Part shown: positions 1 through 64,000 of the stretch, in pieces | Layout: the number at the start of each line of letters is the position of its first letter | How positions within the stretch are numbered: the stretch's first letter is position 1 | Origin: Pseudonocardia alni | Lineage (GTDB): Bacteria > Actinomycetota > Actinomycetes > Mycobacteriales > Pseudonocardiaceae | Assembly (NCBI RefSeq): GCF_002813375.1 | Contig: NZ_PHUJ01000003.1 | Location: 4,464,001 to 4,528,000, forward strand | Reading direction: 5' to 3' | Length of the DNA stretch: 64,000 nt | Position numbers and translations under genes: made by a program | Notes under the pieces: generated by a model | The model's input: only the letters and a program-made list of their open reading frames with translations | The model's database searches: none | What the model was told of the DNA's origin: nothing

Positions 1-1
1 C

Positions 2-73
2 ATCGTCGACGCGCAGCCCAACCCGGCCACCGCGCCCGAGATCTGGACCGAGGTCTTCGAGCCGCTCAGGTGA
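2..73 (+). CDS. 3' end of an unidentified protein-coding gene
   Basis: An open frame runs in from the left edge and ends at TGA 71-73, giving the last 23 codons of a protein ending in VFEPLR. The fragment is too short to assign a family. Its stop overlaps by a few bases the 3' end of the convergent acyltransferase gene, as is usual for tightly packed convergent genes here. Confidence 0.5.
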   Translation: MVDAQPNPATAPEIWTEVFEPLR

Positions 74-1205
74 CGCCCGCGCGCCGGTCCCACGCCCGCA
101 TCAGCGCGGCGTGGGCCGGGCGTTCCACCAGCCGGGTCAGCACCCAGCCGAGCAGCACCGCCGTCGCCAGCATCGCCGCGGACTGCAGCAGCGGCCCGGC
201 GCCGAGGTCCTGCAGCCGGCGCATCAGCACGTAGCCGACGGTCTGGTGCACCAGGTAGACGCCGTAGGAGATGCCGGCGAGCCTGCGCGCCGCCGTCGCC
301 AGCGGGGCGGGCATCCGCGAGCCCCGCCGGGGCAGCCGGGCCACCACGGCGACGAGCGCGATCCCGGCGCAGACCAGCGCGGCGGCGACCGCGTCGAGGT
401 GGTCGATGTCGATCCGCACGACGCCGTCGGGCCCCGGCTCGAGGCCGTGCACGAACTGGGCCAGGCCGCACACCGCGAGCAGGGCGATCGCGTGCGGGGT
501 GCGCATCCGCCGGGTTGACCACAGCCACACCGCGATCCCGGCCACGAACAGGTGCAACCGGTGGAACCCCAGCCCGTCGACGACGGTCCGGTACCACCAC
601 GGCGGGTCGGCGACGTCGCCCGGCCGCGCCCGCAGCGGCCACAGCAGCAGCGGGACGACCACCATCGCCCACAGCAGCACCCGCAGCCGCGGCCCGTACC
701 CCCAGCGCGTCACGCTCAGCACCGCGGCGGCGGTGAACGCCATCAGCTGCAGGGGCAACGTCCAGAACGCCGGGTCGAGCCACGGGTAGCGCTCGGTGTC
801 CCAGTTCCCCAGCATCAGCCAGTTGACGACCATCTCCCGGGCCGGCGGCGACGCCCAGTCCGGCGGGGACACGAAGCGCAGGGCCACCCAGGCCAGCGGC
901 ACCGCGACGACGAACGCCGGCAGCAGCCGCGCGACCCGCCCCCACCAGTAGCGCCCGGGGGAGTGGCGGCCGAGCGTCGCGCAGGCGAAGTAGGCCGAGA
1001 CGACCAGCAGCAGGCTCGCCCCGACCTGGTGGTCGAAGGAGACGCTGCGCGGCGCCAGCTCCGGGTGGAGCACCGGGCCGAGGTGCGTGGCGTGGTAGAG
1101 CACGACCAGCAGCACGAAGGTGCTGCGCAGTACGTCCCAGCCGGGCTCCCGGCGACGGGTCCCCGGCGGGGGTGTCGGAACCACCACATCTCCACCGTCG
1201 CACAC
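66..1205 (-). CDS. Acyltransferase 3 family membrane protein
   Basis: The 379-residue protein looks like an integral-membrane O-acyltransferase of the OafA/YrhL (acyltransferase 3) family, which acetylates or acylates cell-envelope sugars and secondary metabolites. It opens with the family's usual layout: a WDVLRSTFVLLVVLYHATH segment near residues 23-42, where the family normally has R-G-[LI]-A-[IA] then a conserved His, followed by about ten hydrophobic segments. The late GISYGVYLVHQ motif near residue 310 is typical of the family. The start codon is GTG at 1205; a GTG about seven codons in, beside a GGTGGAG stretch, is an alternative. Its substrate cannot be told from context, since the neighbour ctaD is divergent and unrelated. 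Confidence 0.8.
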   Translation of the reverse strand: MCDGGDVVVPTPPPGTRRREPGWDVLRSTFVLLVVLYHATHLGPVLHPELAPRSVSFDHQVGASLLLVVSAYFACATLGRHSPGRYWWGRVARLLPAFVVAVPLAWVALRFVSPPDWASPPAREMVVNWLMLGNWDTERYPWLDPAFWTLPLQLMAFTAAAVLSVTRWGYGPRLRVLLWAMVVVPLLLWPLRARPGDVADPPWWYRTVVDGLGFHRLHLFVAGIAVWLWSTRRMRTPHAIALLAVCGLAQFVHGLEPGPDGVVRIDIDHLDAVAAALVCAGIALVAVVARLPRRGSRMPAPLATAARRLAGISYGVYLVHQTVGYVLMRRLQDLGAGPLLQSAAMLATAVLLGWVLTRLVERPAHAALMRAWDRRAGVT

Positions 1206-1424
1206 CGCCGGCGACCTGTTGATCCGGGTGAAGGGCGCCCTGAGTGCGCGGTCGGGGGCTGTCGGTTCTACTCTCCGTAGAGCACAATCGGCGCGCGCCG
1301 TGCGACGAGCCGGGACCCACGGAGTGGATCTCCCGGACCGGACGGGCGCCGCTCGCCGGTCGGGAAGTAGAGTCTGCCCGTCCGCGAGGACGTGCTCAGG
1401 TCAGGCAAGTGCATGGAGGCCCAG

Positions 1425-5201
<3,777 letters not shown>

Positions 5202-5211
5202 TCCACCGGGT

Positions 5212-5832
5212 GTGACCACACACCCCTCCGCCGGTGCCCGCGACTGGGGCGGCCGGCTGCCCCGCAACGAGTCCCTCGACCTCGACGACGAGCAGCGCGC
5301 CACCGCCGAGCGGCTCCACTCCGGCTCGGTCCGGTGGGCCGAGGAGTCCGGCTTCGCCGCCACCGACGACGACGGCGGCCTCATCGGCCCGTTCAACGCC
5401 TTCGTGCTGCGGCCCGGCCCCGGGAAGGCCTTCAACCGATGGGTCGGCACCGACCAGCGGGACTCGTCGCTGTCGGCCACCGTGCGCGAGGTCGTGATCC
5501 TCACCGTCGGCGCGGCCTGGGGCGCGGCGTACGAGCTGTACGCCCACACCGCCGTCGCCCGGTCGGTCGGGCTGACCGAGGACGCGGTGCGGGCGCTGCA
5601 CGACGGCGCCGCCGCCGACGTGCTGACCGGCGACGAGCTCGTCGTGCACCGGTTCGTCGACGAGCTGGTCCGCACCCACCGGGTGTCCGACGGGACCTAC
5701 GCCGCGGCCGAGGCCGCGCTCGGCCGCGACGGGGTGCTCGACACCGTGCACCTCACCGGCATGTACCTGTCGGTGTCGGCGCTGCTGAACGCTTTCGAGA
5801 TCCCGGCGCCGGAGATCCCCCCGGCACCGTGA
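5212..5832 (+). CDS. Carboxymuconolactone decarboxylase-like protein without CxxC
   Basis: The 206-residue protein resembles the CMD/AhpD-like fold. The core stretch near residues 92-120 has the E-x-x-x-H pattern (AAYELYAHTAVARSVGLT) common to CMD proteins, followed by the usual helical half. It lacks the CxxC motif of AhpD, so a peroxidase-partner redox role is unlikely; decarboxylase, isomerase or non-enzymatic roles remain open. Start GTG 5212 is ten bases after the PTH2 gene stop, suggesting the same transcript. The first 35 residues are polar and poorly conserved. Confidence 0.72.
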   Translation: MTTHPSAGARDWGGRLPRNESLDLDDEQRATAERLHSGSVRWAEESGFAATDDDGGLIGPFNAFVLRPGPGKAFNRWVGTDQRDSSLSATVREVVILTVGAAWGAAYELYAHTAVARSVGLTEDAVRALHDGAAADVLTGDELVVHRFVDELVRTHRVSDGTYAAAEAALGRDGVLDTVHLTGMYLSVSALLNAFEIPAPEIPPAP

Positions 5833-5849
5833 GCACCCGGGCCCCGCGG

Positions 5850-6266
5850 TCAGACGGTCGCGGTGAGGGTGACCTCGACGTTGCCGCGGGTGGCCTTGGA
5901 GTACGGGCACACCTGGTGGGCTGCCTCGACGAGCTCGTCGGCGGCCGCCTGGTCCAGACCCGGCAGGTGCGCGGTGATGTCGGCGGCCACGTGGAAGCTC
6001 ACATCGTCGGGCGCCAGCTGGATGGTGGCGGTGACCTGCGTGTCGTCGGGGACGGTGGTCTTCGCCGTGCGGGCGGCCAGCCTCAGCGCGCCGTGGAAGC
6101 AGGCCGCGTAGGCCGCGGCGAACAGCTGCTCGGGGTTGGTGGCGCCCCCGGGGCCGCCCAGCTCCGGCGGCATCGTCAGGTCCTGGTCGATGAAGCCGTC
6201 GTCGCTGCGGACGTGGCCGTCGCGGCCGCCGCCGGTCGAGGTGGCCTCGGTCGTGTAGTTCGCCAC
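5850..6266 (-). CDS. ohr: Organic hydroperoxide resistance protein (Ohr)
   Basis: Ohr is a thiol peroxidase of the OsmC superfamily that reduces organic and fatty-acid hydroperoxides using a lipoyl-linked donor. The protein of 138 residues has both catalytic cysteines in context: YAACFHGAL in the middle and QVCPYSKATRGN near the C-terminus. The GTG start at 6266 was preferred over an ATG ten codons upstream because GGAGG lies seven bases before it. A palindrome just upstream (6289-6302) is a candidate OhrR operator. The gene is convergent with the preceding CMD-like gene and diverges from nothing nearby. Confidence 0.93.
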   Translation of the reverse strand: MANYTTEATSTGGGRDGHVRSDDGFIDQDLTMPPELGGPGGATNPEQLFAAAYAACFHGALRLAARTAKTTVPDDTQVTATIQLAPDDVSFHVAADITAHLPGLDQAAADELVEAAHQVCPYSKATRGNVEVTLTATV

Positions 6267-6288
6267 GGGTGCGCCTCCGGATTCGATT

Positions 6289-6302
6289 GGTTGCACACAA
6301 CC
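6289..6302. promoter_or_regulatory. Inverted repeat GGTTG-N4-CAACC upstream of ohr
   Basis: The arms GGTTG (6289-6293) and CAACC (6298-6302) form a perfect inverted repeat about 23 bases upstream of the ohr start, where a MarR-type repressor such as OhrR would bind. Ohr genes are classically controlled by OhrR (established); that this is its site is inference, and no marR gene lies in the window. Confidence 0.4.
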
Positions 6303-6339
6303 TATATCGGGTCGGGGCCCGTCCGCCGTGTGGAGCCGG

Positions 6340-8421
6340 TCACGAGGACTCGCGCAGCCGGCGCAGTGCGCCGTGCACCTTCTCCCGGTCGGTGGTCTCC
6401 CAGAACGGGGGCAGGCTCGCCCGCAGGAAGCCGCCGTAGCGCGCGGTCGCGATCCGCGGGTCCAGGATCGCGACGACGCCGCGGTCGTCGGTGGCGCGCA
6501 GCAGCCGTCCGGCGCCCTGGGCGAGCAGGAGCGCCGCGTGCGTCGCCGACACCGACAGGAAGCCGTTCCCGCCGCGCGCGTCGGTGGCCTTCTGCCGGGC
6601 CGCGATCAGCGGGTCGTCCGGGCGCGGGAACGGGATCCGGTCGATGATCACGCAGGACAGCGACGGGCCGGGCACGTCGACGCCCTGCCACAGCGACAGC
6701 GTGCCGAACAGCGAGGTCTCCGGGTCCTCGGCGAACCGCTTGACCAGCAGCATCGTGGAGTCGTCGCCCTGGCACAGCAGGGGCGTGTCGAGCTTGCCGC
6801 GCAGTGCCTCGGTGGCCTGCTTCGCCGCGCGGGTCGAGGAGAACAGACCCAGCGTGCGGCCCCCGGCGGCGCGGACGAGTCCCTCGATCTCGTCGAGGGT
6901 CTCCGGCGCGAGGCCGTCGCGGCCGGGGCTGGGTAGCCGCCGGGCGAGGTAGAGGATCCCGGACTTGGCGTGCGCGAACGGGGACCCGACGTCGAGGCCC
7001 TGCCAGCGCGGCGCCTCCGGGTCCTGGACCGGGCCGTGCCCCTCGTCGACGCTCGACGGCGGGGTGGCCCCGGCCTCCCTGGGCTGCGAGGCCGGCAGGC
7101 CCCACTGACGGGCCAGCGCGTCGAACGACCCGCCCAGGGCCAGGGTCGCCGAGGTCAGCACGGTGGTGCGGGTGTTGAACAGCCGCTCGCGCAGCAGCCC
7201 GCCCACCGACAGCGGCGCGACCCGCAGCACCTTGTGGCGGGAGCCGTCGGGACCCTGCTCACCCAGCCAGACGACGTCGCGGCGCGTGGCCGCGTCGGTC
7301 TCGGAGAACGTCTCCAGCAGCCGCGCGGCGGTGTCGACGACCTCGTCGAGCACGGCCTGGGCGAGCTTGCGCGCGGCGGCGCCCTCGGGGTCGGCGTCGT
7401 CGCTGCGCTTGTTCGCGCCCATCGACTGCCGGCAGCCCGCCCCGGCCGACAGGATCGCGTTCAGTGCGCCCGCGGCGGCGGTGGTCAGCGACTCCCAGCG
7501 CCCGGGGGGCATGTCCTCCAGCACCGCGGCGAGACCCTCACCGGCCTCCGCGAGCCGGTCCGCGGTGTCCTGGTCGACGAGCTTTCCGCAGCGCCGGGCC
7601 GCGGTCGCGACGGTGCCCGCGGTCAGCTCGGCGGTGGCCGCGCCGGTGACCCGGTCGACGAGCTCGTGCGCCTCGTCGACGATCACGACGTCGTGCTCGG
7701 GGAGCACCTGAGCCTCACCCATGGCGTCGATCGCGAGAAGGGCGTGGTTGGTGACGACGATGTCGGCCCGCCCCGCCTCGGCCTTCGCCTTCTCGGCGAA
7801 GCAGTCCTCGCCGACCGGGCAGCGGCTCGCGCCGAGGCACTCCCGCGCGGTCACCGACACCTGCCGCCACGCGGAGTCCGGGACGCCGGGGACCAGCTCG
7901 TCGCGGTCCCCGGTCCCGGTGTCCGACGACCACTCGTGCAGCCGCTTCACCTGCCGCCCGAGCGCCGAGATGGCGAACGCGTCGAACAGTTGCTCGTCGC
8001 CCGGATCGTCGTCCATGTCGCCGTGGAGCTTGTTCATGCACAGGTAGTTCCGCCGCCCCTTGAGGATGGCGAAGGTGGGCTCGCGGCCCAGCACCTTCTT
8101 CAGGCTCTTCGCGACGCGCGGCAGGTCCCGGTCCACGAGCTGGCGCTGGAGCGCGATCGTCGCCGTCGAGACGACGACCGTGGTGTCGCGGGCGATCGCG
8201 TGCCGGATCGCGGGCACGAGGTAGGCCAGCGACTTCCCGGTGCCGGTGCCCGCCTGCACGGCCAGGTGCTCTCCGGACGACAGCGAGCGGCGCACCGCGT
8301 CGGCCATCCGGTCCTGGCCCTCGCGGCGGGAGCCGCCGACCGAGGTGACGGCCACCTCGAGCAGCTCGTGCACACCGGGCAGGTCCTGGGTCCGCACGGG
8401 GGCCGTCGAGGGGGGAGGCAC
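6340..8421 (-). CDS. dinG: DinG-type ATP-dependent DNA helicase (XPD-like, Fe-S)
   Basis: This is a superfamily 2 helicase of the DinG/XPD group that unwinds damaged or structured DNA. Walker A (AGTGTGKS) lies near residues 57-64, the DEAH box reads VDEAHEL, and motif VI reads QGAGRLLRATDDRG near the C-terminus. Between motifs I and II there are cysteines (NYLCMNK, then ECLGASRCPVGEDCF) of the right kind for the [4Fe-4S] cluster. GTG 8421 gives a 693-residue protein; 8493 is an upstream alternative. In Mycobacterium tuberculosis dinG (Rv1329c) is next to pncB1 (Rv1330c); here 21 kb separate them. Confidence 0.9.
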   Translation of the reverse strand: MPPPSTAPVRTQDLPGVHELLEVAVTSVGGSRREGQDRMADAVRRSLSSGEHLAVQAGTGTGKSLAYLVPAIRHAIARDTTVVVSTATIALQRQLVDRDLPRVAKSLKKVLGREPTFAILKGRRNYLCMNKLHGDMDDDPGDEQLFDAFAISALGRQVKRLHEWSSDTGTGDRDELVPGVPDSAWRQVSVTARECLGASRCPVGEDCFAEKAKAEAGRADIVVTNHALLAIDAMGEAQVLPEHDVVIVDEAHELVDRVTGAATAELTAGTVATAARRCGKLVDQDTADRLAEAGEGLAAVLEDMPPGRWESLTTAAAGALNAILSAGAGCRQSMGANKRSDDADPEGAAARKLAQAVLDEVVDTAARLLETFSETDAATRRDVVWLGEQGPDGSRHKVLRVAPLSVGGLLRERLFNTRTTVLTSATLALGGSFDALARQWGLPASQPREAGATPPSSVDEGHGPVQDPEAPRWQGLDVGSPFAHAKSGILYLARRLPSPGRDGLAPETLDEIEGLVRAAGGRTLGLFSSTRAAKQATEALRGKLDTPLLCQGDDSTMLLVKRFAEDPETSLFGTLSLWQGVDVPGPSLSCVIIDRIPFPRPDDPLIAARQKATDARGGNGFLSVSATHAALLLAQGAGRLLRATDDRGVVAILDPRIATARYGGFLRASLPPFWETTDREKVHGALRRLRESS

Positions 8422-8575
8422 GTCCGGCAGGTTACCGAGCGCCCCCGACAGGTCCGGCCGTGACCGTGCCGCCCGGCACCCGGGACCGCGCACCCGGCGT
8501 ACCCGGACCGCTCACCGGGTGTGATACCGGACGGCCGGTTGCCGGTGAGCGGCGACACAGCGTCACGATGGGGGG

Positions 8576-9466
8576 GTGACAGCAACCATCACGACGCCGA
8601 CCGTGCCCGAGCCGGGGATGTTCCCGGTGCTGATCGAGCACGAGGCCCGCTACGCCGACCTCGACCCGAGCCGCCGGATCGGCCGCGACGCCCTGGTGCG
8701 CTGGTTCGAGGACGCCCGCGTCGCCGTCGAGCGCGACACCTTCGGCGCCGACCTGGTCGCCCGCCTGCAGTCCCGCGTGCGGCTGCTGCTCGCCGCCATC
8801 CGGGTGGACGTGCTGGCCCCGCTGCGGGTCACCGGGTCCTACCGGATCGGCGTCGGCGTCAGCCATGTCGGTACCACGTCGTTCTCCTACCGGTACGCGG
8901 TCTTCGCCGGCGACGAGTGCGTCGCCACCGGCGAGTCGACCTCGGTGCACACCGACGGCGACGCCCCGACCCCGCTGACCGACGAGGTCCGCGGCGCGCT
9001 GACCACCCTGCGCATCGAGGCCCCCGCCCCGGTCCGTCCCGAGCGCGGCGACGCCCGCACCGTCCGCGAGAACTACCCGTTCCGCTGGGACGTCCGCACC
9101 CGCTTCACCGACCTGGACACCAACCGCCACGTGAACAACGTCGCGCTGGCCTCCTGGTACCTCGACGGCCTCGCCGAGCTGCACTCCGACGTGCTGGGCT
9201 ACCCCGAGGGCGGCCCGCTCGACGGGCTCTCCCCGTCGACGCTGTCGGTCCAGTACCTCGCCGAGGTGCACTACCCGGGCATCTACCAGATGCGCGTCGC
9301 GGTCACCGAGATCGGCGAAGACACCGTCCGCTACGTCTGCGGCCTGTTCCACGACCGCGAGCTCATCGGCCTGGCCGAGGCCGAGGGCTTCCACCACGCC
9401 CCGGGTGAGGACGGCGACCCGGTCCTCCTCGCGGAGAAGCTCGCCCCGTTCCGCTTCCGGGACTGA
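8576..9466 (+). CDS. Tandem hot-dog thioesterase family protein
   Basis: The 296-residue protein consists of two hot-dog halves. The first, around residues 20-130, has RYADLDPSRRIGRDALVRWFEDAR. The second, around residues 165-280, has RFTDLDTNRHVNNVALASWYLD, which is the classic acyl-CoA/acyl-ACP thioesterase pattern with Asp and the HVNN element. It probably hydrolyses an acyl-CoA or acyl-ACP. The GTG start follows a run of seven Gs at 8570-8576. It sits at the left border of the betaine locus but has no evident link to it. It ends just before a strong hairpin at 9482-9539. Confidence 0.8.
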   Translation: MTATITTPTVPEPGMFPVLIEHEARYADLDPSRRIGRDALVRWFEDARVAVERDTFGADLVARLQSRVRLLLAAIRVDVLAPLRVTGSYRIGVGVSHVGTTSFSYRYAVFAGDECVATGESTSVHTDGDAPTPLTDEVRGALTTLRIEAPAPVRPERGDARTVRENYPFRWDVRTRFTDLDTNRHVNNVALASWYLDGLAELHSDVLGYPEGGPLDGLSPSTLSVQYLAEVHYPGIYQMRVAVTEIGEDTVRYVCGLFHDRELIGLAEAEGFHHAPGEDGDPVLLAEKLAPFRFRD

Positions 9467-9481
9467 CCCCGCCACGATCCA

Positions 9482-9539
9482 CCGAGATGCGGCTCAGCGG
9501 GAGTTATAGATCTCCACACCCCGCTGAGCTGCATCTCGG
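9482..9539. terminator. 20-bp imperfect hairpin between convergent genes
   Basis: The arms 9482-9501 and 9520-9539 pair over 20 positions with a single mismatch, around an 18-base AT-rich loop. It lies between the convergent thioesterase and GntR genes and could stop transcription from both sides. There is no U-tract, which is normal for actinobacteria. The long arm and conserved look also fit a dispersed palindromic repeat. Confidence 0.6.
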
Positions 9540-9554
9540 CGACGGAGGGCCGAT

Positions 9555-10226
9555 TCAGAGGACCGCGCGGACGGCGGTCTCGAAGCCGACGACGTGGTCG
9601 CGGCTGACAGCCTCGGCGCGGTCGGCGTCGCCGTCGGCGATCGCGGTCAGCAGCGCCGCGTGCTCGTGCACGTGGCGGCCGACCTGGTCCATGCGGTCCA
9701 GGAACAGGCAGTGGATCCGTGTGGCCAGGTGGTAGTAGCGGGTGAGCGTGTCCTCCAGGTACGGGTTCCCGGCGGCCCGGTACACCGACCGGTGGACCGT
9801 CACGTCCCACCGCATGAGCTCGATCCGGCCCATCCGCGGCGCCTCCAGCGACGCCACCCGCCCGGCCAGCTCACGCAGCTCGTCGCGCCGCCACCGCGGG
9901 GCGACGACGGCGGCCCGCCGCGCGGCGGTCGGTTCCAGCACGGTCCGGACCTCGCACACGTCGCGCAGGTCGGAGATGTCGACGGCGGTCGCGAACGTCC
10001 CCCGTCGCGGGTAGGACACGACCAGGCGCTCGGTCTCCAGCCGCTTGAGCGCCTCGCGCACCGGGGTGCGGCCCAGGCCGAGCCGGGTCGACAGCGCCTC
10101 GTCGTCGATCGGGGCCAGCGGCGGGATCTCCAGCATGATCAGCCGGTCCCGGATGGCCACGTAGGCCCGGTCGGCCAGCGACCGCGGGCTGTCGAAGTCC
10201 ACGAACACGTCCTCGGTGGTCGTCAT
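9555..10226 (-). CDS. GntR-family regulator, FCD type (paralogue 1)
   Basis: The 223-residue protein has an N-terminal winged helix (residues about 15-80) containing the GRTPVREALKRLE recognition element. An all-helical FCD ligand-binding domain follows, with Asp/His positions for a metal (RWDVTVHR, then HEHAALLTAI). It is a close paralogue of the protein at 25249-25914, with an almost identical DNA-reading region, so both probably bind the same operator. It is the last gene of a unit with sdaA and the FolC-like gene, overlapping the latter by four bases. A TGATATATCA operator lies in the promoter of that unit, so autoregulation is likely. The ligand may be an intermediate of betaine or C1 metabolism (inference). 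Confidence 0.9.
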   Translation of the reverse strand: MTTTEDVFVDFDSPRSLADRAYVAIRDRLIMLEIPPLAPIDDEALSTRLGLGRTPVREALKRLETERLVVSYPRRGTFATAVDISDLRDVCEVRTVLEPTAARRAAVVAPRWRRDELRELAGRVASLEAPRMGRIELMRWDVTVHRSVYRAAGNPYLEDTLTRYYHLATRIHCLFLDRMDQVGRHVHEHAALLTAIADGDADRAEAVSRDHVVGFETAVRAVL

Positions 10227-10771
10227 GCGGGCTGCCCCTCGGGAACGGCCCGGCGGTCCAGACGCGACGCGACCGCGCCGGGCAGCCGGAACGACCCGGT
10301 CACCACGACGGGTTCACCCCCGGCGACCGCCCGGACTGCCTCGCCCAGGTCCTTGTCCCGGGCCGGCGCCAGTACCCAGGTCACCGGGCGTCCCGGGTGG
10401 GTCTCGGCCACCGTGGCGGCCAGCGCGGCCACCGAACGCGCGACGGCGGCGAGCCGGTCGTCGAGCACGTCCGCGCGGACCGGGAGGTCACCGGTGCGGA
10501 ACCGCTCGCGGATGCCGTGGACGTGCGGCGAGACCTGCACGCCGACCCGGAACCCGTGCCGGGTCAGCAGCGACGCGACGAACGCGCACACCGACCCCTT
10601 GCCCGCCGTCCCCGCGACGTGCACGGTCCGCACGGCCTCCTGCGGGTCACCCAGCCCGGCCAGCACCTCGCGGGTGCGCTCACGGGGCGCGTCGGGTGCG
10701 GCGCCGTTGCGGCGCCCGGTGGCCGGGCGCGACAGCAGGAACCGCTCCAGCTCGTCCTGTCCGGAGAACAC
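10223..10771 (-). CDS. Shrunken FolC-like protein (N- and C-terminal ends only)
   Basis: The 182-residue product reads as folylpolyglutamate synthase with its middle removed. Residues 1-125 match the FolC start: R..VLAGLGDPQ, then the ATP loop HVAGTAGKGS, then SPHVHGIRERF. From about residue 128 it jumps to the FolC C-terminal end: WVLAPARDKDL and PVVVTGS. A normal FolC has roughly 430-450 residues, so about 250 residues are missing, comprising much of the ATPase core and most of the glutamate-ligase domain. The reading frame is intact and coupled: three bases after sdaA and overlapping the GntR gene by four. It may be an in-frame deletion remnant or a reduced nucleotide- or folate-binding protein. 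A folate-related role suits the folate-dependent demethylases nearby. It should not be assumed to have ligase activity. Confidence 0.7.
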   Translation of the reverse strand: MFSGQDELERFLLSRPATGRRNGAAPDAPRERTREVLAGLGDPQEAVRTVHVAGTAGKGSVCAFVASLLTRHGFRVGVQVSPHVHGIRERFRTGDLPVRADVLDDRLAAVARSVAALAATVAETHPGRPVTWVLAPARDKDLGEAVRAVAGGEPVVVTGSFRLPGAVASRLDRRAVPEGQPA

Positions 10772-10774
10772 GGC

Positions 10775-12148
<1,374 letters not shown>

Positions 12149-12187
12149 GGCCGCTCCGATCCACGCCGGGCTCTGGTCATAGCGACG

Positions 12188-12216
12188 ATGTTAGACTGAT
12201 ATATCAATCATGCCAA
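12188..12216 (-). promoter_or_regulatory. Promoter of the sdaA unit with operator in the spacer
   Basis: Read on the minus strand, TTGGCA (12216-12211) and TAACAT (12193-12188) are separated by 17 bases, an excellent sigma-70-type promoter 40 bases before sdaA. The palindrome TGATATATCA occupies 12197-12206 between the two boxes, the position expected for a repressor that blocks RNA polymerase. The binding protein is inferred to be one or both GntR regulators. Confidence 0.7.
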
Positions 12217-12245
12217 GAGGGGTGCGACGGTCGGTCCGCGGCGGG

Positions 12246-13691
12246 TCAGTGCGTGTGGTCGTAGGGCTGCTCGAGCGGCACGCCCTCGGGCGACAGCGGC
12301 GGCGGGGGCAGGTCCGCGCTGGAGGTCAGCGGGGCGGCCCCGGCCAGCGGGCGGCCCGCGGTCTCGGGCAGGAACACCACGCCGACCACGCCGACCAGGC
12401 CCGCGGCGACGAGGACGTACCCCGGCCAGTCGAGGTTGCCGGTGGCGGTCACGGCGGTCTCGATCAGCGTCGGCGCGGTGCCGGCGAACAGCGACACCGA
12501 CAGGTTGAACACCACGCCCAGGCCGCCGTAGCGGACCAGCGTCGGGAACTGCGCGGGGAGTGTCGACGGCAGCACCGCGGCGAAGCCGACCAGCACCGTG
12601 GCCATCAGCAGCAGGCCCACGAACTGGCCGATCATGCCGTCGCGCATCAGCCGGACCGCGGGCAGCCCGACGGCCACCAGCGTCAGGCTCGTGACCATCA
12701 GGACCGGCTTGCGGCCCACCCGGTCGCTGAGCCTGCCCACCGCGGTGATCACGCACAGCATGACCAGCATGACCGCGACGAGCATGGCGCCGGTGGCGGC
12801 CCCGGAGGCGCCGTGCCGGCCGTGCCGGGGGAGCGTCCCGGTCAGGTAGGTGGGCATGTAGTTGGTCAGCACGTAGTTGGTGACGTTCCAGGCGACCACC
12901 AGCGCCGCGGTCACCAGGGCCGGTGCCCGGTAGCGGCGGACCAGGATCTGCATCGCCCGCCGGTAGGGCATCGTCGCGAGCGCGGGGGAGCGCTCCATGA
13001 GCTGCCGGAACGCCGGGGTGTCCTCCAGGCGCATCCGCAGGTAGATGCCGGCGATCCCGAGGGGGAGGGCGAGTAGGAACGGGATCCGCCAGCCCCAGGC
13101 GAGCAGGTCCTGTTCGGGCAGCACCGCGACGAGTACACCGCAGACGCCGGCGCCGAGGGTGTAGCCGGTGATCGTGCCGAACTCCAGCCAGCTGCCGAAG
13201 AACCCGCGACGCCGGTCGGGCGCGTACTCCGCGACCAGGGTCAGTGCGCCGGTGTACTCCCCGCCCGCGGAGAAGCCCTGCAGCATGCGGATGAGCAGCA
13301 CCAGCAGCGGCGCGGCGATCCCGGCCGTCTCGTAGGAGGGCACGAAACCCAGCGCGAGCGTCGCGACGGTCATCAGCAGGACCGTGAACGCGAGCACCCG
13401 GGTGCGGCCGATCCGGTCCCCGAGCGGGCCGAACACGAACCCGCCGAGCGGCCGGACGACGAACGCGGCCGCGAACGTGGCGAGGGTCAGCACCAGCGAC
13501 CACTCGCCGGCCTCCGGGAAGAAGACCCGGTTGAGCACCACCGCGGAGAGGAAGGAGAAGAGGCCGAAGTCGTACCACTCGGCGACGTTGCCGACCGAGG
13601 CCGCCGCAGCCGCCCGTCGGACCGTGCGCTCCTCCTCGACCGCGACCGCGACCGGGCCGCGGCGCCGGGGCCTGCGCGGTCCGTCGGTCAT
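12246..13691 (-). CDS. MHS-family MFS transporter (ProP-like)
   Basis: This is a 12-helix secondary transporter of the metabolite:H+ symporter branch of the major facilitator superfamily, which includes the betaine/proline carrier ProP. The 481-residue protein begins with the branch's AAAASVGNVAEWYDFGLF region near residues 25-45. It has the loop 2-3 motif RPLGGFVFGPLGDRIGR and the later SDRVGRKPVL repeat. ATG 13691 is preceded by GAGGAG. Given the broken BCCT transporter elsewhere in the locus, this protein is a good candidate for uptake of betaine or a derivative (inference). A TGATATATCT operator-like site lies 107 bases upstream. The tail after the last helix is proline-rich. Confidence 0.87.
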   Translation of the reverse strand: MTDGPRRPRRRGPVAVAVEEERTVRRAAAAASVGNVAEWYDFGLFSFLSAVVLNRVFFPEAGEWSLVLTLATFAAAFVVRPLGGFVFGPLGDRIGRTRVLAFTVLLMTVATLALGFVPSYETAGIAAPLLVLLIRMLQGFSAGGEYTGALTLVAEYAPDRRRGFFGSWLEFGTITGYTLGAGVCGVLVAVLPEQDLLAWGWRIPFLLALPLGIAGIYLRMRLEDTPAFRQLMERSPALATMPYRRAMQILVRRYRAPALVTAALVVAWNVTNYVLTNYMPTYLTGTLPRHGRHGASGAATGAMLVAVMLVMLCVITAVGRLSDRVGRKPVLMVTSLTLVAVGLPAVRLMRDGMIGQFVGLLLMATVLVGFAAVLPSTLPAQFPTLVRYGGLGVVFNLSVSLFAGTAPTLIETAVTATGNLDWPGYVLVAAGLVGVVGVVFLPETAGRPLAGAAPLTSSADLPPPPLSPEGVPLEQPYDHTH

Positions 13692-13797
13692 GGGGTCTCC
13701 TCGGATCGATCGGCCGCGCCGCGGCAGCCGCGCCGACGTGGCGATGCAGGATCGCCACACCATCATTCTCGCGGCCGTGGTGTCACCTGTCCACGAG

Positions 13798-13807
13798 TGA
13801 TATATCT
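13798..13807. promoter_or_regulatory. Operator-like TGATATATCT upstream of the transporter
   Basis: Nine of ten positions match the TGATATATCA palindrome found before sdaA, glyA and purU. It lies in the 323-base space between the divergent transporter and Rieske ferredoxin genes, so it could act on either. Elsewhere in this space I see TTGACG at 13935-13940, a possible -35 box for the ferredoxin gene, and no further gene. Confidence 0.5.
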
Positions 13808-14014
13808 TTCGTCGACGGGCGGCCCGGAGTGTGCCGGTGCCGGTTTTCGGGGCTTTCCGGTCACCGGGGACAGCCGCTCACATTTCCACGTCGTGACGCC
13901 GATGCCTCGTCCGGGCCGGCCGAGAAATCGCTCGTTGACGGCTGCGACCTGCGGCCTCACCATACGGTTGCGCATGGCATGGCGAGTTTCGCGATAGGCA
14001 ACAGTGGAGGAAGC

Positions 14015-14368
14015 ATGATCTTCGTGGGCGAGCTGTCCGACCTCCCCGTCGGGGAGTCCGTTCGTGTCCAGGGGACGGTGCCCATCGCCGTCTTCAACGT
14101 CGACGGCGATCTCTACGCCATCGACGACACGTGCACCCACCAGGACGCCTCGCTGTCCGACGGATGGCTCGAGGACTGCGCGGTGGAGTGCCCGCTGCAC
14201 GCGGCCTGCTTCGACCTGCGGACCGGGATGCCGAGCGGAACGCCCGCGAAGACACCCGTCCGCACACACCAGGTGGTGATCGCCGACGGTGTGGTCCACG
14301 TCGTCGAGTCGGTCCCCGCCTCCGGTGCCGCGACCGGCGTCCGCTCGGGCGTACAGGTCGGCACCTGA
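14015..14368 (+). CDS. Rieske-type [2Fe-2S] ferredoxin
   Basis: The 117-residue protein is a small soluble ferredoxin of the kind that feeds Rieske oxygenases. The cluster ligands are CTHQDASL and CPLHAACF, i.e. the C-x-H and C-x-x-H pairs. ATG 14015 is preceded by GGAGG with four bases between. The stop overlaps the start of the reductase gene by one base (TGATG), so the two are coupled. They likely carry electrons from NAD(P)H to the GbcA-like oxygenase at 27193-28341, although that gene is 13 kb away. Confidence 0.93.
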   Translation: MIFVGELSDLPVGESVRVQGTVPIAVFNVDGDLYAIDDTCTHQDASLSDGWLEDCAVECPLHAACFDLRTGMPSGTPAKTPVRTHQVVIADGVVHVVESVPASGAATGVRSGVQVGT

Positions 14369-15537
14369 TGCGTGACGTCACGGTCGTCGGCGCCTCGCTC
14401 GCCGGCCTCGCCACGGCGCGAGCCCTGCGCGCCCAGGGCTTCACCGGGACGATCACGGTCGTCGGCGACGAGAAGCACGTCCCCTACGACCGCCCTCCGC
14501 TGTCCAAGGAGTTCCTCGCCGGGATCTCCGACGAGGACGCCATCGCCCTGACCGAGGACGACGACGCCGCGCTCGACGTGGTCTGGCGCCTCGGCCGCAC
14601 CGCACTCGCCCTCGACGGTCCGACCCGGACCGTCACCCTCGACGACGGCTCGACCCTCTCGGCGGACGCCGTCGTGCTCGCCACGGGCGCCCGCGCCCGG
14701 AACCTGCCGGGTGAGCTGCCCGGCGGGGTGCACACCCTGCGCACCCTCGACGACGCCCGCGCCCTGCGCGCCGACCTCGTCCCGGGCCGGCGGCTGGTGG
14801 TGATCGGCGCCGGGTTCGTCGGGGCCGAGGTCGCCTCGACCGCCCACGGCCTCGGTCTGGACGTCACGATCGTCGAGGCCGCCCCGGTGCCGTTGCAGCG
14901 GGCCCTCGGGCCCGAGATGGGCACCGCCTGCGGCCGCCTGCACGCCGCCGCCGGGGTGCCGCTGCACCTCGGCACGGGCGTGGCCCGGCTCGTCGGATCG
15001 CCCCGGGTCACCGGGGTCGAGCTCACCGACGGCCGCGCGCTGCCCGCCGACGTGGTCGTGGTCGGGATCGGTGCGATCCCGAACGTCGAGTGGCTGGAGG
15101 GCTCCGGCCTCGACCTCGACGACGGGGTCGTCACCGACGTCGCGGGCCGCACGACCCTGCCCGGCGTCGTCGCAGTGGGGGACTGCGCCAGCACCCATCG
15201 CGACTACACCGGCTCCCGGCTGCGCCTGGAGCACTGGACCAACGCGCTGCAGCAGCCGTCCGTCGCGGCCGCGGCGCTGCTCGGGACCGAGCACTCGCTG
15301 CCGACCCACCACGCGGTGCCCTACTTCTGGTCCGACCAGTACGGGCACAGCATCCAGTTCGCGGGACACCGGGTCGCGGACGGCTCGGTCCGGATCGACG
15401 ACGGCGACCCCGGGGCCGACGGCGGGTTCCTCGCCGTGTTCCTCGACGCCGCGGGGGAGGCCGTCGGCGTGCTCGGCGTCGACCGTCCCCGGCCCTTCGG
15501 GCGGATGCGCCGGGAGCTGGCGAAACGGCTCGCCTGA
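14368..15537 (+). CDS. NAD(P)H-dependent FAD ferredoxin reductase
   Basis: The 389-residue flavoprotein belongs to the oxygenase-coupled reductase group (BphA4/RhdA4-like). It has an FAD-binding GASLAGLATARAL near the N-terminus and the family's PYDRPPLSKEFLAG element near residue 40. The NAD-binding VVIGAGFVGAEVAS is mid-protein, and the second FAD motif is GVVAVGDCA. It would reduce the preceding Rieske ferredoxin. It resembles the orphan paralogue at 43811-45028. It is followed by a strong terminator, which separates it from glyA. Confidence 0.92.
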   Translation: MRDVTVVGASLAGLATARALRAQGFTGTITVVGDEKHVPYDRPPLSKEFLAGISDEDAIALTEDDDAALDVVWRLGRTALALDGPTRTVTLDDGSTLSADAVVLATGARARNLPGELPGGVHTLRTLDDARALRADLVPGRRLVVIGAGFVGAEVASTAHGLGLDVTIVEAAPVPLQRALGPEMGTACGRLHAAAGVPLHLGTGVARLVGSPRVTGVELTDGRALPADVVVVGIGAIPNVEWLEGSGLDLDDGVVTDVAGRTTLPGVVAVGDCASTHRDYTGSRLRLEHWTNALQQPSVAAAALLGTEHSLPTHHAVPYFWSDQYGHSIQFAGHRVADGSVRIDDGDPGADGGFLAVFLDAAGEAVGVLGVDRPRPFGRMRRELAKRLA

Positions 15538-15549
15538 CCCGGCACGTCA

Positions 15550-15587
15550 CCTGCGGCGCAGGTCCTCACGAGGACCTGCGCCGCAGG
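15550..15587 (+). terminator. 17-bp perfect hairpin terminator
   Basis: The arms 15550-15566 and 15571-15587 are perfectly complementary around a CACG tetraloop. It lies 13 bases after the reductase stop, a typical GC-rich actinobacterial terminator. Confidence 0.85.
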
Positions 15588-15625
15588 CGTGTCCGGACCC
15601 GCTCGCGCGCACCACGATCAGGCGC

Positions 15626-15677
15626 TTGACCTGCCGGGAGTGCCGTGCGAGGCTAACCGCAGACAGTTGATATATCA
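15626..15677 (+). promoter_or_regulatory. glyA-sox promoter with TGATATATCA operator
   Basis: TTGACC (15626-15631) followed by a GGCTAA-like -10 region around 15651-15656 would start transcription near 15663. The perfect palindrome TGATATATCA at 15668-15677 lies just downstream of that point and 31 bases before glyA, suiting a repressor. The operator assignment rests on repetition of the same ten bases at other promoters of the locus. Confidence 0.65.
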
Positions 15678-15707
15678 GTCTGCTGGAGAAGATATCTGGA
15701 GGTGCCC

Positions 15708-17012
15708 ATGACGACGTTCGCCGTGGATCGGGGTCCGTCGAACGGTGCGACGGGGGTCCTCGACGGGACGCTCGCCGAGACCGACCCGGAGGTGCACGCG
15801 GCCGTCGCCGCCGAGCTGGGTCGCCAGCGCGGCACCCTGGAGATGATCGCCAGCGAGAACTTCGCCCCGCTGGCCGTCATGCAGGCGCAGGGCTCGGTGC
15901 TCACCAACAAGTACGCCGAGGGCTACCCCGGCCGCCGCTACTACGGCGGCTGCGAGCACGTCGACGTCATCGAGCAGCTCGCCATCGACCGCGTGACGGC
16001 GCTGTTCGGCGCCGACTACGCGAACGTCCAGCCGCACTCCGGCGCCCAGGCCAACGCGGCCGCCATGGCCGCGCTGCTCGACCCGGGCGACACGATCCTG
16101 GGCCTCGACCTGGCCCACGGCGGGCACCTCACCCACGGCATGCGGCTCAACTTCTCGGGCCGCCTCTACGACGTCGCCGCCTACCACGTCCGCGCCGAGG
16201 ACCACCGCGTCGACATGGCCGAGGTGGAGCGCCTGGCCCACGAGCGCCGCCCGAAGCTGATCATCGCCGGCTGGTCGGCCTACCCGCGGCAGCTCGACTT
16301 CGCCGAGTTCCGGCGGATCGCCGACGCGGTCGGTGCGTACCTGATGGTCGACATGGCGCACTTCGCGGGCCTCGTCGCGGCCGGGCTGCACCCGTCGCCC
16401 GTGCCGTACGCCGACATCGTCACCAGCACCACCCACAAGACCCTCGGCGGCCCGCGCGGCGGCATCATCCTGGCCCGCGCCGAGCTCGCCAGGAAGCTCA
16501 ACTCGCAGGTCTTCCCCGGCCAGCAGGGCGGGCCGCTGGAGCACGTGATCGCGGCCAAGGCCGTCGCGTTCAAGCTCGCCGGTGAGCCCGCGTTCGCCGA
16601 GCGGCAGCAGCGCACCCTGTCCGGCGCTCGGATCGTCGCCGAGCGGCTGGTGACCGAGCCCGGCGTCGGCGTGGTCTCCGGCGGCACCGACGTCCACCTG
16701 GTCCTGGTCGACCTGCGCGACTCCGAGCTCGATGGCAAGCAGGCCGAGGACCGGCTGCACCGGGTCGGCATCACCGTCAACCGCAACGCCGTCCCGTTCG
16801 ACCCGCGCCCGCCGATGGTGAGCTCCGGGGTCCGGATCGGGACCCCCGCGCTGGCCGCCCGCGGCTTCGATGCCGAGGACTTCACCGAGGTCGCCGACAT
16901 CATCGCCCGCGCCCTGCGCCCCGACGCGGGCGACGCCGAGCTCGACGAGCTCGCCGCCCGCGTCACCGTCCTCGCCGACCGCCACCCCCTCTACCCGGAG
17001 CTGACGGCATGA
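15708..17012 (+). CDS. glyA: Serine hydroxymethyltransferase
   Basis: This PLP enzyme interconverts glycine plus 5,10-methylene-THF with serine plus THF. The 434-residue protein has the PLP lysine in [13 protein letters not shown] near residue 244 and the [12 protein letters not shown]-terminal signature. ATG 15708 is chosen because GGAGG lies five bases before it. It is the first gene of the glyA-soxBDAG unit and overlaps soxB by four bases (ATGA). It would use both products of sarcosine oxidation, glycine and methylene-THF, to form serine for SdaA. A second, housekeeping glyA probably exists elsewhere (inference). Confidence 0.97.
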
Positions 17013-18280
17013 GCACCGAGAAGACCGGCACCGGGAACACGCCTCCCGGGGCGCACCTGCCCGAGCACCCCGACGTCCTGTGGCGCAACCCCGAGCCGAA
17101 GCGCTCCTACGACGTGGTCATCGTCGGCGGCGGCGGGCACGGGCTGGCCACCGCCCACTACCTGGTCAAGAACCACGGGATCACCGACGTGGCGGTGCTG
17201 GAGAAGGGGTGGCTCGCCGGCGGCAACATGGCCCGCAACACCACGCTGATCCGCTCCAACTACCTCCTGGACGAGTCGGCCTTCATCTACGAGCACGCCC
17301 TGAAGCTGTGGGAGGGGCTGGAGGAGGACCTCGGCTATCCGATCCTGTTCTCCCAGCGCGGCGTGCTGAACCTCGCCCACACCGAGCAGGACGTGCGCGA
17401 CTCGGTCCGCCGGGTCGAGGCGAACCGGCTCAACGGGATCGACGCCGAGTACCTCGGCCCCGACGACGTCGCGAAGATCTGTCCGATCGTCAACGTCTCG
17501 CACGACATCCGCTACCCGGTGCTCGGCGCGACCTACCAGCCCCGGGCCGGCATCGCCAAGCACGACTACGTCGCCTGGGGTTTCGCCCGTCGCGCCGACT
17601 CCGCCGGGGTCGACCTCATCCAGGACTGCGAGGTGCTGGACTTCGTCACCGAGGGCTCGGTCGAGGACGGGAACGCCCGGGTCACCGGGATCCGCACCAG
17701 CCGCGGCGACATCGCGTGCGGGCAGGTCGCGCTCTGCGCGGCCGGGCACACCTCGACCCTGCTCGACCGGCTCGGCGTGGACACCCCGCTGCAGTCGCAC
17801 CCACTGCAGGCGCTGGTGTCCGAGCTGCTCGAGCCGGTGCATCCGACGATCGTCATGTCGAACGCGGTGCACGTCTACGTCTCCCAGGCGCACAAGGGCG
17901 AGCTCGTGATGGGCGCCGGCGTCGACTCCTACAACGGCTACGGGCAGCGCGGCGCCTTCCACATCATCGAGCGGCAGATGGCCGCCGCCGTCGAGCTGTT
18001 CCCGGTGTTCGCGCGGGCGCACCTGTTGCGCAGCTGGGCGGGCATCGTCGACGTCACCCCGGACGCATCGCCGATCGTGGGCCGCACGCCGTACTCCAAC
18101 GTGCTGGTCAACTCCGGGTGGGGGACCGGCGGCTTCAAGGTGACGCCCGGGCTGGGCTGGTGCCTGGCCCACACCATCGCCACCGACGAGCTGCACCCGC
18201 ACATCGCCCCGTTCTCCCTCGACCGGTTCGTCACCGGCGCGCTCGTGGACGAGCACGGCGCCGCCGGCGTCGCCCACTGA
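17009..18280 (+). CDS. soxB: Sarcosine oxidase subunit beta
   Basis: This is the FAD/FMN-binding catalytic subunit of heterotetrameric sarcosine oxidase, which oxidises sarcosine to glycine and passes the methyl group to THF while making H2O2. The 423-residue protein has the dinucleotide-binding motif [17 protein letters not shown] near residues 33-50 and the [16 protein letters not shown] region that binds flavin. Its size is close to the 400-odd residues usual for the family. It overlaps glyA by four bases. Confidence 0.96.
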
Positions 18281-18297
18281 CCCCAGGAGCCACCACC

Positions 18298-18588
18298 GTG
18301 CAACTCATCGACTGCCCCTGGTGCGGCCCCCGCGAGGAGGTCGAGTTCCACTACGGCGGCCAGGCCCACGTCGAGTACCCGGCCGCGCCGGCCGAGCTCG
18401 ACGACGAGCAGTGGGCGCACTACGTGTTCTTCCGGGACAACCCGAAGGGCCCGCACGCCGAGCGCTGGAGCCACTCCGCCGGCTGCCGCCGCTGGTTCAA
18501 CGCCGTCCGTGACACCCACACCTACCGGTTCCTCGCCGTCTACCCGATGGGCGGGGTCCGGCCGCAGATCCCGGGGGCCCGAGCATGA
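18298..18588 (+). CDS. soxD: Sarcosine oxidase subunit delta
   Basis: This small subunit of 96 residues binds zinc. Its IDCPWCG motif near the N-terminus, a histidine near residue 19 and the later SAGCRRWF provide the ligands. GTG 18298 is preceded by an AGGAG stretch. It lies between soxB and soxA, the canonical soxBDAG order, and its last four bases overlap the soxA start. Confidence 0.95.
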   Translation: MQLIDCPWCGPREEVEFHYGGQAHVEYPAAPAELDDEQWAHYVFFRDNPKGPHAERWSHSAGCRRWFNAVRDTHTYRFLAVYPMGGVRPQIPGARA

Positions 18589-21360
18589 CCCGCGTCGACG
18601 GTTACGGTCGCATCGACCGGACCCGCACCCTGAACTTCGTCTTCGACGGCGAGAACTACTCCGGGCACCCGGGCGACACGCTGGCCTCGGCGCTGCTCGC
18701 ACACGGCGTGCGCGTGCTCGGCGGGTCGGTCAAGCTCGGCCGCCCGCGCGGCATCGGCGGGGCCTGGACCGAGGACCCCGTCGGCCTCGTGCAGATCGAG
18801 GAGCCGTTCCCCGAGCCGATGCTGCAGGCCGCCACCGTCGAGCTCCACGAGGGCCTGGTCGCCCGCGGCCTGAACGGTCAGGGCCGGCTCGCGACGGTGC
18901 CCGACACCGCGCGCTACGACCGTCGCCACGCCCACTGCGACACCCTGGTGATCGGCGCCGGCCCGGCCGGGCTGCTCGCCGCGCGCACCGCGGCCCGCCG
19001 CGGCGACCGCGTGGTGCTCGTCGACGACCGTCCGGAGGCCGGTGGCGCGCTCGTCCCGACCGACCGGATCGACGGGCGCGCCGCGCACCGCTGGGTCGCC
19101 GACGTCGTCGCCGAGCTCGCGGAGAACCCCGAGGTGCGCCACCTGCAGCGCACCACCGCCTTCGGCCACTACGACGACGGGTTCGTCCTGGCCCTGGAGC
19201 GGCGCACCGACCACCTCGGCGCGGCCGCCCCCACCCACCGGTCCCGCCAGCGGGTGCACCGGATCCGGGCCGGGCGGGTCGTCGTCGCGACCGGCGCGAT
19301 CGAGCGCCCCGTGGTGTTCGCCGACAACGACCGGCCGGGTGTCATGCTCGCGTCCGCGGCGCGGGAGTACCTGCACCGCTACGGCGTGCTCGCCGGACGC
19401 GAGGTCGTCGTGTTCACCACCGACGACGCCGCCTACCTCGCCGCCGCCGACCTGGCCGGGGCCGGGGCGCGCGTCACCCTCGTCGACGCCCGCGCCACGC
19501 CGCCCACCGAGCGCGCGCGGGAGTGCACCGAGGCCGGGGCGACCGTGACGGCCGGCGCCACCGTCGTCGGCTCCGACGGCGACGCCGCGGGCCGGGTGTC
19601 CGCCGCGCACGTCGCGACCGGCGACGGCACCGAGGTGCTGGCGTGCGACCTGCTGCTGGTCTCCGGTGGCTGGACGCCCACCGCGCACCTGTTCAGCCAC
19701 GTGCGCGGACAGCTCGTCTTCGACGCCGGCCTGGGCGCGTTCCGGCCCGGCGCCGCGATCGCGGGCACCGAGGTCGTCGGCGCCGCGAACGGTATCCTCG
19801 ACCTGGCGGGCTGCCTGGCCGAGGGCGCGGGCGGCGACGCCCCGAGCTGCGCCCCGGAGCCCGCGCGCACCCCCGGCCTGGTGCTGTGGCGCACCGCGGG
19901 TGACTCCGCGCGCCAGTTCGTCGACGTCCAGCGGGACGCGACCGTCGCCGACATCGAGCGGGCCGTCGGCGCCGGGCTCCGCTCGGTGGAGCACGTGAAG
20001 CGCTACACCACCATCGGCACCGCCCACGACCAGGGCAAGACCTCCGGCACCATCGCCTCCGGGATCACCTCGGAGCTGCTGGGCCGCCCGGCGGGCGACC
20101 TCGGGACCACCACGTTCCGCCCGCCCTACACCCCGGTGTCGTTCGCCGCGCTCGCCGGCCGCGAGCGTGGGGACCTGTTCGACCCGGTCCGCACCACCGC
20201 GGTGCACCCGTGGCACGTCGCACACGGCGCGGTGTTCGAGGACGTCGGCCAGTGGAAGCGGCCCCGCCACTTCCCGCGGGCCGGTGAGGACATGGATGCC
20301 GCGGTGCTGCGCGAGTGCGCCGCGGCCCGCCGCGACGTCGCGATCATGGACGGCTCCACGCTCGGCAAGATCGACGTCCAGGGCCCGGACGCGGACACGT
20401 TCCTCGACCTCGTCTACACGAACCTGATGAGCAGCCTGAAGGTCGGCCGCGTCCGCTACGGCGTCATGTGCGGCAACGACGGCATGGTCACCGACGACGG
20501 CACCGTGCTCCGCATCGCCGAGGACCGGTTCCTGCTCACCACGACCACCGGCGGCGCCGCCTCGGTGCTCGGCCACCTGGAGGACTGGCGCCAGACCGAG
20601 GTCCCGCACCTGAAGGTGAACCTCACGTCGGTCACCGAGCACTGGGCGGTGTTCCCGGTCGTCGGGCCCCGCTCGCGCGACGTGATCTCCGCAGTGTTCC
20701 CCGGTGTCGACGCCTCCGCCGCGGCGTTCGAGTTCATGACCTGGCGCGACACCGAGCTCGACGGGGTGCCGGTCCGGCTGGCCCGGATCTCCTTCTCCGG
20801 CGAGCTGGCGTTCGAGGTCAACGTCGACTCCCGGTACGGCCTGGCCGTGTGGGAGCGGCTGGTCGCGGCCGGCGAGCCGTACGGCATCACCCCCTACGGC
20901 ACCGAGACGATGCACGTGCTGCGCGCCGAGAAGGGCTACCCGATCATCGGGCAGGACACCGACGGCACCGTCTCCCCGCACGACCTGGGGATGAGCTGGG
21001 CGGTGTCGAAGAAGAAGGTCGACTTCGTCGGCAAGCGCTCCTTCGCCCGCGCCTCCAACACCGACCCGATGCGCAAGCACCTGGTCGGGCTGCTCCCCAC
21101 CGACCGCGGCACCCGGCTGCCCGAGGGGGCGCAGATCGTGGAGTTCTCGCCCGACGGCACCCTGCCCCCGCCGCCGGTCCCGATGCTCGGCCACGTCACG
21201 TCCAGCTACCTGTCCGCGGAGCTGGAGCGGCCGTTCGCGCTGGCCCTGCTCGAGGGCGGGCGCGACCGCATCGGCGACGTCGTGCACGTCCCGCACCAGG
21301 GGGCGCTGGTCCCGGTCGAGATCACCGGACCCGTCCTCGTCGACCCGGAAGGAGCCCGCC

Positions 21361-21371
<11 letters not shown>
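18585..21371 (+). CDS. soxA: Sarcosine oxidase subunit alpha
   Basis: The 928-residue subunit contains an N-terminal 2Fe-2S-like fold without cluster, an NAD-binding Rossmann region (TLVIGAGPAGLLAARTAARRG near residue 122), and a C-terminal aminomethyltransferase (GcvT-like) domain that binds THF. It receives the methylene group and makes 5,10-methylene-THF. Length and order are typical for heterotetrameric sarcosine oxidases. It overlaps soxD by four bases and soxG by eleven. A very long open frame on the opposite strand of this region is a GC-bias shadow. Confidence 0.96.
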
Positions 21372-24521
<3,150 letters not shown>

Positions 24522-24529
24522 CCCGCACG

Positions 24530-24560
24530 GCCCGGGGCCGGCCCCCCCGGGGCCCCGGGC
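24530..24560 (+). other. GC-rich hairpin between dimethylglycine oxidase and cyclodeaminase genes
   Basis: The arms 24530-24539 and 24551-24560 are perfectly complementary around an 11-base C-rich loop. It may attenuate read-through or protect the upstream message. The next gene begins 44 bases later on the same strand, so a full terminator is not certain. Confidence 0.35.
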
Positions 24561-24603
24561 CCCGACGTGCCACCCCCGTCGCACCGCCGCACGGAAGGAC
24601 CCC

Positions 24604-25212
24604 ATGCGTTCCGACACCCTCGACCGGTTCCTCTGGGACCTGGCCGCCCGCGTCCCCGCCCCGGGCGGCGGCGCGACGGCGGGCCAGCACCTCGCGCAGG
24701 CCGCCGCCCTGCTCGGCATGGTCGCCCGCCACACCGACGGCGAGCGAGACGCCGGGCACACCGACACCGTGCTCGACATCCGCAACCGGGCCGACGCGCT
24801 GCGCATCACCGGCCTCGGACTCGCCGAGGACGACGCCCGCGCGTTCGGCGCGGCCTACACGCTCGCGCGACACCGAGGAGGCGGGTCGGGCCCGCACCGC
24901 GGCGATCGCCGCCGCACTGGTCGAGGCGGGACGGATCCCGGCGCAGGTCATCCGCGCCGCGGAGCAGGTGGGCGACCTCGCCGAGCGGCTGCGGCCGATC
25001 GGCAACCCCCACGTGATCAGCGACGGGGGAGCCGCGGCCGACGCCGCCCGGGCCGCGGCCGGCACCGCCCGGCTCGACGTCGAGATCAACCTGGCGGCCT
25101 CACCGACCCGCCGGCGCGCGACGAGCTGTCCGCGGCACTGACCGGCGTCGACGACCTGCTGCGCCGGGCCGACACGGTGACCGACGACGTACGGGAGCAG
25201 ATCCGCCGATGA
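24604..25212 (+). pseudogene. Cyclodeaminase/cyclohydrolase (FTCD C-domain family), two compensating frameshifts
   Basis: The start (residues 1-87) matches the formiminotransferase-cyclodeaminase C-domain family: FLWDLAARVPAPGGGATAGQ and a MVARHT helix. The family sequence then continues in the +2 frame from about 24869 (DTEEAGRARTAAIAAALVEAG, later GNPHVISDGGAAADAARAA) and returns to the first frame at about 25096 (GLTDPPARDEL). An extra base near 24868 and a missing G near 25096 restore it. As written the frame is open for 202 codons, but 76 middle residues are scrambled. The family converts formimino-THF or methenyl-THF derivatives, so here it could supply the cyclohydrolase step between methylene-THF and formyl-THF. 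Sequencing error in GC runs cannot be excluded. Confidence 0.75.
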
Positions 25213-25225
25213 CCCACCCGCCCCA

Positions 25226-25255
25226 CGTCTGAGCGGGCGCGCGGAGGCTCAGACG
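25226..25255. terminator. Bidirectional hairpin between convergent genes
   Basis: The arms CGTCTGAGC (25226-25234) and GCTCAGACG (25247-25255) pair perfectly around 12 bases. The hairpin lies between the cyclodeaminase gene and the convergent gntR paralogue 2, including the latter's stop codon. Confidence 0.65.
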
Positions 25256-25914
25256 ACCTCGCGGACGGCCTTCTCGAACCCGATGACGTGCGCCCGGGCC
25301 CGGTCGGCGGCCTCGTCGGCCTGCTGCCCCGCGATGGCCCGCAGCAGGCCCGAGTGCTCGCCGACGTGCTGGTCGAAGTGCGTCATCCGGTCCAGGAACA
25401 GGCAGAAGATCCGGGTCGCCAGGTTGTCGTAGCGGATCAGGGTGTCCTCGAGGTGCGGGTTGGCCGCTGCGGAGTAGATCGTCCGGTGGACGTGCAGGTC
25501 CCAGCGCATCAGCTCGTCGCGGTCCAGGGTGCGCACGTCGATCCGGTCGATCGTGTCGGCCAGCTCGGCGAGGTCGGCCCGGATCGCGGGGCCGGAGTAC
25601 TCGGCGGCACGGCGCGCGGCGAGCGGCTCGAGCTGCACACGGATCTCGGAGATGTAGGCGAGGTCGGTGATGTCCACGCCGGTCGCGAACGTCCCTCGGC
25701 GCGGGTAGGAGACGACCAGCCGGTCGATCTCGAGCCGCTTGAGCGCCTCCCGGACGGGGGTGCGACCGACCTCGAGGGACTTCGCGAGGGCGACGTCGTC
25801 GATGGCCGTCATCGGCGGGATGTCGAGCATGATCAGCCGATCCCGGATCACCGTGTACGCCTTGTCGGCGAGGGACGTGTACTCCGGCTCGGCGTCGTCG
25901 GGAAGAGCGGTCAC
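25249..25914 (-). CDS. GntR-family regulator, FCD type (paralogue 2)
   Basis: The 221-residue protein is a paralogue of the regulator at 9555-10226. The DNA-reading parts GRTPVREALKRLE and RLVVSYPRRGTFAT are shared nearly residue for residue, while the FCD halves diverge more. It is divergent from purU, and the TGATATATCA palindrome at 25982-25991 lies between them. A TAATAT box (minus strand, 25926-25921) lies only seven bases before the GTG start, so its message is probably leaderless. Two regulators with one DNA code but different ligand domains could let the locus respond to two metabolites (inference). Confidence 0.9.
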   Translation of the reverse strand: MTALPDDAEPEYTSLADKAYTVIRDRLIMLDIPPMTAIDDVALAKSLEVGRTPVREALKRLEIDRLVVSYPRRGTFATGVDITDLAYISEIRVQLEPLAARRAAEYSGPAIRADLAELADTIDRIDVRTLDRDELMRWDLHVHRTIYSAAANPHLEDTLIRYDNLATRIFCLFLDRMTHFDQHVGEHSGLLRAIAGQQADEAADRARAHVIGFEKAVREVV

Positions 25915-25970
25915 GGTCCCATATTAACGCGACGGACGTGCCTAACAGTCAGCGGACGTGCCCACACCTC

Positions 25971-25991
25971 TTGACCAAGACTGATATATCA
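25971..25991 (+). promoter_or_regulatory. purU/gntR intergenic operator TGATATATCA
   Basis: TTGACC at 25971-25976 can serve as -35 box for purU, and the perfect palindrome TGATATATCA at 25982-25991 fills the spacer. It is also 68 bases upstream of the divergent gntR start. The flanks AAGACTGATATATCAAT match the sdaA site over more than the core ten bases. Confidence 0.65.
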
Positions 25992-26052
25992 ATGCACTGT
26001 TTACGCCGTGCCGCGGTTTCCGCGGACCGCGTCCGACCGAGGAGAGGCCGCC

Positions 26053-26901
26053 GTGTCCCGTTCCTTCATCCTGACCCTGAGCTGCCCGAACCGCACCGGC
26101 ATCGTGCGCGCGGTCAGCGCCTTCCTGTTCGAGCACGGCTGCGACATCGGCGAGTACCAGCAGTTCGACGACCCGCTGCGCGGCCGGCTCCACCTGCGCA
26201 CCCGGGTCGGCGCGGAGCACGACGTGGACCTCGACGCGATCAGCCGGGACTTCGAGGCGGTCGCGGCCGAGTTCGGGATGACGTTCACCTTCCACGACGG
26301 CGCCCCCGCCCGGATCCTGGTCATGGTCTCCAAGCTGGGCCACTGCCTCAACGACCTGATCTTCCGGTGGCGGGCGGGCAGCCTGGGCGCCGACATCGTC
26401 GCGGTCGTGTCCAACCATCCCGACCTGCGCCCGATGGCCGAGGCCGCCGGCCTGCCGTTCGTGCACGTCCCGGTCACCGCCGAGACCAAGCCCGAGGCCG
26501 AGGCGCAGCTGCTGTCGCTGGTCGACGCCTACGACGCCGAGCTGGTCGTGCTGGCCCGCTACATGCAGGTGCTCTCCGACGAGACCTGCAAGGCCCTCGA
26601 GGGCCGGGCGATCAACATCCACCACTCGTTCCTGCCCGGCTTCACGGGTGCCCGTCCCTACCACCAGGCCTACGCGCGCGGTGTGAAGCAGGTCGGCGCC
26701 ACGGCGCACTACGTGACCCCGGACCTGGACGAGGGCCCGATCATCGAGCAGGAGGTGATCCGGATCGACCACTCCTACGATCCGAAGGCCCTGCAGATGG
26801 TCGGCCGCGACGCCGAGGCGCTCGCCCTGTCCCGCGCGGTCCGCTGGCACTGCGAGCGCCGGGTGCTGCTGACCGGCGGCAGCACGGTCGTCTTCCGGTA
26901 G
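26053..26901 (+). CDS. purU: Formyltetrahydrofolate deformylase
   Basis: The enzyme hydrolyses 10-formyl-THF to formate and THF. The 282-residue protein has an N-terminal ACT domain (residues 1-90) and a formyltransferase-like catalytic domain with INIHHSFLPGFTGA, His-containing ATAHYVTPDLDEGPII and the terminal Asp region. GTG 26053 follows a GGAGAGG site. In a methyl-group oxidising cluster it recycles THF, freeing carrier for dimethylglycine and sarcosine oxidation. purU is a regular member of actinobacterial sarcosine oxidase clusters (established). Confidence 0.95.
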   Translation: MSRSFILTLSCPNRTGIVRAVSAFLFEHGCDIGEYQQFDDPLRGRLHLRTRVGAEHDVDLDAISRDFEAVAAEFGMTFTFHDGAPARILVMVSKLGHCLNDLIFRWRAGSLGADIVAVVSNHPDLRPMAEAAGLPFVHVPVTAETKPEAEAQLLSLVDAYDAELVVLARYMQVLSDETCKALEGRAINIHHSFLPGFTGARPYHQAYARGVKQVGATAHYVTPDLDEGPIIEQEVIRIDHSYDPKALQMVGRDAEALALSRAVRWHCERRVLLTGGSTVVFR

Positions 26902-26920
26902 CGCCCGCTCCGCGAGCCCA

Positions 26921-26953
26921 CGGCCCCGTCCCCGCACCGCGGGGGCGGGGCCG
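26921..26953 (+). terminator. Hairpin terminator after purU
   Basis: The arms 26921-26935 and 26939-26953 pair over 15 positions with one G-T pair, around an ACC loop. It lies 20 bases after the purU stop. Confidence 0.8.
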
Positions 26954-27017
26954 TTCCGCGCTCTCTCCGTCGTGCCTCGCCTGCCGCCGGCCGGCTCGGC
27001 GACGCCGCGCGTCTCGC

Positions 27018-27126
27018 GGCACCCGGTGCGTGGGGTGCCACGCGTTCTGGTGGGGTGCCACGGCGTCCGTGCGCTCCTGCCGGTGCCGGTGCCGGTGACG
27101 GGAAGGGGAAGGGGAAGGGGAAGGGG
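27018..27126. repeat. Short direct and simple repeats between purU and gbcA
   Basis: The 291-base space between the convergent purU and gbcA genes holds no gene. It contains GGCACCC...GGGTGCC (27018-27039), two exact copies of a 13-base unit GTGGGGTGCCACG at 27030-27042 and 27050-27062, three GGTGCC units near 27082-27097, and four AAGGGG units at about 27103-27126. The 13-base unit is itself a small hairpin. Confidence 0.6.
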
Positions 27127-27192
27127 GTGCGCGACCGCCCCGCGCCGGCGGGCCGGGCGGGGCGGTCGTGGTGGTGCGGGCCGGAGCGGGGG

Positions 27193-28341
27193 TCAGCCCA
27201 CCCGGTCGCGCACCCAGTCGTGGAACTCGCCGATGTGGTGCTCGCTGGGCACGAGCACGCCGCCCTTCTCGTAGGAGCGCGAGTCCATCGCGACCTGACA
27301 GCGCTCGCAGGCGTCGAAGTCCTGGACGTTGACCCGGTGGAACAGCTCCACCGAGCGGTCGATGTCGGCGCCGGAGTCGACGACCTCGGGCAGGTAGAGC
27401 CAGTCGCAGACGACCAGGGTCCGCTCGGCGGTCAGCGGGAACATGCGATGGAACACCACGTGGTCGGGGACCAGGTTGATGAACACCGACGGCCGCACGG
27501 TGATGGCGTAGTAGCGGCGGTCCTGCTCCTGGGCGACGCCCGGGATGCGGGCGAGCCCCTCCGAGCCGTCGACGGTGAACCCCTTGATCTCCTCGCCGAA
27601 CTCGGCGCCGTGCCCGACGAAGTACTGGGCGGCGAGGCCGTCGGCGAACTCGGGCAGCACCTCGGTGAGCTCGGGGTGGATCGTCGCGCAGTGGTAGCAC
27701 TCCATGAAGTTCTCGACGATCTGCTTCCAGTTCGCCTTGACGTCGTAGGAGATGCGCCGGCCGAGCTTCAGGTTCTCGACGTCGTAGCCGACGATCGCGT
27801 CCGGCGAGCCGAGCCGGGTGGTGACGTCACCGATCACCGTCTCGGTGAACGAGGGCGGCACCTCGGCCAGGCTCAGCCAGACGTAGCCCAGCCACTCGCG
27901 GACGTGCACGGTGTGCAGGCCGTACTCGACCTTGTCGACGTCGGGCATCGAGCTGAGGTTCGGCGCCGCGACGAGCTTGCCGTCCAGGCCGTAGGTCCAG
28001 GCGTGGTACGGACACTGGAAGGAGCGCTTGACCTCGCCCTTGTCCTCCGTGCACAGCCGCGCGCCGCGGTGCCGGCAGACGTTGAGGTAGGCCCGCACGG
28101 AGTAGTCCCTGGCCCGCGTGACGATCACGCTCTCCCGTCCGATCCGGACGGTCTCGAACGCGCCGGGCTTGTCCAGGTCCGTGGCCAGCACCGCGCAGAA
28201 CCACGTCGTGTGGAAGATGTTGTCCTGCTCGGCCCGGAAGATCGCGGGGTCGGTGTAGTAGTGGCCGGCGAGGGTCTCTCGCAGGCTGTCCGGGAGGCTC
28301 TGCCCCTCGGTGGCGGGGATCGACAACTCGCCGGTCGTCAT
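27193..28341 (-). CDS. gbcA: Rieske oxygenase, probable glycine betaine monooxygenase large subunit
   Basis: The 382-residue protein is a Rieske non-haem iron oxygenase alpha subunit. The Rieske ligands are CRHRGARLC (C-x-H) and CPYHAWTYG (C-x-x-H); the mononuclear iron His residues are in NFMECYHCATIHPEL. Length and motifs suit GbcA, which demethylates glycine betaine to dimethylglycine plus formaldehyde; choline monooxygenase or a carnitine-type enzyme is possible but fits the surrounding dimethylglycine and sarcosine genes less well. ATG 28341 is preceded by GAGGAG. Unlike Pseudomonas, no gbcB lies beside it; the Rieske ferredoxin and reductase at 14015-15537 are likely partners. Confidence 0.85.
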   Translation of the reverse strand: MTTGELSIPATEGQSLPDSLRETLAGHYYTDPAIFRAEQDNIFHTTWFCAVLATDLDKPGAFETVRIGRESVIVTRARDYSVRAYLNVCRHRGARLCTEDKGEVKRSFQCPYHAWTYGLDGKLVAAPNLSSMPDVDKVEYGLHTVHVREWLGYVWLSLAEVPPSFTETVIGDVTTRLGSPDAIVGYDVENLKLGRRISYDVKANWKQIVENFMECYHCATIHPELTEVLPEFADGLAAQYFVGHGAEFGEEIKGFTVDGSEGLARIPGVAQEQDRRYYAITVRPSVFINLVPDHVVFHRMFPLTAERTLVVCDWLYLPEVVDSGADIDRSVELFHRVNVQDFDACERCQVAMDSRSYEKGGVLVPSEHHIGEFHDWVRDRVG

Positions 28342-28642
28342 GGCGGTACTCCTCGTGGGCGACGGTCGGGCGTGCGGCTGCGGGTCTGACGCGAGGTCGG
28401 GTGCCGTCGACGGGTGTGTGCCCGGCGGGCCGAGCGCGGGATCGGTGCGACGGCATCGGGTGTGACGGGGGCCGGTGCCGCGGGACCGGGGGCCCGCGTG
28501 ACGGCCGGGCGCCGGAGGCGACCGGCGTGCGGTCACGGTGGAAACGTTGCGGCACAGCGGATCAACTCCTGCAGTGGGATTCCGACGCGATGACGACGGC
28601 GCCGATCGGGGCCGCGGAAACACACGAGAAATACCGGAAACT

Positions 28643-28659
28643 GTTGCGTAACAAGCAAC
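28643..28659. promoter_or_regulatory. Inverted repeat GTTGC-N7-GCAAC upstream of gbcA
   Basis: Arms at 28643-28647 and 28655-28659 form an inverted repeat in the 741-base gap between gbcA and the broken transporter gene. It is about 300 bases from the gbcA start, so an upstream promoter with a long leader would be needed. The gap otherwise holds the remnant promoter at 28838-28889 and no convincing gene. A related GTTGCGCA lies at 13967-13974 before the ferredoxin gene. Confidence 0.3.
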
Positions 28660-28837
28660 GAGTCGCTCTATGCGCACCACGATGGGAGCGCGTCCCCCGG
28701 GTCGGTGTCAAGGGGCCGTGGCGGTGGTGTTCGTGCAGGCCCGGGGTGTGGACCGGTCGCCGCGGGTGGGGCGACGGAACTGCCGGCGGCACGGTGGCGA
28801 CTCCGGTGTCGTCGGACTCCGGGCGGCTGATCGGGTC

Positions 28838-28889
28838 TTGATCGCCGCTTCAGCCTCAGAGTAACGTGCACAGATATATTACTCGAGTA
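28838..28889 (+). promoter_or_regulatory. Remnant promoter with decayed operator before the BCCT pseudogene
   Basis: TTGATC (28838-28843), 17 bases, then GTAACG (28861-28866) makes a reasonable promoter. AGATATATTA (28872-28881) follows at the same place the operator takes in front of glyA and matches TGATATATCA at eight of ten positions. Next to it is a perfect TACTCGAGTA palindrome (28880-28889). Confidence 0.45.
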
Positions 28890-29082
28890 TCTGATGAGGA
28901 GTAGGTGCTGCCGGGTGTCGATCCCGGCCGATCGCCGCACGTCCGCCGCCCCCCGGGGCCGGCCGGCGGGCCCCGTTCCCCGTCCACCCGTCGCGTCGAC
29001 GATCCCGGCCGCGGGACCGCACGGCCCACGGAGCGGCGTACGGACCGCACTTCCCCCGCACCCGGACAGAGGTGGAGACGTC

Positions 29083-29529
29083 ATGACGCAGGTCGATCCC
29101 CGGTCGTGTACCGAGGACCCCGGAGCACCCCCGCACGGACCGGACGGTCTTCGGGATCGGGGCCGCGCTGGCACTTGATCGGGCAGAAGACCGCCGACGG
29201 GGCGATCGGCAGGGCGATCGACATCCTCGCGATCGTCGCAACGCTGTTCGGCTCGGCCGCGTCCCTCGGTCTCGGCGCGTTCCAGATCGGCGGCGGCATG
29301 CAGACCGTCGGCTGGGGTCGACGGGGTGCCGGGGGCCGGCGTGCTCGCGACGATCATCGTCGTGCTGACCGCGGCGTTCATCCTCTCCGCGGTGTCCGGC
29401 GTCGCCCAGGGCATCCACCTGCTGTCCGACACCACCATGGTGCCGGCCGGGCCGTTGGCGCTGTTCGTGTCCGGCGCCGGCGCCGCGTCGATCGTCATGG
29501 GCACGCTGTCCCAGCGCGGCGCCCCGGGG
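29083..29529 (+). pseudogene. BCCT-family betaine transporter remnant
   Basis: ATG 29083 follows a GGTGGAG site, but the frame soon breaks. BCCT-like pieces then appear in successive frames. They are [11 protein letters not shown] at about 29144; [34 protein letters not shown] at about 29200-29300 (shortened here to its ends AIGRAID and QIGGGMQ); and [31 protein letters not shown], ending in [13 protein letters not shown] at about 29335-29529. These match separate parts of BCCT carriers, which have about 500-600 residues; roughly two thirds is deleted and at least three frame changes exist. BCCT proteins import glycine betaine or choline, so this was probably the original substrate importer of the locus. 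Confidence 0.75.
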
Positions 29530-29531
29530 GG

Positions 29532-30107
29532 TCAGGCGGTGCGCAGCTCCACGCCGGCCTCGGTCAGCGCGGCGAGCGCCCGTTCCGTCGTCTCCGGGGC
29601 CACCCCGGCGCAGTGGTGCAGCAGCACCGTCGTCGCCAGCCCGAGCCGGGACGCGTCGAGCGCGGTCGCCCGGACGCAGTGGTCGGTCGCCAGGCCGACG
29701 ACGTCGACCTCGGTCACCCCGCGCTCGGTCAGCCAGTCGCCCAGCGGGGTGCCCGACTCGTTCGCGCTGGCGCCCTCGAACCCGGAGTAGGCGCTGGTGT
29801 AGGCGCCCTTGTCGAAGACGCACTCGATCGGCGCCACGTCCAGCGCCGGGTGGAACGACGCGCCCGGCGTCCCCGCGCGGCAGTGCGGCGGCCAGGAGCC
29901 GACGAAGTCCGGGGTGTCGGAGAAGTGCGGCCCCGGGTCCACGTGCACGTCCCGGGTGGCGACGACGTGGTCGTAGACCCGCCCGTCGCGGCCGGCGGTC
30001 GCGAGCGGCCCGATCCCGGCGGCCACGGCGGCCCCGCCGGTCACCGCGAGGGCGCCGCCCTCGCAGAAGTCGTTCTGGACGTCGACGACGATCAACGCTC
30101 GTGCCAT
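29532..30107 (-). CDS. pncA: Nicotinamidase
   Basis: The enzyme deamidates nicotinamide to nicotinate in NAD salvage. The 191-residue protein has the catalytic Asp in [13 protein letters not shown] at the N-terminus, the Lys in [13 protein letters not shown], and the nucleophilic Cys in [15 protein letters not shown]. It is full length and its end abuts the transporter remnant. It lies three bases after pncB on the same strand, so the two form an operon. Confidence 0.94.
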
Positions 30108-30110
30108 GGC

Positions 30111-31397
30111 TCAGCTCCCGGTGAGGAAGGTGGTCGGGATCGCAGGCTCGCCGCGGGACAGCTTCAGCCCCTCCCACGGTACGGCGACCAGCGCCGTCCG
30201 CAGCCGCTCCCGGGCGGCCTCCAGCCCGGTGACGACGTCGTCGGCGACGACCTTCCCGTCCCGCACCAGCGGTACCGGCAGCGCCCGGTCGTGCGGCCCG
30301 AGGACCGGGTCGGTGCCGTAGGGGTACACGACCTCCTCGACCGCGGTCCCGGTCGGCTTGAACCGGCGCAGCGCCGCCTTGCGCCCGCCGCGGGACTCCT
30401 TCGCGCTCGACCGCTTGGCCACCGGGCGTCCGTCGACCTCGACGAGCTTGTAGACCATTCCGGCCGTCGGCGAGCCCGACCCGGTGACCACCGAGGTCCC
30501 CACGCCGTAGGAGTCGACCGGCTCGGCGCGCAGCGAGGCGATCGCGTACTCGTCGAGGTCGCCGGACAGCACGATCCGGGTGCCGGTGGCGCCGAGCGCG
30601 TCGAGCTGCTCGCGGGCCTGGCGGGCCAGCTCGCCGAGGTCGCCCGAGTCGATGCGGACCGCACCCAGCCCGGGCCCGGCGGCCGCCACGGCGTGCTCGA
30701 TGCCGCGGCGGATGTCGTAGGTGTCGACGAGCAGCGTGGTGCCGGTGCCCAGCGCGGCGACCTGGCTGGCGAAGGCGGCCGGCTCGTCGTCGTGCAGCAG
30801 GACCCAGGCGTGCGCGGCGGTGCCCGCGGTCGGGATGCCGTGCCGGGCGCCCGCGGCGAGGTTCGACGTCGTCGCGAAGCCCGCCAGGTACGCGGCCCGG
30901 GCCGAGGCCACGGCGGCCTCCTCGTGGGTGCGCCGCGAGCCCATCTCGATCAGCGGCCTGCCGGCCGCCGCGGTCACCATCCGGGCCGCCGCCGAGGCGA
31001 TCGCGCAGTCGTGGTTGTAGATCGACAGGGCGACGGTCTCCAGGATCACCGCGTCGGCGAAGGTGCCGGTCACGGTGAGGACGGGGGAGCCGGGGAAGTA
31101 CAGCTCGCCCTCCGGGTAGCCGTCGACGTCGCCGGAGAAGCGGTAGTCGCCCAGGCGCTCCAGGGTCGCCGCGTCGACGACCGGGGCGAGGAACTCCAGG
31201 TCGGCGGCGGAGAACCGGAAGCTCTCCAGCGCCTCCAGCAGCCGCCCCGTCCCGGCGACGACGCCGTAGCGGCGCCCGTCGGGCAGGCGGCGCGCGAACA
31301 GCTCGAAGACGCAGTGGCGTTCCGCGGTGCCGTCGGCGAGGGCCGCCGCCACCATCGTCAGCTCGTAGCGGTCGGTCAGCAGGGCCGTGCCGGTCAT
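30111..31397 (-). CDS. pncB: Nicotinate phosphoribosyltransferase
   Basis: It joins nicotinate to PRPP to give nicotinate mononucleotide, the committing step of the salvage route started by PncA. The 428-residue protein has the N-terminal [15 protein letters not shown] and the mid-protein [11 protein letters not shown]-like RIDSGDLGE segment, followed by LSGDLDEY and GVGTSVVTG, all typical of this family. In Mycobacterium pncB1 (Rv1330c) lies between dinG and clpS in the same orientation. Confidence 0.95.
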
Positions 31398-31435
31398 GGC
31401 CGGGAGCCTACGGCTCCTGTGCCACCATGGGGTGC

Positions 31436-31744
31436 ATGTCCGCGCCGTCCCCAGCGCCGTCCCCGGCGCCCACCGAGCAGGTCACGCCCGACCTGGACGA
31501 GTCCGCCGGCCCCGACACGCCGTGGCAGGCCATCGTCTGGAACGACCCGGTCAACCTCATGTCGTACGTGACCTACGTGCTGCAGAAGGTGTTCCACTAC
31601 CCCGAGGCGAAGGCCACCGCGCTGATGCTCGACGTGCACCACAAGGGACGCGCCGCGGTGTCGGCGGGGGACAAGGACACCGTGGAGGGTCACGTCGCCC
31701 AGCTCCACGCGGCCGGCCTGTGGGCCACCATGCAGCGGGCCTGA
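31436..31744 (+). CDS. clpS: ATP-dependent Clp protease adaptor ClpS
   Basis: ClpS delivers N-degron substrates to ClpAP/ClpCP protease. The protein of about 102 residues has a proline-rich N-terminal arm, then the core: [18 protein letters not shown] and later [15 protein letters not shown] with the conserved acidic and hydrophobic pocket residues. ATG 31436 was chosen; ATG 31427 three codons upstream is equally possible. A DUF2017 gene follows immediately, the standard actinobacterial pairing. Confidence 0.93.
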
Positions 31745-31746
31745 GC

Positions 31747-32298
31747 GTGAACGGCTGGAAGCGCAGCGGCCGGGGCGACCGCGTCCGCTACACGTCCGGG
31801 TTCTCCGGTGAGGAGGCCGTCGTCCTGCGGGGGCTGTTCGTCGAGATCCGCCAGATGCTCGCCGGTCGTGCCGAGCTCGCGCCCACCGACGAGCTGGCCG
31901 AACTCACCGGCATCCGCACCGGTCCGACGTCGCGGCCGACCGACCGGGTGCTGGCCCGGCTGCTGCCGGACTTCACCACCGAGGACTCCGACCTCGCCGG
32001 CGGGATGCGCTCGCTGCACGAGCCGTCGCTGATCGAGGCCAAGGACACCGCCGCGGCGACCGTCCTGGACACCCTGCCCGAGGCGGGCGGACGGCTCGAG
32101 CTCACCGAGGCCCAGGTCGACGCCTGGCTGGCCGCCCTCAACGACGTGCGGCTCGCGCTCGGCACCGCCCTCGACGTGAACGAGGACATGCCCGAGCAGC
32201 TGTCCGACGACGACCCGCGGGCCCAGCACCTGGGCGTCTACCACTGGCTGACCTACGTGCAGGACTCCCTGGTCCGGGTCCGCGTCCGCGGGCTCTGA
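31747..32298 (+). CDS. DUF2017 family protein
   Basis: This 183-residue protein of unknown function always follows clpS in actinobacteria (Rv1332 in M. tuberculosis). It has a conserved opening around GFSGEEAVVLRGL and a C-terminal helical half with YHWLTYVQDSLV. GTG 31747 is two bases after the clpS stop, so translation is coupled. A role connected with ClpS-directed proteolysis is plausible only from context. Confidence 0.85.
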   Translation: MNGWKRSGRGDRVRYTSGFSGEEAVVLRGLFVEIRQMLAGRAELAPTDELAELTGIRTGPTSRPTDRVLARLLPDFTTEDSDLAGGMRSLHEPSLIEAKDTAAATVLDTLPEAGGRLELTEAQVDAWLAALNDVRLALGTALDVNEDMPEQLSDDDPRAQHLGVYHWLTYVQDSLVRVRVRGL

Positions 32299-32314
32299 CC
32301 CGCCCGGCCGACCC

Positions 32315-34000
32315 TCAGCGGCGCACGATCCGGTCGGTCGACGGCGCGGCCAGGCCCGGGTTCGCGCCCAGGTACGCGACGAACGCGTCGAGGTCCACCG
32401 GGCCGCCGACCAGCTCGGTCCCGGCGGTGAAGGTGTCGAAGCCGTCGCCTCCCGCGGACAGGAAGTTGTTCGTCGCGACCCGGTAGCGGCCGTCGTCGGT
32501 GACTCCGACGCCGCCGATGGAGATGTCACCGACCCGGTTCCCGGCCACCACCGTGTAACGCAGGTTCGACGAGCTCTGCAGCACCGTCGGACCGTCGTCG
32601 ACGGTGAACTGCTGGTCGAGCACCGCGCGCAGCTGAGCGCCGGTGAGCGTCATGGTCTGCAGGATGTTGCCGAAGGGCTGCACCGTGTAGGCCTGCCCGT
32701 AGGTGACCCGCCCGCCCGGGCCCGGCACCAGGTCCGCGCGCACCCCGCCGGGGTTGGTCAGCGCGAGCTGTGCGCCGTCACCGCGCGAGGCCGCCAGCTG
32801 GGCGTCGGCGATGACCGTGCCGAGCGGGGACAGCCCGGTCGGCGCGGCCGCACGCAGCAGCGGCCCGGTCACCGTTCCGACCGGCCGTTCGGCCAGCGGC
32901 CGCGACTGCGCGACCGCACGGTCGACGATGTCGGCGACGGCCGGGTCGGGCGCGACGTCGCGGGTGACGACCTCGTTGCGGGCCGTCGTCGCGCCGCGGT
33001 CCACGTCGCCGTCGCCGGTCAGGGCGAGGTCGACCACCGACAGCAACCTGCCGGACGACAGGCCCTGCACGAACGGTCGCGGGTTCCCGGCCGGGTCTGT
33101 CGCCGAGCACGCGTACTGCTGGTGGGTGTGCGCGGAGAACACCGCGTCGACGTCGGCGGACACCGCGGCCGCGATCCGCGACCCCGGCCCGCCGGGCTCG
33201 ATCGCACAGGCGTCCGGGCCGCCGTCGCCGGTCGCCTCGTCGCCCTGGTGCAGCAGCAGCACCTGTGCCCGCACCCCCTGCGCGGTCAGTTCGCGCGACG
33301 TCGCGTCGACCGCGGCGACCTCGTCGCCGACCTCCAGGCCGCGGATGCCGTCGGGGGAGACCAGGTCGGGCAGCTCGGACAGGGTGGCGCCGATGACGCC
33401 GATCCGGGCGCCGCCCGCCTCCACCACCGTCGACGCGGCGAGCGCGGGCTTCCCGCCCTCGGTCACGTTCGCCGACAGGATCGGGAACGACGCGCCGTCG
33501 TAGGACGGGGTGAAGCGGCAGCCGTCGGCCGGGTGGCAGCCGCCGCGCTGCAGCCGGCGCAGCTCGGTGATGCCCTCGTCGAACTCGTGGTTCCCCGCGG
33601 CGGACGCGGCGACGCCGATCCGCTCCAGGACCTCGACGGTCGGCTCGTCGCGGAACAGCGCCGACGCCAGCGGGGACGCGCCGACGTTGTCGCCGGTGGA
33701 CAGCACCACGCTCGCCGGGGCCTGCGCCCTCAGCGCCGCGACGTGCGCGGCGACGAACGCGGTGCCGCCGGCCTCGACCTGCGCGCCGGCGTCGTCGGTC
33801 ACCCGGCCCGAGGACCCCGAGGGCGGCTCCAGGTTGCCGTGCAGGTCGTTGAGCGCGATGAGCCGCACCGTGCCGGAGCCCGGCGCGCCCGCGGCGGGGC
33901 GACCCGAGAGCGTCACCGCCTCGACGGTGACCCCCACCGCGAGGACGACGACGAGCACGGCGGCGAGGACGAGTCCGACACGGCGACCGGAGGAGGGCAC
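32315..34000 (-). CDS. Secreted or membrane-anchored 5'-nucleotidase/bifunctional metallophosphatase
   Basis: The 561-residue protein begins with a hydrophobic signal/anchor segment (residues 8-30) and then a metallophosphoesterase domain. The metal motifs are NDLHGN, STGDNVGASP, AAGNHEFDEG and FSAHTHQQY. A 5'-nucleotidase C-terminal domain follows, with NPGGVRADL and YTVQPFGN. It likely releases phosphate and nucleosides from nucleotides outside the membrane. GTG 34000 is taken as start because the signal segment follows directly; the much longer open frame upstream is antisense to mec. It is absent from the corresponding mycobacterial block, where Rv1333 sits. Confidence 0.9.
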   Translation of the reverse strand: MPSSGRRVGLVLAAVLVVVLAVGVTVEAVTLSGRPAAGAPGSGTVRLIALNDLHGNLEPPSGSSGRVTDDAGAQVEAGGTAFVAAHVAALRAQAPASVVLSTGDNVGASPLASALFRDEPTVEVLERIGVAASAAGNHEFDEGITELRRLQRGGCHPADGCRFTPSYDGASFPILSANVTEGGKPALAASTVVEAGGARIGVIGATLSELPDLVSPDGIRGLEVGDEVAAVDATSRELTAQGVRAQVLLLHQGDEATGDGGPDACAIEPGGPGSRIAAAVSADVDAVFSAHTHQQYACSATDPAGNPRPFVQGLSSGRLLSVVDLALTGDGDVDRGATTARNEVVTRDVAPDPAVADIVDRAVAQSRPLAERPVGTVTGPLLRAAAPTGLSPLGTVIADAQLAASRGDGAQLALTNPGGVRADLVPGPGGRVTYGQAYTVQPFGNILQTMTLTGAQLRAVLDQQFTVDDGPTVLQSSSNLRYTVVAGNRVGDISIGGVGVTDDGRYRVATNNFLSAGGDGFDTFTAGTELVGGPVDLDAFVAYLGANPGLAAPSTDRIVRR

Positions 34001-34134
34001 GCAGGGCAGTATGGCCGCACCCCCGTACGGGAGGCCGTGGCCGGGATCACCGACCGTGGTGTCGAGTGCGTGAACGGGCGGTTCCGGCCCGGCGGGTGTT
34101 CGGGGCCGTGGCCGTGGCCGCGTATCCTCGGGTC

Positions 34135-34629
34135 GTGCTCGTCCTCCGGTCCGACCTCGTCGATGCGATCGTCGCGCATGCCCGCCGGGACTTCCCGGTC
34201 GAGTCGTGCGGGCAGCTCGTCGGTCCCGAGACCGGCGAGCACCCCGAGCGCTACGTGCCGATGACCAACGCCGACGAGGTGGCGAGCGACTTCGCCTTCG
34301 CCCCGGCCGAGGACATCCGCCTGGAGCGCGAGCTGGACGCGGCCGGTGAGCGCCGCATGCTCGTCGTCCACTCCCACACGCGGCTGCCGCGGCGCCCGGT
34401 GGCGCACACCGGCCTGCCCGAGGCCTACCCGTCGCCCAAGGACGTCGCCCAGATGGAGTGGACCCCCGACCAGCACTGGCTGATCGTGGGCCTCGCCACC
34501 GCCGACGCCGAGCCCGAGGTGCGCTCCTACCACCTCGCCGACGGCGAGGTCGTGGAGGACGAGCTGGCGGTCGTGGAGTCCTACATGTTCTCCCACACCG
34601 GCTCCGACGACGTGCCCGACCGGGCCTGA
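34135..34629 (+). CDS. mec: JAMM-family CysO-cysteine peptidase Mec
   Basis: Mec is a zinc JAB1/MPN peptidase that releases cysteine from the CysO-cysteine adduct. The 164-residue protein has the catalytic Glu in VESCGQL, HSHTRLP in the middle and the S-x-x-D element PSPKDVAQ. The order mec-cysO-cysM is the same as Rv1334-Rv1336. Start GTG 34135 follows a TCGGG stretch. Here cysO begins 115 bases downstream, a wider gap than usual. Confidence 0.94.
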   Translation: MLVLRSDLVDAIVAHARRDFPVESCGQLVGPETGEHPERYVPMTNADEVASDFAFAPAEDIRLERELDAAGERRMLVVHSHTRLPRRPVAHTGLPEAYPSPKDVAQMEWTPDQHWLIVGLATADAEPEVRSYHLADGEVVEDELAVVESYMFSHTGSDDVPDRA

Positions 34630-34744
34630 TCGACCCTCTCGCGCACCCGCGCCGGAGGTCGCGCGGGAATGTCGCCGTACTCCGGCCGCGTTGTCGCGCG
34701 TGAGAAATCCACGCCAGAGCGACCCACCAGGAGTGATCACAGAG

Positions 34745-35020
34745 ATGGCCGTCTCCGTCTCCATCCCCACCATCCTTCGCACGCACACCGACGGTGAGAA
34801 GACCGTCGAGGCGAAGGGCGACACCGTCTCGGCGGTCATCGACGACCTGGAGTCGCGGCACAGCGGCATCAAGGACCGTCTGATCACCGACGGCAAGCTG
34901 CACCGCTTCGTCAACATCTACGTCGACGACGAGGACATCCGTTTCGCCGGCGGCCTGGAGGCCCCGGTCTCCGAGTCCTCCACGTTCACGATCCTCCCGG
35001 CCGTGGCCGGCGGTCGCTGA
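34745..35020 (+). CDS. cysO: Sulfur-carrier protein CysO (ubiquitin-like) with an extra terminal Arg
   Basis: CysO carries sulfur as a C-terminal thiocarboxylate for cysteine synthesis by CysM. The 91-residue ubiquitin-like protein matches mycobacterial CysO throughout (SVSIPTILR at the start, RFVNIYVDDEDIRF in the middle, TILPAVAGG at the end). However, it ends in Gly-Gly-Arg instead of Gly-Gly, so the diglycine is not exposed as encoded. The adjacent Mec peptidase could trim it. ATG 34745 is used; AGGAG lies 11 bases upstream and GTG 34733 is an in-frame alternative. Confidence 0.94.
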   Translation: MAVSVSIPTILRTHTDGEKTVEAKGDTVSAVIDDLESRHSGIKDRLITDGKLHRFVNIYVDDEDIRFAGGLEAPVSESSTFTILPAVAGGR

Positions 35021-35034
35021 GCCCCACCGGACCC

Positions 35035-35065
35035 CGGCACCGGGCGGCGTCCCCGCCCGGTGCCG
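35035..35065 (+). other. Hairpin between cysO and cysM
   Basis: The arms 35035-35047 and 35053-35065 pair over 13 bases around CGTCC. It could terminate or attenuate transcription, though cysM starts 18 bases later on the same strand, so partial read-through is more likely. Confidence 0.5.
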
Positions 35066-35073
35066 TCGTGTGA

Positions 35074-36030
<957 letters not shown>

Positions 36031-36089
36031 CCGGGCCGAACCGGTACGTAACGGGCGAATCGGGCGGCCGGGCCGGTACCGTGGGTGAC

Positions 36090-36686
36090 ATGACCGCGCT
36101 CCCGGACGGCCGTCCCGCCCGCGTGCTGCCGCCGGCACCGGTGCGCGCCGCGGTGATCATGCTGGTGTTCACCGCCGCGCTCTACGTGTTCGAGGCGGTC
36201 GACCAGGCCTCCGGTGGCATGGTCGAGTCCGCCGCCGCGATCTACCCCCGCAGCACCGAGGGGCTCACCGGTGTCCTCACCGCGCCGCTGGTCCACGACG
36301 ACTGGGCCCACCTCGCCGCGAACAGCCTGCCGTTCCTGATCTTCGGGTTCCTCGCGATGTCCGGCGGGCCGGTGCAGTGGTTCGCGGTCACCGCCACGAT
36401 CTGGCTGGTGAGCGGGCTGGGGGTGTGGCTCGTGTCGCCGGCCCCGGTGATCGGCGCGTCCGGGATCGTCTTCGGCTGGTTCCTGTTCCTGCTCGTGCGC
36501 GGGTTCTACGCCCGCAACGGCAGGCAGATCCTGCTCGCCCTCGTGCTCTTCCTGTTCTACGGCTCGATCCTCTGGGGCGTGCTGCCGTCGGACCCGTCGG
36601 TGTCCTGGCAGGGTCATCTGTTCGGCGCGGTCGGCGGCGTCGTCGCCGCCTACTGGGTGGCCAAGGCCGACCGCCTACCCTCCTAG
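36090..36686 (+). CDS. Rhomboid-family intramembrane serine protease
   Basis: The 198-residue membrane protein has about six hydrophobic segments. The catalytic Ser is in IGASGIVFGW and the His in WQGHLFGAVGG. It corresponds in position to Rv1337, between cysM and murI. The substrate is unknown. ATG 36090 follows a GTGGGTGAC stretch, with a weak ribosome site. Confidence 0.9.
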   Translation: MTALPDGRPARVLPPAPVRAAVIMLVFTAALYVFEAVDQASGGMVESAAAIYPRSTEGLTGVLTAPLVHDDWAHLAANSLPFLIFGFLAMSGGPVQWFAVTATIWLVSGLGVWLVSPAPVIGASGIVFGWFLFLLVRGFYARNGRQILLALVLFLFYGSILWGVLPSDPSVSWQGHLFGAVGGVVAAYWVAKADRLPS

Positions 36687-36689
36687 GGT

Positions 36690-37520
36690 GTGAGCGACGC
36701 GCCCGGTATCGACGCCCCGATCGGCATCTTCGACTCCGGAGTCGGGGGACTCACCGTCGCCCGCTCGGTCATCGACCTGCTGCCCGCCGAGCAGATCGTC
36801 TACGTCGGCGACACCGCGCACAGTCCCTACGGGCCGCGCCCGCTGGCCGACATCCGGCGCCTCGCGCTCGCCATCGGCGACGAGCTCGTCGACTCCGGGG
36901 TCAAGGCCCTGGTCATCGCCTGCAACTCCGCCTCGGCGGCCTGTCTCGCCGACTTCCGCGAGCGCTACCCGGTCCCGGTGGTCGAGGTCGTCCGCCCGGC
37001 CGTGCGCCGCGCCGTCGCCACCACCCGCAACGGCCGGATCGGCGTCATCGGCACCGCCGCGACCATCGCCTCGGGTGCCTACGCCGACGCCTTCGACGCC
37101 GCCCGCGACACCGAGATCACCTCGGTGGCCTGCCCCCGGTTCGTCGACTTCGTGGAGCGCGGCACCACCAGCGGACGCCAGGTCCTCGGCGTCGCCCAGG
37201 GGTACCTGGAACCGCTGCAGCGCGCCGGGGTCGACACCGTCGTCCTCGGCTGCACCCACTACCCGCTGCTGTCCGGGGTGCTGGAGATCGTCCTCGGCCC
37301 GGACGTGACGCTGGTGTCCTCGGCCGACGAGACGGCTCGCACCCTGGTCCGGACCCTGCACGCGCACGACCTGCTGCGCGACGACACGACTCCGCCCGCG
37401 CCGCACCGCTTCCTCGCCACCGGCGACCCGGAACCCTTCGCACGGCTCGGCCGCCGGTTCCTGGGCCCCGAGATCGGCTCGGTCGTGGGCCGCGCGGGCG
37501 CCGCGCTCCCGTCCGCCTGA
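36690..37520 (+). CDS. murI: Glutamate racemase
   Basis: MurI supplies D-glutamate for peptidoglycan. The 276-residue protein has [12 protein letters not shown] near residue 12, the first catalytic Cys in ACNSASAA, and the second in [11 protein letters not shown] 36690 lies three bases after the rhomboid stop, so the genes are coupled, as in the mycobacterial block (Rv1337-Rv1338). Confidence 0.96.
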
Positions 37521-37542
37521 CAGCCACACCCGCTTCCCCGGA

Positions 37543-37568
37543 CCCACACCTGCCGCAGCAGGTGTGGG
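37543..37568 (+). terminator. Hairpin terminator after murI
   Basis: The arms CCCACACCTGC (37543-37553) and GCAGGTGTGGG (37558-37568) pair perfectly around CGCA, 22 bases after the murI stop. Confidence 0.8.
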
Positions 37569-37651
37569 AACCGGTCGACAGGTGTGGATGCGGACCGGGC
37601 GCGGGCGGGTCCGGCGCGGCGGTCGGGGGAGGCGGGGGTAGCGTTCCCGCC

Positions 37652-38026
37652 GTGATCGGAACGCTCGTCCTGGTGATCACCGTGGCGCTCTCGGCCACCG
37701 CGCTGTTCGGGCTGGTCACAACGGCGCTGAACCGGCCCCCGAGCCGGGTGCACACCGTCGCCGTCGGGATCTGTGTGGCGCTCATCGTCGTGCAGGCGGC
37801 GATCGCGGCGTACCGGGTCCTGCTCGGCGGGGTCACCCTGCCCGAGCAGTCGACCTTCCTCATCTACCTCGCCGTCGCGGTCTGCGTCCCGGTGATCGCA
37901 CTGCAGTTCGCCACCGCCGAGCCGAGCCGCTGGGGCGGCGCCGTGATCGCCGTCGGCGCGATCGGGACGCTCGTCGCCGTGCTGCGCCTGCAGGGCCTGT
38001 GGATCCCGGGGGTGCCCGGTGCCTGA
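37652..38026 (+). CDS. Small membrane protein, function unknown
   Basis: The 124-residue protein has four hydrophobic segments, with short polar loops (LNRPPSRVH, then TAEPSRWGG). I do not recognise a family beyond actinobacterial integral membrane protein. It overlaps the next small membrane protein gene by eight bases, so the two probably work together. GTG 37652 was chosen because the membrane segment starts directly after it. Confidence 0.7.
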   Translation: MIGTLVLVITVALSATALFGLVTTALNRPPSRVHTVAVGICVALIVVQAAIAAYRVLLGGVTLPEQSTFLIYLAVAVCVPVIALQFATAEPSRWGGAVIAVGAIGTLVAVLRLQGLWIPGVPGA

Positions 38027-38420
38027 GCCCCGCGCCACCGCCACCGGCCCCGGCCGCATCCTCATCGCCGTCTACGGCATCTTCGCGCTCTCGGCCTCGG
38101 CGCGGGCCGGTGTGCAGATCGCCGAACGGTTCGGCGAGGCGCCGCTCGCGTACTCGCTGTCCGCGCTCGCCGGCTTCGTCTACATCCTGGCCACCGTCGG
38201 TCTGGCGGGCACCGGCCCCGGCTTCCGCCGCCTCGCCTGGTCCGCCGTGGTCTTCGAGCTCGTCGGCGTGCTCGCCGTCGGCGCGTTCACCACGTTCGTC
38301 CCCGCCGACTTCCCCCGCGAGACGGTCTGGTCGCACTTCGGCGCCGGCTACGGCTTCGTCCCGCTGGTGCTGCCGTTCGTCGGGCTCTGGTGGCTGCGGC
38401 GTACCTCACGAACGGGTTAG
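38019..38420 (+). CDS. Small membrane protein, function unknown
   Basis: The 133-residue protein has four predicted membrane segments, the first from about residue 14. A charged stretch between segments one and two (QIAERFGEAP) and the C-terminal RRTSRTG are the only notable polar parts. It overlaps the preceding membrane-protein gene, forming a pair inserted between murI and the MBL-fold gene compared with Mycobacterium. Confidence 0.72.
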   Translation: MPEPRATATGPGRILIAVYGIFALSASARAGVQIAERFGEAPLAYSLSALAGFVYILATVGLAGTGPGFRRLAWSAVVFELVGVLAVGAFTTFVPADFPRETVWSHFGAGYGFVPLVLPFVGLWWLRRTSRTG

Positions 38421-38428
38421 GGTCGCGC

Positions 38429-39214
38429 ATGCGGCTGATCGTTCTCGGGTGCTCCGGCAGCGGCCCCGGACCCGAGTCCCCGGCATCGGGCTACCTCGTC
38501 GAGGCCGGGGCGACCCGCCTCACGCTCGACCTCGGCAACGGCACCCTCGGCGCCCTGCAACGGCACGCCGACCCGTTCTCCCTCGACGCCGCGGTGTTCA
38601 GCCATCTGCACCCCGACCACTGCTCGGACTTCCCGTCGTTGGTGGTGCACCGTCGCTACCACCCCCGGCCCCCGTTCGACGCGACCGCGCGCAAGCTGGT
38701 CGTGCACGCCCCGGCCGGTGCGCACGCCCGCTTCGCCCGCGCCGACGCCGTCACCGAGTCCGACTACGCCCGCACCGATCTCACCGACGTCTTCTCCTTC
38801 CACGACCTCGTGGTGGGGGAGCCGTTCACCGTCGGCACCGGTGAGGACGCCGTCACCGTCACCGCGTACGAGGTCGTGCACGTCTGCCCCGCCTACGCGC
38901 TGCGCCTCGAGCACCGCGGCCGGGTCCTGACCTACTCCGGGGACACCGCCGCCTGCCCCGGGCTCGTCGAGGCCGCCCGCGACGCCGACCTGCTGCTCTG
39001 CGAGGCCAGCTGGCCGCACGCCGAGGCCGGGCCGCCCGGGGTGCACCTGTCCGGACGGGAGGCGGGCGAGCACGCCGCGGCCGCCGGGGCGCAGCGGCTG
39101 GTCGTCACCCACGTCCCGGCCTGGTTCGACCGCGAGTCCCTCGGCGCCGAGGCCAAGGCGGCCTTCGGCGGGACCGTCGAGCTCGCCCGGCCCGACGCGG
39201 TGTTCGAGGTCTGA
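38429..39214 (+). CDS. MBL-fold hydrolase, Rv1339-like cyclic nucleotide phosphodiesterase
   Basis: The 261-residue metallo-beta-lactamase-fold protein has the metal motif [11 protein letters not shown] near residue 60 and a later [12 protein letters not shown] with the bridging Asp. Its position between murI and rph matches Rv1339, reported as an atypical cAMP phosphodiesterase in M. tuberculosis (established, from memory); the same role here is inferred from synteny. ATG 38429 is 9 bases after the previous stop. Confidence 0.85.
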
Positions 39215-39236
39215 GCCGGCTTCCTACGATGGCCGG

Positions 39237-40034
39237 GTGACACGAACAGAGGGCAGGGCCGACGGCCGGACCGACGACGAGATGCGGCCGGTGACCATCA
39301 CCCGGGGCTTCCAGAAGCACCCCGCGGGATCGGTGCTGGTGGAGTTCGGTGACACGAAGGTGTTGTGCGCCGCCAGCGTCACCGACGGGGTACCGCGCTG
39401 GCGGAAGGGATCCGGCCTCGGCTGGGTCACCGCCGAGTACGCGATGCTGCCCTCGGCCACCGACACCCGCTCGTCGCGGGAGTCGGTGAAGGGCAGGATC
39501 GGCGGCCGCACCCACGAGATCTCCCGGCTGATCGGCCGGTCCCTGCGCGCCTGCATCGACCTGCGCGCGCTCGGCGAGAACACGATCGCGATCGACTGCG
39601 ACGTCCTGCAGGCCGACGGCGGCACCCGCACCGCGGCCATCACCGGCGCCTACGTGGCCCTGTGCGACGCCGTCACCTGGCTCGGCGAGCAGGGCAAGCT
39701 GTCGGACCCCAAGCCGATCTCCTGCCAGGTCGCCGCGGTGTCGGTCGGCGTTGTCGACGGCCGCGTCCGGCTCGACCTGCCCTACTCCGAGGACTCGCGG
39801 GCCGAGGTCGACACGAACGTCGTCGCCACCGAGACCGGCACCCTCATCGAGGTTCAGGGCACCGGCGAGGGCGCCACGTTCTCCCGCTCGACCCTCGACG
39901 CCATGCTGGACTCCGCGCTCGCCGGGATCGCCGAGCTGGCCCGCCTGCAGGTCGAGGTGCTCGCCGCGCCGCACCCGAAGATCGCCGCGCAGGCCGCCGA
40001 CGCCCCGGACACCGCGGGGGAGGGCGACGCGTGA
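39237..40034 (+). CDS. rph: Ribonuclease PH
   Basis: RNase PH trims tRNA 3' ends by phosphorolysis. The 265-residue protein shows [20 protein letters not shown] near residue 25, the [16 protein letters not shown] element, and the [15 protein letters not shown] phosphate-binding part. It overlaps rdgB by four bases, the same pairing as Rv1340-Rv1341. Confidence 0.96.
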
Positions 40035-40720
40035 GGATCCTGCTCGCCACCCGCAACGCCAAGAAGCTCGTCGAGCTGCGCCGGATCACCGAGGCCGCCG
40101 GGCTCTCCGGGGTGGAGATCGTCGGGCTCGCCGACGTCCCCGAGTTCCCGGAGGCCACCGAGACCGGCGCGACCTTCGCCGCGAACGCGCTCGCCAAGGC
40201 CCGCGACGCCGCCGCCGCGACCGGGCTGCCCGCGATCGCCGACGACTCCGGCATCACCGTCGACGCCCTGAACGGCATGCCGGGCATCTTCTCCGCCCGC
40301 TGGTCCGGCCGGCACGGCGACGACGAGGCCAACCTGCAGCTGCTGCTCGGGCAGACCACCGACGTCCCCGACGAGCGCCGCGGCGCCGCGTTCGTGTGCG
40401 CCGCCGCGCTGGTGACGCCCGACGCGGCCACCGCAGGCCCCGACACCGACCCCGCCTCCGGCGACACCGTCGGCACCGATGGCCCCGACGCGGAGGCCTC
40501 CGTGCCCGGGCGCACCGTGGTGCACGGGACGTGGCGGGGCACCCTGCTGCGCGCCCCGCGGGGGGAGAACGGCTTCGGCTACGACCCGATCTTCGCCCCG
40601 GAGGGCGACGGCCGCTCCTCGGCCGAGCTCAGTGCCGAGGAGAAGGACGCCGCCTCGCACCGGGGGACCGCGCTGCGCGCGCTCGTCCCGCACCTGCAGG
40701 CGCTGCTCGCCGACGGCTGA
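40031..40720 (+). CDS. rdgB: Non-canonical purine NTP pyrophosphatase (RdgB/HAM1)
   Basis: The enzyme clears dITP and XTP. The 229-residue protein begins with [14 protein letters not shown] (family S/T-x-N-x-x-K motif) and has [16 protein letters not shown] and NGFGYDPIF. An insert rich in Asp, Pro and Gly (about residues 134-157, [16 protein letters not shown]) makes it longer than the roughly 200 residues usual. GTG 40031 overlaps the rph stop (GTGA). Confidence 0.95.
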
Positions 40721-40723
40721 GGA

Positions 40724-41122
40724 CTACTCGGGAGCGGGCTCGGCGAGGACGCGCTGCGCGATCCGGAACGCCGAGTTCGCCGCCGGGACCCCGCAGTAGA
40801 TCGCGGTCTGCAGGATGATCTCGACGATCTCGTCGCGGGTCAGGCCGTTGCGCCGGGCCGCCCGCACGTGCAGCTCGAACTCCTCCCAGTGCCCGTGCGC
40901 GACGAGCGCGGTCAGCGTCACCGCCGAGCGCATCCGGCGCTCCAGCCCGGGGCGGGTCCAGATCTCGTTCCACGCATAGCGGGTGATCAGCTTCTGGAAG
41001 TCCGCGGTCGTGTCGTCGACGCGGCCCAGCGCCGCGTCGACGTAGTCCGAGCCGAGGACCTCGCGGCGCACGGCCAGCCCGTCGGCGTCCAGTTCGGCGG
41101 GGTCGATACCCGAGTCGCTCAT
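40724..41122 (-). CDS. 4-carboxymuconolactone decarboxylase family protein
   Basis: The 132-residue protein matches single-domain PcaC-type proteins: TLTALVAHGHWEEFELHVRAARRNGL in the centre, followed by EIVEIILQTAIYCGVPAAN. The enzyme decarboxylates gamma-carboxymuconolactone in the protocatechuate pathway, but no other pathway gene is nearby, so the substrate is uncertain. ATG 41122 is used. It is convergent with rdgB with three bases between. Confidence 0.85.
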   Translation of the reverse strand: MSDSGIDPAELDADGLAVRREVLGSDYVDAALGRVDDTTADFQKLITRYAWNEIWTRPGLERRMRSAVTLTALVAHGHWEEFELHVRAARRNGLTRDEIVEIILQTAIYCGVPAANSAFRIAQRVLAEPAPE

Positions 41123-41149
41123 GGTCGGCAGCCTCTCACGGCCGACCGC

Positions 41150-41285
41150 GACGGCACGCGCGCCGACCGCGGCCGGTGGCGCGTCCGGAGGTGCCCGGCC
41201 ACGCCGGACGGCTGCGGCCGGCGGCGCACACGGGGGAGCCCGGTCACGTGCGACGACCGCGGCCGACGGCACCGGCACGGGTCTC
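41150..41285. repeat. Degenerate GC-rich repeats upstream of the TVP38 gene
   Basis: The stretch before the TVP38 gene holds about three imperfect copies of a 42-45-base unit (each with GCGGCCGGYGGCGC-like core). In the reading frame of the downstream gene they would encode Ala-Gly-Arg repeats, but a start here lacks a ribosome site. I see no other gene in it. Confidence 0.4.
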
Positions 41286-41291
41286 GGTACC

Positions 41292-42014
41292 GTGATCTCC
41301 GTGCGGTGGTGGCGGTTTCTGCTGGGCTGCCTCGGGCTGGTGCTCGCGGCCGCACTCGTCGTACTCGTGGCCCGGTCCCTGGGGCTGTCCGCCGTCCCCC
41401 GGTTCGGTGAGCTGCGCCGGGCCGTGGAGTCCGCCGGGATCTGGGGCCCGGTCGTGTTCGTGCTGCTCCAGGTCGCGCTGAACGTCCCGCCCTTCCCCCG
41501 GACGGTGTTCACCGTGTCCGCCGGGGTGCTGTTCGGCGCCGTCGGCGGTGCGGCGCTGACCCTGTTCGCGACCGCGCTGTCCGCGGTCGTGGCGTTCGCG
41601 CTCGTCCGGGTCACCGGTGGGCGGCTCGTCGCCCGCTACGCCGGCCACCCGCGCGCGGTCTGGGTGCGCCGCAGGCTCGACCACCACGGAGTGCTCGCGG
41701 TGACGTCACTGCGGCTGATCCCGATGGTGCCGTTCGCGGTGCTCAACTACCTGTCCGGGCTGTCCCAGGTGCGGTTCTGGCCCTACCTGGTCGGGACGGT
41801 GATCGGGTCGGCGCCGAGCACCATCGCCGTCGTGGCCCTCGGCGACGCGGTGACCGGGCACGTGCCGCCGGCCCTGCTGCTGGTCTCCGGGATCTGCGCG
41901 GTGCTCGGGCTCGGTGGGGTGCTGCTCGCCGCGCGGCGGCCACTGCCGGACGAGGCCGACGCCGTCGCGCCCGGGGGCGCGGAGCCGACCCGGACCGCGC
42001 CGCCCGCCGGGTGA
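41292..42014 (+). CDS. TVP38/TMEM64 family membrane protein
   Basis: The 240-residue protein belongs to the VTT/DedA-related group of lipid-scramblase-like membrane proteins. It has a signature FPRTVFTVSAGVLFGAVGG region around residue 75, followed by SLRLIPMVPFAVLNYLSG and YLVGTVIGSAPSTI. About six hydrophobic segments are visible. GTG 41292 or GTG 41301 can be the start. The polar tail is rich in Pro and Ala. Confidence 0.87.
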   Translation: MISVRWWRFLLGCLGLVLAAALVVLVARSLGLSAVPRFGELRRAVESAGIWGPVVFVLLQVALNVPPFPRTVFTVSAGVLFGAVGGAALTLFATALSAVVAFALVRVTGGRLVARYAGHPRAVWVRRRLDHHGVLAVTSLRLIPMVPFAVLNYLSGLSQVRFWPYLVGTVIGSAPSTIAVVALGDAVTGHVPPALLLVSGICAVLGLGGVLLAARRPLPDEADAVAPGGAEPTRTAPPAG

Positions 42015-42032
42015 GGCGGGCGACGCGACGCG

Positions 42033-42106
42033 TGCCGGCGGCGGGATTCGAACCCGCACTTGCACGGACCTAAACCGTGTCTCTCTGCCAGTTGGAGTAC
42101 GCCGGC
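42033..42106 (-). tRNA. tRNA with UAG (Leu) anticodon but short variable loop
   Basis: Read on the minus strand this folds as a tRNA: a perfect 7-bp acceptor (GCCGGCG/CGCCGGC), T arm GCGGG-TTCGAAT-CCCGC, anticodon stem CACGG/CCGTG with loop TTTAGGT (anticodon at 42072-42070), and discriminator A; CCA is not encoded. The loop equals that of ordinary tRNA-Leu(UAG), but the variable region is only five bases, whereas Leu tRNAs have a long arm. The D stem is just three pairs (CTC/GAG), with three unpaired bases before the anticodon stem. Its first base is the last base of the HNH gene stop codon. It may be a special or decayed tRNA. Confidence 0.8.
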
Positions 42107-42756
42107 TAGTTCTTTCGGCCGCACCAGGTATCGGTGAGGGCGTGGCAGTTCGCGCACAGGATACGAAGGTTCTCGAGCCGGTTGTCGGTGTGGTCGCCGT
42201 TCACGTGGTCGAGCTGGAGCGGGACGGGTCGTCCCTGCCACTCGGTCAGGCCACACCCCTCGCACCGCGCGGCCTTCAGCCCCTCCGCGACGAGCCGCCG
42301 GCGCAGGGTCGCGCTGCTGCGGTAGCTCGACCCGCGAACCAGGATGTCCGCCAGCGGGCGTGCCCGCCGCCCCGGGAAGGTCCGGCCCCGGGCCCAGGAA
42401 CGCCCCGTGAAGTGTGTCGTGTCGAGCTCGAGCGTCCGGATATGCGCGACCACCGCCCGGAACATGCCGCCGCTGGGCTCGTACCCGAGCCGCCGGAGCA
42501 CGGCGTGCACGCTGACCTCGGCCGCGACGGCCGCCCGCAGCTCGCCGTCGGTGTAGCGCCGTCGGTGGTTGCGGTGCCCGGGGTCGAGCGCGCCCGGGAT
42601 GTGGCTCGCGTCCGCGCCGGTCCGGACGATGTGGGCTCGCAGCTGGTCGTACCGCCCGGGCCGGATGCCCAGCCGGTGACACACCTCGCTCAACCGTCGC
42701 GACACCGCCACCGCCGCGACCAGCTCCTCGTCGGTCCACCGGCGGGCGCGGGGCAC
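42106..42756 (-). CDS. HNH endonuclease with two N-terminal repeat domains, abutting a tRNA
   Basis: The 216-residue protein ends in an HNH nuclease domain: CEGCGL, then LQLDHVNGDHTDNRLENLR (the catalytic His in LDHVNG), then LCANCHALTDTWCG, with two CxxC zinc pairs. Two repeats of about 55 residues precede it (RRWTDEELVAAVAVS and RRYTDGELRAAVAAE, each running to a conserved G-x-x-x..HI element) and look like HTH DNA-reading units. This form resembles homing-type HNH proteins. Its TAG stop shares a base with the tRNA 5' end, so RNase P processing would cut the joint transcript exactly at the stop codon. GTG 42756 is the start. Confidence 0.87.
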   Translation of the reverse strand: MPRARRWTDEELVAAVAVSRRLSEVCHRLGIRPGRYDQLRAHIVRTGADASHIPGALDPGHRNHRRRYTDGELRAAVAAEVSVHAVLRRLGYEPSGGMFRAVVAHIRTLELDTTHFTGRSWARGRTFPGRRARPLADILVRGSSYRSSATLRRRLVAEGLKAARCEGCGLTEWQGRPVPLQLDHVNGDHTDNRLENLRILCANCHALTDTWCGRKN

Positions 42757-42791
42757 GTCCGCTCACCCCGCGCCCGCCGGCCGGACGGGCA

Positions 42792-43259
42792 TCAGACCTT
42801 CCAGTCCCGGCGCAGCTTCGCCACGTGCCCGGTCGCCTTCACGTTGTACTGCGCGTCGACGATCGTGCCGTCCTCGCCGACCAGGAAGGTGGAGCGGATG
42901 ACCCCGGTGACCGTCTTGCCGTAGAGCTTCTTCTCACCGAAGGCGCCCCAGGCGGTGAGGACCTCGCGGTCCGGGTCGGACAGCAGCGGGAAGGTCAGCT
43001 CCTCGTTGTCGCGGAACGTCGCGAGCTTGGCGGGCTTGTCCGGGGAGATGCCCAGTACGTCGATGCCCGCGCCGTTCAGCTCGGCGAGGTTGTCGCGGAA
43101 GTCGCAGGCCTCCTTCGTGCAGCCCGGGGTGCTCGCCGCCGGGTAGAAGTAGACGACGACCTTGCGGCCGCGGTAGTCCGCCAGGGAGACGGCCGTGCCG
43201 TCGGCGTCGGCGAGGGTGAAGTCGGGGGCGGTGTCGCCCGCCTGCAGCCGTGTGCTCAT
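42792..43259 (-). CDS. bcp: Thioredoxin-dependent thiol peroxidase (Bcp/PrxQ)
   Basis: The 155-residue peroxiredoxin reduces peroxides with electrons from thioredoxin. The peroxidatic Cys and resolving Cys are in STPGCTKEACDFRD (a C-x4-C pair typical of atypical two-Cys PrxQ), and APDFTLADADG opens the fold. ATG 43259 is used. It stands alone, upstream of the HNH gene on the same strand. Confidence 0.95.
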   Translation of the reverse strand: MSTRLQAGDTAPDFTLADADGTAVSLADYRGRKVVVYFYPAASTPGCTKEACDFRDNLAELNGAGIDVLGISPDKPAKLATFRDNEELTFPLLSDPDREVLTAWGAFGEKKLYGKTVTGVIRSTFLVGEDGTIVDAQYNVKATGHVAKLRRDWKV

Positions 43260-43532
43260 GACGATCAGCGTGCCACCCGCCGGGCGGGCCGCGGAGCCGA
43301 GTGCGGTGCCTGTGGACGTACCGGCCGGTTGTGGACGGGATGCGGCGCGGACGACCATCGGGCCGACCCGATCGGCGGCGCGCCGGTGGCCGGGCGCGCG
43401 GACCGGACCCTGCGGTGGCTACGGTGTGTGCCACGCCGCTCGCGGTGCCCGGACGTCGGTGTCGGGGCAGCGTCGGGCGCGAGCAGCAGGAGTCCCGGGC
43501 GCGGACGCGTACCGGCCGAACCGGAGGTGGAC

Positions 43533-43757
43533 GTGGTGGCCCGCGACCCCGAGAACATCCAGCGCGAGATCGAGAAGACCCGGGACGCGCTGGCCGAGAG
43601 TCTGGACGCCCTGGCGGACCGGGCGAACCCGAAGAACCTCATCGAGGGCGGCAAGGAGCAGCTCGCGGAGCGGCTCGCCGACCCGAAGGTCAAGTACTCG
43701 CTGATCGCGGTCGGCGCGCTGGTCGGGCTGGCGATCGTCCGCTCGATCTTCCGCTAG
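43533..43757 (+). CDS. DUF3618 family small membrane-associated protein
   Basis: The 74-residue protein begins with the DUF3618 signature RDPENIQREIEKTRDALAESLDALADR and ends in one membrane helix (SLIAVGALVGLAIVRSIFR-like). The function of the family is unknown. GTG 43533 was chosen because GGAGG lies six bases upstream; a GTG two codons earlier is possible. Confidence 0.85.
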   Translation: MVARDPENIQREIEKTRDALAESLDALADRANPKNLIEGGKEQLAERLADPKVKYSLIAVGALVGLAIVRSIFR

Positions 43758-43771
43758 ACCGCCTGCACGCC

Positions 43772-43803
43772 ACGCCCGGCCGGTGCCCGCACCGGCCGGG
43801 CGT
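43772..43803. terminator. Bidirectional hairpin terminator
   Basis: The arms 43772-43786 and 43789-43803 pair over 14-15 bases around a CCCG loop, between the DUF3618 gene and the convergent reductase gene. Confidence 0.75.
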
Positions 43804-43810
43804 TCGTGTG

Positions 43811-45028
43811 TCAGGACAGCGAGTCGCGCAGCTCCAGCGTCGCGGCGCGGTCGGCACCCTCGGCCAGCGGGCGGCGGTAGCGGGCGACGAGCCGGGCCGC
43901 GCCGAACCCGGCGACGGCGACGAGGTCGTCGCCGCGCAGGTAGCCGAGCACCGTGCCCTTCACCGGGCCGTCGTCGAGACCCTCGCCGTGCAGCGGCAGC
44001 AGCGAGTCCGCGCGGTCCGGCCGCCCGACGAGCTGGATCTTCATACCGAACTGGTCGGACCAGAAGAACGGCACCGCGGCGGGCGGCGGGGTCGTGCCGG
44101 TGATGTCCGCGGCGACCGCGGCGGCCTGGTCGCTCGCCGAGGTCCAGTGCTCCAGCCGGGTGCGCTCGCCGGTGTCCGGGTCGGTCCAGGCGGCCGCGTC
44201 GCCCGCCGCCCACACTCCGGGCAGCCCGTCGACCCGGCCGCGGTGGTCGCAGGGGATGCCGTCGGCGACGTCGACGCCGGTGGCCTCCAACCAGCCCAGG
44301 TCGAGCATGCCGCCGACGCCGACGACGATCTCGTCGGCGTTCACCGTCGACCCGTCGGAGAGCGTGGCGCCCGAGTCCGTCAGCTCCGACACCGACACCC
44401 CGGTACGCAGGTCGACCCCGGCATCGCCCATCAGCCGGGCCACGACCGCACCGGCCTGCTCGCCCAGCAGCCGTGCCATCGGCACGCTGCCGGTCTCGAC
44501 CACGGTCACCGTGACACCCCGGTCCCGGGCGGTGCTCGCGACCTCGGCCCCGATGAACCCGGCACCCACCACCAGCAGCGACGACGCCGAGGCCAGCGCG
44601 TCGCGCAGTTGCTCGGACTCGTCGACGGCACGCAGCAGGTGCGCGGAGTCGGGCTGGTCGTCGAGCACCCGGGAGGTGACCCCCACGGCGAGGACGACGG
44701 CGTCGGCGTGCAGGACGGTGCCGTCGTCGAGCTCGACCTCGGAGCCGTCGGCCGGGTCCTCGGCGGGCCGTAGGGCGACCGCGGAGCGGCCGAGGTGGGT
44801 GCGTACGCCGAGCTCGTCGAGGTCCTCGGCGGTGCACAGGTCGACCTTGGTGCGCTCCCACTCACCGGCCAGGAACTGCTTGGACAGCGGCGGGCGGTCG
44901 TAGGGGAGGTGCTCCTCGGCCCCCACCAGGCTGATCCGGCCCTCGTAACCGTCCCGGCGCAGGTTCTCCACCGTGCGCAGTCCGGCCAGCCCTGCGCCGA
45001 CCACCAGCACGTGTTCCGGCACGCTCAT
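43811..45028 (-). CDS. FAD-dependent ferredoxin/rubredoxin reductase
   Basis: The 405-residue flavoprotein has the FAD motif LVVGAGLAGLRTVENL, PYDRPPLSKQFLAGEW near residue 45, the NAD motif LLVVGAGFIGAEVAS mid-protein, and GVWAAGDAAAW. It is the same type as the reductase at 14368-15537, which sits with its ferredoxin. This copy stands alone with no ferredoxin or oxygenase nearby, so its partner (a P450 ferredoxin, for instance) must be encoded elsewhere. Confidence 0.92.
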   Translation of the reverse strand: MSVPEHVLVVGAGLAGLRTVENLRRDGYEGRISLVGAEEHLPYDRPPLSKQFLAGEWERTKVDLCTAEDLDELGVRTHLGRSAVALRPAEDPADGSEVELDDGTVLHADAVVLAVGVTSRVLDDQPDSAHLLRAVDESEQLRDALASASSLLVVGAGFIGAEVASTARDRGVTVTVVETGSVPMARLLGEQAGAVVARLMGDAGVDLRTGVSVSELTDSGATLSDGSTVNADEIVVGVGGMLDLGWLEATGVDVADGIPCDHRGRVDGLPGVWAAGDAAAWTDPDTGERTRLEHWTSASDQAAAVAADITGTTPPPAAVPFFWSDQFGMKIQLVGRPDRADSLLPLHGEGLDDGPVKGTVLGYLRGDDLVAVAGFGAARLVARYRRPLAEGADRAATLELRDSLS

Positions 45029-45118
45029 CTCCTACCTCCCTGCTCCGGGCCCGGACGGTGCGCCGGTCCCGCCCCGATCCTCGCGGACGGGGCACGGCGT
45101 CGCCGCGCGGCCCGGGCG

Positions 45119-45895
45119 TCAGAAGGTGCGGTCCTCCGGGTCGAGCCGGTTGCGCAGCCGGGACAGCGTCTGCGCGAGCAGCCGGGAGACGTGCATCTGG
45201 GAGATGCCGACCTCCTGGGCGATCTGGGTCTGGGTGCGGTTGCCGAAGAACCGCAGCATCACGATGGTCCGCTCGCGGGGCGCCAGCTCGGCGAGCAGCG
45301 GGCGCAGTGACTCGCGGTAGTCGACCCGGTCCAGCTCCGCGTCGGCGTCGCCGACCAGCTCGCCGACGGTGGCGCTGCCGTCCTCCGACGACAGCATCTC
45401 GTCGAGCGAGGAGCTGCGGTAGGCCTCGGCGGCCTCCAGGCCCTCCAGGACCTCGGCGACGGGCAGGTCGAGGTACTCGGCGAGCTCCGAGGGCCGGGGC
45501 GCGCGACCGAGGGTCTGGGACAGCTCGGACACCGCGCCGTTGATCGACACGTGCATGTCCTTGAGCCGCCGCGGCACCCGCATCGACCAGCTCTGGTCCC
45601 GGAAGTGCCGGCGTACCTCACCGGAGATCGTGGGCACGGCGAAGGAGAAGAACTCACCGCCCTTCTCCGGGTCGAACCGGTCGATGGCGTTGATCAGCCC
45701 GACCGTCGCGACCTGCACGAGGTCGTCGAGGGGCTCGCCCCGGTGGTTGAACCGGCGGGCGATGTGCTGGGCGACGGGCAGGTAGCCGGTGACGAGCTGA
45801 TCGCGCAGCTGTTCCCGACGGGGGTCGCCGTCGTCGAGACCCGCGTACTGCTCGAGCAGCGGGGTGAGGTGGGCGTACTGAGGGTCCGACGTCAC
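45119..45895 (-). CDS. sigF: SigF/SigB-type stress sigma factor
   Basis: The 258-residue sigma-70 group 3 factor has region 2 (RFNHRGEPLDDLVQVATVGLINAIDRFDPEKG), region 3 and region 4 (ERTIVMLRFFGNRTQTQIAQEVGISQMHVSRLL). It directs RNA polymerase to general-stress promoters and is normally held by the RsbW kinase. GTG 45895 begins one base after the rsbW stop, so the two are made together and in balance. Confidence 0.93.
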   Translation of the reverse strand: MTSDPQYAHLTPLLEQYAGLDDGDPRREQLRDQLVTGYLPVAQHIARRFNHRGEPLDDLVQVATVGLINAIDRFDPEKGGEFFSFAVPTISGEVRRHFRDQSWSMRVPRRLKDMHVSINGAVSELSQTLGRAPRPSELAEYLDLPVAEVLEGLEAAEAYRSSSLDEMLSSEDGSATVGELVGDADAELDRVDYRESLRPLLAELAPRERTIVMLRFFGNRTQTQIAQEVGISQMHVSRLLAQTLSRLRNRLDPEDRTF

Positions 45896-45896
45896 G

Positions 45897-46328
45897 TCAC
45901 AGCCCGTGACCCGCGAGCTTGTGCAGGCGGATGGTGAGGGCCGGGCGCCCGCCGTCCTCCTCACCGGACTCGACCGCGACGTGGTCGGCCAGGGTCTGCA
46001 GGACCCGCCAGCCGAAGGAGTCGGTGGGCAGCTGCGCACCGGTGCCGGTCTCGACCCGGGCGGTGACCTCGATCCGCTCGTCGGAGACGGCGAAGGTGCA
46101 CCGCAGCGGCGAGCCGGGAGCGGCCATCGCGACCAGCGTCGCGCACGCCTCGTCGACGGCCATCCGCAGATCGGAGACCGCGTCCAGGTCGAAGTCCGCG
46201 CGTGCGGCGAGGTCGGAGGCCACCGCACGGACCGTGGGGATCAGCGCGGGCCGCGCCGCGACCCTGATCTCGACGGTGTTGTCGGTGCCGGCGCCGTGCG
46301 CCGTGCCTGCCACGTCCTCCTGGGCCAC
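45897..46328 (-). CDS. rsbW: Anti-sigma factor / serine kinase RsbW
   Basis: The 143-residue protein is a GHKL ATPase of the RsbW/SpoIIAB family that binds SigF and phosphorylates STAS antagonists. The N-box reads DLRMAVDEACATLVAMA and the later FGWRVLQTLADHV contains the second nucleotide-binding part. It precedes sigF directly. Three STAS antagonist genes lie in this window and could feed it. Confidence 0.9.
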   Translation of the reverse strand: MAQEDVAGTAHGAGTDNTVEIRVAARPALIPTVRAVASDLAARADFDLDAVSDLRMAVDEACATLVAMAAPGSPLRCTFAVSDERIEVTARVETGTGAQLPTDSFGWRVLQTLADHVAVESGEEDGGRPALTIRLHKLAGHGL

Positions 46329-46409
46329 GCTGACGAGTCCTTTCGTGCGACGGGGTGTCGGGCCGGATCATGTCGCCTCCGGCGGGGGTGTGCAGGACCG
46401 GGTGCCCGC

Positions 46410-46838
46410 TCAGGCGCCGGGAATGCCCTCCTGGTCGGGCAGGACGGTGAACAGCTGGGCGGAGCCGGTGACCTCGAGCGGCCGGAGCACGGCCCGGTTG
46501 GTGGCGACGACGAACAGCCGCCGTCCGTCCCGGGCGGCCCGCCGGGCGGTGTGGATGAGCACACCGAGGCCGCTGGAGGCGAGGAACGTGACGCCCTCCA
46601 GGTCCACGGCGAGGTCGCGGCCGTCGCCGTCGGGGGCGCGGTCCAGCAGCTCGTCGAGGGCGGTCTCGAGACGCGGTGCGGTCAGGGTGTCGACCTCGCC
46701 GCGCACGGTGAGCACGGTCAGGCCGCTGCGCGGTGAGGAGAAGCCGACGCCGAGGTGGGCGGAGTCGGTGCCGTCCAGCTCGGCGTCCCCGTCCCCCCGG
46801 GACGGTTGCGCCGGCGCGGATCCGGGCAGGGTGATCAC
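46410..46838 (-). CDS. STAS-domain anti-sigma factor antagonist (RsbV-like)
   Basis: The 142-residue protein has a STAS fold in its last hundred residues: LTVLTVRGEVDTLTAPRLE, then the phosphorylation loop VTFLASSGLGVLIHTA. In its unphosphorylated form such a protein binds RsbW and frees the sigma factor. GTG 46838 follows a GGAG; longer starts up to 46928 are open. It is transcribed toward rsbW and sigF, and the phosphatase gene starts divergently just beyond it. Confidence 0.85.
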   Translation of the reverse strand: MITLPGSAPAQPSRGDGDAELDGTDSAHLGVGFSSPRSGLTVLTVRGEVDTLTAPRLETALDELLDRAPDGDGRDLAVDLEGVTFLASSGLGVLIHTARRAARDGRRLFVVATNRAVLRPLEVTGSAQLFTVLPDQEGIPGA

Positions 46839-47053
46839 CTCCGTGTCGGGCGCCGGACGGCGCGGAAGCGTTGTGGAGCGCCGCCGTGCTCTCGACGGGC
46901 AGGTGTCTTCTCGCGCCGCACGACGCACCGGGGCCGCGGCGGGGCCGTCCTGGCCCGCGCCGGGTCCGGTCCACCCACGACAGGAGACCGGGCCCGACGA
47001 TACCGGCCGGGCTCGGCGGGCCCGGCACGGCGCCTGCCCTTAGGCTCGCCCGG

Positions 47054-49351
47054 GTGACGCGGTACTCCGATCTCGGCCCCGGCGCCCCGGCCGGTCCCCC
47101 CGGCGACGCGGTGGACCGGGCCGTCGACCAGGCGGTCGCGACCTCGGTGGAGTCCTTCGGGGAGCAGCCGAGCACCCCGGCCATGCCGCACGTGCGCGGC
47201 GGGGCGCAGGTGGCCGTCCTGATGATCGACCTCTCCGAGCGCCGGATCGTCTACGCCAACACCACCGCGCTGGAGCTGGCCGGTGACCGCCCGGTGCGGC
47301 TGCCCATCGGGGTCCGCGAGTGGAGCGAGGCCGCGCGGCTGACCGACCTGGACGGCCGTCCGTACACCGGCGAGGGGTCCCCACTGGCCCGGATCGCCTC
47401 CGGCGAGGCGGTGTCCGGCGAGCCGGTCGCGCTGCACGGACCGGGACTCATGCCCGACCGCGACGGCGTCCCGGTCCCGGGGGAGGGGGCCACGGCCAGC
47501 AGCACCCTGGTCTGGGTGACCGGGTTCGCGCTGGCCGACCCCGGAGCCCAGGGGCAGGGCACCTACGCGCAGTCCTCGGCCACCGGGCCCGGCCGGGCGC
47601 TGGCCGTGCTGCTGCCGCTGTCGGACTCCGAGGCCGGCCAGGGCGGGGACCGCGACCGGATGGGGTTCCTGCGCGACCGTGCGGTGCTCGCCACCGAGAT
47701 GTCGTTCACCATCTCCGACCCACAGCGTGAGGACGACCCGCTGGCCTGGGTGAACCCGTCGTTCGAACGTCTGACCGGGTACCCCCTCGACGAGGTGGCC
47801 GGGCGCAACTGCCGGTTCCTGCAGGGCCCCAACACCGACCGGTCCGCGGTCCGCCGGGTGCGCGAGGCGCTGCGGGAACGGCGGGCGATCACCGAGGTGC
47901 TGCTCAACTACCGGCGCGACGGCACCGCGTTCTGGAACCAGGTGTCCATCTCGCCGGTGCACGACGGCGACGGCGAGCTGGTCAACTTCGTCGGCGTGCA
48001 GAGCGACGTCACCGAGCGGGTCGTCGTCGAGCAGGAGCGGCGGGCGGCGCTCGCCGACGCCGAGGCCGCGCGGGCCCAGCTGCGGCTGCTCGCCGAGGCG
48101 ACCACCCAGATGACGACGGCGCTCGACGTGGCCGACGCCTGCCGCCGTTTCTCCCGGATCGTGGTGCCGGAGCTGGCCGACCTGTGCACGGTGGACCTGC
48201 TCGACACCCCCGACGGGGCGACCCGCGAACGGATGGCCGTCGCCGCCCGCGACGCCGACGACGAGGCGCTGCTGTCGCGGTCCGGTCCACTGGGGGCCGT
48301 GCGGATCGAGCAGCAGGCCGAGACCGCGGTGCGGACCGGCAAGCCGTACCTGGTGCAGGAGCTGCCCGACGACGGCCGCGAGGTCCACCCCGACGACCCG
48401 GAGGCGGCCGACGCCTACGAGCGGCTGCGGTTGCGCTCGGCGATGGTCGTCCCGCTGCTCGGCCGCGGCCGGGTGCTCGGCCTGGTGACGCTGTCCACCC
48501 AGTTCCCCTACGGCCGTCGCTGGACCCAGCGCGACCTGCACCTGGCCTCGGACCTCGCGGGCCGCGCCGGGCTGGCCGTCGACAACGCCCGGCTCTACGA
48601 GGTGGAGCGCGCCGCGGCGGCCACCCTGCAGCACAGCCTGCTCCCGGCGCTGCCGCAGGTCCCCGGGATGCGGGTCGCGGCCCGCTACCTGGTGGGCGCG
48701 GACGGCAACCAGGTGGGCGGGGACTGGTACGACGTGCTGCCGATGCCGGACGGCTCGGTCGGTGCCGCGGTGGGCGACGTCGTCGGCCACGACCTGTCGG
48801 CGGCCGCCGCGATGGGGCAGCTGCGCGGTGTGCTGCGCTCCTACGCCTGGGGCGGCGACGCGCCCGGGCCGGTGCTCGACCGCTGCGACCAGCTGGTGCA
48901 GGGCCTGGACATCGCCGCGATGGCGACCGCTGTGTACGCCCGGTTCGGGCCGGTGGGCCCCGACGGCGGACGCGAGCTGACCTACGCCAACGCCGGGCAC
49001 CCGGCGCCGCTGCTGCGCGACCCGCAGGGCCGGCTGCACCGGCTCGACGCGCACCACTCGCCGATGCTCGGCGCGGTGCCGGAGTTCGGGCGGGCCGCCG
49101 GGGCACACCGCGGCGGCGCCACGGTCCCGTGTGCCGCCGGGTCGCTGCTCGTGTTCTACACCGACGGTCTGACCGACATCATCGGTGAGGACGCCGACGC
49201 CCGCACCGAGCTCATCGAGCGCACGCTGGAGGAGCTGCCGTCCGACGCCGACCCCGAGCGGGTGGTGGAGCGGGTGCTCGAGGTCTGCCTGCCGGACCGG
49301 CTCGACGACGACATCGCCCTGCTCGCGATCCGTCTGGACCACCCGGCCTGA
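47054..49351 (+). CDS. PAS-LOV-GAF-SpoIIE (PP2C) phosphatase, predicted blue-light sensor
   Basis: The 765-residue protein has an N-terminal PAS domain (about residues 45-150) and a LOV domain (about 215-325). In the LOV domain GRNCRFLQGPN places Cys253 as the flavin-adduct cysteine. A helical linker, a GAF domain (about 350-510) and a C-terminal SpoIIE-type PP2C phosphatase follow; the last has metal Asp residues in VGDVVGHDLSAA and YTDGLTDIIGED. Such phosphatases dephosphorylate STAS antagonists and so switch on a sigma factor. Its place beside STAS, RsbW and SigF genes suggests direct wiring, with blue light as one input. It begins at GTG 47054. Confidence 0.92.
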   Translation: MTRYSDLGPGAPAGPPGDAVDRAVDQAVATSVESFGEQPSTPAMPHVRGGAQVAVLMIDLSERRIVYANTTALELAGDRPVRLPIGVREWSEAARLTDLDGRPYTGEGSPLARIASGEAVSGEPVALHGPGLMPDRDGVPVPGEGATASSTLVWVTGFALADPGAQGQGTYAQSSATGPGRALAVLLPLSDSEAGQGGDRDRMGFLRDRAVLATEMSFTISDPQREDDPLAWVNPSFERLTGYPLDEVAGRNCRFLQGPNTDRSAVRRVREALRERRAITEVLLNYRRDGTAFWNQVSISPVHDGDGELVNFVGVQSDVTERVVVEQERRAALADAEAARAQLRLLAEATTQMTTALDVADACRRFSRIVVPELADLCTVDLLDTPDGATRERMAVAARDADDEALLSRSGPLGAVRIEQQAETAVRTGKPYLVQELPDDGREVHPDDPEAADAYERLRLRSAMVVPLLGRGRVLGLVTLSTQFPYGRRWTQRDLHLASDLAGRAGLAVDNARLYEVERAAAATLQHSLLPALPQVPGMRVAARYLVGADGNQVGGDWYDVLPMPDGSVGAAVGDVVGHDLSAAAAMGQLRGVLRSYAWGGDAPGPVLDRCDQLVQGLDIAAMATAVYARFGPVGPDGGRELTYANAGHPAPLLRDPQGRLHRLDAHHSPMLGAVPEFGRAAGAHRGGATVPCAAGSLLVFYTDGLTDIIGEDADARTELIERTLEELPSDADPERVVERVLEVCLPDRLDDDIALLAIRLDHPA

Positions 49352-49374
49352 CGGTCCGGTCGACCGGACCGTCA
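49349..49374 (+). terminator. 26-base perfect palindrome at the end of the phosphatase gene
   Basis: Bases 49349-49374 read identically on both strands, starting with the TGA stop itself. As RNA it forms a hairpin and can stop transcription; as DNA it could also bind a dimeric protein. The following 400 bases up to 49778 contain no gene that I can support. Confidence 0.6.
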
Positions 49375-49778
49375 CCCGCCCGGACCCGGCTGCGCGGAGC
49401 GACCCGATCGGCCGCACCGGCCGACCCGATCGGCGGCCGGTCTGCCGTGTCGGCGGTCCCGGCCGGCCGAGTCGACCGCTACCGGCTGCGTCGGGCGTCC
49501 GGGGTCGACCGTCCGGGGCGGCCGCCCACCGGCGGTGCTCCGCCCGGCGGCGGGCCTGCGGCGTTCGACCGTCCGGCCCATCCGCGCTACCGGTGGTCGG
49601 GCCGAGGTCACGGTGGTGTTGCGGTCGGCGCCGTCCGTGGGCTGTGGACAGGGGGTCGTCGCCCGCTCGTGGACCGGGTGACCCCACTCGTCCGTCCGGG
49701 TGGGTAATCGGCACCCGAATCGGGGATCCGGGCGTTGTACTCGACGGACGACGACGTGTGGGATCGACGGGGGCGAGC

Positions 49779-50303
49779 GTGAGGCAGGGGACGACGCGAC
49801 CGCGGAGGCTGGTCGCGGTGGCACTGACCGCGGCGGAGTCCGCCCGTGCGGGGGGCCCGCTCGCGGCGCTCTCCGGTGAGGCGGGGGAGACCGACCTGCT
49901 GGTCGTGCGGGACGACCCGGCCCCCACCCGGCGCCCGCTCACACCGGCCGAGGCGCGGGAGCTGCTGGCGGCCGAGGACGACACCGAGGACGTGCCGGTC
50001 GAGGCGCTGCCGGTCGAGCGGGTGCGGCTGCACCGGCTCGGGCTGCGCTGGGCGGTGCAGGACGGCGACGAGGCGGACCTCGTCGCGGCGCTCTCGGAGC
50101 TGGTCGGGTTCGACCCCGACGACGACACCTGGTGCGTGGCCCCGGCCGCCGCCGGGCCGGTGGACGACCCGGAGATCGAGGTGGTCCGCCGCGCGGTGCG
50201 CCGCGTCGCCCGGGTCTACGGCCTGCCGGTGCTGCCCTACCGGCCCGCCGGACCCGTCGCGGAGGGCGTCACGGAGCCGGAGGCCCTGCCCTCGGCGGTG
50301 TGA
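49779..50303 (+). CDS. Hypothetical protein upstream of whiB3
   Basis: The 174-residue acidic protein is not recognised. It is rich in Ala, Asp and Glu, with an alternating pattern of acidic stretches (EDDTEDVPVEALPVERV, DDDTWCVAP) and one Cys. No membrane segment, signal or known motif is visible. GTG 49779 is the likely start, with GGGGGCGA upstream. It is followed by a terminator and the convergent whiB3-like gene. Confidence 0.6.
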   Translation: MRQGTTRPRRLVAVALTAAESARAGGPLAALSGEAGETDLLVVRDDPAPTRRPLTPAEARELLAAEDDTEDVPVEALPVERVRLHRLGLRWAVQDGDEADLVAALSELVGFDPDDDTWCVAPAAAGPVDDPEIEVVRRAVRRVARVYGLPVLPYRPAGPVAEGVTEPEALPSAV

Positions 50304-50340
50304 CGTCGGCCGAGCGGGCGGAACGGCCGAGCAGCAGAAA

Positions 50341-50365
50341 GGCCCGCCCGGAACCCGGGCGGGCC
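50341..50365. terminator. Bidirectional hairpin terminator before whiB3
   Basis: The arms GGCCCGCCCGG (50341-50351) and CCGGGCGGGCC (50355-50365) pair perfectly around AAC, between convergent genes. Confidence 0.85.
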
Positions 50366-50412
50366 GTGCCGGATCGGTGATCCGTCGTCAGTGATCCGTC
50401 GTACGTGGTCCG

Positions 50413-50739
50413 TCAGACGACCGCGGCGAGGCCGGGGCCCTGCTCGGCGACGATGTGTTCGGCGTCGCGACGCTCGATGATGGCGCGGCGCTCGGACTCG
50501 CCCAGCCCGCCCCACACGCCGAACGGCTCACGGCTGGCCAGCGCGAAGCGGCGGCACTCCTGCAGCACGGGACATCCCCGGCAGACCTGCTTCGCGCGCT
50601 CGGTGCGACGCGACCGGGAGGGGTTGCGCTCCCCGTCGGGGTGGAAGAACACGGCGCTGTCCATGCCGCGGCACGCACCCAGTCGCTGCCACTGCCACAC
50701 GTCGTCCATCGGGCCGGGAAGCCGGGAAACGTCGCTCAC
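50413..50739 (-). CDS. whiB3: WhiB3-like iron-sulfur transcription factor
   Basis: The 108-residue Wbl protein has the four cluster cysteines (ACRGMDS, then CRGCPVLQEC) and the GVWGGL turn before the basic C-terminus. Close agreement in LPGPMDDVWQWQRLGACRGMD and FFHPDGER identifies the WhiB3 group, redox- and NO-sensing regulators that act with the principal sigma factor. GTG 50739 is used. It lies among stress-signalling genes, though no shared operon is evident. Confidence 0.93.
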   Translation of the reverse strand: MSDVSRLPGPMDDVWQWQRLGACRGMDSAVFFHPDGERNPSRSRRTERAKQVCRGCPVLQECRRFALASREPFGVWGGLGESERRAIIERRDAEHIVAEQGPGLAAVV

Positions 50740-50998
50740 GTGCTCACCTCGTCGCTCGGGGCCCGGGAGGACCGGGTTGGCTCCTCACCCCGGTTCCCGA
50801 GGGGGTTCGAGATCAAACCTGCGCGACGTCGGGATCGGTGCTAGCGACGGGCCGTGCGAGGTGTGCAGGGCCGGCCGCGCGGTCGGACGGACCGGGCATC
50901 GCCCCTGTTCACGACACCGCCACACACCTCCGCGCCGCGCGCTGTGCCGGGCCGCCGGGTGGATCCGGGCACGCCAGGATGTGACTCAGGTCACTGTC

Positions 50999-51412
50999 TC
51001 AGGAGTCGAGTGCGGCCTGCACGTCGTCGTGGATGTCGAACAGATGGTGCAGCCCGGCGATGCCGATCGGGCGCAGGACACGCCGCTCGGTACACGCCAG
51101 ACGCAGCTCGACCCCGGCCCGGTGGGCCTGCTCCCGCAGCTCGATCAGCGCCGCCAGCCCGGAGGTGCCGAGGAAACGGACCCCGTCGAGGTCCAGCACG
51201 ACCAGCGAGGCCGCGGAGATCTGCTCGGCCACCGCGTGCCGCAGCTCCGGGGCGGTCAGCATGTCCAGCTCACCGGTCACGGCGACGACGACCGTCCCGT
51301 CCGCGGGCCGGGAGGTCTCCAGCCGTAGCCCGTCGCAGGTGTCGGTGACATCGGGTGACGTCCCGCCCGAGCCGTCGGTGGTGCCGGCGGCGGGCGGACG
51401 GGGGTCGGTCAT
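50999..51412 (-). CDS. STAS-domain anti-sigma factor antagonist
   Basis: The 137-residue protein has a variable N-terminus of about 30 residues and a STAS domain with VVVAVTGELDMLTAPELR and the loop VRFLGTSGLAALIELR. ATG 51412 is chosen over an ATG six codons upstream because family members begin close to this point. It is the second of three STAS antagonists in the window and lies directly downstream of the selB end on the same strand. Confidence 0.87.
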   Translation of the reverse strand: MTDPRPPAAGTTDGSGGTSPDVTDTCDGLRLETSRPADGTVVVAVTGELDMLTAPELRHAVAEQISAASLVVLDLDGVRFLGTSGLAALIELREQAHRAGVELRLACTERRVLRPIGIAGLHHLFDIHDDVQAALDS

Positions 51413-51460
51413 TGGGTCGACGGTAGGCACCGCGGCACGGCGTCGCCACTCGGAGCCCGC

Positions 51461-53281
51461 TCAGCGCAGGCGATGTGTCCCGTCGGGCATCCGCACCGTG
51501 AGGCCCCTGCGGGCCAGCAGCTCCAGCAGCGGCACGACGACGCGGCGGCTGCTCCCGAGCACCTCCCGTGCGGCGGAGACGGTGAACGCGCCGTCGAGCC
51601 CGTCGAGCGCGGCGACCGCCCGCTCCGGCGCGTCGGGGCCGAGCACGACCTCCGGGGCCACCCGCAGCAGTTCCCCGGCGCGGTCGAGCACCGCCAGCTC
51701 CCGCGGCCCGAGCCCCAGCTCCGCGAGCCGGGCAGCCCCCGGCGCGGCGAACGGGGCCCCGTCGAGGTCGGCGCGCACGCGGGCCGCGGCGTCGCGCAGG
51801 GCCGCCGGCGGGCCGGTGTCCGCTGCGGCCCGCACCCGCCCGTCGCGCAGGACGAGACCGGCCCCGCCGACGGCGGACAGCACGGCCTCCACCAGCGCGA
51901 CGTCCGGCAGCCCCGCGGCGCGCCGGGCCGCGGCGAGCGGCAGCCCCGGATCGAGGGGGTCCTCGGCGTCGTGCGCGGCGACGGCGGCGGCCAGTGCGGC
52001 GGCCGACGACGCGGCGGTGGCCGGGTGCAGCAACCGGCCCGCCGCGCCGGGGACCCGGGCCGCGAGCGCGGTCACCTCGCCGGCGGGCACACCCCAGCGC
52101 ACCAGGTCGTCGGCCCGGACGGTGCCGCGCCGGGCGAGCTCGGCGTCGGCGTCGGGGACGGCACCGACCCCCGCGAGCTCGTCGGCCCGACGGCGGGCCG
52201 CGCCGCGCCTGCGCAACGGCGGCGGTGCCGGGTCCAGCACCGTCACCCCGGCCACGATCCGCCCGGCACCCGGGTCACGCAGCACCGCCCGGTCCCCGAT
52301 CCGCAGCGGCAGCGGCCGTGCCGGGGTCAGCCGCACGACCGGGTCGCCACCCGCCGGGCCGGGACCGAGCGGGCGGACCCGCACCGGCACGGCTGCCGAG
52401 CCGACGTGCAGGGTCAGCCCGACCGGCGACGACGGCAGCGGGACCGGCCCGCCGACCCCGTGCAGCGCGACGTCGGCCTCCCCGGTCACCGGCCACGCCC
52501 CCGGGCCGAGCAGCGCGTCGCCGCGGTCGACCCGGTCACGGGGGACGCCCCGCAGGTTCAGCGCGACCCGCGCGACCGCGGCGGCGGCGTCGACCGGCTC
52601 GCCGAGCTCCTGCACCCCGCGCACGGTCACCGGTGCCCGCCCGGTGTCGCCGTCGAGCTCCAGGGTGTCGCCGGGGCGCACGGTGCCGCTGCGCAGCGTG
52701 CCGGTGACGACCGTCCCGGCCCCGCGGACGGTGAACGCCCGGTCCACCCACAGCCGCACCGGCCCGTCCGGGTCGGGTGCGGGCAGCCGTGCGGTGAGCG
52801 CGGCCAGCGCGCCGCGCAGCGCGTCGAGACCGGTGCCGGTGCGGGCGGAGACGGCGACCGAGGGCCAGCCGCCGAGCCCACGGGCGGCGAGCGCGGCGCG
52901 GGCGTCGTCGAGCGCCAGCTCGGGGTCGAGCAGGTCGGCGCGGGTGACCACGAGCAGTCCGTCGGTGACGCCCGCGGCCGCGAGCGCGTCGGCGTGCTCC
53001 CCGGACTGCGGCATCCAGCCCTCGTCCGCGGCGACGACGAACAGCGCCGCCGGGGCCGGACCGGCCCCGGCGAGCATCGTGGCGACGAAGCGTTCGTGCC
53101 CGGGGACGTCGACGAACGCGACCGTGCCCGCCCCCGGCACCTCGGTCCACGCGAAGCCCAGGTCGATGGTCATCCCGCGTCGGCGTTCCTCGGCGTACCG
53201 ATCGGGCTCCATCCCGGTCAGCGCCCGGACCAGCGTGGACTTGCCGTGGTCGACGTGGCCCGCGGTGCAGAGCACGTGCAC
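51461..53281 (-). CDS. selB: Selenocysteine-specific elongation factor
   Basis: SelB brings Sec-tRNA to UGA codons with the help of a SECIS hairpin. The 606-residue GTPase has G1 AGHVDHGKST at residues 7-16, G3 DVPGHE, beta-barrel domains, and C-terminal winged-helix domains (about residues 380-606) that read the SECIS. Start GTG/ATG 53281 is three bases after selA. With selA, selD and tRNA-Sec it makes a complete set. Confidence 0.95.
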   Translation of the reverse strand: MHVLCTAGHVDHGKSTLVRALTGMEPDRYAEERRRGMTIDLGFAWTEVPGAGTVAFVDVPGHERFVATMLAGAGPAPAALFVVAADEGWMPQSGEHADALAAAGVTDGLLVVTRADLLDPELALDDARAALAARGLGGWPSVAVSARTGTGLDALRGALAALTARLPAPDPDGPVRLWVDRAFTVRGAGTVVTGTLRSGTVRPGDTLELDGDTGRAPVTVRGVQELGEPVDAAAAVARVALNLRGVPRDRVDRGDALLGPGAWPVTGEADVALHGVGGPVPLPSSPVGLTLHVGSAAVPVRVRPLGPGPAGGDPVVRLTPARPLPLRIGDRAVLRDPGAGRIVAGVTVLDPAPPPLRRRGAARRRADELAGVGAVPDADAELARRGTVRADDLVRWGVPAGEVTALAARVPGAAGRLLHPATAASSAAALAAAVAAHDAEDPLDPGLPLAAARRAAGLPDVALVEAVLSAVGGAGLVLRDGRVRAAADTGPPAALRDAAARVRADLDGAPFAAPGAARLAELGLGPRELAVLDRAGELLRVAPEVVLGPDAPERAVAALDGLDGAFTVSAAREVLGSSRRVVVPLLELLARRGLTVRMPDGTHRLR

Positions 53282-53284
53282 GGC

Positions 53285-54616
53285 TCAGGTCTCCGGACGC
53301 ACGGGCACCGCGCGCACGGCCCCGGCCAGCGTCGCGTCGGCCGACGGCGGCAGCGCCCGCAGGTCGAGCAGGCAGCGCCCGTCGCCGACCCGGCCCAGCA
53401 CCGGCGGGTCACCGGCGCGCAGCGCGGCCGCGTACCGCTCGGGCAGCGCGACCGCGGCGCTGGGCAGCTCCACCCCGGGTGCGCCGCCCCCGCCGACCCC
53501 GGCGACGGTGTCCGTCGCGGTCGCGTCGATCCCGTCGGCGGCCAGGGCCGCGGCGAGCGTGTCGGCCCGCGCCCGCAGCGCGGACGGGTCGGCGTCGAGG
53601 AACTCCCGGACGGGCGTCGGCGGACCGGCCACCGACGCCTCCAGCGCCGCGAGGGTCAGCTTGTCGACGCGCATCGCCCGGGCCAGCGGGAAGCGCCGCA
53701 CCCGCTCGACCAGGTCGGCGCCGCGGCCCCCGCCGCCGAGGAGCAGACCGGCCTGCGGTCCGCCGAGCAGCTTGTCCCCGGAGGCGGTGACGAGGTCGGC
53801 GCCGTCGGCGAGGGTGCCCGCGGCGTCGGGCTCGTCGGGCAGCAGCGGGTGCGGGGTCAGCAGCCCGGACCCGATGTCGACGACGACCGGTGGCCCCAGC
53901 CCGGCCAGCTCCCGGACCCCGACGGCCGAGACGAACCCCGTCACCACGAAGTTCGACGGGTGCACCACCAGCAGGAACGCGGTGTCCGGGCCGATCGCGC
54001 CGGCGTAGTCGCGCAGGTGGGTGCGGTTGGTGGTGCCGACCGGACGGAGCCGGGCCCCGGTGGACTCGATCAGCTCGGGGATGCGGAAGCCGTCGCCGAT
54101 CTCGACGAGCTGGCCCCGGGAGACCACGACCTCGCGGCCGGTGCCGGCGAGGGCGGCGCAGACCAGTGCGAGGGCGGCGGCGCCGTTGTTCGCCACCCAG
54201 GCCGCCCCCGCACCCGGGACGGCGTCGCGCAGCGCGGCCAGCGCGTCCGTGCCGCGCGGCCCGCGGCGCCCGGTGGCCAGGTCCAGCTCGACGTCGCAGG
54301 TGCCCGCGGCCACCCCCAGCGCGTCGACGGCGGCGGCCGAGAGCGGCGCCCGGCCCAGGTTGGTGTGCAGCAGCACGCCGCTCGCGTTGAGGACCGCCCG
54401 GATCCCGGTCGCGGCGGCGGGCAGCGACGCCCCGGCGACGGCGGCGACCTCCTCGGGTGCGATCCGGCCCGCCCGCGCGTCCTGCTGCGCCGCGACGACG
54501 GCGCGCTTGACCCGCGGCCGGCCCAGCCGTGCGGCGGCCCCGGCCAGCGCCGGGTCGGCCAGGACGACGTCGGTCCGGGGGACGCGCCGGCGCGGGTCGG
54601 GCTCGGCGGGGGTCAC
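53285..54616 (-). CDS. selA: L-seryl-tRNA(Sec) selenium transferase
   Basis: SelA converts Ser-tRNA(Sec) to Sec-tRNA(Sec) with selenophosphate. The 443-residue PLP enzyme has NLGRAPLS early, WVANNGAAALALV, and the PLP lysine in TASGDKLLGGPQAG near residue 285. It lies immediately before selB with three bases between, forming the selAB pair. Confidence 0.95.
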   Translation of the reverse strand: MTPAEPDPRRRVPRTDVVLADPALAGAAARLGRPRVKRAVVAAQQDARAGRIAPEEVAAVAGASLPAAATGIRAVLNASGVLLHTNLGRAPLSAAAVDALGVAAGTCDVELDLATGRRGPRGTDALAALRDAVPGAGAAWVANNGAAALALVCAALAGTGREVVVSRGQLVEIGDGFRIPELIESTGARLRPVGTTNRTHLRDYAGAIGPDTAFLLVVHPSNFVVTGFVSAVGVRELAGLGPPVVVDIGSGLLTPHPLLPDEPDAAGTLADGADLVTASGDKLLGGPQAGLLLGGGGRGADLVERVRRFPLARAMRVDKLTLAALEASVAGPPTPVREFLDADPSALRARADTLAAALAADGIDATATDTVAGVGGGGAPGVELPSAAVALPERYAAALRAGDPPVLGRVGDGRCLLDLRALPPSADATLAGAVRAVPVRPET

Positions 54617-54685
54617 CGGTGCACCGTAACCCCCGTCACAGCGTGCTGTCCCGTGCTCCGGGCCGTCGCGCTCCGGGGCCCGGGG

Positions 54686-55576
54686 TCAGGACGTCCGCTG
54701 CCCGCTGCCCTCGGCGGTGGCGGCGGTGCCGGTCGCCGGGGCCGCATCGGCCGGCGGCTCCGGCTCCCGCTGCTCGGGCAGCACCACAGCCGGCAGGTCG
54801 ACGGCCTCCTCGGGGTCCACGACCGCGGCGGCGTCGTCGGCCGTGAGCTCGCCGGGCCCGGGGGCCTCCCCGGTCCGCAGGGCGTGCGCCGGGCCGCCCA
54901 CCGGGCGCCGGACACGCTCCCCCTGGTCGGCGCCGTGCGCGGCCCGGGTGGGCGCATCGAGCCTGCCGAGCTCGGACCCCAGCATCCCGTGCAGCCGGGC
55001 GATCTCCTCGCGCACCGACGACCGCAGCGCGGACACGTGGGCGTGCATCGACGCCGCGGTGTCCGCGACGAGCTCGCTGTCCCGCCGCGCGGCCACCCCG
55101 GCCGCACGCAGCCGGTCGACCTCCGCGCGGGCGTCGTCGACGATCCGGGCGGCCTCGTCGCGGGCGGCGTCCACCAGCTGCGCGGCCTCGGTCTCGGCGG
55201 TGCGCCGCCGCATCGCGGCCTCGTGCTCGGCCATCCGCAGCACCTTGTCCGCGCGCATGCCGAAGGTCTCCGCGGGCCGGGACCGGGCGTCCTCGAGGGC
55301 GGCGGCGAGTGCCTCGGCCCGGCGCTCGGCGGCGTCGCGGGCGTGCTCGGCCGCGGCGAGGCGGCCCACCAGGTCCTCGACGGTGTGCCCGACACTGCGG
55401 GCGCCGTCGCCGCCGCGCGGGGCGCGCTGCGGCAGTCCGGCGGCCGTCGTCGGAGGGAGCACGGCGTCGGGAACGGGCCCGGCCGGGGGGACCGCGTCCC
55501 CGGAGCGGGTCGTCTCGTCGTCGCGTACGTCCTCGGCCGTCACCTCGGCGCCGGTATCCGTGACACCGTCGGTCAC
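54686..55576 (-). CDS. Coiled-coil protein (DivIVA-like in form)
   Basis: The 296-residue protein has a low-complexity acidic start, a long coiled coil (about residues 65-210) and a Pro/Ala/Glu-rich tail. The coil includes RLAAAEHARDAAERRAEALAA, then EAAMRRRTAETEAAQLV. It resembles the coiled cell-wall/septum proteins of actinobacteria in composition, but the N-terminal DivIVA membrane-binding motif is not clear. It is divergent from selD and not recognisably part of selenium metabolism. The GTG 55576 start is approximate. Confidence 0.6.
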   Translation of the reverse strand: MTDGVTDTGAEVTAEDVRDDETTRSGDAVPPAGPVPDAVLPPTTAAGLPQRAPRGGDGARSVGHTVEDLVGRLAAAEHARDAAERRAEALAAALEDARSRPAETFGMRADKVLRMAEHEAAMRRRTAETEAAQLVDAARDEAARIVDDARAEVDRLRAAGVAARRDSELVADTAASMHAHVSALRSSVREEIARLHGMLGSELGRLDAPTRAAHGADQGERVRRPVGGPAHALRTGEAPGPGELTADDAAAVVDPEEAVDLPAVVLPEQREPEPPADAAPATGTAATAEGSGQRTS

Positions 55577-55727
55577 CTCGTCGTACCCCCCGTGCAGCTG
55601 TTCACGGTGCGTCAGTGTCCGTGTCCCCGGCGCAGCCCGACAGCCCCCGTTCGGCGGACGGCGGCAGTCCGGCGGTCGACGGTGTGTGACGCGGGCGACC
55701 ACGGAGCGACGCTGCCAGGATGGGGGC

Positions 55728-56762
55728 ATGTCCGACACCGGTGTCGCCCGTCGTCTCACCGAGTTCAGCCACGGCGCGGGCTGCGGCTGCAAGCTCGGAC
55801 CGGCCCAGCTGGGGGAGGTCCTGGCGGCGGTCACGCCCCCGTCCCATCCGGACCTGCTGGTCGGCACCGACACCGGCGACGACGCCGCGGTCTGGCGGCT
55901 GTCCGAGGACCGTGCGCTGGTCGCGACCACCGACTTCTTCACCCCGATCGTCGACGACCCGGGGACCTGGGGCGCGATCGCCGCCACCAACGCCGTCTCC
56001 GACGTCTACGCCATGGGCGGCACCCCGCTGTTCGCCCTGAACCTGGTCTGCTGGCCGTCCGAGCAGCTCGGGCCGGACGTGCTGGCCGCCGTCCTGGAGG
56101 GCGGCGCCGGGGTGGGGCGGCGGTGCGGGTTCGCCGTCGTCGGAGGGCACACGATCGACGACCCGGAGCCGAAGTACGGCCTCGCCGTGGTGGGGGAGGT
56201 CCACCCGGACCGGGTCCTGACCAACGCCGGGCTGCGCCCGGGTGACGAGCTGGTGCTGACCAAGCCGCTCGGGATCGGCGTGACCACCACCGCGGTGAAA
56301 CGCGGGGTGCCCGCGGACGTCGACGCCGCCGTCGCCGTCATGACCACTCCGAACGCCGACGCCGCGGCGGCCGCCCGCGAGGCGGACGCCACCGGTTGCA
56401 CCGACGTCACCGGCTACGGCCTGCTCGGGCACCTCACGAAGATGACCGTCGCCTCGGGGGTGGACGCCCACGTCGACGTCGCTGCGGTGCCGCTTCTCGG
56501 CGGGGTGCGGGAGCTGGTCGCCGACGGCGTCGTCCCCGGCGGCACGCTGCGCAACCGCGCCTGGATCGACGACCGGGTCGTCGCGGGCTCCGCGGGCGAG
56601 GAGGACCTGCTGGTCCTGTCCGACGCCCAGACCTCCGGCGGGCTGCTGTTCGGCGCCGCCCCCGGCCGCGGCGACTCGGCCGTCGCGTGGCTGCGTGGGC
56701 GCGGGCACGACGCGGCCCGGATCGGCACCGTGACCGAGGGGACCGGGGTGGTCCGGCTCTGA
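55728..56762 (+). CDS. selD: Selenide, water dikinase
   Basis: SelD makes selenophosphate from selenide and ATP. The 344-residue protein has the glycine-rich N-terminus with [10 protein letters not shown], where the active-site residue is Cys, not selenocysteine. It continues with [34 protein letters not shown] and the C-terminal SGGLL. ATG 55728 follows a run of Gs. The cysteine desulfhydrase-like gene begins 17 bases downstream, so the two probably form an operon. Confidence 0.95.
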
Positions 56763-56779
56763 GGCCTAGGGTCGGGGGC

Positions 56780-57880
56780 GTGCAGCCCGTCGACCGTTCC
56801 TGTGCCCGTACCCGCGCCTGGGTCGACGAGGCGATGCGCCGCGTCCAGGCCGACGCGAACCGTTCCGCCGACACCCACCTGCACGTGCTGGACCTGCCCG
56901 CCGAGTGGGGCGTGCAGGTCTACCTCAAGGACGAGTCGGTGCACCCCACCGGCAGCCTCAAGCACCGGCTGGCCCGGTCGCTGTTCCTCTACGCGCTCGC
57001 GTCGGGCTGGATCACCGAGGGCACCACGGTCGTCGAGGCCAGCTCCGGGTCGACGGCGGTCTCCGAGGCGTACTTCGCCCGGCTGCTCGGGGTGCCGTTC
57101 GTGGCGGTCATGCCGCGCTCGACCAGTCCGGAGAAGATCGCGCTGATCGAGCGGGAGGGCGGGCGCTGCCACTTCGTCGACCACGGCGGCGAGGTCTACG
57201 CCGAGGCCGAGCGGCTCGCCGCGGACACCGGCGGGCACTACCTCGACCAGTTCACCTACGCCGAGCGCGCGACCGACTGGCGCGGCAACAACAACATCGC
57301 CGAGTCGATCCTGGCCCAGCTGGCCGAGGAGCCGCACCCGGTGCCGGAGTGGATCGTCGTCGGGGCCGGGACCGGGGGCACCTCGGCCACGATCGGCCGC
57401 TACCTGCGCTACCGGCGGCTCGCTACCCGGCTGGCCGTCGTCGACCCGGAGGGGTCGGCGTTCCTGCCCGGGTGGACGGCGGGGGACCCGGCGTACGCGA
57501 CCGGGGCGGCGTCGCGGATCGAGGGGATCGGGCGGCCCCGGATGGAGCCGAGCTTCGTCCCGTCGGTGATCGACCGGATGGTCCCGGTGCCCGACGCGGC
57601 CAGCGTCGCCGCCGCCCGGCACCTGCGCGACCGCACCGGCCGGTGGGCGGGCGGGTCGACCGGCACCAACCTGTGGGGCGTCTACCAGGTCGTCGCCGAG
57701 ATGCTGCGCGCCGGACGCGCGGGCAGTGTCGTGACCCTGCTGTGCGACGGCGGGGAGCGCTACCGCCACAGCTACTACGACGACGCCTGGGTCGCCGCCC
57801 AGGGGATGGACCTGGCGCCCTACACCCGGACCCTCGACCGGTTCGTCGCGACGGGGGTCTGGTCCCCGCCCGCGGACTGA
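56780..57880 (+). CDS. cds1: PLP-dependent cysteine desulfhydrase-like protein (Cds1-like)
   Basis: The 366-residue protein belongs to the fold-type II cysteine synthase family, in the branch of mycobacterial Cds1 (Rv3684), which breaks cysteine to H2S, pyruvate and ammonia. PLP features are [11 protein letters not shown] (lysine near residue 62), [13 protein letters not shown] and [16 protein letters not shown]. It lies 17 bases after selD. Because selenium delivery to SelD often uses cysteine or selenocysteine cleavage, a role in supplying selenide is conceivable (inference). Confidence 0.87.
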
Positions 57881-57893
57881 GCCGGGCCGGGGA

Positions 57894-59147
57894 TCATTCC
57901 CCGGCGAGCAGGGCGGCGGTCGCGAGCAGCCGCCGTTCCGACCCGGGCCGGCCCACGAGCTGCACGCAGCCGTGCTCCCCGGGCCGGTACACGGGCGCGA
58001 CCAGCGACGGCAGGCCGGCCAGGTTCCACGCGGCCACCCCGGTGGACCCGGCCCCGGACGCCCCGGGCGGGGCGGGCAGCAGACCGGCCTCGGCGCCGGC
58101 GTCGTCGAGCCAGGCGACCATCCGCTGCCGCCACGACGCGGGCGTCGCGGGACGCAGCCCGCCCAGGCGCCGGACGCGGCGGCCGCGGCGGACCAGGCTG
58201 CGGGCGCTGCGCGGCAGCTCGGCGGGGTCGAGGCCGAGGTCCTCCACCCGGCGGGCGAGTCCGGCCTGACGGCGGCGGGCCGAGTGCACGACCAGCACGG
58301 CCCGGTACGGCGGGTCGGCCGCGACGAGGCCCAGCCCGGCGTCCTGCAGCAGCCGGATCGCCGCGTGCACCGCGGACGCCGAGTCCGGCCCGGCGAGCCG
58401 GGTACGGCCGGTGCGCAGCGACGCGGCCAGCGAGGAGACGGGCGCCGCGGCCGGCCCGGGGCCGGCACCGGCGGGGGTGGTGAGCCGCAGCACCGACGAC
58501 GGCGCGGGCGGCCCGCCGGTGCCGCGGGAGAGCGCGTCGAGCACCGCGGTGAGGTCCTCCGCGCGCCCGGCGAGCAGAGTGGGCTCGGCCAGCCCGGACC
58601 AGCGTCGCTCGGCGGCGTCGGGCAGCGGGAGCACCCGGCGGCCCGGCTTGAGCGCGGCGATCCCGTGTGCGGCGGCGGCGCAGCGCAGCGTGCCGTCGCC
58701 GTCGACACCGATCCCGAGCGGGACGACGCCGGAGGCGACCACGGTCGCGGTGGCCCGGCCACCCGGGGTGGCGTCGAGGCCCACCTCGTGCTCGGCGGTC
58801 CGCGCCCGCCCTGCGACGAGTGCGCCCGCGGCCCGCAGCCTGCGCACGATCTCGTCGCCGCGCCCGGCCACGGAGATGCCGTCCTCGACCACCACCGGGA
58901 CCCCGGCCAGCGGCAGGGCGAACCGGTCGGTGCGCCGGTCGAGCGCCGCGGCGGCCGCGCGCAGCGGCCCGGGGTCCACCACCAGCCCGGCGCCCACGGG
59001 GACCGCGTCGTCGGGGGTGGCGAGGAGCCGCTCGGCGACGGTGGCCGCGCTCAGCCGCCCCTCGCGTACCGCGGCCGCGAGCTCCGGCACGCCGGACGGG
59101 CCGTCACCCGAGGTGGGGGACAGCTCGTCCAGGTGCGGGATGCTCAT
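57894..59147 (-). CDS. Degenerate amidase-signature protein lacking the catalytic triad
   Basis: The 417-residue protein aligns with amidase-signature enzymes: ALPLAGVPVVVEDGISVAG early, VVPLGIGVDGDGTLRCAA and GIAALKPGRRVLP later. In active enzymes these positions read VKD, GGSSGG and D-x-G-G-S-I-R. Here the Lys is Glu, the cis-Ser region is TPGGRAT and the nucleophile position is Thr. All three triad positions are altered, so amide hydrolysis is unlikely; it may be a binding protein or a decaying gene. It is the gene downstream of tRNA-Sec on the same strand. Confidence 0.8.
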   Translation of the reverse strand: MSIPHLDELSPTSGDGPSGVPELAAAVREGRLSAATVAERLLATPDDAVPVGAGLVVDPGPLRAAAAALDRRTDRFALPLAGVPVVVEDGISVAGRGDEIVRRLRAAGALVAGRARTAEHEVGLDATPGGRATATVVASGVVPLGIGVDGDGTLRCAAAAHGIAALKPGRRVLPLPDAAERRWSGLAEPTLLAGRAEDLTAVLDALSRGTGGPPAPSSVLRLTTPAGAGPGPAAAPVSSLAASLRTGRTRLAGPDSASAVHAAIRLLQDAGLGLVAADPPYRAVLVVHSARRRQAGLARRVEDLGLDPAELPRSARSLVRRGRRVRRLGGLRPATPASWRQRMVAWLDDAGAEAGLLPAPPGASGAGSTGVAAWNLAGLPSLVAPVYRPGEHGCVQLVGRPGSERRLLATAALLAGE

Positions 59148-59190
59148 CGCGGTGGGGCTCGTCGTCCCGGTCGTCGGGGGCGGTGGTCGG

Positions 59191-59283
59191 CGGAGGCGGA
59201 CGGGAATCGAACCCGCCTGGCCGAGATGCTCGGCCACGTCGGTGTTGAAGACCGCGGGGGCCACCAGGCACCCATACGCCTCC
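59191..59283 (-). tRNA. selC: Selenocysteine tRNA (UCA)
   Basis: On the minus strand, 93 bases fold as tRNA-Sec. The acceptor is GGAGGCG/CGCCTCC, the anticodon loop CTTCAAC (UCA), with a very long variable arm (GGCCGAG-CAT-CTCGGCC) and T loop TTCGATT. The discriminator is G, as in tRNA-Sec and tRNA-Ser, and CCA is not encoded. It lies near selA, selB and selD and supports a working selenocysteine system. Confidence 0.95.
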
Positions 59284-59289
59284 AGGTCG

Positions 59290-59682
59290 TCAGGCCGTGC
59301 GGAGCGCCTCCGGCACGCCGTCGGCCACGTCGAACAGGGACATCAGGTTGGTCGCCTCGAGCGCACGGGTGACGGCGTGCGAGCCGCAGACCAGCCGCAG
59401 CCGGCTGCCGGCGTTCTCCGCCTTCTCCTTGCCCTCGACGAGCGCCGCCAGCCCGGCCGATCCGAGGAACGTGACCCGGGTCAGGTCCACCACCAGCAGG
59501 CTCGCGGAGCCGATCCGCTCGGTGAGTCGTTCGCTCAGCACGGGCGCGGTCATCGTGTCGATCTCGCCGTGCACTCCGACGACGACGGCGCCGTCACCGT
59601 GCTCGGTCACCTCGAAGCGGACGACCTCGCCGACGTCGGGGCCCTGGTCTCCCCCCACCCCGGTGGGCGTCTCACTGCTCAT
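59290..59682 (-). CDS. STAS-domain anti-sigma factor antagonist
   Basis: The 130-residue protein has the STAS core GAVVVGVHGEIDTMTAPVLS and the loop VTFLGSAGLAALVEG, with Ser in the phosphorylation loop. It is the third STAS antagonist in the window and the gene immediately upstream of tRNA-Sec on the same strand, only seven bases away, so the two may share a transcript. Confidence 0.87.
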   Translation of the reverse strand: MSSETPTGVGGDQGPDVGEVVRFEVTEHGDGAVVVGVHGEIDTMTAPVLSERLTERIGSASLLVVDLTRVTFLGSAGLAALVEGKEKAENAGSRLRLVCGSHAVTRALEATNLMSLFDVADGVPEALRTA

Positions 59683-59937
59683 GTGTCGTGCTCCCTCGCG
59701 AGTCGTCGCCGTCGGCGCCGTCGACGTGCTCGTGGTCCGTTCCCGGACGCGCCATCGACGTCACCGTGAGTGACAACCGGCCGCCGTTGCTTGACGTACC
59801 GCTCGTGCTGCCTCCGCACCAGCCTAGTCAGCGCGGTCACCCACCCTACGACCGCGGTCGCAGGTGGCACAAACGTCCCGGGACACGGTCGGGCGCGCTG
59901 CCCGGGGTGGTCCGGCCCGGCTGGCAGGGTGTGGAGC

Positions 59938-60414
59938 ATGAGCGTCGAGCAGTCTCCGCCGTTCGGGGTCCGGATCGGTGTCCGCAGCTACGAGATGGAC
60001 GTGAACGGGCACGTCAACCATGCCGTCTACCACCAGTACGGCGAGCACGCCCGGATGGAGCACTTCCGTGCCGCCGGGCTGTCCCAGCACGCGCTCGGCG
60101 CACACGGTCTGACGATCGTGCTGCTGTCGACGACGGTGCACTTCCGGGCCGAGCTGCGCGCCGGCGACGAACTGCGGATCGACTCGGTGATCGCGTTCAC
60201 GGCGCGCAAACCGTTCACGATGAGTCACCGGATCGTCCGGGTGGCCGCGGCCGACGGGGCCCGCACGGACGATCTCGCGGCCGAGGTGGAGTGCACCCTC
60301 GGGGTCCTCGACACCACGACGCGACGGCTGGTCGCCGACCCGCACGGCAGGCTCGTCGCCGCGTCGTCGGACCCGGCCCTGCTGGGGCCGGGTCCGGACG
60401 TCAGCACGTCCTAG
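59938..60414 (+). CDS. Single-domain hot-dog acyl-CoA thioesterase
   Basis: The 158-residue protein has the 4HBT/YbgC-like pattern SYEMDVNGHVNHAVYHQYGEHAR with the catalytic Asp. Its partner strands LSTTVHFRAELRAGDEL follow. It probably hydrolyses an acyl-CoA of unknown type. ATG 59938 follows GTGTGGAG. It is convergent with the glycosyltransferase gene. Confidence 0.87.
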   Translation: MSVEQSPPFGVRIGVRSYEMDVNGHVNHAVYHQYGEHARMEHFRAAGLSQHALGAHGLTIVLLSTTVHFRAELRAGDELRIDSVIAFTARKPFTMSHRIVRVAAADGARTDDLAAEVECTLGVLDTTTRRLVADPHGRLVAASSDPALLGPGPDVSTS

Positions 60415-60457
60415 CGCGGTCGTGGCGGAGGGTCGTCGCCGCGGACCCGCGGGCGGC

Positions 60458-61951
60458 TCAGCCGCGCCGGGCGGGGCCGGCGCCGTACGGGCCACCGGTG
60501 CGGGCGGGGACGGCCCGGTACCCCCCGGTGTCCTGCGGCCCGGGGGCGGCGGCCGGGTGGCCCCCGGTGCCCTGGGGCCGGGGCGGCGCGACGGTCGGGT
60601 GGCGCCCGGTGCCCTGGGGCCGGGCCGGTACGGCGGCCGGGTACCCGCCGGTGACGTGCGGCAGGGCGGGCGTGACGGCCGGGTGGCCGCCGGTCGCGAG
60701 GATCTTGTGCGGGGCGGTCGTCCCGGCCCGCGCCGGCCCGACCAGCGGCGGCACCGCTCCGCCGGCCCGCCGCACCGCGCGGCGCGACCGGAGGTAGGCC
60801 CGGGGGCCGTTCAGCAGACCCCGGTTGCGCGTCTGGTCGGCGTCGGCGGGCATCGCCACGCCGGCGCCTGCCTCGCGGTCGGAGATGTGGCGCAGCCGGG
60901 CGACCGCCGCCGGCAGCCGGCGCAGCGCGACCGACCGGCCCTGCGGCGACAGTGCCACCTTCGCCAGGAAGCTGCCCAACCCGACGGCGTAGCCCTCCAT
61001 CTGCTTGCGCAGCGCGGCCTGGTCAGGGCGGTGGTGGTGCCAGAGGTAGGCGCCCGGGGCGTAGCCGAGGACGTTGCCGGCCAGGATCATGCGGACGAGG
61101 AACTCGCAGTCCTCGCCGCCGTGGGTGGGGGTGCCCGGGCCCATGGCCTCGTCGAAGCCGCCGACGGCGCGGGCGGCCCCGGCACGCACGGCGAGGTTGG
61201 CGCCGATGCCGAACAGGCCGGGGGCGAACGGGAAGATCGGGGAGTCCGCGGGGGGCTCGGCGAGGGTGAACCGGCGTGGGGTGAAGCCCTTGTTCCAGGC
61301 CAGGGCGACGTCGGCGGCGCGCTCCTCGGGGCTGCCCAGGCGGGCGGCCAGTACCGGGCCGGAGACGCAGGCGAGCTCGGGGTCCGCGGCGAAGGCGCCG
61401 GCGATGCGCGAGGCCCAGGCGGGGTCGACCTCGGTGTCGTCGTCGGTGAAGGCGACGATCTCGGTGCGGGCCTCGGCCAGGCCCCGGTTGCGCCCGACCG
61501 ACGCGCCCCGGCGGGGCTCGCGCACGTAGCGGACCCGCGGGGACCCGGCGGCGGCGACGGCGTCGCGGGTGAGCTCGTCCGGCGGGTCGTTGTCGACGAC
61601 CACGACCGACAGCGCCGGGTGGTCGGAGGCGAGGACCGCGCGCAGGCAGCGGGCCAGCGACTCGGGCCGGTCGCGGGTCGCGATCACCACCGTCACCGGG
61701 TCACCCGCGACCGGAGCCGGGGCCACCCGCTCGGGCGACCCCAGGGTGATCAGTGCGGACCGCAGCTCCGCGATCGTGGCGCGACCGCCACGCAAGGGCA
61801 CGGTCACCTGGCCCTGTGGAGTGCCACCGACGGTGACGAGCAGACGGGCGGCGCGGAAGGCCGGGTCGACCCGCAGATCACGCAGCGGGCCGAGCCGGTC
61901 CAGTTCACCGACCCAGGTCGCGGCGTCGTTCGGCGCAGACATCCCTGACAT
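60458..61951 (-). CDS. Family 2 glycosyltransferase with a repeat-bearing C-terminus
   Basis: The 497-residue protein has a GT-A domain in residues 80-330: TVVIATRDRPESLARCL, the DXD-like FTDDDTEVDP, and the acceptor-site GGEDCEFLVRM. After residue 345 the sequence is polar and becomes a low-complexity tail. Residues 420-484 consist of four to five copies of a 14-residue unit starting TGGHPA or TGGYPA and ending in a PARPQG-like segment. The donor and acceptor are unknown; cell-envelope polysaccharide synthesis is plausible. Confidence 0.87.
   Translation of the reverse strand: MSGMSAPNDAATWVGELDRLGPLRDLRVDPAFRAARLLVTVGGTPQGQVTVPLRGGRATIAELRSALITLGSPERVAPAPVAGDPVTVVIATRDRPESLARCLRAVLASDHPALSVVVVDNDPPDELTRDAVAAAGSPRVRYVREPRRGASVGRNRGLAEARTEIVAFTDDDTEVDPAWASRIAGAFAADPELACVSGPVLAARLGSPEERAADVALAWNKGFTPRRFTLAEPPADSPIFPFAPGLFGIGANLAVRAGAARAVGGFDEAMGPGTPTHGGEDCEFLVRMILAGNVLGYAPGAYLWHHHRPDQAALRKQMEGYAVGLGSFLAKVALSPQGRSVALRRLPAAVARLRHISDREAGAGVAMPADADQTRNRGLLNGPRAYLRSRRAVRRAGGAVPPLVGPARAGTTAPHKILATGGHPAVTPALPHVTGGYPAAVPARPQGTGRHPTVAPPRPQGTGGHPAAAPGPQDTGGYRAVPARTGGPYGAGPARRG
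60500..60694. repeat. Tandem 42-base repeats coding for the glycosyltransferase tail
   Basis: Four to five diverged 39-42-base units encode TGGHPAVTPALPHV-like repeats. They may vary in number between strains by slippage. Confidence 0.65.
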
Positions 61952-62347
61952 GGGACACAGTGTCGGGTATGCCCGCTGTGGTCACACTGAGAGTGCGCGG
62001 TTGCCGGACAACGGACACTGTGCGTGTGCGCGGTCGCGGAGTTCACCGGATGTGGTGCGACGGACGGCGTCGGTGCAGGTCGGAGCCGTGCCGTCCGATC
62101 GTGCGCCGTACGGGTGACGACGGCGGCCGCGGAGGGCGGTTGTCCGCGGCCGCCCGGGGGCACGACGAGCGGCATTCGCGAAGCGACGACACGCCGCAGT
62201 GATCCGGTTCCCGGCGTGTCGTGCACCATCACCACCCGAACGGGTGGAGAGTCCACACCGGACGGTGTCCCGACGCCCCGGACCTGCACCGATGGTGAGC
62301 CCGCGCACGACGGGGTGCGGACGTCCCGGCACGGGTAGGTTCGGATC
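61952..62347. other. 396-base gap between divergent genes
   Basis: This space between the glycosyltransferase and cinA starts must hold both promoters. A small dyad, GGACACAGTGTCGG near 61952-61967, is close to the glycosyltransferase start. I see no gene, RNA or other clear element in the remainder. Confidence 0.4.
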
Positions 62348-63640
62348 ATGAGCGAGTCCCGTCCCACCGCGTCGGTCCTGGTCACCGGGAGCGAGCTGCT
62401 CACCGGCCACGTCACCGACGCCAACGGTCCCTTCGTCGCCCGCTCTCTCGGCGAGCTCGGCTTCGCCGTCTCGCGGGTCCTGCTGGTGGGGGACCGTCCG
62501 GAGGACCTGCGCTCGGCGCTGGAGTTCGTCGCCTCCGACGACCTCGTCGTCACCTCGGGCGGGCTCGGGCCGACCGCCGACGACCTGACCGCCGAGGTCG
62601 TCGCCGGGTTCGCGGGCGCGGAGATGGAGGTCGACACCGCGCTGCAGGGCCGGATCCACGACCGGGTCGCCGGCTGGGCGAGCCGCGCCGGCTGGGCCGG
62701 GCCCGCGCTCGACGCGGCGACGGCCAAACAGGCCAGGGTGCCGCGCGGCGCGAGCGTCCTCGAGCCGGTCGGGACCGCGCCGGGGCTGGCCGTGACGCGG
62801 CCGGGCGGGCCGCTGGTCGTCGTGCTGCCGGGGCCCCCGCGCGAGCTGCAGGGCATGTGGCCCGCCGCGCTGGAGTCGGCGCCCGTGGCGGAGCTGCTGA
62901 CCCGGGTGCCCCGTGCGGAGGCCACGCTCCTGCGCTTCGCCGGGCTGCCGGAGTCCGAGATCGCCGAGACGCTGCGCGTCCTGGAGGCCGAGCTCGACAT
63001 GTCCGGGGTGGAGGTGACCACCTGCCTGCGACGCTCGGAGCTGGAGGTCGACCTGCACCCGCTGCCCGGCGCCGAGCCCGTGGCCCGCGAGCTGGCCGCC
63101 CGCATCGTCGACCGCCACCGCCGCGCACTCATCAGCGACGACGGCAGCACCACCGACGAGCTGCTCGCCGCGGCGCTGGCCACGAAGGGCTGGACGGTCG
63201 CGACCGGCGAGTCCTGCACCGGCGGGCTGCTGGCCGGGCGGCTCGTCGACCGGGCCGGGTCGTCGGCCTACGTCGCCGGGGGCGTGGTCGCGTACTCGAA
63301 CGAGGCCAAGACCGCGCTGCTCGACGTCCCCGCCGCGCTCATCGAGGCGCACGGGGCCGTGTCGCCGGAGGTCGCGCGGGCACTGGCGGACGGTGCGCGG
63401 GCGCGGTTCGGGGCGGACGTCGGCGTCGGTGTCACCGGCGTCGCGGGACCCGGCGGCGGTACCGAGGCCAAGCCCGTCGGCTACGTCTGCTTCTGCGTGA
63501 CCACCGCCGACGGCCAGGTCATCGCGCGCGACCCGCAGCTGCCCGGCGGGCGCGCCGACGTCCGCGAGCGTTCGGTCGACCTGGCGATGCACCTGCTGCT
63601 GCGCGCCACCGGCGTCACCGGGCCGGGCGCGCACCGCTGA
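62348..63640 (+). CDS. cinA: CinA family protein (molybdopterin-binding and nicotinamide-nucleotide amidase domains)
   Basis: The 430-residue protein has the N-terminal CinA/MoaB-like domain (TASVLVTGSELLTGHVTDAN, SGGLGPTADD) and the C-terminal amidase domain (ATGESCTGGLLAGRLVD, GVTGVAGPGGGT). The amidase converts NMN to nicotinate mononucleotide in NAD recycling; the N-domain can act as a pyrophosphatase. Length is normal. ATG 62348 was chosen by start of the family homology. Confidence 0.94.
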   Translation: MSESRPTASVLVTGSELLTGHVTDANGPFVARSLGELGFAVSRVLLVGDRPEDLRSALEFVASDDLVVTSGGLGPTADDLTAEVVAGFAGAEMEVDTALQGRIHDRVAGWASRAGWAGPALDAATAKQARVPRGASVLEPVGTAPGLAVTRPGGPLVVVLPGPPRELQGMWPAALESAPVAELLTRVPRAEATLLRFAGLPESEIAETLRVLEAELDMSGVEVTTCLRRSELEVDLHPLPGAEPVARELAARIVDRHRRALISDDGSTTDELLAAALATKGWTVATGESCTGGLLAGRLVDRAGSSAYVAGGVVAYSNEAKTALLDVPAALIEAHGAVSPEVARALADGARARFGADVGVGVTGVAGPGGGTEAKPVGYVCFCVTTADGQVIARDPQLPGGRADVRERSVDLAMHLLLRATGVTGPGAHR

Positions 63641-63648
63641 GGGTGCGA

Positions 63649-63677
63649 CGCCCCGCCCGGGGTTCCCGGGCGGGGCG
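63649..63677. terminator. Bidirectional hairpin terminator between cinA and sodA
   Basis: The arms CGCCCCGCCCGGG (63649-63661) and CCCGGGCGGGGCG (63665-63677) pair perfectly around GTT, between convergent genes. Confidence 0.85.
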
Positions 63678-63697
63678 TGGTCGCGGTGGGGGAAGGC

Positions 63698-64000
63698 TCA
63701 GCCCTTCGCGGCGGCGAACCGCTCGGCGGCGTCGGCCCAGTTGACGACGTTCCACCAGGCCTTGACGTAGTCGGGCTTGACGTTCTTGTACTGCAGGTAG
63801 AAGGCGTGCTCCCACATGTCGAGCAGGACGATGGGGGTCTGGCCTGCGGGGAGCTGGGACTGCTGGTCGTAGAGCTGGTGGATGAGCAGGCGGTCGCCGA
63901 GCCGGTCGTGGCCGAGGATGGCCCAGCCGGAGCCCTGGATGGTGGTGGCGGCGGCGGTGAAGTGGGCCTGGAAGCCGTCGAAGGAGCCGAAGTCGGCGTC
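63698..64000 (-). CDS. sodA: Superoxide dismutase (Fe/Mn), 3' part
   Basis: The last 100 codons of an iron/manganese superoxide dismutase lie here; the start is beyond the right edge. The C-terminal metal and subunit-interface motif [13 protein letters not shown] is present, followed by [11 protein letters not shown]. It detoxifies superoxide. The fragment is intact to its stop at 63698-63700. Confidence 0.95.

Follow-up and report, generated by a model that had tools for sequence, protein, structure and literature searches.

Most of what is known about homing endonucleases comes from phages and organelles. Among the described systems that resemble the one analysed here, SegB of the phages T4 and T6 is a free-standing GIY-YIG homing endonuclease encoded between tRNA genes; it reportedly cuts within tRNA genes and favours the inheritance of the tRNA region (PMC2988022, PMC13096335). 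The T4 genes segG, segA, segE, mobB and mobC carry promoters of the downstream gene inside the endonuclease coding region, an arrangement that favours retention of the nuclease (PMC2988022). HNH genes also occur in phage tRNA clusters, as in the Gordonia phages GodonK and Norvs, the Rhodococcus phage Dorin and the Pseudomonas phage PPSC2 (family PHROG 10822), and mycobacteria are reported to carry HNH genes beside acquired tRNA clusters (PMC6582537, PMC9569102). Group I intron homing endonucleases and collaborative homing are further examples in which conserved tRNA sites serve as targets.

Here we analyse an HNH gene and a tRNA gene that share a base in Pseudonocardia alni. All coordinates refer to the window, the whole stretch of 64,000 nucleotides studied (contig NZ_PHUJ01000003.1, positions 4,464,001 to 4,528,000). 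Comparison with relatives points to a free-standing chromosomal HNH homing endonuclease that is probably specialised on tRNA-Leu and moves together with the 5' half of the tRNA and its promoter. The endonuclease ORF (42106-42756, minus strand) encodes 216 residues, begins with GTG and ends with TAG, and was assigned by PHROG 10822 and PADLOC. Directly behind it on the same strand lies a tRNA-Leu(UAG) with a short variable loop (42033-42106), called by ARAGORN as tRNA-Leu(tag) at 42032-42106 and matched by Rfam RF00005 at 42033-42106 with 54 bits. The G of the stop codon, at 42106, is nucleotide 1 of the tRNA, and the shared base that the original prediction had read at this place is borne out by the ORF, ARAGORN and Rfam. 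The unit is flanked upstream by a peroxiredoxin gene (AhpC/TSA, Bcp-like, hereafter bcp; 42792-43358, minus strand) and downstream by a convergent gene for a VTT-domain protein of the TVP38/DedA type (41121-42014, plus strand), both of them conserved neighbours.

How does this arrangement compare with the described systems? It would work like SegB, whose gene is placed among tRNA genes and whose product cuts inside them, the cutting being presumed in our case. SegB differs as a GIY-YIG enzyme within a phage tRNA array, whereas the present gene encodes an HNH protein beside a single chromosomal tRNA; the motif reported for SegB resembles, in our own reading, a T loop, while the footprint described below points to the D arm. 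The HNH genes of phage tRNA clusters are homologues that likewise adjoin tRNAs, and the window protein shares with the PHROG 10822 group both homology and tRNA adjacency. They differ in lying among many tRNAs of varied kinds and are 37-47% identical to the window protein. As annotated, those of GodonK, Norvs and PPSC2 end on nucleotide 10 of the next tRNA (tRNA-Glu, tRNA-Asn and tRNA-Leu, respectively), and the earlier statement that no system with such a geometry had been described can therefore not be upheld. The T4 seg and mob genes resemble the locus in that the promoter of the downstream gene is embedded in the endonuclease, a promoter that is proposed here from codon conservation alone; their neighbours are phage genes such as gene 32, whereas the neighbour here is a host tRNA. 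The mycobacterial reports concern large acquired tRNA clusters, in contrast to the single resident tRNA gene of the window, and unlike the targets of group I introns the window tRNA carries no intron. In a literature search that covered few subscription journals, no paper title dealt with HNH genes linked to tRNA-Leu in the chromosomes of bacteria. As far as this search shows, a tRNA-Leu-linked HNH group in the chromosomes of several phyla is new, as are the exchange of the HNH gene with part of the tRNA and a conserved hexamer in the catalytic codons.

The protein begins with two HTH-like repeats, the first comprising residues 5-55 (42592-42744, minus strand; repeat alignment, with a subthreshold HTH_Tnp_1 match at residues 4-43) and the second residues 66-118 (42403-42561, minus strand; repeat alignment). 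Their identity at 22 of 53 positions substantiates the repeats proposed from the initial reading. The HNH nuclease domain covers residues 165-205 (42142-42264, minus strand) and was delimited by subthreshold Pfam matches and invariant residues: C165, C168, D183, H184, N192, N196, C201, C204 and H205 are identical in all 22 sequences compared. The Pfam families HTH_Tnp_1, HNH_3 and HNH all remain slightly under their cut-offs, and the PHROG 10822 profile 'HNH endonuclease' matches at E 5.3e-50 and the PADLOC profile 'homing endonuclease' at E 1.3e-20. ZorE-type HNH profiles of PADLOC match as well, with lower scores, and a PDB sequence search returned weak matches, the top ones being entries labelled tropomyosin. 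In its sequence, the protein thus joins an intact HNH catalytic motif to a DNA-binding module, as a homing endonuclease does. A plasmid search gave no match to the element, and spread on plasmids was rejected.

The tRNA has a cloverleaf, a TAG anticodon, A73, a three-pair D stem like that of the host's long-armed tRNA-Leu, and a variable loop of 5 nucleotides in place of the long class II arm of textbooks. These features had led to its description as non-standard; the short loop and the three-pair D stem are indeed present, but short-armed leucine tRNAs for UAG, UAA and CAA are common in Actinomycetes. In the host itself, the leucine tRNAs with GAG and CAG anticodons have a long arm and those with UAA, UAG and CAA a short variable loop. 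At E 1e-14, a covariance model of the UAG tRNA matches each of the 297 genomes of the family; at 1e-12 it matches 129 of the 158 genomes of the class and leaves 29 without a match. Further, 20 class-level matches from 13 families, picked by hand from the top, are all short-loop tRNA-Leu (9 UAG, 8 UAA and 3 CAA). Published work names M. tuberculosis tRNA-Leu-2, 3 and 5 as long-variable-loop tRNAs (PMC11541572) and gives a short variable loop for a tRNA-Leu(TAG) within a mycobacterial tRNA cluster (PMC6582537). Among the 51 Rfam tRNA matches of the host genome at E 0.001, with all places inspected, the window tRNA is the sole Leu(UAG). Across 29 distinct sequences all 20 base pairs are preserved, 10 of them having changed on both sides. 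In three gene families aligned across the genus (locus L045, the same as L044, left out), the columns that hold CTA are leucine columns in 5 of 5 cases, those with TTG in 23 of 24 and those with TTA in 2 of 2, ruling out a change of the genetic code at CUA, UUA or UUG; a second leucyl-tRNA synthetase (LeuRS) for the short-armed tRNAs is likewise ruled out, as the genome has one LeuRS gene. Since it is the only UAG tRNA detected, its codons lie in leucine columns and its pairing is preserved, the window tRNA looks like a functional tRNA-Leu(UAG) rather than a decoy.

The two genes are specifically linked within the genus. HNH homologues occur in 47 of 62 Pseudonocardia genomes; we took the best 30 loci, in which the match spans 213 or more of the 216 residues. 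The remaining homologues are partial or broken, with the exception of one that lacks its first 27 residues only. In all 30 full-length loci a UAG tRNA lies at the 3' end of the HNH gene on the same strand. Judged from these alignments, the pairing is beyond chance, because the tRNA is found in 30 of 30 loci and all of its 20 pairs are preserved. The single-base overlap holds for the window and varies elsewhere: the HNH stop falls on tRNA nucleotide 1 in 6 of the 30 loci and on nucleotide 10 (T8-A9-G10) in 12; in nine the gene ends at the TAG anticodon, in one it ends immediately ahead of the tRNA and in two it runs past it. The HNH gene thus often seems to borrow its stop codon from the tRNA. 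In most genus loci the unit sits beside bcp and the VTT gene. Family-wide, 29 of 297 genomes, representing 4 of 46 genera, carry the HNH gene, and in all 11 genomes of other Pseudonocardiaceae that have it a UAG tRNA adjoins (9 by sequence, 2 by coordinates). In the HNH-bearing genera the acceptor stem of the tRNA is GCCGGCG or a near variant, mostly beside a bcp-like gene; in 13 loci of other genera it is GGGGCC(G/A), with no bcp within the short stretch examined. Named records add Actinomycetospora as one further HNH-bearing genus, in which the HNH-tRNA unit is inverted relative to bcp. A partial tRNA copy lies between the HNH gene and the tRNA in Actinomycetospora.

The linkage extends far beyond the family. 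A search with the HNH alignment yielded 266 genomic and 219 viral relatives, and the best 80 of each were clustered at 85% identity with near-duplicates dropped, leaving 78 genomic and 39 viral clusters. Within these samples, a tRNA-Leu lies at most 150 bp from the HNH gene in 72 of 78 genomic clusters (from the best 80 of 266) and in 22 of 39 viral clusters (from the best 80 of 219), five more having an intron-split tRNA; among more distant tRNAs of the same loci the leucine share is 7 of 34 and 27 of 211, respectively. About 30 of the 72 Leu-linked genomic clusters carry UAG or CAA tRNAs and belong mostly to Pseudonocardiaceae, and 38 carry UAA tRNAs and belong to other phyla. The linkage is seen in Patescibacteria, Kofleriaceae, Nitriliruptorales and viral contigs, with the tRNA on either strand. 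In Patescibacteria the HNH gene mostly lies some 10-45 nucleotides before tRNA-Leu(UAA), often with tRNA-Cys on the other side, an exception being L302 with the tRNA-Leu upstream of HNH; in three deltaproteobacterial loci (L293, L296 and L297; Kofleriaceae) the tRNA is on the strand opposite to HNH, and viral contigs usually have their tRNA-Leu upstream.

Homologues without an adjacent tRNA, one of the observations by which the pairing was to be judged, are rare. Six of the 78 genomic clusters were scored non-adjacent: L298 and L303 are devoid of tRNAs, L290 and L292 lack a standard one, L288 has an Rfam tRNA 43 nucleotides past the HNH match, and L294 a tRNA-Leu 275 nucleotides from a truncated HNH match. 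Of the 39 viral clusters, 12 have another tRNA call nearest (intron-split in five) and 5 have none. Some viral neighbours of the HNH relatives are tRNAs split by a group I intron, and once the predicted introns had been removed by script, L203, L224 and L237 showed a TAA anticodon loop. L180, L199, L216, L217 and L244 showed none and were therefore not counted as leucine tRNAs. Distant phage homologues adjoin Glu, Gly, Asn or His tRNAs, and two of eight named phage loci have no annotated tRNA; the preference for leucine is therefore limited to the closer relatives.

The nuclease is optional, and the tRNA remains when it is gone. In 15 of the 62 genus genomes there is no HNH match, and about 16 more have a partial or broken one only; remnants are found at the loci L098, L100, L104, L105, L114 and L116. 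Eleven of the 15 HNH-free genomes retain a match to the UAG model of at least 86.9 bits, and the nine of these tRNAs that were examined are all tRNA-Leu(tag) by ARAGORN, seven of them 19-154 nucleotides after bcp and two beside the VTT gene without bcp. In the drafts G038, G041, G055 and G061 (72-99% completeness) the loci examined held only UAA and CAA tRNAs. A nuclease that comes and goes at a single site where the host gene persists is the pattern expected of a homing endonuclease. The tRNA is accordingly an ordinary member of the genome's tRNA set that related species possess without the HNH gene, an outcome the original prediction had named as one that would refute it. The idea that the nuclease brings the tRNA into genomes that lack it is ruled out by the same related species.

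Exchange was assessed among 45 genus genomes, where 9 pairs have Bcp proteins at least 93% identical; in 7 of these, both partners possess an HNH match 150 residues long or longer. In 6 of the 7, the HNH proteins are 65-72% identical and the VTT proteins 87-96%, a mosaic as expected from horizontal replacement with co-conversion of the flanking target; in the remaining pair (G059/G019) HNH, with 92.5% identity, is as similar as the flanks. The independent events are fewer than six, because G014 is shared by two of these pairs and one HNH is broken in two (G029, G026). Over tRNA nucleotides 1-39, four of the six mosaic pairs show identities of 0.72-0.92 and the other two 0.972 and 1.0; over nucleotides 44-73 all six reach 0.97-1.0. 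The pattern is clearest in the pair L037/L059, where a nucleotide identity of 95-100% ahead of the HNH start gives way to 53-71% inside the gene, except for 91-92% at the first codons and the catalytic motif; it is 68-84% in the tRNA and the next 80 nucleotides, and 89-100% thereafter. Similarly, between the window genome and G029, which has the closest flanks among the loci examined, identity falls from the HNH start. The differing stretch (about 42062-42760, minus strand) comprises HNH and the 5' part of the tRNA with both flanks matching; within the tRNA the differences are confined to nucleotides 10-44, and nucleotides 45-74 and the next 40 are identical. As the 3' half of the tRNA is nearly invariant, its staying behind in the exchange is hard to prove.

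Partial Mantel tests on 24 of 29 loci (those without bcp and L045, the same as L044, left out) gave a correlation of tRNA with HNH distances given bcp of r 0.351 (p 0.0005), and of tRNA with bcp distances given HNH of r -0.081 (p 0.84). The tRNA distance thus tracks HNH rather than the flanking bcp. The HNH and bcp trees are largely congruent, with well-supported conflicts at L036, L044 and L037/L059; much of the HNH inheritance is therefore vertical. The mosaics and the partial Mantel tests suggest that HNH and tRNA have been swapped together between species. The distinct UAG tRNA sequences have a mean identity of 0.830, compared with 0.933 for UAA and 0.856 for CAA tRNAs, which are free of HNH. 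Because these HNH-free CAA tRNAs vary too, the variability of the UAG tRNA does not by itself demonstrate that the nuclease has acted on it.

A further adaptation may lie in the catalytic stretch itself. The codon for Arg198, in the motif NRLENLRILC, is CGT in each of the 29 Pseudonocardia orthologues that show the motif, and likewise in 4 of 4 other full-length loci and 8 of 8 remnant loci that show it, compared with 65 of 934 other arginine codons of those ORFs; L042 among the 30 full-length loci and 4 of 12 remnants, where no motif was found, were left out. In a screen of 80 invariant HNH columns, none besides Arg198 fixes a rare codon. The sequence around it reads CGTATCCT in 26 loci and CGTATTCT in 3, and the hexamer TATCCT (42158-42163, minus strand) spans the codons CGT-ATC-CTG for Arg198-Ile-Leu, 57 nucleotides before the tRNA. 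From this codon conservation, we infer that it is the -10 hexamer of the tRNA promoter, with a tentative -35 (CCGACA, 42183-42188, minus strand), read by eye, 19 nucleotides away. TANNNT hexamers precede most other host tRNAs and the HNH-free UAG genes, TANNNT being a weak motif, and in other phyla the arginine codon of the hexamer varies.

In these other phyla, a second kind of trace was found. Pooled over 37 deduplicated tRNA-Leu(UAA) loci, 12-mers of the tRNA-Leu are enriched in the 100 nucleotides before HNH, with z of 6-8 for those from nucleotides 13-15 and a weaker signal from nucleotides 3-5; from nucleotide 22 onward there is no enrichment (z -2.8 to 2.3). Random non-Leu tRNAs as control gave z of -0.8 to 0.4 at nucleotides 13-15, but 2.9 at nucleotide 10, and a reverse-complement control gave no comparable signal. 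After removal of the four best loci the pooled z is 4-6, and the tRNA-Leu of another locus as query gives the same D-loop peak and no signal at nucleotide 4. Clear single cases are L317 (nucleotides 1-22) and L314 (nucleotides 2-24). Tested per locus, the 5' part of the tRNA reached p<=0.05 in 4 of 44 loci, and the 3' half used as control did so in just as many (4 of 44); because the per-locus test does no better than its control, the case for a footprint is carried by the pooled test and its controls. The peak is absent from 29 loci of the Pseudonocardiaceae type and from the downstream side in 12 viral loci. The pooled footprint fits a remnant of tRNA-Leu (about nucleotides 4-25) left upstream of the nuclease in other phyla, as would result if the element inserted on the 3' side of the D arm and the tRNA 5' end was restored. 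A retained binding site would be an alternative source of a similar signal.

The reading that we consider probable, a homing endonuclease specialised on tRNA-Leu, would work as follows. The HTH repeats would bind an element-free tRNA-Leu gene and the HNH domain would cut it close to the D arm, on that arm's 3' side. Repair templated by the copy that carries the element would then import the HNH gene, the promoter and the 5' part of the tRNA, and the imported part would restore a tRNA that no longer is a target. On the evidence of the hexamer, the insertion may leave the tRNA unsilenced, and deletion of the nuclease would tend to harm it. The element's own tRNA would be resistant, and inheritance would be biased. 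The comparison supports this reading by linkage, joint exchange, the conserved hexamer and the optional nuclease. Of the three explanations first offered, a homing element with its own tRNA end has gained ground through the mosaic loci, the linkage to tRNA-Leu in several phyla and viruses, and the pooled footprint; the decoy has lost it, and no support emerged for a nuclease guided by the tRNA-like RNA. A more far-reaching version, which we put forward tentatively and would not yet favour, is a natural 'cleave and rescue' strategy. The nuclease would cut the only tRNA-Leu(UAG) of other strains in the D arm and the cassette would bring a recoded, cut-resistant 5' half with its promoter, so a recipient would have to copy the cassette to retain a functional tRNA; this strategy would be shared by elements at tRNA-Leu(UAG), (UAA) and (CAA) in Actinomycetota, Patescibacteria, Kofleriaceae and phages.

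A domesticated nuclease, kept for another DNA-level host job such as defending the tRNA gene, at which integration is common, against incoming elements and merely placed before the tRNA, would be in line with the invariant catalytic residues in 22 sequences and with the lower-scoring ZorE-type matches. It is nevertheless unlikely, as it predicts neither the mosaic exchange nor the pooled footprint and has to face the 15 of 62 genus genomes without HNH and the roughly 16 with partial or broken copies, in which the tRNA stays at the locus. The position beside bcp and the VTT gene and the mostly congruent trees agree with simple hitch-hiking, in which an old phage-type HNH gene landed once by the tRNA and was inherited vertically, the mosaics reflecting ordinary homologous recombination around a conserved tRNA. 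The exchange is centred on the HNH-tRNA unit, however, and linkage to tRNA-Leu on either strand in Patescibacteria, Kofleriaceae, Nitriliruptorales and viruses far exceeds a single event, which leaves this history quite improbable. We give very little credence to a partnership at the RNA level, in which a tRNA-like RNA guides or inhibits the nuclease or both form a toxin-antitoxin-like unit: same-strand adjacency in the genus would suit it, but the RNA partner is a normal decoder found also without the nuclease, it lies on the opposite strand in L293, L296 and L297, and the domains and profile matches are of the homing-nuclease type. We find it hardly credible at all that the tRNA serves as a decoy or, as a recoding tRNA, alters the meaning of CUA. 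By textbook rules it looks odd for a leucine tRNA; yet it is the genome's only Leu(UAG) match with fully preserved pairing, the leucine columns for CTA, TTG and TTA and the one LeuRS speak for ordinary decoding, and LeuRS of E. coli is reported to require A73 and D/T-loop contacts rather than the long arm (PMC9976931).

Taken as a homing endonuclease directed at tRNA-Leu, the element seems to have made its home, in the chromosomes of bacteria from several phyla, at a host tRNA gene present in a single copy. In Pseudonocardiaceae it shows what look like adaptations: a promoter-like hexamer in its catalytic codons, an end on T8-A9-G10 or on the anticodon, and joint exchange with a portion of the tRNA. 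If the proposed cutting is true, the group would supply a set of candidate tRNA-Leu-directed nucleases and could help to explain why this tRNA changes between close species. It would then also serve as a model, found in nature, for nucleases that strike a gene the cell needs and bring its repaired version with them.

Short variable loops are widespread among the leucine tRNAs UAG, UAA and CAA of Actinomycetes, being seen both in the host P. alni (L002, L076) and in 13 actinomycete families (L120-L139); long arms in the host are confined to the leucine tRNAs GAG and CAG. Across the Pseudonocardia genomes, a UAG tRNA of the usual type was not found at 86.9 bits or more in four drafts of 72-99% completeness (G038, G041, G055, G061), and the loci fetched from these are UAA and CAA tRNAs. 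In Pseudonocardiaceae genera able to carry the HNH endonuclease gene, the acceptor stem of tRNA-Leu(UAG) reads GCCGGCG or a close variant (L140-L146), and in 13 loci from other genera of the family it is GGGGCC(G/A) (L147-L159).

Judged by eye, the tRNA of several Actinomycetospora loci (L143, L177 and several of L166-L173) is immediately preceded by an incomplete duplicate similar to its D-arm region. This duplicate occurs both with and without the HNH gene, and in L143 and L177 the HNH reading frame takes its stop codon from it. In Actinomycetospora the HNH-tRNA unit is also inverted relative to the peroxiredoxin gene bcp (L141, L143, L146, L177, compared with L033-L062).

Further RNA features recorded are a selenocysteine tRNA gene in the window (59192-59283, minus strand; Rfam, 75.2 bits) and a wcaG RNA motif at 815-912 of the viral contig locus L254 (98.3 bits), close to an HNH-tRNA-Ile pair. 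In eight viral contig loci, the tRNA genes adjoining the HNH gene are interrupted by group I introns; for each of them ARAGORN predicts an intron about 200 nt long, and six loci match RF00028 (L180, L199, L216, L217, L237, L244; the other two are L203 and L224). A 2014 review placed all phage introns known at that time in protein genes (PMC3984707).
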